Origin: an uncultured Synechococcaceae cyanobacterium
Lineage (GTDB): Bacteria; Cyanobacteriota; Cyanobacteriia; PCC-6307; Cyanobiaceae
Direction of reading: 5' to 3'
Assembly (NCBI GenBank): GCA_902573335.1
Contig: CACGJI010000002.1
Span: forward strand, 1-45,946
Length of the DNA stretch: 45,946 bases
Made by a program: the position numbers and the translations under genes. Below the pieces are notes generated by a model. That model saw only the letters and a list, made by a program, of their open reading frames with translations, had not been told where the DNA came from and did not search any database. Shown in pieces: positions 1 to 45,946 of this stretch (position 1 is the stretch's first letter; every line of letters begins with the position of its first letter).

Positions 1-1733
1 TGGAGTGGTTCCAAGATATTGAGTCTATGCTTAATCACCATATAGCTGGTTTAGTAGGGCTAGGATCTTTAGCATGGGCTGGCCATTGTATTCATATCGG
101 AGCTCCTACTGCAGCTCTCTTAGATGCAATTGATGCAGGCTCTCCTTTAGTTATTAATGGCAAAGAAATAGCAACTATTGCAGATATGCCTATGCCGCAT
201 CAACTCTGCGATCCACAAATTATCGGTCAGATATTTCCAGGATTAGCAAGTGGTACAGGCAATTTCTTTAGTTTAAATTGGTTAGCCTTCTCAGACTTTC
301 TTACTTTCAAAGGTGGACTTAACCCTGTGACAGGAAGCTTGTGGATGACTGATGTTTCACATCATCATTTAGCTTTTGGTGTAATAGCTATAATCGGTGG
401 TCATATGTATAGAACCAATTATGGTATTGGTCATAGTATGAAAGAAATATTAGATTCACAACAAGGAGATCCAATATTATTCCCTGCTCCTAAAGGTCAT
501 CAAGGTCTTTTTGAGTTCATGGCAGAAAGTAGACATGCTCAGCTATCAGTAAACCTAGCGATGCTTGGATCAATAAGCATACTTGTATCTCATCATATGT
601 ATGCGATGCCTCCATATCCATATATAGCTACTGATTACATGACAGTTCTTGGATTATTTACCCATCACATGTGGATAGGTGGATTATTCATAGTAGGAGC
701 AGGCGCGCATGCTGGAATTGCAATGGTTAGAGATTATGATCCAGCAAAACATATTGATAACGTATTAGACAGAATCCTTAAAGCAAGAGACGCCTTAATC
801 AGTCACTTGAACTGGGTATGTATGTGGTTAGGATTCCATAGTTTCGGACTATATATTCACAACGATACTATGAGAGCTTTGGGTAGACCCCAAGATATGT
901 TTAGTGATTCTGCAATCCAACTTCAACCAATATTTGCTCAATGGGTTCAAAGCATTCAAGCTTCAGCTGTTGGTACTTCTATATTGGCTGGTACGGCAGA
1001 AGCTTTACCTCATAAAGCTATAAGTGAAGTATTTAATGGAAGTTTAGTTGAAGTAGGTGGAAAGGTTGCTATCGCTCCAATCCCCTTAGGAACTGCTGAT
1101 TTAATGATTCATCATATCCATGCATTCCAAATACACGTAACAGTTTTAATTCTTCTTAAAGGTGTTCTTTATGCAAGAAGCTCAAGATTGATACCTGATA
1201 AAGCATCATTAGGATTTAGATTTCCATGTGATGGTCCTGGCAGAGGAGGTACATGTCAAGTTTCTTCTTGGGATCATGTTTTCTTAGCACTCTTCTGGAT
1301 GTATAACTGCTTATCAATTGTTATTTTCCATTTTTCTTGGAAGATGCAAAGTGATGTTTGGGGACTAACTGGAGGTAACTTCGCTCAAAGTGCCATTACC
1401 ATTAATGGTTGGCTTAGAGACTTTTTATGGGCGCAAGCTTCTCAGGTTTTGACCAGTTATGGTTCAGCTATAAGTATGTATGGTTTGATGTTCTTAGGAG
1501 CACACTTTATCTGGGCATTTAGCTTAATGTTCTTATTCAGCGGTAGAGGTTACTGGCAAGAGCTGTTTGAGTCAATTGTTTGGGCTCATAACAAACTTAA
1601 AGTTGCTCCAACAATTCAACCAAGAGCACTATCAATTACTCAAGGTCGTGCGGTTGGTGTTACTCACTTCTTAGTAGGCGGTATCGCGACTACTTGGGCC
1701 TTCTTCCACGCTCGCCTTTTCGGCCTGGGCTAA
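1..1733 (+). CDS. psaA: Photosystem I P700 apoprotein A1 (PsaA), 5' end outside window
   Basis: Large reaction-centre subunit of photosystem I. With PsaB it binds P700, the core chlorophylls and the shared 4Fe-4S cluster FX in the thylakoid membrane. The reading frame is open to the left edge: codons before the ORF-track Met read EWFQDIES, as in PsaA, so the gene continues upstream and Met at 27 is internal. About 576 residues of a roughly 760-770 residue protein are present. The FX loop [12 protein letters not shown] is intact, and the His-rich membrane helices are present (for example [10 protein letters not shown]). psaB follows after 27 bases, so the two form the usual psaAB operon. Its G+C looks higher than that of the neighbouring non-photosynthetic genes, as expected for highly expressed genes here. 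Confidence 0.98.
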
Positions 1734-1760
1734 TTACCTGAACTTCACCTTTTTAATTCA

Positions 1761-3989
1761 ATGGCAACAAAATTTCCATCATTTAACCAGGGTCTAGCTC
1801 AGGACCCTACAACCCGACGAATATGGTACGGAATAGCTACTGCTCACGACTTTGAAAGTCATGACGGTATGACCGAAGAAAAGCTTTATCAGAAGCTTTT
1901 CTCTACACATTTTGGTCATCTAGCAATAATCGCCCTCTGGGTGGCTGGAAACTTATTTCATATTGCTTGGCAAGGTAACTTCGAGCAATTTGTACTTGAT
2001 CCAACCCACGTACGTCCTATTGCTCATGCTATTTGGGATCCTCATTTCGGATCTGGTATCACAGAAGCAATGACACAAGCTGGAGCTAGTGGTCCAGTAA
2101 ACATAGCTTACTCAGGTCTCTATCATTGGTGGTACACAATTGGAATGAGAACTAATGAGCAACTCTTCCAAGCTTCAATATTCATGAGTATTTTGGCTTG
2201 TTGGACTCTATTTGCAGGTTGGTTACATTTACAGCCAAAATTCAGACCTTCTTTAGCGTGGTTTAAAAATGCAGAGTCAAGATTAAATCATCACTTAGCA
2301 GTCTTATTTGGTTTTAGTAGTATTGCTTGGACAGGTCATTTAGTTCATGTTGCTATACCTGAATCAAGAGGACAGCATGTAGGTTGGGATAATTGGTTAA
2401 CAGTCCTTCCACACCCTGCAGGATTAGCTCCTTTCTTTACTTTAAACTGGGGAGCATATGCTCAAAATCCTGATTCTCTAGACCAAGTATTTGGAACAGC
2501 TGAGGGAGCTGGAACAGCAATCTTTACTTTCTTAGGTGGTCTACATCCTCAAAGTGAAGCATTATGGCTTACTGATATTGCGCATCATCATATTGCGATT
2601 GGAACAGTTTTTGTAATTGCTGGTCATATGTATAGAAATACTTTTGGTATTGGTCATAGCCTCAAAGAAATTACAGAAGCTCATAATACAAGACACCCTA
2701 ATGATCCTCATAAAGGTAGTTTCGGAATTAATCATGATGGAATTTACGAAACTGTAAATAATTCACTACATTTCCAACTTGGACTAGCATTAGCATCACT
2801 TGGTGTAGCAACTTCTCTTGTAGCGCAACATATGGGTGCACTTCCTTCTTACGCTTTTATTGCCAGGGACTACACTACACAATCTGCTTTATATAGTCAT
2901 CATCAGTACATAGCAATGTTCTTGATGGTTGGTGCATTTGCACACGGAGCTATTTTCTTTGTAAGAGATTATGATCCTGAATTAAATAAAGATAATGTAT
3001 TAGCAAGAGTTCTTGGAACAAAGGAAGCTTTGATAAGTCACCTTAGTTGGGTAACTATGTTGCTAGGATTCCACACTCTTGGAATTTATGTTCATAACGA
3101 CGTTGTTGTAGCTTTTGGTAACCCTGAAAAGCAAATTCTAATTGAGCCAGTATTTGCTCAATTCGTTCAAGCCGCTCAAGGTAAGATGATGTACGGCTTT
3201 AACGCTTTATTATCTGATCCTACAAGTTCAGCAAGTCTCGCTGCTAATTCATTACCAGGTAATCATTACTGGATGGATCTTATTAATAGACAAGATGCAT
3301 TAAGTGCTTTCTTACCTATCGGTCCTGCAGATTTCTTAGTCCACCATGCTATCGCTTTAGGTCTTCATACAACTGCTTTAATCCTTATTAAAGGTGCACT
3401 AGATGCTAGAGGAACTAAATTAATTCCTGATAAGAAAGATTTAGGATATGCATTCCCTTGCGATGGTCCCGGACGTGGAGGTACTTGTGATAGTTCATCT
3501 TGGGACGCCATGTACTTAGCTATGTTCTGGGCATTAAATTTAATAGCATGGGTAACTTTCTACTGGCATTGGAAACACCTAGCAATATGGCAGGGTAATG
3601 TTGCGCAATTTAATGAATCAGGAACTTATCTAATGGGTTGGTTCAGAGATTATCTCTGGTTAAATTCTGCTCAACTTATTAACGGATATAATCCATTCGG
3701 AGTTAACTCTTTATCTCCTTGGGCCTGGATGTTCCTATTCGGTCACTTAGTTTGGGCTACTGGTTTTATGTTCTTAATATCATGGCGTGGTTACTGGCAA
3801 GAATTAATTGAAACATTAGTTTGGGCACATCAGCGTACTCCAATAGCTAACCTTGTTGGCTGGAGAGATAAGCCAGTTGCACTTTCAATTGTTCAAGCTA
3901 GATTAGTTGGACTTGCACATTTCACGATTGGAAACATACTTACATTTGGTGCATTTGTTATCGCATCAACTTCAGGTAAGTTTGGTTAA
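1761..3989 (+). CDS. psaB: Photosystem I P700 apoprotein A2 (PsaB)
   Basis: Second large subunit of the photosystem I heterodimer, providing half of the P700 special pair and half of the FX ligands. At 742 residues it is full length. It starts [12 protein letters not shown], as in other cyanobacteria, and carries the FX loop [12 protein letters not shown] near residue 560 plus many paired His residues in predicted membrane helices. It ends ASTSGKFG. It is the second gene of psaAB, with a strong intrinsic terminator 19 bases after the stop, so the transcript probably ends here and the following glycosyltransferase is separate. Nothing looks truncated or shifted. Confidence 0.99.
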
Positions 3990-4007
3990 ATTTTCCATAA
4001 ATAATTT

Positions 4008-4036
4008 AAATCACCACGTTTGTGGTGATTTTTTTT
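4008..4036 (+). terminator. Intrinsic terminator of psaAB
   Basis: Perfect inverted repeat ATCACCAC / GTGGTGAT around a GTTT loop, extended by two A-T pairs and followed by a run of eight T. It lies 19 bases after the psaB stop. It is one of only two strong hairpin-plus-T-tract terminators I can see in the window. Confidence 0.93.
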
Positions 4037-4092
4037 GTTTAATTTTAGTGTTCTAAATTAAGTTAAAATTATATAATTATTATTAAATATAA

Positions 4093-5055
4093 ATGTCAGA
4101 TATTAAACAATTAATTTCTATTATCGTCCCTGTTTTCAATGAAAGTGAGAGTATTGGTTTTTTATTGGATGAAGTTATAAATGTAATGTCATTTCATAAA
4201 TATAATTTTGAATTGATTGTTGTAAATGATGGTTCTAAAGATAATACTCATCAAGTTTTAAAGCAACTAACTCTCAAAATTAAAGAATTGTCAGTAATTT
4301 CCCTTCGCAAAAATTATGGTCAAACTGCAGCAATGTCAGCTGGCTTTGATAATTCTAAGGGTGATATTGTTATTACTTTGGATGGTGATTTACAGAATGA
4401 TCCAAATGATATTCCTTTATTAATTTCAGAAATAAATAAAGGTTATGATTTGGTTTGTGGTTGGAGGTTTGATAGAAAAGATAAATTAATCAATAGAAAG
4501 ATACCATCAAAAATAGCGAATAAGTTAATAGCTAACGTTACAGGTTTGAAGTTGCATGACTATGGTTGCTCATTAAAGGCGTTTAAGAAAGAAATAATAG
4601 AAGATATAAAGTTATATGGGGAACTTCATAGGTTTTTGCCTGTTTTAGCAAATATTGAAGGTGCAAGAATTAAAGAAATTAAAGTAAATCATAGGAGCAG
4701 GCAATATGGATCTAGTAAATATGGAATTGATAGAACTTTTAGAGTTTTAATGGATTTACTAACTGTTTGGTTTATGACTAAATTTTTAACAAGACCGATG
4801 TATGGATTTGGTTTTGTTGGAATTATAAGTATTTTCTTTAGCCTTGCGATAAGTTCTTATTTGATAGTTTTAAAAATAATGGGAGAGGATATTGGAAATC
4901 GTCCGTTGCTGATGTTTGCATTAATATTAGGAATTGCTGGTGTTCAATTATTTAGCTTTGGATTATTGAGCGAACTTTTAATTAGGACATATCATGAAAG
5001 TCAAAGTCGTCCAATTTACAGAATTAGATCAATAAACAGTGCTAAGCAAAATTGA
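4093..5055 (+). CDS. Family 2 glycosyltransferase, polyprenyl-phosphate (GtrB/DPM1-like)
   Basis: The 320-residue protein has an N-terminal GT-A domain (about residues 9-170) opening ISIIVPVFNESESI. Nucleotide-sugar and metal-binding motifs are visible: VVNDGSKDNT and the DxD-type TLDGDLQNDP. The C-terminus holds two hydrophobic segments (about 235-257 and 270-295). This layout matches GtrB, YfdH and dolichol-phosphate mannose synthase-like enzymes that load a sugar onto undecaprenyl phosphate at the inner membrane. Such enzymes feed surface glycan or lipopolysaccharide decoration; the sugar cannot be told from sequence. It is separated from psaB by a terminator and converges with the next gene, with four bases between the stops. 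Family call is firm, substrate unknown. Confidence 0.88.
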   Translation: MSDIKQLISIIVPVFNESESIGFLLDEVINVMSFHKYNFELIVVNDGSKDNTHQVLKQLTLKIKELSVISLRKNYGQTAAMSAGFDNSKGDIVITLDGDLQNDPNDIPLLISEINKGYDLVCGWRFDRKDKLINRKIPSKIANKLIANVTGLKLHDYGCSLKAFKKEIIEDIKLYGELHRFLPVLANIEGARIKEIKVNHRSRQYGSSKYGIDRTFRVLMDLLTVWFMTKFLTRPMYGFGFVGIISIFFSLAISSYLIVLKIMGEDIGNRPLLMFALILGIAGVQLFSFGLLSELLIRTYHESQSRPIYRIRSINSAKQN

Positions 5056-5059
5056 TTGT

Positions 5060-5452
5060 TTACTTGAACTGTCTTATTAATAAAGCTGAAATTTCAACGA
5101 TTTCAGGAGAAATATCTCTTAAGCCTTTTCGTAAAATTGGTAATGTTGATTTATCAGCCAATTCTCCCGCAATTTTTAATGCCTTTAATTTATTTTCTGT
5201 ATCACCCTGAAAAAGACTAATCATTTTATTTCTTTGAGAATTTTTATAAAATACTGAGTACTTTTTTTCTTCGTGATTGTATAAATAACTATTTTTTTTA
5301 GATAGAAATTTATTATTACTTTTTTTATTTTTCTCTAATTTAATAGAATTTAAATTGCTTTGATTTATTAACTTTTTAAAGCTTCTTTTTTTAAAAACTA
5401 GAAGTAATATTCCTATAAAAATAATAAGTAAAATTGCGAAAAAATTTAACAT
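5060..5452 (-). CDS. Small membrane-anchored protein with HEAT-like C-terminus, unknown function
   Basis: A 130-residue protein. Residues 1-20 form a hydrophobic helix (FFAILLIIFIGILLLVF) followed by Lys/Arg, which suggests a single anchor with the remainder in the cytoplasm. The middle is Lys/Asn-rich and low complexity. The last 45 residues (ALKIAGELADKSTLPILRKG...) resemble a HEAT-repeat pair of the kind used for protein contacts. I do not recognise a named family. It lies tail-to-tail with the glycosyltransferase and is divergent from psaI. Function unknown; that it is a gene is supported by a clean frame and the domain-like C-terminus. Confidence 0.7.
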   Translation of the reverse strand: MLNFFAILLIIFIGILLLVFKKRSFKKLINQSNLNSIKLEKNKKSNNKFLSKKNSYLYNHEEKKYSVFYKNSQRNKMISLFQGDTENKLKALKIAGELADKSTLPILRKGLRDISPEIVEISALLIRQFK

Positions 5453-5522
5453 GTAAAAAGTTAATAATTTTTATATCATCCAGTAATAAAATTAACATTA
5501 TTTAGCTGATAAATACTAAAGT

Positions 5523-5542
5523 GTTTAAAGAAGTTTAAAGAA
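5523..5542 (+). repeat. Perfect 10-bp tandem duplication in the psaI leader
   Basis: GTTTAAAGAA occurs twice back to back and ends two bases before the psaI start codon. It may affect the ribosome-binding region or may simply be a slippage duplication. Confidence 0.85.
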
Positions 5543-5544
5543 CT

Positions 5545-5658
5545 ATGCCATCTGATTTACCAAGTCTTTTACCCTCAATTTTTGTTCCATTAATTGGTAT
5601 AGCAATGCCTGCTGTTTTTATCGTATTGATTGGAAGATTAATTACAGCAACTGAATAA
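5545..5658 (+). CDS. psaI: Photosystem I subunit VIII (PsaI)
   Basis: Too short for the ORF track: 37 codons, beginning MPSDLPSLLPSIFVPLIG and ending TATE. It is a single-span membrane protein, with hydrophobic residues from about 12 to 31 after a short polar N-terminus. Size, single helix, Pro-rich entry and position 27 bases upstream of psaL identify it as PsaI, which sits in the photosystem I periphery and helps hold PsaL. The start is the only ATG in frame near the 5' end. A tandem 10-bp repeat abuts it upstream. It is probably cotranscribed with psaL. Confidence 0.88.
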   Translation: MPSDLPSLLPSIFVPLIGIAMPAVFIVLIGRLITATE

Positions 5659-5685
5659 ATTATCAAACCCTAAACTATTAAAAAA

Positions 5686-6285
5686 ATGAGCGACTTTCAA
5701 AAATCATTCTCTGAATCAACAAGTTCTATTAAGTTTGATGAGAAATACATAGATACTTCTGTACAACCAAATGATATTGGCGTAGCAGAACAATGGGCAG
5801 TAAAAACAGTTGCTGATCCTTGTGTTGGTAATTTAGCTACTCCAGTTAATAGTGGTTATTTTACAAAAGCCTTTATAAATAATTTACCTTTTTACAGAGA
5901 AGGTATTTCCCCTAATTTTAGAGGTTTAGAAACTGGAGCAGCTTTTGGATATCTTCTATACGGACCTTTTACCATGACTGGCCCATTAAGAAATTCTGAA
6001 TTTGCTCTAACAGCTGGACTTCTCGCTACTATTGGAGCTGTTCATATTTTGACAGCACTTTTTGTTCTATACAATGCACCTGGTAAAACACCTAATGTTC
6101 AACCTCCAGATGCGACTGTTAATAATCCGCCAAAGGACTTATTTACAAGAGCTGGGTGGGCTGATTTTACAAGTGGATTTTGGTTAGGAGGATGTGGAGG
6201 AGCTGTTTTTGCGTGGTTACTTGTTGGGACATTACACTTAGATACCATAATGCCAATCATTAAAAATATTTGGACTGCTGGTTAA
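5686..6285 (+). CDS. psaL: Photosystem I subunit XI (PsaL)
   Basis: A 199-residue subunit at the photosystem I trimer interface, binding a few chlorophylls. Family blocks seen are [34 protein letters not shown] and LYGPF, followed by two to three hydrophobic helices. The N-terminal extension of about 45 residues is longer than in freshwater cyanobacteria, as I recall from Prochlorococcus homologues. It follows psaI by 27 bases. The next gene is convergent after 64 AT-rich bases with no clear hairpin terminator. Confidence 0.97.
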
Positions 6286-6349
6286 TTTCTAAATAAAAGA
6301 ATAATTAATATTTTAATTTAATTTAAAATTTAAAGGTGAGCTCTATTAA

Positions 6350-7108
6350 TTAACGTATAGTGCGGTCCCATCTATAATTTCTAACTACTCTTCCTGCCGA
6401 AATTAGTTTAGATTTATAATGCAATGAGATTTTATCATTAGACTTTTTTAGGGTATCTAATCCTATTCCATTTCTGCCAAAATCCATTCCAGAGCTATGG
6501 TAATAGAATCCGTCTCCTTTGTAGATTCCAATATGATCACATTTTTTTTCATTTCCAAAAAATAAAAGATCGCCAGGTCTTAAAGCCGTATACGATTCTT
6601 TGTAATCAAAAAGGTGCTTACAAAAACTTTTTATTTGAAAAGAGTCTCGAGGTATATAAATTTGATGCTTGAAAAAAGCAGTCTGAATTAATCCAGAACA
6701 ATCAAAATTGGGTCCCAATGTACCTCCCCAAAGATATTCATTATTCAACTCAGATTGATCCTTGATCCATTTTAAGATTGAGTTAACTTTATCTTTTATA
6801 AAGAAGTGTTCATTTTCTAAACTGTTATTTTTTTTGAATTCGTATTTCTCAATAATTAATCCATCTAAATTTATCCAACAGACGTAACCATCTTCATATA
6901 GTTGAACTGGTATTCTTGAAAATTTATGGATGTTTTGGTAAATATTTGGATAAATAAGCCTAAAAATTCTATTTTTAAATATTTCAGTAACTAATTTATC
7001 TTCTGTTTCATTTTGATATCCCGAAATATTAACTTTTAATTGCCACCAAATAGTTTTTGAAAAATTAGTTTGTTTAAATAATGAGATAGGATTTTTATAA
7101 ATTTCCAT
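6350..7108 (-). CDS. NlpC/P60-family cysteine peptidase (peptidoglycan or peptide hydrolase)
   Basis: A 252-residue protein with an N-terminal region of about 110 residues (SH3b-like by position) and a C-terminal NlpC/P60 domain. The catalytic Cys is at residue 137 in NFDCSGL, the His at 192 in CDHIGIY, and a third polar residue probably at H204 in YYHSSG. WGGTLGPNFDCSG and LRPGDLLFF are typical of family C40, which cleaves gamma-D-glutamyl links in cell-wall peptides. No signal peptide is visible, so it may act on cytoplasmic muropeptides or be exported by another route. It is divergent from a serine hydrolase, with only three bases between the two annotated starts. Confidence 0.9.
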   Translation of the reverse strand: MEIYKNPISLFKQTNFSKTIWWQLKVNISGYQNETEDKLVTEIFKNRIFRLIYPNIYQNIHKFSRIPVQLYEDGYVCWINLDGLIIEKYEFKKNNSLENEHFFIKDKVNSILKWIKDQSELNNEYLWGGTLGPNFDCSGLIQTAFFKHQIYIPRDSFQIKSFCKHLFDYKESYTALRPGDLLFFGNEKKCDHIGIYKGDGFYYHSSGMDFGRNGIGLDTLKKSNDKISLHYKSKLISAGRVVRNYRWDRTIR

Positions 7109-7111
7109 ACA

Positions 7112-8020
7112 ATGTCCTTTTACTATTTAAGTCAGGAGATGGGTCTAGCCTTAAATGATATTTTAAGGAAAGTATGCTCTCATAATAAAGATTTTTCAAG
7201 AGAAGATATTTCGATAACTTGGATTAATTATAAAAGTGAAAATAAAAGTGTATTTAAAGGTTTTGGAACTGGCATTAATAACAAAAAAATGGTTTACCCT
7301 GCCAGCATAGTCAAGTTGGTTTATGGCCTTGCTGCATTTTATTGGATTAAAAAAGGAAGTTTATTATTATCAGATGAAATTATTGATGCTGTAAGAAAAA
7401 TGTTGTTTTTCTCCAGTAACAATGCAACAAGTTTTTTAATTGATTTAATTACTGGAACAACAAGTGGACCTTGTATTGAAGGCGAACTATGGGAAAATTG
7501 GAAATACCAAAGAAGTATAATAAATGATTGGCTAAATGATTTAAATTGGGAAGAATTGGTCGGTATAAATTGCTGTCAGAAGACCTGGGATGATGGACCA
7601 TTTGGTCGTGAGAAAGAATTTTATGGAAAAGATAACAATAATAGAAACGCTATGAATTCTGATTCAGCTGCAAGGGTTTTGGAGGAAATTATGATTCATA
7701 TTGATTATCAAGAGAATGATTTAAATTTGCGAAGTTTTTTAAAAAGAAATTTAAATAAAGTTGTTCTTAAAAACGATTCTCTTAATCAAATAGATGGTTT
7801 TTTGGGCGAAGGATTACCAGAAAGCATTAATCTTTGGAGTAAAGCAGGTTTAATGTCTGAAGTTAGACATGACTCAGCTTGGTGGATTAATAATCAATCT
7901 CTACAAACTTTATTAGTAGTTTTTTGTAATGGAGAAAAATATTCCAAAGATTCTTCCCTTTTACCGTTTATAGCAAAAGAAGTATACGATTTTAATAAGA
8001 GATATACTATCGAGGACTAA
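7112..8020 (+). CDS. Serine hydrolase of the beta-lactamase/penicillin-binding fold
   Basis: A 302-residue protein showing the three class-A style motifs in order: SxxK as SIVK (Ser65, Lys68), SxN as SSN near residue 102, and a KTG-like KAG in LWSKAGLMSE. It therefore has the DD-peptidase/beta-lactamase fold with Ser65 as likely nucleophile. Substrate is unknown; D-Ala peptides or an esterase role are possible, and antibiotic resistance is not implied. There is no clear signal peptide. The ATG at 7112 leaves only three bases before the divergent NlpC gene, so the true start may be the in-frame ATG at 7139. The stop overlaps that of the next gene (opposite strand) by four bases. Confidence 0.82.
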   Translation: MSFYYLSQEMGLALNDILRKVCSHNKDFSREDISITWINYKSENKSVFKGFGTGINNKKMVYPASIVKLVYGLAAFYWIKKGSLLLSDEIIDAVRKMLFFSSNNATSFLIDLITGTTSGPCIEGELWENWKYQRSIINDWLNDLNWEELVGINCCQKTWDDGPFGREKEFYGKDNNNRNAMNSDSAARVLEEIMIHIDYQENDLNLRSFLKRNLNKVVLKNDSLNQIDGFLGEGLPESINLWSKAGLMSEVRHDSAWWINNQSLQTLLVVFCNGEKYSKDSSLLPFIAKEVYDFNKRYTIED

Positions 8021-8229
8021 AGTGAATCTTCTAAGAAATTGGAATCTAATTTGTCAGTATACGCTTCATAAGGTAGCATCATCACTTCTTCAAAATCTAA
8101 ATCGTTCATAATCCATTCTCTATATTCTGCTAACAAACTTTTTCTATCTTCATTATCTAATTCATAAATACGCAATGCGGTATCTTTAAAATTTTCTTTT
8201 ATTAAATTTTCAATTTCTTTCTTCATCAT
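8017..8229 (-). CDS. 70-aa acidic protein of unknown function downstream of recombinase-like gene
   Basis: Seventy residues, mostly helical and acidic, with no membrane segment and no Cys. It begins MMKKEIENLIKENF; the second Met may be the real start. I do not recognise a family. The gene starts one base after the stop of the recombinase-like gene on the same strand, so the two are probably cotranscribed and translationally coupled. It converges with the serine hydrolase, sharing the bases CTAA across the two stops. Function unknown. The clean frame and tight coupling argue that it is real. Confidence 0.65.
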   Translation of the reverse strand: MMKKEIENLIKENFKDTALRIYELDNEDRKSLLAEYREWIMNDLDFEEVMMLPYEAYTDKLDSNFLEDSL

Positions 8230-8230
8230 T

Positions 8231-8905
8231 TTATGTTAATTCTCCCTCCAAAATCACTCTCCTAATTGTTGATAATGCAATTCCAGTTTGTGTTCTGATT
8301 GATCGATATGAATTCCCTTCATTACGCAATCTGATTACTAAAGATTCTTTTAAAGGACTTATTTTGGGCCTGCCTCCCAAATTATTTCCTGATAATTTTC
8401 TGCGTAATAGTTGTTCTTTTTTTCTTTCACCTAAACTTTTGTCTTCTAAATTATCTAATTCATATAAAATCTTAAAAATTGAAGAATTTGCATTAGAAGA
8501 TTTATTAGCAGCAAAAAAACCAGTCAAAGTTCGCAATTGAATATCTTTATTAATAAGTTTATTTATTGTTATCAAACAGTCTTTTTTATTTTTAAATGCT
8601 CGATCAAGCTGAGTTATTATTAATTGATCGCCTTTTGATAAGGAATTTATAGCTTTATTGAGTTGGGGTTTGATTTCTTCATCTAAACTTATAAATTCAG
8701 AGAAAACTAAACTGCAACCCTCTTCCTTCAAAATTTTTATTTGCTCTTCTAAATATTCATATTCGTTATGAGTAGCCCTTGCATAACCTATTGCTTTAGA
8801 GTTTTTATTTTTTTCCGATAATAAAATACGTTTTCTTTTGAATTTAAAAGTCAATGTTTTATTACATATATTTTTTACTGTATCAAAAAATAATAAAAAA
8901 AACAC
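8231..8905 (-). CDS. Serine recombinase (resolvase/invertase) homologue with altered active site
   Basis: Residues 38-165 resemble the resolvase catalytic domain (IGYARAT, GDQLIITQLDRAFKN, a long helix E with LGERKKEQLL). Residues 175-224 form a Hin-type helix-turn-helix beginning LGGRPKISPL. Against gamma-delta resolvase from memory, Arg8 and Asp67-Arg68 are kept, but Ser10 is Thr (Thr45 here), Arg45 is Lys (Lys79) and Arg71 is Lys (Lys105). The DNA codon for the nucleophile position is ACT. It may be a DNA-binding protein without strand exchange, or a weakened enzyme. The first 30 residues look spurious; a TTG at 8854 is an alternative start. No inverted crossover sites or transposon ends were seen nearby. 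Confidence 0.8.
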   Translation of the reverse strand: MFFLLFFDTVKNICNKTLTFKFKRKRILLSEKNKNSKAIGYARATHNEYEYLEEQIKILKEEGCSLVFSEFISLDEEIKPQLNKAINSLSKGDQLIITQLDRAFKNKKDCLITINKLINKDIQLRTLTGFFAANKSSNANSSIFKILYELDNLEDKSLGERKKEQLLRRKLSGNNLGGRPKISPLKESLVIRLRNEGNSYRSIRTQTGIALSTIRRVILEGELT

Positions 8906-9197
8906 TTTTTAGTACAAAATAGTAAAGCTATGAACATTTTTGAAGCCATATTTTTGAAAGTAGTACGTTCTGATATCTGTATTAAAAATAACGTTATGAA
9001 ATCTGATTTAAATTTAGTTAATGGAACAAAAACGTTGTGTAACGAGTTAATTTAATTAAGATTTTCTAAACTGCAGAAGAATTAGTTGAATTCATTTATT
9101 TATTTACTTCTGTTGAATGAGCTTCATCTTTGAAATTATAAATAGTTAATTCATTTTGTTTTTAGTAAAATAAAATTACAGGTCAAGAATATTTAAT

Positions 9198-9935
9198 GTG
9201 ACTAATAATCCTAATAGTTTAATTTCAAAACCTGAATGGTTAAGGGTCAAAGCTCCACAAGTTGAGCGAATTGGTAATACTGCAAATTTATTAAATGATT
9301 TAAATCTCAATACTGTATGTCAAGAAGCAAGCTGTCCAAATATCGGCGAATGTTTTGCTAGTGGAACTGCAACTTTCCTCATAATGGGTCCTGGTTGCAC
9401 TAGGGCATGTCCATATTGCGATATTGATTTTGATAGATCTAAGAGAGACTTAGACCCAACTGAACCATATCGTCTAGCCGAAGCTGTTTTTAGAATGAAG
9501 CTTAAGCATGTTGTAATCACATCAGTTAACAGAGACGATCTTGAGGATGGTGGCGCATCTCAATTTTTTCAATGTGTTCATCAAATAAGAGAAAAATCTC
9601 CTGAAACTACTATTGAGCTTTTAATTCCTGATTTTTGTGGCAACTGGAAAGCTCTCGAAAAAGTTCTTGATTCGAATCCAAACGTTTTAAACCATAATAT
9701 TGAGACTGTGCCTTCGCTATATAAAAAAGTAAGACCTCAGGGTAAATATGAAAGAACTCTTGAGTTACTTAAAAGAACCAGAGAATATTCTCCCAAAATT
9801 TATACAAAGTCAGGCCTCATGCTTGGTTTAGGTGAAAAAGACGAGGAGGTCTTAAGTTTGCTTAAGGATTTAAAAAGTAATTTCGTTGATATTGTTACTA
9901 TTGGCCAATATTTATCTCCTGGCCCTAATCATTGA
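9198..9935 (+). CDS. lipA: Lipoyl synthase LipA, C-terminally truncated at a sequence join
   Basis: Radical-SAM enzyme that inserts sulfur at C6 and C8 of protein-bound octanoyl groups to make lipoate. The auxiliary-cluster cysteines (C41, C46, C52 in [12 protein letters not shown]) and the radical-SAM triad CTRACPYC (C67, C71, C74) are present. The start is GTG; the overlapping ATG two bases upstream is out of frame and meets TGA at once. The protein stops at 245 residues right after YLSPGPNH, where the family continues about 45-50 residues, including the RSSY motif whose Ser ligates the auxiliary cluster. As read here it should be inactive. The reading frame runs into the 3' end of glyA on the other strand, marking a probable chimera or deletion. 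Confidence 0.93.
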
Positions 9936-11114
9936 ATCGTTTGGATTTAGTAATCTATCAGCAATAATTTCGCCAACTTCAGCAAAAGCATTCTCATTAA
10001 AGCCTCTAGTAGTTAAAGCAGCAGTCCCCAACCTTAGCCCGCTGGTTACAAAAGGTGATTCAGGGTCAAATGGAACAGTATTTTTATTTGCAGTGATATT
10101 TACTTCACTTACGAGCAAGTCAGCAATTTTACCAGTCATATTGATACTTCTTAAATCGAGTAAAACAATATGATTATCAGTGCCTCCACTAACGATATCA
10201 ATACCTTTATTTATTAAAGTTGAAGCCAGAACTTTGGCATTTTTTATTACTTGTTGAGAATAGTTAACGAAATCTGGCTGTAAGGCTTCTCCAAATGCAA
10301 CTGCTTTAGCTGCAATAATATGTTCTAGGGGCCCACCCTGAGTTCCTGGGAAAACAGATTTATCAAATTTCTTTCCAAATTCTTCATCTTTACACAAGAT
10401 AAGTCCACCTCTAGGCCCTCTTAATGTTTTATGAGTAGTTGTAGTTACTACATCACAATAAGGAATTGGATTTGGATGAAGTTTACTTGCTACAAGTCCT
10501 GCGATGTGTGCAATATCAGCCATTAAGAATGCACCAACTTCATCTGCAATTTTTCTAAATGATTCAAAATCGATTGTTCTTGGATAAGCTGAATATCCGC
10601 ATATGATCAATTTTGGTTTTGTTTCTAGTGCTATCTCTCTGATTTCATCAAAATTTAATTCACTAGTTTTTTTATTTACACCATAGTGAACTGCATTAAA
10701 CCACTTACCACTCATATTTACTGGAGATCCATGAGTTAGGTGTCCACCATGAGATAAATCCATTCCCAGGATTGTGTCGCCAGGTTTAAGTAAGCTTAGG
10801 AAAACAGCAGCATTTGCCTGAGCTCCACTATGGGGTTGAACATTAGCCCAATTTGCATTAAATAATTTTTTCGCTCTCTGAATAGCTAATTCTTCGATTT
10901 CATCAACAAATTCGCATCCTCCGTAATATCTTTTTTGAGGTAATCCCTCTGCATATTTATTTGTAAGGACTGATCCCTGTGCCTGCATGACGGCAATTGA
11001 TGCGAAATTTTCGCTTGCGATTAACTCAAGATGCGTTTCCTGTCTATTTTTTTCAGAGTTAATAAAATTGAATATTACTGGATCACTTTCTTTAAGATTT
11101 TGAAGGATATTCAT
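9912..11114 (-). CDS. glyA: Serine hydroxymethyltransferase GlyA, C-terminally truncated at the same join
   Basis: PLP enzyme converting serine and tetrahydrofolate to glycine and methylene-tetrahydrofolate; the main source of one-carbon units. Family blocks are clear: [45 protein letters not shown] and the PLP lysine at 229 in [14 protein letters not shown]. The protein reads normally to RLLNPNDS and then ends MIRARR, giving 400 residues where cyanobacterial homologues have about 420, so the last helix is missing. Its 3' end overlaps lipA by 24 bases. The active site is complete; loss of the C-terminus would affect stability. A tRNA-Arg lies upstream on the same strand. Confidence 0.97.
9920..9942. 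other. Probable chimeric or deletion junction between lipA and glyA
   Basis: To the left the plus strand reads conserved LipA up to GPNH. To the right the minus strand reads conserved GlyA down to NPNDS. The bases between serve both frames and end both proteins early. Two unrelated genes losing conserved C-termini at one point is best explained by a join. Exact breakpoint about 9930-9936. Confidence 0.82.
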
Positions 11115-11191
11115 TGAATTTGATAAGTAATAACCATAATATAGACGATATTTTTTAGAAAAATATAAAAAGAATATTTCATAATTTTAAA

Positions 11192-11265
11192 CGCGCCTGG
11201 AGAGATTCGAACTCCCGACACCCTGATCCGTAGTCAGGTGCTCTAATCCACTGAGCTACAGGCGC
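11192..11265 (-). tRNA. tRNA-Arg (anticodon ACG)
   Basis: Minus-strand cloverleaf of 74 nt without CCA. Acceptor GCGCCTG/CAGGCGC, D-stem GCTC/GAGC, anticodon stem CCTGA/TCAGG with loop CTACGGA, T-arm GGGAG-TTCGAAT-CTCTC, discriminator G. Anticodon ACG, whose A34 is normally deaminated to inosine to read CGN codons. It lies upstream of glyA on the same strand. Confidence 0.97.
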
Positions 11266-11351
11266 ATAATTATGTAATATCTCTGTTTCAGGGTCTCTTA
11301 GTCAACTAGATTTCAGGTAAAATATCTATTATTAACAATCTAATTATTAAT

Positions 11352-11603
11352 ATGCCTATAAAGTGGTATGGAAATGGTGATTTAGAAGATCCCATCTATA
11401 AACATTTTTCTCGAATAGTAAATTTTGTTATTCACTGCATGATATTTACTGCGATAGTAAGTGGCACTTGGCTTTTAAAAGAAATTAAATATGAAATCGC
11501 TTTTTTTAATAATTTTGCAATTTTCTGGTCAATTCTTTTAGCTTCTCATCTACTTTATGTATTTATAAAAAAACCTAAAGATACTTCAAAACAATCATCC
11601 TAA
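11352..11603 (+). CDS. Small two-helix membrane protein, conserved in cyanobacteria, unknown function
   Basis: An 83-residue protein starting MPIKWYGNGDLEDP with two hydrophobic segments (about 27-44 and 53-71), then a short Lys-rich tail (KKPKDTSKQSS) likely in the cytoplasm. I recall similar short proteins with this WYG start in marine picocyanobacteria but no assigned function. It is followed after 15 bases by the DUF3181 gene, so they are probably one operon. The upstream 86 bases after the tRNA hold an AT-rich promoter region without a recognisable operator. Confidence 0.75.
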   Translation: MPIKWYGNGDLEDPIYKHFSRIVNFVIHCMIFTAIVSGTWLLKEIKYEIAFFNNFAIFWSILLASHLLYVFIKKPKDTSKQSS

Positions 11604-11618
11604 ATCAATTTTATATTT

Positions 11619-11909
11619 ATGGACTCTCAGATACAAATAAGTGATCTAGAAAATATTATTTCAGAAAAAGTTTTTATAAAAATAGAAAAGTGGAATTTAT
11701 ATCTTGGAGATGCTGGTCTGGCTAGAAATCTTGCTATTGAATGTATCAGCAATAAAGATCAAGGCCCATTGGAGGCTGCAAAAATAAGTTTGAAAGCAAT
11801 AAATGTAAAAGTAGGGGATGGTGTTAACAGTATTCCACTTATAAATTTAATCACTACCCCACAAATTTTAGAATTAGAGGAGATTTTGGAAAGTTTTTTT
11901 GAAAACTAA
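11619..11909 (+). CDS. DUF3181-like cyanobacterial protein
   Basis: A 96-residue soluble protein. The pattern FIKIEKWNLYLGDAGLARNLA followed by a C-terminal IPLINLITTPQILELEEILE matches my memory of DUF3181, a family found in cyanobacteria with no known function. Length agrees with the family. It is the second gene of a likely two-gene operon with the preceding membrane protein, and its TAA shares bases CTAA with the stop of murJ on the opposite strand. Confidence 0.68.
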   Translation: MDSQIQISDLENIISEKVFIKIEKWNLYLGDAGLARNLAIECISNKDQGPLEAAKISLKAINVKVGDGVNSIPLINLITTPQILELEEILESFFEN

Positions 11910-13489
11910 ATCTTTTGTTTATAAACTTTAAATCTATTTACTTTCAGGCATTTTGTAAGAAAAAAATATATTACAAAAAAAGTTAGAGATCCAAATATTA
12001 ATAATAAAAATTCTCCAAGATTTGAATTGGAGTTATTCGTATTTTTGAGAATAGTAAAACAAATTGTGCTACCAATAAACGCTGCTAATGTCATAAGACT
12101 GATTTTCCTTAGTAAATCCAAGTTAGGCAAATGGATAGTTTCATTTCGCAGATTAAAAGAAAGCAAAATACAAATTATAAAGTTTACTATTACTGAAGAT
12201 AAGATTATTCCTACAACTCCGAAATTATATGGAGAAAGATTTCCAAAATTCTTAATTGGGGCACCAACTAAAAACCAATCAAAAAAAATATTTAATATTA
12301 TCCCTGCAAATGATGACTTAAAAGGGAAGTTTGTTTTTTCTATTGAATAGTAAGTTCTTACTAATAAATCTCTAAAAAGATAAAAAGGTATGCCAACTGC
12401 ATAAGCAATTAATATATTCTTTACTTTTAAAGCCGCTGAATAATCAAAAGACCCCCTCTGAAAAACTAATTGTACTATTTGATTATTAAATGTTATGAAA
12501 AATCCTGTTAAAAAAATAGTTGTCAAGAAACAGTACTCTATTCCAGCTATTAATTCTTTTTGAAGACCTTTACCATCTTTATCACTTCTCAATTTTGAGA
12601 ATTTTGGCAATAATGGCAAAATCAAAGAGTTAGATAATATGCCTAATGGGGCTTGGATCAGAAAGTTTCCGTAAGCTAGTCCCGATGCTGCTCCTTGAAA
12701 ACTTGAAGCGAAAAACATATCGATAAAAACATTAATTTGACTGAGACCTGATGAGATAGATGCTGGAATAATTAGTTTGAAAATCCTCCTCTCTTCATCA
12801 TTAAATAATTGGAAGTTTGACTTCAATCTCAAGAGACCGATTTTATTTATTTCCGAAATTTGAACAACAAACTGAATTAAAGTTCCTGTCAAAGTTGCAA
12901 AAGCTAGTAATCCCGTGTAAGTAAAGAAATGAGAATATGCATTTTCTTTGTTGAAAATCCAACTTAATAAAATAAAAAAAATAGTAGTTAGGCTGGTTAT
13001 CACTGGACTTATACTTGATAAAAAGAATTTTCTTTGGGAATTTAAGGCGCCAAAGCTTAAACCAATGAATCCTGATAAAGGAATACAAGGTGTAAGTATT
13101 TTTAATTGGTAAGTGGCAATAGATTTACCTTCGTAACTTAAATTTGGGGCCAATAATTCAATTAATAAACTGGCATTAAAGTAAATCAATATAGCTAAAC
13201 CAATTAATAATATTGAAAGTTTTATGCTTACTTGAGTTAAAACAATCCCTCCATTTTTTTTGTTAAGGGGAGTTAGAACTGCAACGACTGCGTTATGTAA
13301 CGGACCATTAATCCCTCCAATGATTATTAGCAAAAAACCCGGAATTATATAGGCATAATTAAATGCGTCGTATGTTACCCCAACTCCAAAAGCAGCAGCT
13401 ATAAATATTTGTCTTATACATCCAGCTAATTTACTAAGACTAGTACCAAACGAAATTGAAAAAACATTATTTTTTAAAAATGAATGCAT
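11906..13489 (-). CDS. murJ: Lipid II flippase MurJ (MviN family)
   Basis: A 527-residue integral membrane protein with about 14 hydrophobic helices, of the MVF branch of the MOP superfamily. It moves the peptidoglycan precursor lipid II across the cytoplasmic membrane. Family signatures include an N-terminal SKLAGCIRQIFIAAAFGVGVTYDAFNYAY, internal FASSFQGAASGLAYGNFLIQAPLGIL and RGSFDYSAA. Length is standard. It stands alone on this strand, converging with the DUF3181 gene (four-base overlap) and divergent from sfsA by 69 bases. Confidence 0.96.
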   Translation of the reverse strand: MHSFLKNNVFSISFGTSLSKLAGCIRQIFIAAAFGVGVTYDAFNYAYIIPGFLLIIIGGINGPLHNAVVAVLTPLNKKNGGIVLTQVSIKLSILLIGLAILIYFNASLLIELLAPNLSYEGKSIATYQLKILTPCIPLSGFIGLSFGALNSQRKFFLSSISPVITSLTTIFFILLSWIFNKENAYSHFFTYTGLLAFATLTGTLIQFVVQISEINKIGLLRLKSNFQLFNDEERRIFKLIIPASISSGLSQINVFIDMFFASSFQGAASGLAYGNFLIQAPLGILSNSLILPLLPKFSKLRSDKDGKGLQKELIAGIEYCFLTTIFLTGFFITFNNQIVQLVFQRGSFDYSAALKVKNILIAYAVGIPFYLFRDLLVRTYYSIEKTNFPFKSSFAGIILNIFFDWFLVGAPIKNFGNLSPYNFGVVGIILSSVIVNFIICILLSFNLRNETIHLPNLDLLRKISLMTLAAFIGSTICFTILKNTNNSNSNLGEFLLLIFGSLTFFVIYFFLTKCLKVNRFKVYKQKI

Positions 13490-13558
13490 TTGGGTTTGTC
13501 TAAATTTTCAAGAAGTTTAAGTTTCAATTATATTTGATTTTTAACTAACGACATATTT

Positions 13559-14305
13559 ATGAATGATCGGATAATTGAATTTGATCCACTAATTGAAGGG
13601 GTTTTAATTAAGAGGTATAAAAGGTTTCTTGCAGATATAAAATTAAAGAGTGGAGAGATAGTAACTGCTCATTGTGCTAATACAGGCCCAATGAAGGGAC
13701 TTTTGAGTGAGGGGGCAAAAGTAAGAATAAGTGTTTCCCCTTCTCCAAAAAGAAAACTGCCTTTTACTTGGGAACAGATATGTGTTTTAGATGCAAAAAA
13801 TGAGGAGGTATGGGTGGGAATTAATACTTTATTTGCAAATAAGTTAATCAAAAAGGTTATTGAGAAAAATTTGTTAAACCAAACAATAGGAGAAATAGAG
13901 ACAATTAAACCTGAAGTTCCCTATGGAAAAGATAAAAAAAGCAGAATTGACTTTTTTTTAACTCCAAAATCTTCAAATCCTGATAAACGTAACATTTACA
14001 TTGAGGTTAAAAATACGACCTGGATTAAAGAAAATGTAGCCCTATTCCCAGATACAGTAACGAAAAGAGGTCAAAAACACCTCATGGAATTAAAGGAATT
14101 AATACCTGAAGGTAAAAGTGTTTTAGTACTTTGTATTACGAGAAAAGACGCTTGTTTTTTTGCTCCCGGAGATGATGCAGATCCCTTGTACGGCAATCTC
14201 TTTAGAGAATCTTTAAGTGCAGGAATGTTAACTATTCCATGTTCCTTTGAATTTCATAAAGACCACGTATCATGGAATGGAATTAAACCTTTAAAAATAG
14301 CCTAA
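13559..14305 (+). CDS. sfsA: SfsA family DNA-binding/nuclease-like protein
   Basis: A 248-residue SfsA (sugar fermentation stimulation A) homologue of normal length. Conserved blocks seen are [43 protein letters not shown] and [16 protein letters not shown]. The RIDF...EVK pair looks like a PD-(D/E)xK nuclease core, as reported for the family; the cellular role is unsettled. In E. coli the name comes from maltose regulation, which need not hold here. It is followed by amt1, which has its own NtcA promoter, so no operon is implied. Confidence 0.94.
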
Positions 14306-14383
14306 AAACTTGATAATTTGAAATCCAAAAAAAAATAATTTTAAATTTAACAAATAATTTTTTAAGGTGCAACTATAAAAATG

Positions 14384-14426
14384 GTATAAACAACTACTAG
14401 ACACGGCTAAGTTTTTTGAATAAATT
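14384..14426 (+). promoter_or_regulatory. NtcA-activated promoter of amt1
   Basis: GTA-TAAACAAC-TAC at 14384-14397 matches the NtcA consensus GTAN8TAC exactly. After 23 bases comes TAAATT (14421-14426), a TAN3T-type -10 box. This is the class II activator spacing known for cyanobacterial NtcA promoters, with the site near -41. The start of transcription would be about 14432-14434, leaving a leader of roughly 48 bases. NtcA with 2-oxoglutarate should therefore induce amt1 under nitrogen limitation. Confidence 0.87.
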
Positions 14427-14480
14427 TAAATTTGAAAGGAAACAGAACAAACTGTTTTTTTGCAGATCTAATTTTTTTTT

Positions 14481-15941
14481 ATGACCACTGCTTTGCAAAC
14501 GCCTCAAAGGCGCTCTAGGTCCAAACTTCAAGACGCAAGTCTTGTAAATGGACCTATGCTCCTTTTGAGGAGTATTCGAGGATTTAGTTCAAACCGCTCT
14601 ATGATGTGGCTTGCAACTGTTCCCCTAGCTTTGTTTGGTTTAGGTATTTTTAATCTTTCGGCTCACGCAGCTGATTTACCTGAGTTGAATGCAGCTTTTC
14701 TTGCTAACAATCTATGGCTTTTGATCGCTACTATTCTAGTGATCTTTATGAACGCTGGTTTCGCTATGGTTGAGGCAGGTATGTGCCGTTCTAAGAACGC
14801 TGTTAACATTCTTGCTAAAAACCTCTTTGTATTTGCTCTAGCTGTAACTTCTTATTGGTTTATCGGCTATTCATTAATGTACGGAGGAAGTGTTGCTGAC
14901 GGCTGGCTTTATTTTGGCGGCTTATTTTTTGATCCAACAGTTACTGCAGATATGGTAACTGATGCTGGATTAGTCCCAACTGTTGATTTCTTGTTCCAGT
15001 CTGCTTTTGCAGGAACTGCAGCAACTATCGTTTCCGGTCTTGTTGCTGAAAGAGTTAAATTTGGAGAATTTGTTGTTTTTGCTGTTGTATTAACTGCATT
15101 TATATATCCAATTGCTGGTAGCTGGAAATGGAATGGTGGTTGGCTTGATTCTTTAGGTTTTGTAGACTTTGCTGGTTCTTCAATTGTTCACTCAGTTGGA
15201 GCATGGGCGGGTCTTGTAGGAGCTATGCTTCTTGGACCAAGAATTGGCAAATACTCTGATGGGAAACCACAGGCTATGCCAGGACACAATATGGCTATAG
15301 CTACTCTAGGTGCATTAGTTCTATGGATAGGTTGGTATGGTTTTAACCCCGGTTCTCAACTTGCTATGGATCAATGGGTTCCATATGTTGCTGTAACAAC
15401 TACTTTAGCAGCAGCAGCTGGTGCTATTGGTGCAACTATTGTTTCAACATTAACTTCTGGTAAGCCTGATCTTACAATGATAATTAACGGAATCCTTGCT
15501 GGTTTGGTTAGTATCACCGCTGGTTGTGGTGATATGACTCTTGCTGGAGCCTGGTTCGCAGGACTAGTAGGTGGAATAATCGTTGTATTTTCTGTTGCAG
15601 CACTTGATGCCGCTGAGATCGATGATCCTGTAGGTGCATTCTCTGTTCACGGAGTTTGTGGTGTATGGGGTACTGTAGTTATCGGTCTTTGGGGTACAGC
15701 TGTACAAGGTGATGGAGCAGGTATGGGATTGTTCAATGGTGGAGGTATTACCCTTCTTCTAGTACAAGCTCTTGGTGCCGCAGCTTATGCTATTTGGACA
15801 CTTGTTACTTGCTGGATTGCCTGGTCTGTAATTGGAGGATTATTCGGGGGAATCCGAGTATCTGAAGAGGAAGAGACTCAAGGCTTAGATATAGGAGAGC
15901 ATGGAATGGAAGCATATCCAGACTTTGCATCTGCTAAATAA
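14481..15941 (+). CDS. amt1: Ammonium transporter Amt1
   Basis: A 486-residue Amt/MEP/Rh channel that takes up ammonium, the main nitrogen source of high-light Prochlorococcus. An N-terminal extension of about 45 polar and basic residues leads to a hydrophobic signal segment with possible cleavage after LSAHA (near residue 63), then eleven predicted helices. Family motifs are MVEAGMCRSKN, DFLFQSAFAGTAATIVSG, HSVGAWAGLVG and DDPVGAFSVHGVCG with the pore His residues. An exact NtcA box lies about 85 bases upstream and a strong terminator directly downstream, so it is a single-gene nitrogen-controlled unit. Confidence 0.97.
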   Translation: MTTALQTPQRRSRSKLQDASLVNGPMLLLRSIRGFSSNRSMMWLATVPLALFGLGIFNLSAHAADLPELNAAFLANNLWLLIATILVIFMNAGFAMVEAGMCRSKNAVNILAKNLFVFALAVTSYWFIGYSLMYGGSVADGWLYFGGLFFDPTVTADMVTDAGLVPTVDFLFQSAFAGTAATIVSGLVAERVKFGEFVVFAVVLTAFIYPIAGSWKWNGGWLDSLGFVDFAGSSIVHSVGAWAGLVGAMLLGPRIGKYSDGKPQAMPGHNMAIATLGALVLWIGWYGFNPGSQLAMDQWVPYVAVTTTLAAAAGAIGATIVSTLTSGKPDLTMIINGILAGLVSITAGCGDMTLAGAWFAGLVGGIIVVFSVAALDAAEIDDPVGAFSVHGVCGVWGTVVIGLWGTAVQGDGAGMGLFNGGGITLLLVQALGAAAYAIWTLVTCWIAWSVIGGLFGGIRVSEEEETQGLDIGEHGMEAYPDFASAK

Positions 15942-15960
15942 TCTAACTGAAAATTGATTT

Positions 15961-15995
15961 AAGAAACCTGACTTATGTCAGGTTTCTTTTTTTTT
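15961..15995 (+). terminator. Intrinsic terminator of amt1
   Basis: Twelve-bp stem AAGAAACCTGAC / GTCAGGTTTCTT with a TTAT loop, merging into a run of nine T. It begins 20 bases after the amt1 stop. The A-rich 5' arm could let it work in both directions, but no minus-strand gene ends here. Confidence 0.94.
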
Positions 15996-16029
15996 ACGAA
16001 AATTATTTAAAACGTTGTAATATGGAATA

Positions 16030-17226
16030 ATGGATACTCAAGCTTTTAGAAGATCCCTTCATCATTCTGATAGATATAATAGAAGGGGCTTCGATTCTCC
16101 AACAAAAAGAGCTCAAGCGTTAGAAGAAGCTTACCAAAGTGATTTGATAAGTTCTATTAGGGATAATGGTTTTACTTACACTAAAGGCAGACTAAATATT
16201 AAATTAGCCCAAGCCTTCGGTTTCTGTTGGGGAGTTGAAAGAGCTGTAGCAATGGCTTACGAAACTAGAAGACATTACCCTAATGAAAATATTTGGATAA
16301 CAAACGAAATAATTCATAATCCCTCGGTTAATGATCATTTAAGAAAAATGAATGTAAAATTCATTTCAGCTAAAAATGGAATTAAAGATTTTTCTTTAGT
16401 TTCTAATGGGGATGTTGTTATACTTCCTGCCTTCGGAGCTACTGTTCAAGAAATGAAACTCTTGCATGAGAAAGGTTGTCATATCATTGATACAACTTGT
16501 CCATGGGTTTCTAAGGTTTGGCATACAGTTGAAAAACATAAAAAACATGTTTTCACATCTATTATTCATGGAAAATTTAAGCATGAAGAGACTCTCGCTA
16601 CAAGTTCATTCGCAGGTAAATATTTAGTTGTACTTGATTTAGAAGAAGCAAACTACGTATCTGATTATATTCTCGGGAGAGGTAATAGAAATGAGTTTAT
16701 GAACAAATTTGCTCAAGCTTTTTCCAATGGATTTGATCCTGATAAAGATTTAGATAGAGTGGGAGTTGCGAATCAGACAACTATGCTTAAGAGCGAGACT
16801 GAGGAAATTGGAAAGGTTTTTGAAAGGACGATGTTAAAAAAATTTGGACCAGAAAACTTAAATAGTCACTTTTTAGCTTTTAATACTATTTGTGATGCAA
16901 CTGAAGAAAGACAAGATGCAATGTTCTCTTTGGTTGATGAAGACCTTGATATTTTAGTAGTTATTGGAGGCTTCAATTCTTCCAATACTACTCACCTACA
17001 AGAAATAGCAATTACTAAAAATATTTCTTCTTTTCACATTGATACGCCAGAGAGGATATCAGTTAAAGAAAACTCGATATTTCATAAACCACTAGGATCA
17101 GAATTAGAACTTAAGAATAATTTTCTACCTAGTGGAAAAATTAATGTTGGAATTACCTCAGGTGCATCTACTCCTGATAAGGTAGTTGCAGATGTTATTG
17201 AAAAGTTAATTGATATTGCTTCCTGA
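16030..17226 (+). CDS. ispH: 4-hydroxy-3-methylbut-2-enyl diphosphate reductase (IspH/LytB)
   Basis: Last enzyme of the MEP pathway, giving isopentenyl and dimethylallyl diphosphate for carotenoids, phytol and quinones. At 398 residues it is the long form found in cyanobacteria and plastids. The three Fe-S ligands are in [19 protein letters not shown] and [10 protein letters not shown]. Other blocks are [10 protein letters not shown] and [10 protein letters not shown]. The start at 16030 gives [12 protein letters not shown], as in Prochlorococcus homologues; the nearby ATG at 16022 meets a stop at once. It follows the amt1 terminator and so has its own promoter in the 35 bases between. Confidence 0.97.
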
Positions 17227-17322
17227 ATTTGTTATTAATTTATAAATTTGCTTAGTTTTTTTAATTTATTAGTCAGATAATTCCAAAAGATCTACTTTAT
17301 TAACTAGAATAATGAAAAATTA

Positions 17323-17889
17323 ATGAGTATGGAAGACAAAGCTGAAACTAATCAGGTTCAAACTGCAAGTATGAATAGAACTAAAGCGCCCCAAAAAGTT
17401 GAAGTTGTAGTTGCCAATTCATCCTCAGGGTCAGAGGTAAATATCCTTGGTGAACTATCGATTTTTATTTTAAGAATAGGTTTTTGTGCTTTGATGATTC
17501 ATCATGGCCTTGAAAAACTTCAAGATCCTCAGGGTTTTGCTGAGTTTGTAGTTGGTAAGTACTTCCCATTCTTGCCAGGTGATCCTGTTATTTGGACTTT
17601 TGGAGCAGCAATTACTCAATTGGTATGCCCTTTAGGATTAGCTTTAGGTATTTTTGCACGGCTTTCTTCTCTTGGCCTATTCTCCACCATGGCATTTGCA
17701 GTTTATTTTCATCTCCTTGATACTGGACTAGAAGGGTTTCCTCTGGCAGTGGTTGAAGGTCATAATTATGCTTTCGAATTGTCTTTCATATATGGGGCTA
17801 TTTCTCTCTACTTTCTATGTGCAGGTCCAGGTAGGTTATCTTTATTCAGAAAAACAAACAAGATTACATATTATCCAAAATCATCATAA
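17323..17889 (+). CDS. DoxX-family membrane protein
   Basis: A 188-residue protein: about 42 polar residues, then four hydrophobic helices. The first helix carries the DoxX signature ILRIGFCALMIHHGLEKL, and later GPGRLSLFR closes the domain. DoxX proteins are poorly defined; some relate to thiosulfate:quinone oxidoreductase or redox-stress membrane complexes. No catalytic residues can be named. The Ser/Thr/Lys-rich N-terminal tail is longer than in many family members. It ends one base short of the purH stop on the opposite strand. Confidence 0.87.
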   Translation: MSMEDKAETNQVQTASMNRTKAPQKVEVVVANSSSGSEVNILGELSIFILRIGFCALMIHHGLEKLQDPQGFAEFVVGKYFPFLPGDPVIWTFGAAITQLVCPLGLALGIFARLSSLGLFSTMAFAVYFHLLDTGLEGFPLAVVEGHNYAFELSFIYGAISLYFLCAGPGRLSLFRKTNKITYYPKSS

Positions 17890-17890
17890 T

Positions 17891-19444
17891 TTAATGTAAA
17901 AAATGCCTTTTTTGAGTAAATACCATTGAGATTCCTCTCGAATTACACATATCAATACTTTCTTGGTCTCTTATACTTCCTCCAGGTTGAATAATAGCTT
18001 TTATTCCATATTCATCTGCTAGTTCTACAGTATCTGCAAATGGGAAAAACCCATCGCTGGCCAAGATAGCCTCAGAAGAGGAGCTCCCAGCTGCTTTTAA
18101 TGCAATTTTTGCTGCTCCAACTCTATTCATTTGTCCAGCTCCAATACCAATAGTTTTCTGGTTTTTTGCAATGACAATGGCATTAGATTTAACATGTTTA
18201 CAAATCTTCCATGCAAAATTTAGATCCAAGTTAATTTGATCACTCGGCTTTTTATTAGTTACTGAAATCCAATTTTCAGTTTTTTCTTCACTTTCGTCAG
18301 TATCTTGAATTAGTAATCCTCCCATTATTGATTTAGTAGAAGTTTGATTCTTTTTTGGCAGTTGATCTTTAGAAAACTTTAAAATTCTTAAATTCTTTTT
18401 AACTTTTAAAATCTCTAAAGCTTCCTCATCAAAAGATGGAGCCACTACACACTCTAAGAAAATATCTTTGAGGTGAATTGCGGTCTCACTATCAACTTTT
18501 GAATTAAAAGCAACTATTCCTCCAAATGCACTAACAGAATCGCATTCCAAAGCATTCAAAAATGCTTGCGAAGCTGAATTACTTATAGAGGCACCACAAG
18601 GATTATTGTGTTTTAAAATAACAGATGCAAACATGTCGGTTGTAAGTTCATCTTTTTCTGCGTAGCCAAATTCTAAAACTGTTGAAAGTGCCGACTCTAG
18701 ATCTAATAGATTGTTATAACTTAAGTCTTTTCCTTGTAATTGTTCTGCTGAGCTCCATCCAATGTTACTTAAACCATACCAGAAAGCTTTTTGATGAGGA
18801 TTCTCCCCATATCTTAAAGTTTTGAATAGTGGATAAGATTCAATATATTTGGAAGATTGTAAATCTTTTTCTTTCCTAATCCAATTAGATATTGCAGTGT
18901 CATAGTCTGCTGTATGTTGAAAAGCTTCGAGGGCTAATTTTGATTTATATGAGCCTTTCAATTCACCTTTTTTACTTTCTTCAAGAAAATTTTGATACTG
19001 ACTAGGATCTACTAAAACGGAAACATCTTTATGATTTTTGGCTGCAGAACGAATCATAGATGGCCCTCCGATATCGATATTTTCAATGGCATCTTCCCAT
19101 TTAGCTCCCTGATCTACAGTTTTTTTAAAAGGATATAAATTTACAACTACTAAGTCAATTAACTCAAGATTGTTAGCTTCTATATCTTTTTTATGTTCCT
19201 CATCAGTTCTTTTAGCTAATATTCCCCCGTGTATTTTTGGATGTAAAGTTTTAACTCTTCCTCCAAGAATTTCTGAAGAATTAGTAAAATCAGCAACTTT
19301 AATAACTGGAATTTTAGCCTCTATAAGATGTTTAGCAGTTCCTCCACTTGATAGAATTTTATAATTAAATTGCTCTACCAATTCCTTACAAAATGGGATT
19401 ATATTTTTTTTATCAGAGACACTTACTAAAGCTAATGGAGACAT
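17891..19444 (-). CDS. purH: Bifunctional AICAR formyltransferase/IMP cyclohydrolase (PurH)
   Basis: A 517-residue enzyme catalysing the last two steps of purine synthesis. The N-terminal MGS-like cyclohydrolase domain (1-150) shows ALVSVSDKK, ILSSGGTAKHL, GGRVKTLHPKIHGGIL and VVNLYPF. The C-terminal transformylase shows LRYGENPHQKAFW, HNNPCGAS, AFGGIVAFN and DGFFPFADTVE. Complete and of normal length. It stands between DoxX (convergent, one-base gap) and an esterase (divergent, 33 bases), leaving little room for a terminator. Confidence 0.98.
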   Translation of the reverse strand: MSPLALVSVSDKKNIIPFCKELVEQFNYKILSSGGTAKHLIEAKIPVIKVADFTNSSEILGGRVKTLHPKIHGGILAKRTDEEHKKDIEANNLELIDLVVVNLYPFKKTVDQGAKWEDAIENIDIGGPSMIRSAAKNHKDVSVLVDPSQYQNFLEESKKGELKGSYKSKLALEAFQHTADYDTAISNWIRKEKDLQSSKYIESYPLFKTLRYGENPHQKAFWYGLSNIGWSSAEQLQGKDLSYNNLLDLESALSTVLEFGYAEKDELTTDMFASVILKHNNPCGASISNSASQAFLNALECDSVSAFGGIVAFNSKVDSETAIHLKDIFLECVVAPSFDEEALEILKVKKNLRILKFSKDQLPKKNQTSTKSIMGGLLIQDTDESEEKTENWISVTNKKPSDQINLDLNFAWKICKHVKSNAIVIAKNQKTIGIGAGQMNRVGAAKIALKAAGSSSSEAILASDGFFPFADTVELADEYGIKAIIQPGGSIRDQESIDMCNSRGISMVFTQKRHFLH

Positions 19445-19477
19445 TATGGGAAAGTTTACTTACTTAAGAATATAAAC

Positions 19478-20095
19478 ATGAAATATGCTATCAATCATGA
19501 ATTTGTCTCGATTAGCTCTCAAACTGCAACTCATAGAATTATTTTGATGCACGGTTGGGGAGCTGATTCGGATGACCTTTTAACATTTGGAAAGGAGATA
19601 ACTGAAAAAATAAATCTTGATTTTGAGGTAATTTCTTTGAGGGCTCCTGGATTACATCCAAGTGGTCAGGGAAGACAGTGGTATGGATTATACCCACATG
19701 ATTGGAATGGAGCTCAGGTTGAAGTAAATAAACTTTTAGTTTCATTAAAAAAATTTGATACTGATCATATTCCACTAAGAAAAACAATTTTGTTGGGGTT
19801 CTCTCAGGGGGCGGCAATGGCAATTGATGCGGGATTTAAGTTAAATTTTGGATTAATTGTTGCTTGTAGTGGGTATCCACACCCCAATTGGGGCCCGGGA
19901 GAAAAATTCTCGCCATTGATTATTAGTCATGGTTTATTTGATGACGTTGTGCCTATAGATGCCTCTAGGACTATTTATGAAAAGGTAAAGAGTAAGTCTT
20001 CTAAATTTTGTGAATTATTAGAATTCGATGGATTTCATCAAATTGATTCAAATTTAATTAATTTTATAAGTTCAAATATAAGTAATATTTTTTAA
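19478..20095 (+). CDS. Alpha/beta hydrolase, phospholipase/carboxylesterase type
   Basis: A 205-residue serine hydrolase of the Abhydrolase_2 (acyl-protein thioesterase-like) family. The oxyanion block is MHGWGADSDDL, the nucleophile elbow LGFSQGAAMA, the acid SHGLFDDVVP and the catalytic His in FDGFHQID, so the Ser-Asp-His triad is complete. No signal peptide, so cytoplasmic. The substrate cannot be read from the sequence; small esters or acyl-thioesters are likely. The TAA overlaps the stop of the DUF3155 gene in the palindrome TTAA. Confidence 0.88.
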   Translation: MKYAINHEFVSISSQTATHRIILMHGWGADSDDLLTFGKEITEKINLDFEVISLRAPGLHPSGQGRQWYGLYPHDWNGAQVEVNKLLVSLKKFDTDHIPLRKTILLGFSQGAAMAIDAGFKLNFGLIVACSGYPHPNWGPGEKFSPLIISHGLFDDVVPIDASRTIYEKVKSKSSKFCELLEFDGFHQIDSNLINFISSNISNIF

Positions 20096-20460
20096 ACAAA
20101 AGCATATTCATATTCTTCAATCTCTTCCCAATCATCTGCAGTAAGTTCTAGACCCTCAAATATTTTTTCTTCACCAATTCCTTCAACTACAACTTTTAGT
20201 GATGGAAATAGAAAATGATTTTCTTCAGCATATTGGGCGCTAAATAACCCTTTTTCACCCCAAAAAAATCTATCGGTGGTGTGTTCATTTCTTCTGACAT
20301 TGAAAACTGAAGGAGCAGAGAGAGCATTTTCAGCTATGAATCTTCTTGCTGCTGTAACTGGTTTATGTTTGCCAGTTTCGATATGATAAATAGGTACATG
20401 TGCCATTACTCTTTGGCCAGCCAATCTTCTTCTGCTGATTCTTTTTCTTTTTTTTGACAT
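20092..20460 (-). CDS. DUF3155 family cyanobacterial protein
   Basis: A 122-residue protein opening MSKKRKRISRRRLAGQRVMAHVP, very basic for 25 residues, with an acidic end (DDWEEIEEYEYAFV). This polarity and the block GKHKPVTAARRFI match DUF3155, found throughout cyanobacteria with no known role. The basic head could bind nucleic acid; that is inference. Upstream is the 253-base region holding a possible folded element, divergent from the sensor kinase. Confidence 0.85.
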   Translation of the reverse strand: MSKKRKRISRRRLAGQRVMAHVPIYHIETGKHKPVTAARRFIAENALSAPSVFNVRRNEHTTDRFFWGEKGLFSAQYAEENHFLFPSLKVVVEGIGEEKIFEGLELTADDWEEIEEYEYAFV

Positions 20461-20551
20461 TGATTGGTACTCCTGAAATTATTAATGAGATTAGTCTTAT
20501 TTATTTTTACTAATCTTATATATGTGATTTTAAATTCACTTCAAATTACAT

Positions 20552-20629
20552 AGAGGACCCATCAACCCCTGATGTAGCTTAAAATATGATTAAATATTCA
20601 TATTTAAGGCTGGCTAAAGTCAGACCTCT
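20552..20629 (+). other. Possible structured RNA or folded leader element (four-way junction)
   Basis: Closing stem AGAGG (20552-20556) / CCTCT (20625-20629) encloses three hairpins: CATCA-acccc-TGATG (20560-20574); CTTAAAATATGA / TCATATTTAAG with one bulged A (20578-20608); and CTGGC-taaa-GTCAG (20610-20623), which uses one G-U pair that only works on the plus strand. It sits in a 253-base gap, about 85 bases before the kinase start and 92 bases before the DUF3155 start. I do not recognise a known riboswitch. The AT-rich hairpin could be chance. Confidence 0.35.
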
Positions 20630-20713
20630 TTATATATCTTAATACTTTTTTCATATTTTACAAGCCCTTATTCAAGTTTTTTTTAAAAAAAATTTCTCAA
20701 AATTTCATTTATT

Positions 20714-21850
20714 ATGAATCTTTCAAAAAAATTTGAAGAGCTAATCATAAAACAGCTAGAGAGTTTTGGTTGCTCAATGGGCGTGACTAATTTGGTTATG
20801 TATCTTGCTTCAGCTAAGCAAGGAACTAAAGCATCTTTTGAAATGATTGGTCAATGGCCACAAATTGATAGGCTACTTAAATCAATAGAAGATGATCCTT
20901 CACTAAAAGTTTCATCGCCTAATAGAAGATGGTACCCGCTTCAAGAAAACGATATTTTACTTGGTGTCCTTAGGGTAGAAACTGATTTGAAAGGGGGTAA
21001 TTGGCCAGTATCTCTTGATTCTAGATTAAAAGCGCTTTCAATATCTTTAGCTAAATGCGCCTCTATCGAATTAGAACGTCAAAATAAAAATGAAGAAATC
21101 AATTATTTAAAAAATCAGGTCAATGTCATAATCCATCAATTAAGGAATCCATTGGCCGCTATTAGGACATATGCAAAATTACTAATAAAAAGACTTGGTT
21201 CAGATGATGATTCTATTGAAATAGTCGAACGCTTGATAACAGAGCAAAAACAAATTGATCAATATATGAATTCTTTTGCGCAATTAAATTCACCTGTTCA
21301 ACTTCCTCTGGAAATTGGAGAGGAAAGATTATTATTACCACCAAATTTAGATAATAAAAAGGTAATAACTGTTCAGAGTTTATTGAGGCCAATATTAGAA
21401 AGGGGTAAAGCTAATGCGGACTTAGAGAATAGAGATTGGACTGAACCTTCTCTTTGGCCAGATTGGACTATTTCGCCATTAAAGGCAAAATATGCTGTAA
21501 TTGCTGAAATTGTGGCCAATTTATTGGAAAATGCCTTTAAATATGCCCAAAAAGATGCTGAAATTGGACTAGCAATTATGAGTAATGGACTTTGTATATT
21601 TGATGATGGTAAAAAAATAACCAAAAATGAAAACGAGAAAATTTTTGAAAAAGGTTTTAGAGGATCTGCTGCTAAAAAGAAGGACGGCACTGGTGTGGGA
21701 CTTTTTTTGGCTAGGAAATTAGCAAAACAAATTGGAGGAGATTTGAGATTGCTGAAAAATAACTCGATTGATAATACTGAGAAATCAAAAAATCTTAAGA
21801 AGAAAAATATTTTCTATTTAGAACTACCTATAAAAGAATTGCATGCATAA
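20714..21850 (+). CDS. Sensor histidine kinase, Hik2/chloroplast-sensor-kinase-like
   Basis: A 378-residue soluble kinase. Residues 1-125 resemble a GAF sensor domain. The H-box near residue 140 reads IIHQLRNPLAAIRTYAKLLIKRL, very close to my memory of Hik2/CSK, which couples photosynthetic electron-transport redox state or salt stress to gene expression. The ATPase domain is complete: N-box EIVANLLENAFKYA, G1 FDDGKK and G2 DGTGVGLFLARKLAKQIGG. No response regulator is adjacent. It overlaps cobS tail-to-tail by 23 bases. Histidine kinase is certain; Hik2 orthology is likely. Confidence 0.87.
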   Translation: MNLSKKFEELIIKQLESFGCSMGVTNLVMYLASAKQGTKASFEMIGQWPQIDRLLKSIEDDPSLKVSSPNRRWYPLQENDILLGVLRVETDLKGGNWPVSLDSRLKALSISLAKCASIELERQNKNEEINYLKNQVNVIIHQLRNPLAAIRTYAKLLIKRLGSDDDSIEIVERLITEQKQIDQYMNSFAQLNSPVQLPLEIGEERLLLPPNLDNKKVITVQSLLRPILERGKANADLENRDWTEPSLWPDWTISPLKAKYAVIAEIVANLLENAFKYAQKDAEIGLAIMSNGLCIFDDGKKITKNENEKIFEKGFRGSAAKKKDGTGVGLFLARKLAKQIGGDLRLLKNNSIDNTEKSKNLKKKNIFYLELPIKELHA

Positions 21851-22568
21851 ATAACATTGCAGTTTCAACTAGTACAACACTTGCACCGCAGGCATCTCCA
21901 TTGAAGCCTCCAATTTTTTTACCCAGTATGTTTGGGATAGAAAAGCTTAGAAAAATACCAATCAAAATAAGAATTAAAAATTTAATTAATATTGCTTGGG
22001 ATGTAATTGAAACAAATTGGTATGCAATGAAAATTAAAAGAAAAATAATTGAGATCAAAGATTCTTTTTTAAATCCATTCCAAAACTTTTTGTGACTAAT
22101 AGATTTTTTCTTATAACTTATATATTTAAACTTTTCTATAAAAAATAAATTTGAAAATCTTCCCCAAAATAAGCATATAGGTAAAACAAAAATTATTAGG
22201 TTTTGAATTTTCAGTATGCAAGCAATTTGAATTAAAGTTATAAAAACTAAAGCTTGAACGCCAAAGGAACCAACTTTACTGTCTTTCATGGCTTTTAAAC
22301 GTCTCTTTTTACCTGCAAAAATACCATCGAAAGTATCCATTAAACCATCGAGGTGTAGACCACCAGTAATTAAATATCCTAAAGCCAAACAAATTAATGC
22401 AGATGCATAAATTGACCAGGAGTTTGTTCTTAAAAAAAGAAAAATATAACTCTGTATTGTTCCAATAAAAAATCCTAAAGGCGGCGCAAATTGTGCAATA
22501 TTTTTAAATTCGGGATTAATCAAAGGGATCTTTGGAAATGTCGTATAGAAAATCCAAGAGCCTGCCAA
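21828..22568 (-). CDS. cobS: Adenosylcobinamide-GDP ribazoletransferase (cobalamin synthase, CobS)
   Basis: Membrane enzyme joining adenosylcobinamide-GDP to the lower ligand in the final step of (pseudo)cobalamin synthesis. At 246 residues with about six helices it fits the family. Motifs: GGLHLDGLMDTFDG (metal-binding Asp), MKDSKVGSFG and GGFNGDACGAS. No ATG exists at the 5' end. The ORF-track start is a TTG at 22568, but the frame stays open for 13 more codons, giving LIKKYLIKNLAGSW, which resembles the normal N-terminus, so a rare start upstream is possible. The 3' end overlaps the kinase gene by 23 bases. Confidence 0.94.
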   Translation of the reverse strand: MAGSWIFYTTFPKIPLINPEFKNIAQFAPPLGFFIGTIQSYIFLFLRTNSWSIYASALICLALGYLITGGLHLDGLMDTFDGIFAGKKRRLKAMKDSKVGSFGVQALVFITLIQIACILKIQNLIIFVLPICLFWGRFSNLFFIEKFKYISYKKKSISHKKFWNGFKKESLISIIFLLIFIAYQFVSITSQAILIKFLILILIGIFLSFSIPNILGKKIGGFNGDACGASVVLVETAMLFMHAILL

Positions 22569-22666
22569 ATTTTTTATTAAATATTTTTTGATGAGATAAA
22601 AATAGATTCAATATTAAATAATAGGTTAGATTAATGAAAAAGGATCAAAAAATTTTATAAATTATT

Positions 22667-23785
22667 GTGTTTGAATTTGAAATTACATCGAATTGCTGTA
22701 ATACAGGGGCAAGAACTGGTATATTTCATACACCAAATGGTGAGGTAAAAACACCAAAATTTATGCCTGTGGGAACTTTGGCAACAGTTAAAGGAATTTC
22801 ATCTAAGCAGTTAACCTCTACAGGATCAGAAATGATTCTCTCAAATACCTTTCATCTTCATTTACAACCTGGAGAAAAATTAATTAAAGAATCTGGCGGA
22901 ATACATGAGTTCATGAATTGGCCTAAGCCTATTCTTACTGATTCAGGAGGATATCAAGTTTTTAGTTTGGCTAAATTAAACAATATTTCTGATAAAGGAG
23001 TGGCATTTAAAAATCCAAGAGATGGTAGTCATGTATTTTTATCACCTGAAAAAGTAATACAGATTCAAATGGATCTTGGATCGGATGTTGCGATGGCTTT
23101 TGATCATTGTCCTCCGCATACAGCTAACGAAAATGATATTGAGGACTCTTTACAAAGAACCCATTCATGGTTGCAAAAATGTGTCGAGACTCATCAGAAA
23201 TCTAATCAAGCATTATTCGGTATAGTTCAAGGTGGTAAGTATCCGAGATTGAGAGAATATAGCGCAAAATATACAAGTTCTTTTGATCTGCCTGGTATAG
23301 CAGTGGGCGGTGTAAGTGTTGGCGAGGCAGTTGAAGAAATACATAGTGTAATTAATTACGTCCCTAAATTCTTACCAATAAATAAACCAAGATATTTAAT
23401 GGGAATTGGCTCTTTAAGAGAAATTTCTTTAGCTGTTGCTAATGGATTCGATATATTTGACTGTGTTTTGCCCACAAGACTAGGAAGACATGGGACTGCA
23501 TTTTTTAATGATGAAAGATTGAATTTACGAAATGCTCGATTTAAAAATGACTTTTCTCCCATTGACAAAACTTGTAAATGCGAAACCTGTAAGTCCTATT
23601 CTCGTGCATATTTACATCATCTAATTAGAAATGATGAAATATTAGGTCTCACACTAATAAGTTTGCATAATATTGCCCATTTAATAAGATTTACCAATGC
23701 AATTTCTGCTGCAATTAAAGATAATTGTTTTACAAATGATTTCGCTCCTTGGAAAACATCCTCTATTGCTTACCATACGTGGTAA
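22667..23785 (+). CDS. tgt: tRNA-guanine transglycosylase (Tgt)
   Basis: Exchanges guanine for preQ1 at position 34 of GUN-anticodon tRNAs, leading to queuosine. A 372-residue protein with GTG start (FEFEIT follows). Seen: [13 protein letters not shown], the catalytic [10 protein letters not shown] (Asp), FDHCPP, GIVQGG, GVSVGE, the second Asp in [13 protein letters not shown], and the zinc ligands CKCETC with a following His ([10 protein letters not shown]). Complete. psbK follows after 34 bases, the usual cyanobacterial order as I recall, and may be cotranscribed. Confidence 0.97.
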
Positions 23786-23819
23786 CGTCTTATCATAATT
23801 AATTAAATTATCAAAAAAG

Positions 23820-23960
23820 GTGCTCATTCTACTCAATACATTCGCTGAATTGCCTGAGGCTTACAAGGCCTTTGCTCCAACTGTTGATGTTCTTCCACTT
23901 ATTCCTTTATTTTTCTTTTTGTTGGTATTTGTTTGGCAAGCTGCAGTTGGATTTAAATAA
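23820..23960 (+). CDS. psbK: Photosystem II protein K (PsbK)
   Basis: Missed by the ORF track because of length: 46 codons from a GTG start. The sequence [21 protein letters not shown] followed by a membrane helix [15 protein letters not shown] is diagnostic of PsbK, a single-span low-mass subunit near CP43. The residues before the PEAY block are the cleaved presequence. An in-frame stop a few codons upstream and no ATG make GTG the only likely start. It follows tgt and converges with an oxidoreductase after 26 bases. Confidence 0.96.
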
Positions 23961-23986
23961 AATTCTTTTAGTTTAGATTTTCAGTA

Positions 23987-24991
23987 TTAGAAGGGATTTT
24001 CAAGTAAAATCGCATCTCCAGAATTTTCTACAGCACACTCTATAAAATCAGCAATTTTTAAAGCTCTTGAGGCTTGCTCACCATCTACCTCAGGACTTTC
24101 TTTGCCTTGAACACATTTAAGAAAATGCTCCAGTTCCGCATAAAGAGGTTCAATGGAGGTTGTGCTAACTTCTTCGACATATCCATCATTTCTATAAACT
24201 AATTCGCCATGTTCTGCTGTATATGATTCGTGAGACTTTCGATGGATTTGTAAAGAGTGATTTAGGAAATCAGTTTCTACTAAACCATTTTGACAGTGAG
24301 CACTTAAACTTCTAATTTTTTTGTGACTCATTTTGCTGGCAGTTAAGCTTGCAATAACATTATTTTTAAAAACTAAAGTAGCATTGACATAATCTATTAA
24401 TCCTTCACTATTTCTGCCTCCAACAGCTGCTAATTTTTGTATTTTTGAGTTTACAAGTTCTAAAACAAGGTCAATGTCATGAATCATTAAATCCATTACT
24501 ACAGATACATCATTTGCTCTGTCTGCATGAGGACTATGCCTCCTCGCTTCTAGAACAACAATTTCTTCATTAAGTACTATTTTAGTTAATTCCCTAAAAG
24601 CAGGATTAAATCTCTCAATATGCCCAACTTGTAATAGACAGTTACTTGCATTAGCGGCCTCTATTAAGGATTTTGCTTCTAACTCGTTAGCTGCAATTGG
24701 TTTTTCAATGAGTACGTTATTTCCTCCATTGAGACAATCTAGCCCTACTTTTTGATGCAGTAGTGTAGGCACAGCAATGCAGATAGCATCAACTTTTGGA
24801 ATTAAGTCCTTATAATCTTTGAACCATTCACATTGAAATTGTTCAATAGCTAATTTACCTCTCTCTTCATTTGGATCTGCTACTCCAATGAGATTTGCAT
24901 CTTTGAGTAAACTTAGTACTCGAGCATGATGCCAGCCCATATTCCCTATACCTATGACTCCAACCTTTACGGGTGATGAGGTTGGTTGCAT
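23987..24991 (-). CDS. Gfo/Idh/MocA-family NAD(P)-dependent oxidoreductase
   Basis: A 334-residue dehydrogenase. The N-terminal Rossmann fold reads KVGVIGIGNMGWHHARVL, with ADPNEERG after beta-2 and the family EKPIAANELEA catalytic lysine motif near residue 96. The C-terminal domain starts HIERFNPAFREL and contains MDLMIHDIDLVLEL. The HxERFNPA form is common in sugar-nucleotide (UDP-GlcNAc 3-dehydrogenase-like) members, so a role in surface-sugar synthesis is possible; substrate is unproven. It is not in an obvious operon; the next gene upstream on this strand is 50 bases away. Confidence 0.9.
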   Translation of the reverse strand: MQPTSSPVKVGVIGIGNMGWHHARVLSLLKDANLIGVADPNEERGKLAIEQFQCEWFKDYKDLIPKVDAICIAVPTLLHQKVGLDCLNGGNNVLIEKPIAANELEAKSLIEAANASNCLLQVGHIERFNPAFRELTKIVLNEEIVVLEARRHSPHADRANDVSVVMDLMIHDIDLVLELVNSKIQKLAAVGGRNSEGLIDYVNATLVFKNNVIASLTASKMSHKKIRSLSAHCQNGLVETDFLNHSLQIHRKSHESYTAEHGELVYRNDGYVEEVSTTSIEPLYAELEHFLKCVQGKESPEVDGEQASRALKIADFIECAVENSGDAILLENPF

Positions 24992-25041
24992 AATTTCAAA
25001 TCCATTTATTTATTATCATTATCCTCCATTGGGAGCCATAT

Positions 25042-26310
25042 TTAGCTTTTAGGAAGAATTATTTTAACACGATCAATTTTTGGACCAGACATAGAAATAA
25101 CTTCAAATTTAATGTTATTAAAATCTAAAACGTCTCCAATTTTTGGAACCATTTGAAATTTTTCTAGCATAAATCCAGCAAGAGTATGATAATCTGCTCC
25201 TTCGGGAATGGAACATCCTAACTTTTTATTGATATCAATAATTTCTGATTTTCCAGCTATTGACCATTTTTTAGAGAAATTATCTAACATTCTCATGTCT
25301 GAACTAATTCTATTGTTAAGCATTTCCTCTCCAACTATTTCGCCATTTAGATCAGCTGCAGTTATGAGCCCCTCTGTACCTCCATGTTCATCAACTACTA
25401 GTAAGAAAGGATTGTAGTCTCTTACTATTGGAAATATTTCTGCTAATGAACATGTTTCTATAATTTTTGTCACTGGTAAAAGGAACGGCTCTAATAATGT
25501 ATTGGCTTCCATTTCACCTTTTGAAATTGGCTTAGCAAGATAACGTAAATCTAATACACCTAATACTTCATCTAAAGACTCGCCAATCACAAAGAAGCGA
25601 GCATGTCGAGTTTTATCAACTTGTTTCATAAGTTCTGAAAAGGTTATATTTTTTGGCAAAGTTACCATTTCAGATCTTGGAATCATCACTTCTTTAACCT
25701 GTGTATCTTTTAAAGCAAAAACTCCTTCAAGAATATTCTTCTCATCTGGTTTTAAACCTGTTACGTTATCTGTTTCTATAAGAGTTTCTAATTCTCCAGC
25801 AGATAAACCCGAGTTTAAATAATCCCATTTGTTATTTAAATTGAACAAGCCTAAACAGGCGCTAGCAAAAAATTCTATTGTTTTCACTATTGGATTCATA
25901 CCTTTTCTTACGGCATCAAATATTGTGGTTAACCTTAATGCAGCAGATTCTGGATTGTTAATTACTAAAGCTTTTGGAATTAGTCCAGAAACAAGAGTAA
26001 CAACTAAAACAACAAATAAAAATAATAGAAGATCATAAAATCTATTTGATAAAATATTGCTTTTCCAATAATCATTAGCCAGGTTATTGCTGAGCCATCC
26101 AATTGCAATTAATGAAATTGTTACTCCAAATTGAGAAGCAATTAATGAAGATCTAAAGCGTTTTTGAATTTTTAAAATTGAAAATGCTCCTTTCTTTTTT
26201 TCTTCTATTAACCTTAAAACTTTACTTGGCCTTATTAATAAAAAAGATAGTTCACTCGCTGCGAAAAAAGCTGGAAAAAATAAAAGAAATAAAAGAAGAG
26301 TTATTTTCAT
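25042..26310 (-). CDS. CNNM/CorC-HlyC family membrane protein with CBS domains
   Basis: A 422-residue protein in three parts: a DUF21/CNNM transmembrane region (about 1-175, starting LLLFLLFFPAFFAASELSF), a CBS pair (about 205-325, with VKEVMIPRSEMVTLP and LLVVDEHGGTEGLIT), and a C-terminal CorC_HlyC domain ending DRVKIILPKS. Homologues are linked to magnesium or cobalt efflux and were once called hemolysins; that older name should not be read as a toxin. It lies next to the CAU tRNA on the same strand and upstream of the oxidoreductase. Confidence 0.93.
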   Translation of the reverse strand: MKITLLLFLLFFPAFFAASELSFLLIRPSKVLRLIEEKKKGAFSILKIQKRFRSSLIASQFGVTISLIAIGWLSNNLANDYWKSNILSNRFYDLLLFLFVVLVVTLVSGLIPKALVINNPESAALRLTTIFDAVRKGMNPIVKTIEFFASACLGLFNLNNKWDYLNSGLSAGELETLIETDNVTGLKPDEKNILEGVFALKDTQVKEVMIPRSEMVTLPKNITFSELMKQVDKTRHARFFVIGESLDEVLGVLDLRYLAKPISKGEMEANTLLEPFLLPVTKIIETCSLAEIFPIVRDYNPFLLVVDEHGGTEGLITAADLNGEIVGEEMLNNRISSDMRMLDNFSKKWSIAGKSEIIDINKKLGCSIPEGADYHTLAGFMLEKFQMVPKIGDVLDFNNIKFEVISMSGPKIDRVKIILPKS

Positions 26311-26328
26311 TCAATGACAAATGAATAA

Positions 26329-26401
26329 TGGGGGTGGCGAGGATCGAACTCGCCTTAGCCAAATTATGAGTTTGGTGCATTCACCAGATTGCTACACCCC
26401 C
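26329..26401 (-). tRNA. tRNA with CAU anticodon (Met, or Ile2 after lysidine modification)
   Basis: Minus-strand cloverleaf of 73 nt: acceptor GGGGGTG/CACCCCC, short D-arm GCA/TGC, anticodon stem CCAAA/TTTGG with loop CTCATAA, variable CTAAG, T-arm GCGAG-TTCGATC-CTCGC, discriminator A. The acceptor is fully paired from base 1, so it is not initiator tRNA. The anticodon arm AAACTCATAATTT resembles Ile2(CAU) of plastids, so elongator Met versus Ile2 is open. Confidence 0.93.
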
Positions 26402-26470
26402 AAGGGAATTTATGTAATTTTAATTACATTGAATTTCAATATACAATATAAAAATAATATTTCAAAAAAC

Positions 26471-26510
26471 ATCTCATTAGGAAGTTTTTGTGAGATTTCT
26501 TTTTTTTCTT
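26471..26510 (+). terminator. Hairpin plus T-tract in the pyrE leader (possible attenuator)
   Basis: ATCTCA (26471-26476) pairs with TGAGAT (26491-26496), followed by a T-rich tract TTTCTTTTTTTTCTT. It points in the direction of pyrE and ends 33 bases before the pyrE start, while the nearest upstream genes are on the other strand. The stem is only six pairs with a 14-base loop, so it is weak. Confidence 0.35.
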
Positions 26511-26542
26511 CTAATCTTTAAATATAAATTTAACTTTTACTA

Positions 26543-27103
26543 ATGGGCAAATTTTCTGATAAGTATGATTTAAATAAAGCAAAATTGTTAAAACAGTTAA
26601 TTGAAAAATCATACAAGAAAGGAAACTTCACTTTATCTTCAGGAAAAAAAAGTATTCATTACTTGAACTGTAAACCAGTTTCATTAAATGGTGAAGGCTT
26701 AAATTTAATAAGTGATTTATTTTTAGAATTAAAAGACTCAAGGTCAAAAGCTGTAGCAGGATTGACATTAGGTGCAGACCCTATAGTAAGTGGATTAATT
26801 GTCAAAGCAGCTTTGCATGGCCTAGAACTTGATGGTTTAATAATTCGGAAAGAAATCAAAAAATACGGCACCAAGGCTGGAATAGAGGGCGCAACATTAG
26901 AAGAAGGAACTTTGGTAACTGTTTTAGAGGATGTGGTTACAACTGCTGGTTCAGTGATAAAAGCTATAAAAAAGTTACGCGAAAATAATTATGTTGTTGA
27001 AGAAGTTTTGTCTATAGTTGATAGGCAAGAAGGTGGATTAAAAGCCCTTGAATATGAAAATGTTAAATTAAAAAGTCTTTTTACAATAAAAGACTTTTTA
27101 TAA
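26543..27103 (+). CDS. pyrE: Orotate phosphoribosyltransferase (PyrE)
   Basis: Converts orotate and PRPP to orotidine 5'-phosphate in pyrimidine synthesis. A 186-residue protein with the family's [43 protein letters not shown] and the PRPP loop [14 protein letters not shown]. Length is slightly short but complete for the family. The YgfZ-like gene follows ten bases later and is probably cotranscribed. A weak terminator-like hairpin lies in the leader. Confidence 0.96.
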
Positions 27104-27113
27104 TTATTTCAAA

Positions 27114-27950
27114 ATGCAAGATATAAAAAAAAAGTTTTGGCTTGAAAAATTTGATTGTTTTTCTATTACTGGAAAAGATGCCAGAAAATTTTTAAATGGA
27201 ATAACAACTGGTAATATTCTCGATTCAGAAAAAAAAGTTATCAAAACTTGTTGGTTAACTCCAAATGGAGTTCTAAGGTCATTAATTGAAATTACTTTTT
27301 TAGAAAGAAACTTAGAAGTAATTATCTTGGCGGGTAACACTGATGAAATAATTGATTACTTTAATCAAATTATTTTTCCAGCGGACGATGTACTTCTAAG
27401 TGAACCTTTCTTGATATATAGAATTCAGGAAATTGATGAATCTAGTTCATGGAGAACTTACCAGCCTATTTTCTTCAAAACAGAAGATAAAGAATTTGAA
27501 ATATATAAAAATAAACTCAATTTACTAAATCCCAATGATTTAAAACTTTGGAAGATTAATCAGGCAATACCCTCATTAGAAATGGAAATAAACGGAAAAA
27601 ATAATCCTCTTGAGCTTGGATTACAAGACCTTATAAATTTTAATAAAGGTTGTTATTTAGGACAAGAAACAATGTCAAAAATAAAAAATGTTTCTTCTTT
27701 AAAACAGGAAATAAGAATTTGGCAATCCTTTGAATCTAATTTAAATTTAGACGTTGAAGATAAAAATTTATATATAGATTCTGCCAAAGGTATTTCTGTA
27801 GGCAAAATCACTAGTTTTTTTAAATCAGATTCTCAAATAAAAGGTTTAGCAATGATAAAAAGAAAGTATTTAAAGGAAGGAAGTTATTTTTATTCAGAAA
27901 TTTTTGGAAAAATTATTATTAATAAATCTGTAGGATCAATTTTTCTTTAA
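27114..27950 (+). CDS. YgfZ/IBA57-like folate-binding protein (Fe-S cluster repair)
   Basis: A 278-residue protein of the GcvT-related family. The diagnostic YgfZ motif K-G-C-Y-x-G-Q-E is present near residue 175 as NKGCYLGQETMSKI. The N-terminal block LEKFDCFSITGKDARKFLNGITTGNI is the usual family opening. YgfZ and IBA57 proteins use tetrahydrofolate to support assembly or repair of Fe-S enzymes, including radical-SAM proteins. The aminomethyltransferase residues of true GcvT are not evident. It follows pyrE by ten bases and overlaps the next gene tail-to-tail by 15 bases. Confidence 0.9.
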   Translation: MQDIKKKFWLEKFDCFSITGKDARKFLNGITTGNILDSEKKVIKTCWLTPNGVLRSLIEITFLERNLEVIILAGNTDEIIDYFNQIIFPADDVLLSEPFLIYRIQEIDESSSWRTYQPIFFKTEDKEFEIYKNKLNLLNPNDLKLWKINQAIPSLEMEINGKNNPLELGLQDLINFNKGCYLGQETMSKIKNVSSLKQEIRIWQSFESNLNLDVEDKNLYIDSAKGISVGKITSFFKSDSQIKGLAMIKRKYLKEGSYFYSEIFGKIIINKSVGSIFL

Positions 27951-29354
27951 TTGATTTTTGATTAAATATTCTGCAATTTGTAGAGTAGCCAAACAATCAT
28001 CTTTGTTATATTGGATAATTTTTTTTAAAAATATTTCGTTTTCTGTAATTTGATATTGAATCCACCAATAAAGGGCTTTCGAGCCACTTACATTTTTCTG
28101 CATCCATTCAAATCCAAGCCAATTAGAAACAGTTTTTAAGCCATAGTTTTTTAGTGGTAATATCCAAGACTTTCGTATTAAGTTATGTAAGTCTATAAAT
28201 CTTGAGGCAAGTGAATCAATTTCTTCAAAATTAAAATTTAGGTTTTTAGCAATATTAATTATTGCTATCTTTTCAGTTTCTCCATAATGTAAAACTGGCC
28301 ATTCCTTCTGTGAAAAAAGTATTTCCATAATCTTCTTGTAAGATTCTTCTTTATTATTTTTGAGATTTAAAATTGGTTCATAAATAAGATTTTCTTTTTT
28401 TGTAAACAAATTATTTATTTTTAAAAAACCATATAAAAAGTCATGCTTATTATCTGGATTTGACTCAATATCAAATATGTAAAATCCCGAACATGTTTTT
28501 TCTAGTAGATCGTTAGTATCATTTTTATTGGAAACGTAATATGGTTCGCCAGAAATATAAGCTTGTGCTTGCTTTATAAATACGGACGCTTTTTCATACT
28601 TTTGATCGTTGAATTTAGATAATTTCTCTCCAAGTTGTTTTTCGCTATACGAAGCTAATTTTTGGGTATCAGATATTCCATTTGTTATGAGTAATGAGGC
28701 TGTTTTGGATCCTATTCCATCTATATCTGTTAGATATCCATTCTCTTTTGCCTCTTTGTCACAAAATTTTTGCCATGAACAAATAGTACATTTTTTTCTA
28801 TCTTGAGTTATTTCTGGCATAAATCCCTCCAAGCATTCATTCAAACTTAATAAAACATTCAAAACTTTTTTTCTTAATTTTTTATTTAAATTAATTTCTT
28901 CAACATTAACTTTTTTATCAAAACTTGAAATTACTAATCCTTTCTCAATTTTAGATTCTTGAAAAGATTCCAACAGCATAGAACTAAAAGCTAAGTCGAA
29001 TAAATGTTCTTTAGTGGTTTTGTGACCTAACTTATAAACAACAGGTAAATATTTATATTGTCCCCATTTACTTTTACCTCTAGTCTTTAAAAGTAATTGT
29101 GGACGTATCTCTGCGTTAATATTTTGGAACAGATTCCCTTTAACTTTTAATCCAATTACCCCTTGATAACCATTTTTACAGGCTTTTAATCCTGTATATA
29201 TTTCACTATTACAAAATTCAGAGAAAATTTGAAACTGATTAATTTTATCTATAGCTTTATGGGGAGACCAAACTTCATAAGATTTTTTACCCTTAAAATC
29301 TAGCCATGCTTTTCTTTTGCATCTTGTAAAACTTTTTAAATGAAGAGAATTCAA
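27936..29354 (-). CDS. TM0106-type putative nuclease: RecB-like domain with Fe-S cysteines plus DEDD exonuclease domain
   Basis: A 472-residue protein. Residues 1-200 form a RecB/Cas4-like region with Cys12 and C189-x2-C192-x5-C198, the four-Cys arrangement that binds a 4Fe-4S cluster in Cas4 and AddB. The expected acidic DxK motif reads PVVYK, so this nuclease site may be dead. Residues 205-235 (DIDGIGSKTASLLITNGI) are a helix-hairpin-helix. From about 290 an RNase-H-like DEDD exonuclease follows: YIFDIES, HYGETE, NYGLKTVSNWLGF and YNKDDCLAT. Likely a DNA repair nuclease; no CRISPR genes are near. The function is not established for the family. Confidence 0.84.
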   Translation of the reverse strand: MNSLHLKSFTRCKRKAWLDFKGKKSYEVWSPHKAIDKINQFQIFSEFCNSEIYTGLKACKNGYQGVIGLKVKGNLFQNINAEIRPQLLLKTRGKSKWGQYKYLPVVYKLGHKTTKEHLFDLAFSSMLLESFQESKIEKGLVISSFDKKVNVEEINLNKKLRKKVLNVLLSLNECLEGFMPEITQDRKKCTICSWQKFCDKEAKENGYLTDIDGIGSKTASLLITNGISDTQKLASYSEKQLGEKLSKFNDQKYEKASVFIKQAQAYISGEPYYVSNKNDTNDLLEKTCSGFYIFDIESNPDNKHDFLYGFLKINNLFTKKENLIYEPILNLKNNKEESYKKIMEILFSQKEWPVLHYGETEKIAIINIAKNLNFNFEEIDSLASRFIDLHNLIRKSWILPLKNYGLKTVSNWLGFEWMQKNVSGSKALYWWIQYQITENEIFLKKIIQYNKDDCLATLQIAEYLIKNQLKKN

Positions 29355-29434
29355 ATTATTTTTTAAGGGCGGTTTTAAAATTTACTCATATAAATTATTA
29401 TAGATAATTAAAAGAAATCAAGGAAATTTTAAAT

Positions 29435-30889
29435 TTGACAGCTGATAAATTACATAAGATAAAATTTGGAACTGATGGGTGGAGAGGAATTATTGGATTT
29501 GATTTTAATTTATCCAATCTTTCAAGAGTTGTTGTTGCTGCATGCCAGGAGTTGCATTATCAATACTATAAAGAAGTTAATTCAAAGAAAATTATTATTG
29601 GATATGATCGTAGATTTATGGCTTGTGAATTTGCCAAGCAAATAGTGCCGTTTGTAAGAGGATGTGGTTTCGAACCGATCTTATCTAATAGCTTTGTTAC
29701 AACACCCTCTTGTAGTTTCTATGCCAAAGAAGTCGGTTGTCTTGGTGCGTTAGTAATTACAGCAAGTCATAATCCATATAATTGGCTAGGTCTGAAAATA
29801 AAAAGCTTTAATGGATGTTCTGTTGACGAATCTTTTACAAGTGAAATTGAAAAAAGATTAATGCTTGGAAATTCAATTGAAAAAATAGATGGTGTTAATC
29901 AATTGGTGGATATTAAGAAATTTCATTTAGAAGGAATTAAATCCCTTTTTGATATTGAATTTATTTCGAATAGATTGAAAAAAATGAAATTGAGAATTTT
30001 TGTAGATTCTATGCATGGTTCAGCTGCTAATTGTATGGCTGAGATTTTTGCTTCTTATGATTTAGAAGTTATTTCAGAAATCAGGAAAGATGCTGATCCT
30101 TTTTTTGGAGGAAAACCTCCTGAACCTCTTTTAAATTATGTAGATGATCTAAATCAAATACTACTGAAAAATTCAACAAATGAAGTGAAAACTCTAGGAA
30201 TTATATTTGATGGTGATGGTGATAGAATTGCGGCAATTGATGAAAAAGGAAGATACTCTAGTACTCAAGATTTACTCCCATACTTTATTAGCTATTTGGG
30301 CAAAATTAAAAATAATTCTTATCCAGTTTTAAAGACTGTTAGTGGTTCAGATATTATTAAAAATATATCAGAGAGTCAAAATAGAGATGTTTTTGAACTT
30401 CCAGTTGGCTTTAAATATATTGCTAAGAAAATGATTAAAGAGAAAATATTTATTGGTGGAGAGGAATCTGGGGGAGTTGGTTTTGGTGACTTTATGCCTG
30501 AAAGAGATGCTCTATATGCTGCGATGGTTTTATTAAATGGAATTGCTGAAAAATCTCAATATTTATATGAAACCTTAGATGAAATTCAAAAAGATTTTGG
30601 GCCAAGTTTTTATAAAAGAATTGATATTAAATTTCCAAATCAGTCAGAAAAAAATAACGTAAAAGAATTTATCATAGATAATATTCCTGAAAATATTAAT
30701 AATCACAAGTTAAAAAGTATCTCAAAGATTGATGGAATAAAGTTGAGAATTGATAAAAATTTTTGGCTTCTTTTTAGGTTTTCAGGAACTGAACCTCTTT
30801 TAAGGTTATATTGTGAAGCACCAAAAGAATCTTATTTAGATGAGCTATTAGAGTGGGGTCAAGTATTTATAAATTTTGCAGGAAAATAA
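29435..30889 (+). CDS. Phosphohexomutase (phosphoglucomutase/phosphomannomutase family)
   Basis: A 484-residue alpha-D-phosphohexomutase, interconverting hexose 1- and 6-phosphates for glycogen, nucleotide-sugar and envelope synthesis. All four domain signatures are visible: the phosphoserine loop ITASHNPYNW, metal loop FDGDGDRIA, sugar loop GGEESGGVGFGDF and phosphate loop RFSGTEPLLRLYCEA. It opens KIKFGTDGWRG. The start is TTG, supported by AAGGAA about ten bases upstream and by lack of an ATG before the conserved block. rdgB begins two bases after its stop. Glucose versus mannose specificity cannot be called. Confidence 0.94.
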   Translation: MTADKLHKIKFGTDGWRGIIGFDFNLSNLSRVVVAACQELHYQYYKEVNSKKIIIGYDRRFMACEFAKQIVPFVRGCGFEPILSNSFVTTPSCSFYAKEVGCLGALVITASHNPYNWLGLKIKSFNGCSVDESFTSEIEKRLMLGNSIEKIDGVNQLVDIKKFHLEGIKSLFDIEFISNRLKKMKLRIFVDSMHGSAANCMAEIFASYDLEVISEIRKDADPFFGGKPPEPLLNYVDDLNQILLKNSTNEVKTLGIIFDGDGDRIAAIDEKGRYSSTQDLLPYFISYLGKIKNNSYPVLKTVSGSDIIKNISESQNRDVFELPVGFKYIAKKMIKEKIFIGGEESGGVGFGDFMPERDALYAAMVLLNGIAEKSQYLYETLDEIQKDFGPSFYKRIDIKFPNQSEKNNVKEFIIDNIPENINNHKLKSISKIDGIKLRIDKNFWLLFRFSGTEPLLRLYCEAPKESYLDELLEWGQVFINFAGK

Positions 30890-30891
30890 GG

Positions 30892-31467
30892 ATGAAAAAT
30901 TTATATTTAGCGAGTAAGAATAAAGGTAAAATTGAAGAATATAAGAAATTGCTGGCTGGAGTTAATTTTAAATTATTACTCCAGCCAGAATCATTAGAAG
31001 TTGAAGAAGATGGACTGACATTTAGAGATAATGCAATTAAAAAAGCGAGTGAAGTTTCGAGAAAAACAAATAATTTCTCAATAGCAGATGATTCAGGAAT
31101 TTGTATTGAAGCACTAGATGGTAAGCCTGGCATTTACTCATCTAGATATGCAGAAAATGATCAGAAGAGAATTGAACGAGTTTTAAAAGAACTTGATGGA
31201 GTTAAAAATAGAAGTGCTTTCTTTATTGCCAATATTTGTGTTTGTTCCCCAAATGGTGAAGTGATTATTGAATCTGAGGCCAAATGTCATGGCAATATTA
31301 TTTTAACCCCGAGAGGAAAAGGTGGTTTTGGGTATGACCCAATTTTTGAGGAGAGTTCTACCAGATTAACTTTTGCAGAAATGAATAATGATATTAAAGA
31401 CTCTTGTAGTCATAGAGGTAAGGCATTAAAAAAAATTATTCCAGATTTAATTGAAATTTTTTCTTAA
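30892..31467 (+). CDS. rdgB: Non-canonical purine NTP pyrophosphatase (RdgB/HAM1)
   Basis: Hydrolyses ITP, dITP and XTP to keep deaminated purines out of DNA and RNA. The real start is the ATG at 30892, giving MKNLYLASKNKGKIEEYKKL, a 191-residue protein of standard size; the ORF-track start at 30853 lies inside the mutase gene. Motifs: ASKNKGKIEE (substrate), ADDSGICIEALDGKPGIYSSRYA (catalytic Asp), GGFGYDPIF and SHRGKAL. It is coupled to the mutase gene by a two-base gap, with AAGGATG just at the junction, and converges with the carotenoid oxygenase two bases on. Confidence 0.95.
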   Translation: MKNLYLASKNKGKIEEYKKLLAGVNFKLLLQPESLEVEEDGLTFRDNAIKKASEVSRKTNNFSIADDSGICIEALDGKPGIYSSRYAENDQKRIERVLKELDGVKNRSAFFIANICVCSPNGEVIIESEAKCHGNIILTPRGKGGFGYDPIFEESSTRLTFAEMNNDIKDSCSHRGKALKKIIPDLIEIFS

Positions 31468-31469
31468 AT

Positions 31470-32987
31470 TCAATTAACCCAAGATCCATGCAGGCCATGA
31501 GGAATTGAAATGGGTAATTCATAAACAGCTAATTCTTTTAAGTCTTTTGAGTCTAATATCACTAAATCGCTTCCTCTTCTTTCTCCATTCCATAGAATTA
31601 TAAATAAAAATCCCTCATCTTCTTTTGAAGAGTTTTCTAATGGAACCATAATTGGTTCACTTACGAATCCGCTTGGACCTGCTGACCAAGAAATCTCTTC
31701 TTTAGAAGTTAAATTTATTTTTTTTATTGCTTGCAGTGGAGCGTTACCAAGCTTTTGAGATGTGCTTGCCATCCAACTAAAAGTTGCTGTTAATCCTAAA
31801 AACTTAGGATTAACAATAGCAAATTCACAACATTGTTCACTTAAAGTTTCAAGTTCACTAGTTTTTTTCTTTAGATCGATAATTGATCTTTTTAGTTTTC
31901 CTTCTGGATATTTATCAAAATCAATATCCCTAAAATTCTCGTCTGGACCAACTGATGGGAAATCATCATAAAAAATACTATCTAAAATGATTTTGGAATC
32001 TTTTTCAAATGCATTTACATGATGAAAAACGAATCCTTCTGGAGCATCTATTGTTAATGGTGGCTGACCTCTAAATAATCCACTTTCTCTGGGGATGATA
32101 AAAAACTTTGCCTTTTTATTTGGGTTTGACTTTAGACATTGTGCTGCTCCTCTTTGACCTATTACAAATGGAAGAGGATTGAAATCAATAGCATTCTGTA
32201 AAAATATTGCCCAATTAGTTGTAATTGCGAAATCATGAAGGAATGCAAAGCCATTAAATGTATCTTTTCTGTCAAAAATGAGCTCTCCAGAATTTGTACC
32301 AGCATTATTAAATTCCATTAATCTAATGGTACTTTTTGGTCCGGTTTGTACTCCAAACGTGACTAAAAGTTCTGAAGATGCATTTGAGTTTAGGTCTGTT
32401 TTTGGATGGGCACTGAATGCTTCGTTAGGCTTGAGTACCCCTTTTAATGTTGTTAAACCTATAGTGTCAAGGCTATCAGGATCCATTGCATGTGGACCGG
32501 CTGCCTCCCATAATGCGAGAATTTCATCTCCTAATCTAACGACATGAGTATTAGCTATATTCTTAAATTTTAGATCTAATGCATTATTTAAAATTCCTCC
32601 ATTTTTTTGTGTCCCAAAAACACCTCTATAAACAAATTTATTTATTTTTTCCTCTTCCAAATAGCCTTTAGTTTTAACAAATCTATTTGTTAAGAACGGC
32701 TGACCATTTTCGAACTTTATGGATGTGATCATTCCATCACCGTCAAATGGATGATGAACCCATTGTCCACCTCTTTCTAATATTCCTGGTCCATTTCTTA
32801 ATAATGTTCCATTTAAATTTTTAATATTATTACCTTTGCTAATTTTTAGAGGATCCTTAGTTAGCTCCTTTTCTACATTTTGATACGCACTTGACCAATC
32901 TTCTTTATTAAAACTTTTAATTTTATTAATTTTTTTATCTTGTAAATTAGTCATAACAAAATAGTTACTATTATCTATCTTCGCCAA
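31470..32987 (-). CDS. Carotenoid cleavage oxygenase (RPE65/CCD family)
   Basis: A 505-residue seven-bladed propeller oxygenase that cleaves carotenoids or apocarotenoids using Fe(II) held by four His. Blocks seen: LNGTLLRNGPGILERGGQWVHHPFDGDG, AFSAHPKTD, FLHDFAIT, VFHHVNAFE and the C-terminal SIPHGLHGSWV, supplying the His ligands. Product is unknown; retinal or apocarotenal are possible. I see no rhodopsin gene here to pair with it. ATG at 32954 (MTNLQDKK) is an alternative start. It converges with rdgB with a two-base gap, and hisB lies 40 bases upstream on the same strand. Confidence 0.92.
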   Translation of the reverse strand: MAKIDNSNYFVMTNLQDKKINKIKSFNKEDWSSAYQNVEKELTKDPLKISKGNNIKNLNGTLLRNGPGILERGGQWVHHPFDGDGMITSIKFENGQPFLTNRFVKTKGYLEEEKINKFVYRGVFGTQKNGGILNNALDLKFKNIANTHVVRLGDEILALWEAAGPHAMDPDSLDTIGLTTLKGVLKPNEAFSAHPKTDLNSNASSELLVTFGVQTGPKSTIRLMEFNNAGTNSGELIFDRKDTFNGFAFLHDFAITTNWAIFLQNAIDFNPLPFVIGQRGAAQCLKSNPNKKAKFFIIPRESGLFRGQPPLTIDAPEGFVFHHVNAFEKDSKIILDSIFYDDFPSVGPDENFRDIDFDKYPEGKLKRSIIDLKKKTSELETLSEQCCEFAIVNPKFLGLTATFSWMASTSQKLGNAPLQAIKKINLTSKEEISWSAGPSGFVSEPIMVPLENSSKEDEGFLFIILWNGERRGSDLVILDSKDLKELAVYELPISIPHGLHGSWVN

Positions 32988-33027
32988 AAATCAACTGAAT
33001 TGTGGCTGATTCTAAAAAATTCCTATT

Positions 33028-33633
33028 TTATTGATTTTCTAGCATTCCTTTACTGCTTGGAATTGAATCAGATCTTCTTAGGTCTATTTCGGTAGCCATT
33101 CTCATCGCTCGTGAAAAAGCTTTAAAGCAAGCCTCAACTATGTGATGTGAATTACTACCTCTTATTTGGTTAATATGCAGAGTAATACCGCTGTTATTTA
33201 CAAATGCAATAAAAAACTCTTTTACTAGTTCAGTATCATAATTTCCTATTTTGGGAGCTTTTAATTGAAGATCATAAGATAGATGTGGTCTACCAGAACA
33301 GTCTAAAGTAACTTGAACTAATGCTTCATCTAATGGGGCAAAGAAATGTCCAAATCTGTTTATTCCTTTTCTTTCTCCCAAGGCTTTTGAAAATGCTTTG
33401 CCTAATGCGATTCCTACATCTTCATTTGTATGATGATCATCAATATGGGTATCTCCAATTGCTTTTATTTTTAAATCGAATAAACCATGACTGGATATTT
33501 GATGAAGCATATGATCTAAGAATGGTATGCCGGTTTCAATCACGGAAATCCCATTTCCATCTAAGTTTACAAATACAGAAATATCTGTTTCATTCGTTTT
33601 TCTTTTTATTTCAGATTGCCTTAGAGATAACAT
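33028..33633 (-). CDS. hisB: Imidazoleglycerol-phosphate dehydratase (HisB)
   Basis: Sixth step of histidine synthesis. The 201-residue monofunctional form carries the duplicated manganese-binding motifs [13 protein letters not shown] / [14 protein letters not shown] and GRPHLSYDL / [19 protein letters not shown]. Complete. It starts 21 bases after the fabI stop on the same strand, so fabI-hisB is probably an operon joining fatty-acid and histidine genes for compactness, not shared function. Confidence 0.98.
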
Positions 33634-33654
33634 TTTTATGCAAAAAAACTTAGT

Positions 33655-34437
33655 TTACATTCCATTAATGCAGTAACCTGCATCAACATAAATTGTTTGG
33701 CCTGAAATGCCGCTAGAGAGATCACTTAATAAAAAAGCAGCAGTATTGCCTACTTCTGTTTGAGTGACTGTTCTGCGTAAAGGAGCCTTTTCTTCAACAT
33801 TGTGAATCATATCTAAAATGCCACCTATAGCAGAACTAGCAAGTGTTCTTATAGGCCCAGCACTTATTGCATTAACTCTGACTTGCTTTTCGGGCCCAAG
33901 TTCTGCAGAAAGATATCTTACTGAAGCTTCTAAAGCTGCTTTTGCAACTCCCATCACGTTGTAGTTAGGAATAGCCCTCTCTGATCCTAAATAAGTCAGT
34001 GATACAACGCCAGCACCATCACTAAAAAGTGGCTTTGCTGCTTTGCATAAAGGTGCTAATGAATAGGCACTTATATTAAGAGCCCTATCAAAACCCTCTG
34101 AAGTGGTAGCACTATAATCTCCAATCAATTCGTCGCGTCCTGCAAATGCTAAGCAGTGAACTAATCCATCAATTTGCCCCCAATTGTTTTTTATATTTTT
34201 AAAGATCTCTTCAATTTGAGCTGGATTTTGAACATCAAGAGGCAAAAATAACGATGGGTTTAACGGTTCAGTTAGTTCTCTAACTTTAGATTCGAATCTT
34301 CCCTTATCATCAGGCAAATATGTGATTCCAAGTTCTGCGCCAGCTTTTGACAGTTGTTGAGCAATACCCCATGCTATTGAACGATTATTGGCAATTCCTG
34401 TAACAAGAATTTTTTTGCCAGTTAGATTTAGAAGCAT
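33655..34437 (-). CDS. fabI: Enoyl-[acyl-carrier-protein] reductase, NADH (FabI)
   Basis: Last reductive step of type II fatty-acid elongation. A 260-residue short-chain dehydrogenase variant: cofactor block VTGIANNRSIAWGIAQQL, LPLDVQNP, VHCLAFAGRDEL, catalytic Tyr and Lys in YLGSERAIPNYNVMGVAKAAL, and RVNAISAGPIRTLAS. The Y-x6-x-K spacing is that of FabI and not of FabG. Full length. Divergent from the redoxin gene with about 100 bases between. Confidence 0.98.
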   Translation of the reverse strand: MLLNLTGKKILVTGIANNRSIAWGIAQQLSKAGAELGITYLPDDKGRFESKVRELTEPLNPSLFLPLDVQNPAQIEEIFKNIKNNWGQIDGLVHCLAFAGRDELIGDYSATTSEGFDRALNISAYSLAPLCKAAKPLFSDGAGVVSLTYLGSERAIPNYNVMGVAKAALEASVRYLSAELGPEKQVRVNAISAGPIRTLASSAIGGILDMIHNVEEKAPLRRTVTQTEVGNTAAFLLSDLSSGISGQTIYVDAGYCINGM

Positions 34438-34542
34438 TTTGTTTATTATTTCTATTATTCTCCTATATAAAAGTACCTATCTTTACGGATTACTGCAAAA
34501 TATACAATAATTTTCAAATATTAAAGAATTTTTAACTTGAAC

Positions 34543-35136
34543 ATGGTCAGAACAAATTCTATGGTTTTGGAATTAGGTTTTCAATTACCTAATTTCCAAA
34601 TGCTAAATGCTAATTCTTCAAAAAATGAATATTTTAATTCTCATAATCTAGATAATCGGCATTTACTTTTAATGTTTATTTGTGCCCATTGCCCATTTGT
34701 TAAATATATTGAGAATCAAATTTTCACCTTAAGTAAAGAAATTGAAAATACAGTTCAAACAGTTGCAATCTCTAGTAATGATATTGTCACTCATCCTTCA
34801 GATTCTCCTAAAAATTTGAAATTACAAGCACAATCACAGGGATGGAGTTTTCCTTATCTTTATGATGGAAATCAAAATTTTGCTAAGGAATTAAAAGCGG
34901 CTTGCACCCCAGATTTTTATCTTTTTTCAAATGAAGGGGATGGTGCTTTTTTATTGTTTTATCATGGCCAATTAGACGATAGTAGACCAGGTAATAATAT
35001 CCCTCTGTCTGGAAAAGATTTGCGCTCTGCTGTAAAAGATTTGAATCAAGATAATTCTTATCCTTCAAATCAGATACCCTCTTTAGGTTGCAATATTAAA
35101 TGGACTCCCGGTAAAGAACCAAGTTGGTTTAAATGA
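34543..35136 (+). CDS. Thioredoxin-fold redoxin (peroxiredoxin-like family)
   Basis: A protein of about 197 residues with one thioredoxin fold. The active motif is FICAHCPFVKYIENQ (CxxC) near residue 50, followed by TVAISSNDIVTHPSDSP and the cis-Pro region ACTPDFYLF, then YHGQLDDSRPGNN. This pattern is that of soluble redoxin proteins related to AhpC/TSA, common in cyanobacteria with undefined partners. The ORF track starts at a TTG (34537); I prefer the ATG two codons later. No signal peptide. It stands alone between fabI and the aminotransferase. Confidence 0.85.
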   Translation: MVRTNSMVLELGFQLPNFQMLNANSSKNEYFNSHNLDNRHLLLMFICAHCPFVKYIENQIFTLSKEIENTVQTVAISSNDIVTHPSDSPKNLKLQAQSQGWSFPYLYDGNQNFAKELKAACTPDFYLFSNEGDGAFLLFYHGQLDDSRPGNNIPLSGKDLRSAVKDLNQDNSYPSNQIPSLGCNIKWTPGKEPSWFK

Positions 35137-35188
35137 ATTAAAATTTTTTTTACCCAAAGAAATATGGTTTAGGGTTAATATATTCACT

Positions 35189-36394
35189 ATGCAGATACCT
35201 CCATTTACTTTAAATAGGCAGTACCAAGAAATTGGCTCAGAAATCGAGAGTGAAGTTTCTAAAATTTTAAAAGGTGGTCAGTATATTGGAGGACAAGAAA
35301 TTACCAAATTTGAGGAGAGTTTTTCCAATCTGATTGGTGTTGAAAATACTATTGGATGTAATAGTGGAACTGATGCTTTAGTATTAGCTTTGCGCGCATT
35401 AGATATTGGTGTGGGTGATGAAGTTATTACTTCATCTTTTAGCTTTTTTGCGACTGCAGAGGCTATTAGTATAGTTGGTGCTAATCCTATTTTGGTAGAT
35501 ATAGATCCAGAAACTTATCTCATTAATACTGAACTAATAGAACAAGAAATAAATTCTAATACCAAGGCAATTATGCCAGTTCACCTATTTGGGAATGCAG
35601 TGAATATGACCTTAATAAAATCTTTGGCCAACAAATATGACTTAAAAGTAATCGAAGATTGTGCTCAGGCAACATGCACAATGTGGAAAAATTCCAAAGT
35701 TGGTAGTATCGGAGATATAGGTTGTTTTAGCTTTTTCCCTACTAAAAATTTAGGAGCTGCTGGAGATGGTGGAGCAGTAACAACTTCAGATCAGAAGATT
35801 GCCAAAAAAATTAGAGAACTGGCTGTTCATGGCAGCCCAATAAGATATCACCATACCCAAATTGGATATAACAGCAGACTTGATACCATTCAAGCTGCCA
35901 TATTAAACATTAAAATTAAATATATTTCTAAGTGGATTAATAATCGCCAAAAAATTGCTAAAAATTACCTTGATTTATTAGAAAAAAATCCATTTATTAG
36001 TTTTCCAAAAATTAGCTCTGATTCAATTTCCCATTCTTGGAATCAATTTGTCATCAAATTAAGAAACGATAAATATTTTTTAAATAAAGATTTTTTAAAT
36101 TTGTTTGATACTGACTGCAAAAAATACTATTCCTTAAGGAATTTAGTAAAACAACAACTTTTTGAAAAAGGTATTAATTCAATTATTTATTATCCAATTC
36201 CAATACACGCACAAATAGCTTACAAAAATAAAAATTTTTCTAGAACAAAACTTATAAATACAGAGAGAATTTGTACAGAAGTTCTAAGTCTTCCAATGTT
36301 TCCTGAAATTTCTTATGAAGAGCAAGTTTATGTAGCAGAAAATTTAAATAAAGTTTTAAAGAGCTGTATAGAGGAAATTCAAATTTCAGCATAA
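35189..36394 (+). CDS. DegT/DnrJ/EryC1/StrS-family PLP aminotransferase
   Basis: A 401-residue sugar aminotransferase that builds amino sugars on nucleotide-linked sugars for surface glycans. Seen: GCNSGTDALVLALRALDIG, EVITSSFSFFATAEAI, VHLFGNAVNM, VIEDCAQATC, the PLP lysine in FSFFPTKNLGAAGDGG, and HGSPIRYHHTQIGYNSRLDTIQAAIL. About 30 residues longer than many family members because of an insertion around 290-320 (NDKYFLNKDFLNLF). Could act with the Gfo/Idh oxidoreductase elsewhere in the window, though they are 10 kb apart. It overlaps phr tail-to-tail by 16 bases. Confidence 0.93.
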   Translation: MQIPPFTLNRQYQEIGSEIESEVSKILKGGQYIGGQEITKFEESFSNLIGVENTIGCNSGTDALVLALRALDIGVGDEVITSSFSFFATAEAISIVGANPILVDIDPETYLINTELIEQEINSNTKAIMPVHLFGNAVNMTLIKSLANKYDLKVIEDCAQATCTMWKNSKVGSIGDIGCFSFFPTKNLGAAGDGGAVTTSDQKIAKKIRELAVHGSPIRYHHTQIGYNSRLDTIQAAILNIKIKYISKWINNRQKIAKNYLDLLEKNPFISFPKISSDSISHSWNQFVIKLRNDKYFLNKDFLNLFDTDCKKYYSLRNLVKQQLFEKGINSIIYYPIPIHAQIAYKNKNFSRTKLINTERICTEVLSLPMFPEISYEEQVYVAENLNKVLKSCIEEIQISA

Positions 36395-37815
36395 AGTGAT
36401 TTAAATAATCTTTGTTGTATGTTGTGATTGACAATAGGGCTTGAATAATTATTTTTTTCTAAATTAGATATCTCCCCATTTAATAATTCTGAATTTGACA
36501 CTTTAGATAATTCAGGAATCCAATATTTTATATATTCGCAAAAAGGATCAAATTTTTTTGCTTGGGTATATGGATTAAAAATTCTAAGTGGTTTTGGATC
36601 CATACCGCTACTGGCGCTCCACTGCCATCCCCCATTATTTGAAGCTAAGTCTCCATCAACCAACGTCTCCATAAATTTTTTCTCGCCCATTTGCCAACTG
36701 CATATAAGATCTTTTACCAGAAATGATGCGACTATCATCCTACATCTGTTATGCATCCAGCCAGTACTATTTAGTTGTCGCATTGCAGCATCAACTATAG
36801 GTACGCCGGTCTCTCCGTTGCTCCAATGTTGAAACAATTCATTATTGTTTTGCCATGGAAAGTGATCCCATTTTTTTCTATATGGACCTTTCTCTAGCTC
36901 TGGGAAATGGAATAAGCAATGTTGATAAAATTCACGCCAAACAAGTTCTTTTTGCCAAGTTTCAATTGATAGGTAATTTTCTTGATTTGCAAAATCTGAA
37001 TTTAAATTTAATGTTTCGTTCCAAACTTTTCTAATGCTGATGGTGCCGAATCTGAGAGATGCACTTAGAAATGATGTCCCATTATGGGAGGGAAAATCTC
37101 TTGCAGAATGATAAGAATATATTTTTTTTTCGTTAATGAATTTTTCTAATAATGTTTCTGCAACGCTCTCCCCAGGTCTACATGGACAAATATTCGAACC
37201 AGGAAATTTGATATTTTTGATAAATTTCTCTAGAACCGAATCAGATGAATTTATTGTCTTATTTTCTTTGAGTTTATTATCTATATCTTTAAACTGGAAA
37301 ACAATTTTTTCTAGGTCATATGAACCTAATAATTTCATTTTTGATTTAAGGTTTTTATAAAAAGGTCCATAAACTGAATAAGGATTGTTATTCCCTGAAA
37401 ATATTTTTAAAGGTTCTACTAATAAGTGATCCCAAGTTTCAATAACTTGAATATTTTGTTCTTTTAAATTTTTTTTTATTTGTAAATCACGATTAATCTC
37501 ATAAGGTTCAATTGATCTATTCCAAAAAACAAATTTAGCATCTATTTTCTTTGCTAATTGAGGAATTATTAATACCGGATCTCCCTCTTCCATAACTAAT
37601 CTACTACCCATTTTTTTCCAATTATTTCCTAATTCTTGAAGTGAATTTCCTAGAAACCAAGCTCTTGAAATAGCATTGAAATCGTGTGAGTAATTTTTAT
37701 CAAATATATAAGTTGAAGTAATAGCATTTGATAATGAAAATGCTTTGATTAAAGCCTGATTATCAAATATTCTTAAATCCTTTCTATGCCAAAAAAGTAT
37801 TCTAGGTTTACTCAT
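36379..37815 (-). CDS. phr: Deoxyribodipyrimidine photolyase (cryptochrome/photolyase family)
   Basis: Light-driven repair of UV pyrimidine dimers. A 478-residue protein with an N-terminal Rossmann antenna domain (ILFWHRKDLRIFDNQAL) and a C-terminal FAD domain: WQKELVWREFYQHCLF, GETGVPIVDAAMRQL, STGWMHNRCRMIVASFLVKDL and DGDLASNNGGWQWSASSG. This is the class I CPD photolyase pattern; a cryptochrome role is less likely. It follows the NUDIX gene with a four-base ATGA overlap, so it is translationally coupled. Confidence 0.95.
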   Translation of the reverse strand: MSKPRILFWHRKDLRIFDNQALIKAFSLSNAITSTYIFDKNYSHDFNAISRAWFLGNSLQELGNNWKKMGSRLVMEEGDPVLIIPQLAKKIDAKFVFWNRSIEPYEINRDLQIKKNLKEQNIQVIETWDHLLVEPLKIFSGNNNPYSVYGPFYKNLKSKMKLLGSYDLEKIVFQFKDIDNKLKENKTINSSDSVLEKFIKNIKFPGSNICPCRPGESVAETLLEKFINEKKIYSYHSARDFPSHNGTSFLSASLRFGTISIRKVWNETLNLNSDFANQENYLSIETWQKELVWREFYQHCLFHFPELEKGPYRKKWDHFPWQNNNELFQHWSNGETGVPIVDAAMRQLNSTGWMHNRCRMIVASFLVKDLICSWQMGEKKFMETLVDGDLASNNGGWQWSASSGMDPKPLRIFNPYTQAKKFDPFCEYIKYWIPELSKVSNSELLNGEISNLEKNNYSSPIVNHNIQQRLFKSLYAEI

Positions 37816-38375
37816 AATTTATCTAAAAATTGTTTAGCTCTAAACCAAGCCGTCACGGTTTTTGCGTCAAGAATTTCATCCCCACTAGAAATAAGATTAT
37901 CTAGTTCTTCAGGATCTAAAATTAATACTTCTATATCTTCATCTAAATCTCCTTTAACCTCGGAATTGAGTTTGTTTAAATCACGAGCTAAAAATAAATA
38001 AATTTCTTCATCTGCATAACCTGGAGCAGGGACAAGAGTTCCTAGTTCATCCCATTTGTTTGCACTGAATCCAGTCTCTTCTTGTATTTCTCTTTGAATT
38101 GAATTAATAGGTGTTTCACCTATTTCTAATGTACCTGCTGGAAATTCTAATAAATACCTTGAAACAGCAAATCTATATTGCCGAAGAATGATAACTTTAT
38201 TGTCTTTTGTAATAGGTACGGCTAATGCTGCCCCAGGATGCTTAATGTATCCATATTCACCTTCATGTCCATTTGGAAGCTCAATTCTATTTATTTCGAA
38301 ACTAAATTTTTTTGACTTTAACTCAGATATTTTTTCTTTAAAAATGGATCTTTTTATAAAGTTTTTGTTGCCCAT
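37812..38375 (-). CDS. NUDIX hydrolase (ADP-ribose pyrophosphatase-like)
   Basis: A 187-residue hydrolase with an exact Nudix box GTLEIGETPINSIQREIQEETGF (G-x5-E-x7-REUxEExGU). YLLEFPAGTLE before it and a Pro-rich APGYADEEIYLFLA about 16 residues after the box fit the ADP-ribose pyrophosphatase group. It lies between folK and phr on the minus strand; folK ends 51 bases upstream and phr overlaps its stop by four bases. The operon may link repair and nucleotide clean-up with folate-type cofactor supply, though that is inference. Confidence 0.93.
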   Translation of the reverse strand: MGNKNFIKRSIFKEKISELKSKKFSFEINRIELPNGHEGEYGYIKHPGAALAVPITKDNKVIILRQYRFAVSRYLLEFPAGTLEIGETPINSIQREIQEETGFSANKWDELGTLVPAPGYADEEIYLFLARDLNKLNSEVKGDLDEDIEVLILDPEELDNLISSGDEILDAKTVTAWFRAKQFLDKL

Positions 38376-38426
38376 GATTTTTAAATAAAAACAGCCTAAC
38401 AGTTATTTTTTGGTTTTGTAAATCAT

Positions 38427-39002
38427 TTATATAGACCATTTGGGGACATCAAACTTTGTGATTTTTTGGCTTCTACTTAAGATTTCAGATAGTGGTGTAA
38501 TAACGAAATTCCGATTCATGAATCTAGGGTGAGGTAATGTTAATTCCTCGTCAACCGTATGAAAATCTTCCCACCAAAGAATATCTAAATCGAGACATCT
38601 TGATAGCCATTTCTTACCCTTTGGCGTCTGTTCTCGTCCGAAAAATCTCTCTAACTTTTTTAGCTCTTTTAAAAGTAATTTCGCTTTTTTATTTGATGGT
38701 TTAGGAAAAGAATTACTTTTTATAAGTAAGAGAGTATTTAAGTAATTTGGCTGCTCATTTTCAACACCATGGGGTAATGTCTCATAAATTGAAGACCAAA
38801 AAAAGTTTGCATGAAATTTGCTGTTCTCTTCTTTTTTTTTGTTGAAACTATCTCCCCACTCATTTATTATTCCCTCTATTTTTGGTTTGCAAATTAATAG
38901 TGACTCAAGAGGGCTTCCGAATTTACTATCAATATTTGCTCCGAGGGATATACATAGTCCATTTTTGATATTAAGATTTGATAATTCCACTACAAAAAAC
39001 AA
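38427..39002 (-). CDS. folK: 6-hydroxymethyl-7,8-dihydropterin pyrophosphokinase (FolK)
   Basis: Transfers pyrophosphate from ATP to hydroxymethyl-dihydropterin in folate synthesis. A 191-residue protein; family blocks are [60 protein letters not shown] (conserved Arg and metal-binding DLD) and [16 protein letters not shown]. It has a short N-terminal extension ([14 protein letters not shown]) and an insertion near 35-60 relative to E. coli. Divergent from chlD across 36 to 84 bases depending on the chlD start. Confidence 0.95.
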
Positions 39003-39038
39003 AGTTATTGGATAAATTCTATATCAGGCATTTTTAAA

Positions 39039-41222
39039 GTGATTTTGAACCCCGAGTTAAAAGAAAAAGGAGAAATAAAAGATTTAATGAACTCAAAGGA
39101 TTCTTTTAGAGCTTTTCCTTTGGCGGCAATTACGGGTCATAGCTTATTGAAATTATCTTTGCTTTTGGCAGCAGTTGATCCGAGTTTAGGAGGAGTGATT
39201 ATCGCTGGCGGAAGAGGTACTGGTAAGTCAGTATTAGCAAGGGGTTTGCATACTTTACTCCCTCCTTTAGAAGTATTAGATAATGAATCAATACTGGAAA
39301 CACTATCTAAGAGAAATAGTAATACTTCATTAAGACCTATTGGTAGGAACCTAGATCCAGATAAACCAGGGGAATGGGATATTAGTACTAATAAATTGTT
39401 AGAGGAGGCAATTGGAAGTGATTATTTGAATCAAATTGATGAAATTCCCAAAAAAGTAAAAGAGGCACCATTTATTCAAGTTCCCATTGGTATAACTGAA
39501 GATAGACTTGTTGGATCAATTGATGTCGCTGCCTCATTAAGTACGGGAGAACAAGTGTTTCAGCCTGGAATTTTAGCAGAAGCTCATAGAGGTGTTCTTT
39601 ATGTAGACGATATAAATTTATTGGATGATGGAATTGTAAATTTAATTCTTGAAGCTATAGGAAGAGAGCAAAATAATATTGAAAGAGATGGTTTGAGCCT
39701 CTCTCATCCTTGTAAGTCCCTTTTAATAGCAACTTATAATCCTGAAGAGGGTGCTTTGAGAGATCATGTTCTAGATCGTTTTGCAATTGTGCTTTCTGCA
39801 GATCAATCTATTGATAATTCTCAAAGGGTAGAAATTACAAAATCTGTTTTATCACACGCGGAAAATAATATTAAATTTTCAGAAAAATGGTCCGAAGAAT
39901 CTGAGAATTTATCTACTCAGTTAATTTTGGCAAGGCAATGGTTAAAGGATGTGAAGATAACAAAAGAGCAAATAACGTACTTAGTTAATGAAGCTCTAAG
40001 AGGTGGGGTGGAAGGGCATAGATCAGAATTATTTGCAGTAAAAGTAGCTAAGGCGAATGCAGCTCTTCGAGGCGATGAGAATGTAAATTCTGAGGATCTG
40101 AAAGTCGCAGTGAGATTAGTTATTCTTCCACGAGCAATGCAAATACCACCGGAAGATGATGATATTCAACCCCCACCTCCAGAGGATCAGAGCCCGCCAC
40201 CCCCACCTCAATCAAACAATGATGAATCTGAACCTGAGGCTAATGATAATGATGATAATCAAGAGCAAGAACAAGAACAAGAAGAGGATAATTATGATGG
40301 AGAAGATGAATCTACTCCTGAAATACCTGAAGAATTTATATTAGATCCCGAGGCATGTATGGTTGATCCTGATTTATTACTTTTTTCATCAGCTAAAGCA
40401 AAAGCTGGAAATAGTGGAAGTAGATCAGTGATATTTAGTGATAGTAGAGGAAGATATGTTAAACCTATAATTCCAAGAGGTAAATTAAAAAGAATTGCGG
40501 TAGATGCAACTCTGCGAGCTGCAGCTCCTTATCAAAAATCAAGGAGGTTGAGGAATCCTAATAAATCAATAGTTATTGAAGAAAACGATTTTAGGGCAAA
40601 GCTTCTTCAAAAAAAGGCGGGTGCTTTAGTTATTTTTTTGGTGGATGCGAGTGGCTCTATGGCTCTAAATAGAATGCAAAGTGCAAAAGGCGCAGTAATA
40701 AGACTTTTGACAGAGGCATATGAGAATAGAGATGAAGTAGCTCTTATTCCCTTTAGAGGTAACCAAGCCGAAGTCCTTTTACCTCCTACAAGATCAATAA
40801 CTGCAGCTAAAAGAAGACTAGAAACTATGCCTTGTGGTGGTGGATCACCTTTAGCTCATGGGCTGACACAATCTGCGAAAGTAGCAAAAAATGCTCTCTC
40901 AACTGGTGATATAGGCCAAGTTATTGTTGTGGGGATCACTGATGGCCGAGGAAATGTACCATTAGGATTATCTCTAGGACAAAATGAGGTAGAGGGAAAA
41001 GATAATGAAAATGTTAATTTAAAACAGGAGGTTCTAGATATCGCTGCAAAATATCCCATGCTTGGGATAAAACTCTTAGTAATTGATACAGAAAGAAAAT
41101 TTATAGCAAGTGGATTTGGTAAAGAATTAGCAGAGGCTGCTCAAGGGAAATACGTCCAATTGCCAAAAGCTACAGATAAAGCAATCGCAGCTATGGCTTT
41201 AAATGCTATCAATGAATTCTAA
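39039..41222 (+). CDS. chlD: Magnesium chelatase subunit D (ChlD)
   Basis: ATP-dependent insertion of magnesium into protoporphyrin IX, committing it to chlorophyll, with ChlI and ChlH. A 727-residue protein: AAA+ domain (GGRGTGKS Walker [14 protein letters not shown]), a Pro-rich then acidic linker (about 375-430, [13 protein letters not shown] followed by a Glu/Asp/Asn run), and a C-terminal von Willebrand A domain with the MIDAS motif VDASGSMAL. The GTG start at 39039 adds 16 residues ahead of ATG 39087 ([19 protein letters not shown]), which is more typical. Converges with the MlaD-like gene after seven bases. Confidence 0.97.
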
Positions 41223-41229
41223 ATATTTC

Positions 41230-42075
41230 TTATGGATAAATTTCGTTAAGGAATTTTGAGAGTCCAATCGTTAAATCTCTTATAGATTTAGTTAATTCTT
41301 TATCTTGTGTCAATTTTTCAAAATCATCGCTCATATCATCTATTTTGGTTGAGATAGACCTAGCAGCATTGATTGTCAATTTAATGTCATTAAGGGTTTC
41401 TTTATCATCAATAGTAGACAAAATGTTATTTAAATGATTAGCAGCAATTGTAATTTCTTTTATTAGAGGTTCAACTCTTTCTAGTTCTTGCTTCGATAAA
41501 TAAATTAATTCATCAAGATTTTCTTGTGTTCTGTCAAATTGGTCAATAGAGTTAACGACGTTTTCAATTAAGTTTTCTTGATTTGTGTCTTTTAAAAGTT
41601 GACTTATTTTATTAGTTATATTTGAAAGGCTTGATAGTTGTTTACCTGTGATAGTATCTCCCTGACAAATAATTAATTTGGTATCGCATTTTTCGGATAT
41701 AGGTTTTTCAATGTTTTTAGGAATTGTTTTATCACTAGTTTCTAAAGCAACTTGTACATCTCCTCCAAGGAAAGAATTTGTAACTACTCTTGCAAATGCT
41801 GGCCTTGGAAGAATAATTTCAGGATTATTTAAAACTATTTTTGCTTTAATTGATTCGTTCGTGAACAAGATATCTTCTATCGATCCAACTAAGATTCCTC
41901 TGTAAGAAACTGGAGATTTTTTTGATAAACCGCTTGCGTTATTGAATTCAGCAAAGAGGTACCAATTTTTTGAAGATAATCTCACTCCTCTTATCCAAAA
42001 AGAAAAAAATGTGAATATTAAAATTCCTCCTAATAAGGAAAAACCAACTATTGAATCTCGTAAGCTTCTACGCAT
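41230..42075 (-). CDS. MCE/MlaD-domain lipid-transport protein
   Basis: A 281-residue protein with an N-terminal membrane anchor (about 10-30, GFSLLGGILIFTFFSFWI), an MCE domain (about 35-115, FAEFNNASGLSKKSPVSYRG...GSIEDI), and a helical tail of about 150 residues likely to form coiled coil. It matches the periplasmic substrate-binding subunit of Mla/TGD-type phospholipid importers between outer and inner membranes. It follows the ATPase gene by five bases on the same strand. No MlaE permease is in the window. Confidence 0.88.
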   Translation of the reverse strand: MRRSLRDSIVGFSLLGGILIFTFFSFWIRGVRLSSKNWYLFAEFNNASGLSKKSPVSYRGILVGSIEDILFTNESIKAKIVLNNPEIILPRPAFARVVTNSFLGGDVQVALETSDKTIPKNIEKPISEKCDTKLIICQGDTITGKQLSSLSNITNKISQLLKDTNQENLIENVVNSIDQFDRTQENLDELIYLSKQELERVEPLIKEITIAANHLNNILSTIDDKETLNDIKLTINAARSISTKIDDMSDDFEKLTQDKELTKSIRDLTIGLSKFLNEIYP

Positions 42076-42080
42076 AATTT

Positions 42081-42866
42081 CTAAATGTCTTTGGGTTGCA
42101 TTGGACCATCAAGTTTTCCATTCCTAAATTGAAATACATAGGGATCTTTACTCTTTTTAAATTCATCAATTGAGCCTGCCCATCTGAATTTGCCTCCATA
42201 AAGCATTAAAACTTTATCTGAAGTTCTTTCTATAGTACTAAGAACATGGCTAACCACAATAGATGATCCGCTAGCTTTATGATTTGTCTTATTAATTAAA
42301 TCTTCAATTCTTGATGAGGCAATGGGATCAAGGCCGGCAGTTGGTTCATCAAAAAGTAATAAAGGTTTAGACTTTGCATTAAGAGTTTGATCAGTAATTA
42401 ATGCCCTCGCAAAACTTACTCTTTTTTGCATGCCTCCACTTAATTCATTTGGAAGTTTATTTTCAACATTAAATAATCCTACCTCAGCTAAACATTCACG
42501 TACTATTTCATGAATTGACTTTTTCGATAGGTTTTTATTTCTCTTGAGGAGAAACCCTACATTTTCTTCAATTGTTAGAGATCCTAATAAAGCCGGGTTT
42601 TGAAAAACTAGTCTTACATCAGGAGGATTATTTTGATCTAACCTCAAATATGTTTGCTTCTCGCCAAATATTTTTAATTCTCCTTTGGTAGGTAAAATTA
42701 GTCCTGCTAATATTTTTAATATGGTTGATTTTCCAGAACCTGAGGGGCCTACAATAGCTAATTTCTCTCCATCATTAAGTTCAAAATTTATTTGATTAAG
42801 CACATTAACTTCACCCCAGCTTATTGAGAGGTTTTTTGTTTCAACTGCATGATTTGATTTTTTCAA
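42081..42866 (-). CDS. ABC transporter ATPase, MlaF/TGD3-like
   Basis: A 261-residue ATP-binding subunit with Walker A GPSGSGKST, Q-loop RLVFQNPALLGSLTIEENV, signature LSGGMQKRVSFARAL, Walker B PLLLFDEPTAGLDP and switch His in VVSHVLST. The LSGGM and ENVGF(L) patterns are those of the MlaF (lipid importer) group. It pairs with the downstream MCE protein, five bases apart. Divergent from yvcK over 131 AT-rich bases, which must hold both promoters. Confidence 0.93.
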   Translation of the reverse strand: MKKSNHAVETKNLSISWGEVNVLNQINFELNDGEKLAIVGPSGSGKSTILKILAGLILPTKGELKIFGEKQTYLRLDQNNPPDVRLVFQNPALLGSLTIEENVGFLLKRNKNLSKKSIHEIVRECLAEVGLFNVENKLPNELSGGMQKRVSFARALITDQTLNAKSKPLLLFDEPTAGLDPIASSRIEDLINKTNHKASGSSIVVSHVLSTIERTSDKVLMLYGGKFRWAGSIDEFKKSKDPYVFQFRNGKLDGPMQPKDI

Positions 42867-42997
42867 AACTTATATAAAAGACATCTATATATTTAATTTT
42901 GCCTATTTTTAGAAATAAAAAAAGGATGTATGAATTTGATTTATAATGTTTTTATATAGTCTTTAAATTTGAGAAAAATAATTTAAGAGGTTTTTGA

Positions 42998-44383
42998 ATG
43001 AATAAGCGTAAAAAGAGAGTAAGAAGGTACTATAAAAACTTTAAAAAGACAAATTTTGTCTTGTTAAACAAAATCTTAAGAATTTTGAGTTGGCTTTTGC
43101 CAGGATTGGTAATAAAAAGATGGATGCTTACATCTGCGATAGGATTTTTGACTACATTATTAGGCTTGGTTATTTGGACAAATTTAAGACCGCTCTATTG
43201 GCTTATTGAAATCTTTTTTGGGGTAATGACAGGTTTAACAAGTATTTTGCCTGTTTCATTAATGGGACCATTGATTTTTGTTATTGGACTATTATTAATC
43301 GGGATTGGACAAAATAGAAGTATTAATTCAATTCAAAAAGCGCTTGTTCCAGAAAAAAATACATTTTTAGTTGATGCATTAAGAGTTAAAAGTAAATTAA
43401 ACAGAGGTCCAAATATTGTTGCAATTGGCGGTGGTACAGGTTTATCTACTTTACTGAAAGGCTTAAAAAATTACAGTAGTAATATTACAGCAATCGTAAC
43501 TGTATCCGATGATGGTGGAAGTAGTGGAATTCTCAGAAAACAATTAGGTGTGCAACCTCCAGGAGATATTAGAAATTGTTTGGCAGCTTTATCAAACGAG
43601 GAACCTACTTTAACTAGACTGTTTCAGTACAGATTTTCAGGGGGAAGTGGACTAGAAGGTCATAGTTTTGGAAATCTATTCTTGTCAGCTTTAACAACAA
43701 TTACAGGCAGTTTAGAAAAAGCAGTTCAAGCCTCTAGTAAGGTTTTGGCGGTACAAGGTCAAGTTTTACCTGCGACAAATATTGATGTTATGTTATGGGC
43801 TGAATTAGAAGATGGTGAAAAAATTTTTGGTGAAAGCAAGATCAGTAAATCTAAAAAATTAATTTCGAGGATTGGTTACCTACCAGAAAATCCTTCAGCT
43901 CTTCCGAGTGCTCTTGAATCTATAAAAGAAGCTGATTTAATTGTTCTTGGTCCAGGTAGTTTATACACCTCTTTATTGCCTAATCTTTTAGTGCCAGAGA
44001 TTGTGGATGCCTTATTGCAAAGTAATGCTCCTAAAATTTATATAAGTAATTTGATGACTCAGCCTGGAGAAACAGATGGACTTGATGTCTATCAACATAT
44101 CAAAGCAATAGAAAAACAACTATCAAATTTTGGAGTCAATGCTCGAATTTTTAACTCAATCTTATCTCAGATTCAATTTGAAAAGTCTCCATTAGTAGAC
44201 TATTACGAAAGTAGAGGAGCAGAGCCTGTCAAATGCAATAAAGAAAAATTATTATCTGAGGGGTATTATGTTTTGCAAGCACCATTATATTCAAAAAAAA
44301 TAACTCCAACTCTTAGACATGATCCAAGGAGACTAGCAAGAGCAGTTATGTTTATTTACCGCAAATTAAAAAAATTAAACTAG
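42998..44383 (+). CDS. YvcK/CofD-like gluconeogenesis factor with N-terminal membrane segments
   Basis: A 461-residue protein. The N-terminal 120 residues are basic and then hydrophobic, with two or three membrane segments ([29 protein letters not shown]). The soluble part opens [21 protein letters not shown] with [13 protein letters not shown] and PPGDIRNCL, the YvcK signature of the CofD superfamily, which binds UDP-sugars and affects cell shape and central carbon flow in other bacteria. The added membrane region is typical of cyanobacterial members as I recall. AAGAGG six to ten bases before the ATG supports this start. The stop shares palindrome CTAG with ndhJ. Confidence 0.9.
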
Positions 44384-44910
44384 TAAGCATCTTGAAGTTC
44401 ATAGAAATCTGGCTGAATATAGTCTTTTCGCAATGGCCAACCTCTCCAATCTTCAGGCATTAATAATCTTTTGGGATTGGGATGATCAATAAAATTTATT
44501 CCATACATATCAAAAGTTTCTCTTTCTTGCCAATCACTTCCTTTGAAGATTTTATATAAGCTAGGGATTGATAAATCAGAATCTCTTTTTAAGAAAACTT
44601 TTAATCTAACTTCTTTAATTTTTTCGATTCTTTGTAAATCATCAACAGTTATAAAATGGTAGAAACTAACAAGATTTTTGCCTGGTCCCTCATCATATCC
44701 TCCTTGACATTGGAGATAGTTGAAACCGTAATTTCTCAAGGCAGATACTGCTTCATATAATTTGTTAGGTTCCACAGAAATGTTTTCAATTCCTATGTGA
44801 TCATCAGGTAAAGATTTATTTGAAATGCCATCTTTAGACAAAGATTGGCTTATAAAGCCTTCTTTTTCTATTGAAGTATCTGAGGATTCAGCTAAACAGT
44901 CTTTTTCCAT
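44380..44910 (-). CDS. ndhJ: NAD(P)H-quinone oxidoreductase subunit J (NdhJ)
   Basis: A 176-residue hydrophilic subunit of the NDH-1 complex (NuoC-like), in the stromal/cytoplasmic arm used for cyclic electron flow and respiration. The family end block [39 protein letters not shown] is complete. The first 40 residues are polar and variable. It is the last gene of ndhC-ndhK-ndhJ and overlaps ndhK by one base, giving translational coupling. Confidence 0.97.
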
Positions 44911-45644
44911 TAATCTTCTAAAGTATCAATAATTTCAGCTTTTTCTGTGTTTTCAGGTAATTCAGTTATTTTTTCTTTTTTTGAGGGAGTGATTGAGTTA
45001 TCTGAAGTTTTGTTTAGATATTCACCTGTATTTTCTGAGAAAACAAGTTTCATTTCGTGATCGGTTGTTATGTATCTGTGAGTTTGCTCTGTTTTTGTGC
45101 GCTCTAAAACTGATTCATTACCAACTTTTTTTCTTAATTTAATTACAGCATCAAAAATTGCTTCTGGTCTTGGTGGGCATCCTGGAAGATATAAATCAAC
45201 TGGTATTAATTTATCAACGCCTCTTACAGCAGTTGTAGAATCTGCGCTAAACATTCCTCCTGTGATTGTGCAAGCACCCATAGCAATCACATATTTTGGT
45301 TCAGGCATTTGTTCATAAAGTCTTACTAGGGCTGGAGCCATCTTCATCGTTACAGTTCCCGCCACTATTAGCAGATCTGCTTGCCTTGGCGAGCTTCTAG
45401 GTACTAATCCAAATCTATCAAAATCAAATCTAGATCCTATTAAAGCAGCAAATTCTATAAAACAACAAGCTGTGCCATACAAAAGAGGCCATAGACTGCT
45501 TAGCCTAGCCCAATTATGAAGATCGTCTAAACTTGTCAATATGATATTTTCGCTTAAATCCGTAGTAACTTGGGGCTCGCCAAGAGGATTGCAAGTTCCT
45601 TCTCGGATTTCTCTTATTGCTTTTGGGGATAATTGTGGATTCAA
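44910..45644 (-). CDS. ndhK: NAD(P)H-quinone oxidoreductase subunit K (NdhK)
   Basis: NuoB-like subunit that carries the terminal Fe-S cluster N2. A 244-residue protein with cluster ligands at Cys60-Cys61 ([10 protein letters not shown]), Cys125 ([10 protein letters not shown]) and Cys156 ([12 protein letters not shown]). The central domain is highly conserved; a tail of about 60 acidic, variable residues follows. It begins four bases after ndhC and overlaps ndhJ by one base. All three ndh genes lie on the minus strand in the normal order. Confidence 0.98.
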
Positions 45645-45648
45645 CTTT

Positions 45649-45870
45649 TTAGCTCCATTCTAAAGCACCTTTTCTCCATGCGTATGCCAGGGCAATCACA
45701 AGTATTGCAATGAAAATTAAAGCCTCAATAAAAGCTAATAAGCCTAATCTATTGAAGGCAACAGCCCAAGGATAAAGGAATACCGTCTCAACATCAAATA
45801 TAACGAAAACCAAGGCAAACATGTAATAACGAATATTAAATTGAATCCATGCTCCTCCTATAGGCTCCAA
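45649..45870 (-). CDS. ndhC: NAD(P)H-quinone oxidoreductase subunit 3 (NdhC), N-terminal part missing at a join
   Basis: Small membrane subunit of NDH-1. About 74 residues from [21 protein letters not shown] to GALEWS are a perfect NdhC C-terminal part, with two helices. The normal N-terminal 44 or so residues (first helix and the YESGM lead-in) are absent. The ORF-track start MDLEP arises from bases at the join and is preceded by TAG in frame, so it is not a real start. Upstream sequence on the same strand is rubredoxin. The operon ndhCKJ continues normally downstream. Confidence 0.93.
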
Positions 45871-45946
45871 ATCCATAAACTAAATTCTCTTCAAATCCAC
45901 TAGGTTTTGCTCTAGATCCAATATCTTTATAAAAATTTTTACCGGC
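45866..45946 (-). pseudogene. rub: Fragment of rubredoxin (RubA) C-terminal region, joined to ndhC
   Basis: From the right edge the minus strand reads 27 codons [27 protein letters not shown]. This matches the segment just after the CPVC knuckle of cyanobacterial membrane-linked rubredoxin (..IG..PSGFxENxxYGFGVN), which helps assemble photosystem I or II. The final membrane helix is missing, and the frame breaks into ndhC. In cyanobacteria rub and ndhC are usually divergent, so finding both on one strand indicates an inversion join. The match is from memory, over a short stretch. Confidence 0.8.

Follow-up and report, generated by a model that had tools for sequence, protein, structure and literature searches.

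The window, that is, the whole analyzed stretch of 45,946 bp from an uncultured Synechococcaceae cyanobacterium (contig CACGJI010000002.1), contained at positions 8231–8905 of the minus strand an ORF encoding a serine recombinase homologue of the resolvase/invertase family. Its product matched the Resolvase N-terminal domain PF00239 (E-value = 1.7e-16, 61.1 bits against a curated cut-off of 23.3) and, among PDB sequences, those of a DNA invertase (4m6f), Sin and gamma-delta resolvase. An extended arm was followed by a C-terminal helix-turn-helix (HTH; from GGRPK to the end, 8234–8377, minus strand), which was recognized by sequence alignment and by a structural model that was confident in this part. 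The initial annotation had placed the start at the GTG at 8905, which is unlikely: many orthologues carried stops or frameshifts between this GTG and a conserved TTG at 8854, and a codon-like pattern of changes across orthologues was seen only from this TTG onward. For these two reasons, the gene probably starts at TTG 8854 and encodes a putatively catalytically dead small serine recombinase homologue of 207 aa (8231–8854, minus strand); the N-terminus extended from GTG 8905 was ruled out by the same stops and frameshifts. The MED4 orthologue is PMM1515, entered in a published table as 'Site-specific recombinase' at 1,457,449 (PMC7852597), and the PMM1515 primer sequence from that paper maps precisely to this coordinate within the orthologue carried by genome G015.

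The gene is a single-copy, fixed gene of the high-light group, transcribed divergently from lipA and followed downstream by a small ORF. The window belongs to a Prochlorococcus, as judged from its nearest relatives, whose strains (MED4, MIT 9314) are of the high-light clades. The order lipA, recombinase gene, orf70, beta-lactamase-like gene and NlpC gene was constant in the high-light loci examined. In the window, orf70 (8017–8229, minus strand) encodes an acidic protein of 70 aa and lies one base past the recombinase stop codon; it adjoined the gene in 80 of 80 flanked loci, with the one-base gap retained in most orthologues, and is a probable operon partner of the recombinase homologue. No transposase or element ends adjoined the gene in the loci examined, where its neighbors were lipA, orf70, the beta-lactamase-like and NlpC/P60 genes and psaL, and no inverted repeat pair resembling an invertible segment was found flanking it, in agreement with the initial annotation, which had described surroundings free of transposons and invertible segments. 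The gene was present in all sampled genomes of the genus with a completeness of at least 99%. Six less complete genomes did not contain it; five of them also lacked psaL and in one the contig ended inside the locus, so that assembly gaps explain the absence and gene loss was rejected.

Several further features were observed around the gene. The product of orf70 belongs to a small-protein family, also seen in L198–L203, with several paralogues of 30–48% identity per genome. A 32-nt direct repeat (81% identical; YELDN stretch) was shared by orf70 (8135–8166) and the recombinase gene (8433–8464); it was absent from the orf70 paralogues and was set aside as a probable chance similarity. The NlpC/P60 and beta-lactamase-like genes found beside the recombinase gene in high-light loci (6350–8020 in the window) possibly have cell-wall functions.

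Active-site residues are given in the numbering of gamma-delta resolvase. In the alignment to 4m6f, Thr stood under Ser10 (codon ACT, 8771–8773, minus strand), Lys under Arg45 (8669–8671, minus strand) and Lys under Arg71 (8591–8593, minus strand), with the D67-R68 pair kept; the gamma-delta resolvase alignment agreed and additionally revealed the replacement of R119 by Asp. Tyr6 and Arg8 were also retained in the window protein. The three substitutions read in the initial annotation, as well as the preservation of the DR pair and the HTH, were borne out. The orthologue set comprised 129 rows, in which some genomes appear twice, since two collections were searched. Across these rows, Arg8, Asp67, Arg68, Tyr6 and Glu124 were invariant, Lys45 was found in 129 of 129, position 71 held Lys, Ser or Ala with the exception of a single row, Ser and Ala being the residues of the other high-light clade, and Arg119 was replaced by Asp, Asn or Glu; Arg45 and Arg119 were therefore lost everywhere. 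Position 10 was Thr in 102 rows, Ile in 16, Ser in 9 and Ala in 2. It changed at least 10 times on a tree built without this codon and 9 times on a tree built with it, and it ranked within the 24 most rapidly evolving of the 138 columns of the catalytic domain, while the G-Y-A-R-A before it was unchanged throughout. Of the three residues that the initial annotation had proposed to check for invariance, Lys45 was constant and positions 10 and 71 were not, and its view that all changes are conservative does not hold, as Ile and Ala also occur at position 10 and Ser and Ala at position 71.

The whole sister clade (12 of 12) has Ile at position 10, as does a member that branches early within the clade of the window, and therefore Thr (ACT) may be derived from Ile (ATT/ATA) and not directly from Ser. 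Orthologues with Ser, which had been named beforehand as evidence against the reading of a recombinase altered at its nucleophile, do exist, though all nine of these rows retain Lys45, Lys71 and a residue other than Arg at position 119; judging from these residues, they are not restored enzymes. By the same alignment, Thr at position 10 is not a nucleophile under selection, a role ruled out by the Ile, Ala and Ser found at the same position, and the suggestion of a Thr-dependent enzyme was left unsupported by the variation at this position and its minimum of 9–10 changes on the tree.

The recombinase homologue is maintained by purifying selection, which is strongest in the HTH: dN/dS (Nei–Gojobori) was about 0.25 in the catalytic domain against 0.05–0.09 in the HTH. 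In the structure predicted with AlphaFold, the mean pLDDT was 57.6; the HTH was modeled with confidence (pLDDT of 85–92 over most of its length), while the catalytic domain was poorly modeled. Together with the loss of catalytic residues, the distribution of constraint supports the earlier suggestion of selection for DNA binding without cleavage.

Other genera of the family carried relatives of 36–45% identity at different loci, and the catalytic set YRS-R-DRR-ER was complete in most of them, unlike in the group of the window protein. The high-light clade formed a long branch nested among these catalytically intact relatives; it should be noted that the gene tree was a quick one with long branches, so that the exact placement of the clade is unsure. 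Between the window protein and the intact relative L148, identity was 34% for the catalytic domain and 71% for the HTH. Recombinase homologues also occupied a second fixed locus (panC-purM-orf214-recombinase-tRNA-Cys), where they ranged from intact (L144) to copies in which nearly all catalytic residues were lost (L161, L182, L183 and L185–L189). When compared with an intact relative, the degraded copies had 60–89% identity in the HTH and 23–42% in the catalytic domain. As far as can be read from these sequences, catalysis was lost and the HTH kept at two chromosomal positions. No relatives were found in viral contigs with either the gene or an intact relative as the query, and phage records yielded only distant invertases; a phage origin was rejected on these grounds.

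Other observations concern the relatives themselves. The genes panC/purM and/or tRNA-Cys/rnd were located near L138, L144, L161, L163, L164, L182, L183 and L185–L189, and tRNA-Cys and purM were close to many of the second-locus homologues, all of which keep the HTH. Short matches to the HTH only (67–72% identity) were detected at G074:C9:8378-8536, G144:C27:4677-4820 and G179:C32:8898-9044, in open frames of 63–119 aa that represent either remnants or stand-alone HTH proteins. The upstream part of the L148 locus (oriented 1–4213) contained two very long ORFs, similar to each other, within a repetitive stretch that resembles L178.

In the intact relatives, half-sites reading TGTTCCAAWAA or its reverse formed an array upstream of the gene that terminated just before the start codon; TGTTCCAA occurred in 20 of 40 of these upstream regions against 1 expected. 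A 12-position half-site matrix trained on the upstream regions of intact relatives only gave, at a threshold of 7 bits, 3.17 matches per region in 24 high-light operators, whereas shuffled regions gave 0.38 and column-permuted matrices 0.22, with none of 500 permutations reaching the observed value. For other dead copies, mostly those of the purM/tRNA-Cys locus, the value was 3.0 against 0.52. The positions of the half-sites were fixed across clades whose synonymous sites are near-saturated. In the window, the predicted operator half-sites were TGTATCAAAAAA (8879–8890, plus strand, 8.8 bits), TGTACTAAAAAG (8905–8916, minus strand, 11.5 bits) and TGTTCCATTAAC (9017–9028, minus strand, 13.9 bits), with the weaker predicted half-sites CGTTCTGATATC (4.4 bits) and TGTATTAAAAAT (5.2 bits) at 8966–8989 (plus strand), whose positions are conserved in orthologues. 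The half-site at 8879–8890 overlaps the TTGATA of a conserved promoter-like block, TTGATA-16 nt-TAATAA (8859–8886, minus strand), in which TTGATA resembles a −35 element; the block was identified by visual inspection and was missing from the output of a consensus promoter scan.

The best half-site cluster of the window lay upstream of the gene, as it did in a 10.5-kb MED4 stretch; of 67 longer loci, 49 had their highest-ranking cluster at the operator, the fixed coordinates used being wrong in some of the others. An inverted-pair pattern gave five matches in eight genomes, each upstream of this gene, and none in controls; three of the eight genomes had no exact match. Since this pattern had been shaped partly after the region was viewed, what counts is that it detected no sites elsewhere. 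No matches were obtained with a strict paired-site pattern or with one designed for the intact relatives; therefore, the geometry of the half-site pairs varies.

Taken together, these data suggest that the protein is probably a resolvase that has lost catalysis and persists as a DNA-binding autoregulator acting on an operator derived from a res site. According to this scheme, a small serine recombinase related to resolvases and invertases would have lost its catalytic residues and been kept for sequence-specific DNA binding, and the upstream array would be the remnant of the ancestral res site. The computations showed that catalytic residues were lost, that purifying selection is focused on the HTH, that the locus is fixed and that the half-site array was retained; from these results we infer that the protein would dimerize and that the dimers would bind through the conserved HTH to the TGTWYYAWWAA array between the gene and the divergent lipA. 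Binding would cover the gene's own promoter and, since a half-site lies over the −35-like TTGATA, would be repressive, limiting transcription of the recombinase–orf70 pair and possibly of lipA as well. The protein would thus have kept the second job of a resolvase, the control of its own gene, and lost the first, recombination. A regulatory role, which the initial annotation had held to be worth testing, is likewise supported as probable. The invariance of Arg8, Asp67 and Arg68 exceeds what an HTH would require simply to bind DNA and counts against the autoregulator reading; the kept Arg8 and Arg68 may still hold the DNA backbone. In active resolvases, these two residues contact the scissile phosphate (PMC4499144), and the S10A mutant of activated Tn3 resolvase still makes synaptic complexes on its site (PMC4499144). 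A literature search returned no expression, binding or footprint data for PMM1515 and no described catalytically dead small serine recombinase acting as a regulator, though further papers may exist.

Among the other explanations, that of an active recombinase using Thr as the nucleophile (Ser in some strains) and Lys for two catalytic arginines draws on the same five invariant residues and on Thr being the commonest state, with Ser also occurring. It is nevertheless highly improbable in view of Ile throughout the sister clade and in some members of the clade of the window, Ala in two rows, the repeated changes at position 10 and the universal loss of Arg45 and Arg119; moreover, neither a second copy of the paired sites nor a mobile unit was found. 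It is just as hard to regard the gene as decaying and on its way to being lost, even with a catalytic domain that evolves faster than the HTH: the orthologues examined had an open frame starting at the TTG, dN/dS was well under 1 in both domains, and the gene was present in all near-complete genomes sampled. The random decay with frameshifts that the initial annotation had named as contrary evidence was accordingly not what was observed.

Purifying selection on a catalytic domain that has lost its chemistry could instead indicate an architectural or nucleoid protein that binds at many places on the chromosome, or a role in RNA or protein binding, with the upstream array as a relic. This is unlikely, as the half-sites persist at fixed positions across the nearly saturated clades and the paired pattern occurred only at this gene in the eight genomes. 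Somewhat less credence still is given to a dead competitor that would occupy res-type sites of incoming elements carrying intact relatives and block their recombination, autoregulation serving only to control its expression. Intact relatives in other genera do share the recognition part and the half-site motif, but the gene's own operator already explains the shared motif, and searches of viral contigs with the gene and with an intact relative revealed no element of this kind. A more general proposal, namely, that chromosomal serine resolvases of marine picocyanobacteria have repeatedly been converted into cleavage-dead, res-recognizing autoregulators that also block the recombination of incoming elements, appears doubtful.

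Consequently, the catalytically dead autoregulator remains the preferred reading, and the retention of a dead recombinase by selection in every near-complete high-light genome sampled suggests that it is useful for something other than catalysis, in one of the most abundant photosynthetic organisms. Prochlorococcus has a streamlined genome with few regulators. The series from an intact resolvase with its res site to a dead protein with its operator makes the path from mobile-element enzyme to regulator directly testable. The annotation of PMM1515 and its orthologues as functional site-specific recombinases is unwarranted.

Among known systems, the Tn3/gamma-delta resolvase (TnpR) resembles the window protein in the homology of the catalytic domain, the C-terminal HTH and the half-site array that precedes its own gene, in the intergenic region of a divergent pair; by binding res, Tn3 resolvase autoregulates tnpR and the divergent tnpA (PMC7157771). 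The window protein differs from TnpR in the loss of Ser10, Arg45, Arg71 and Arg119, and its locus in having no transposase, a fixed chromosomal position and a single array. The D protein of the mini-F plasmid is likewise a resolvase that also represses transcription, as worded in the title of a reference in PMC7157771, and differs in being described as an active resolvase. The Gin/Hin-type DNA invertases and Sin (Tn552 Bin3) gave the best sequence matches among solved structures and have a GGRP-like arm before the HTH, whereas the window locus has no invertible segment and its protein an incomplete catalytic set. The intact picocyanobacterial relatives (for example, L148, L144 and L152) share about 40% identity overall and the same upstream half-site motif with the window protein, and differ in their full catalytic set and other loci. 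A parallel case is provided by transcription factors that arose from TnpB nucleases, in which the nuclease activity was lost and target binding was kept. Such RNA-guided proteins, described as transcription factors (PMC13418256), differ from the window protein in belonging to an unrelated family and in their RNA-guided mechanism.
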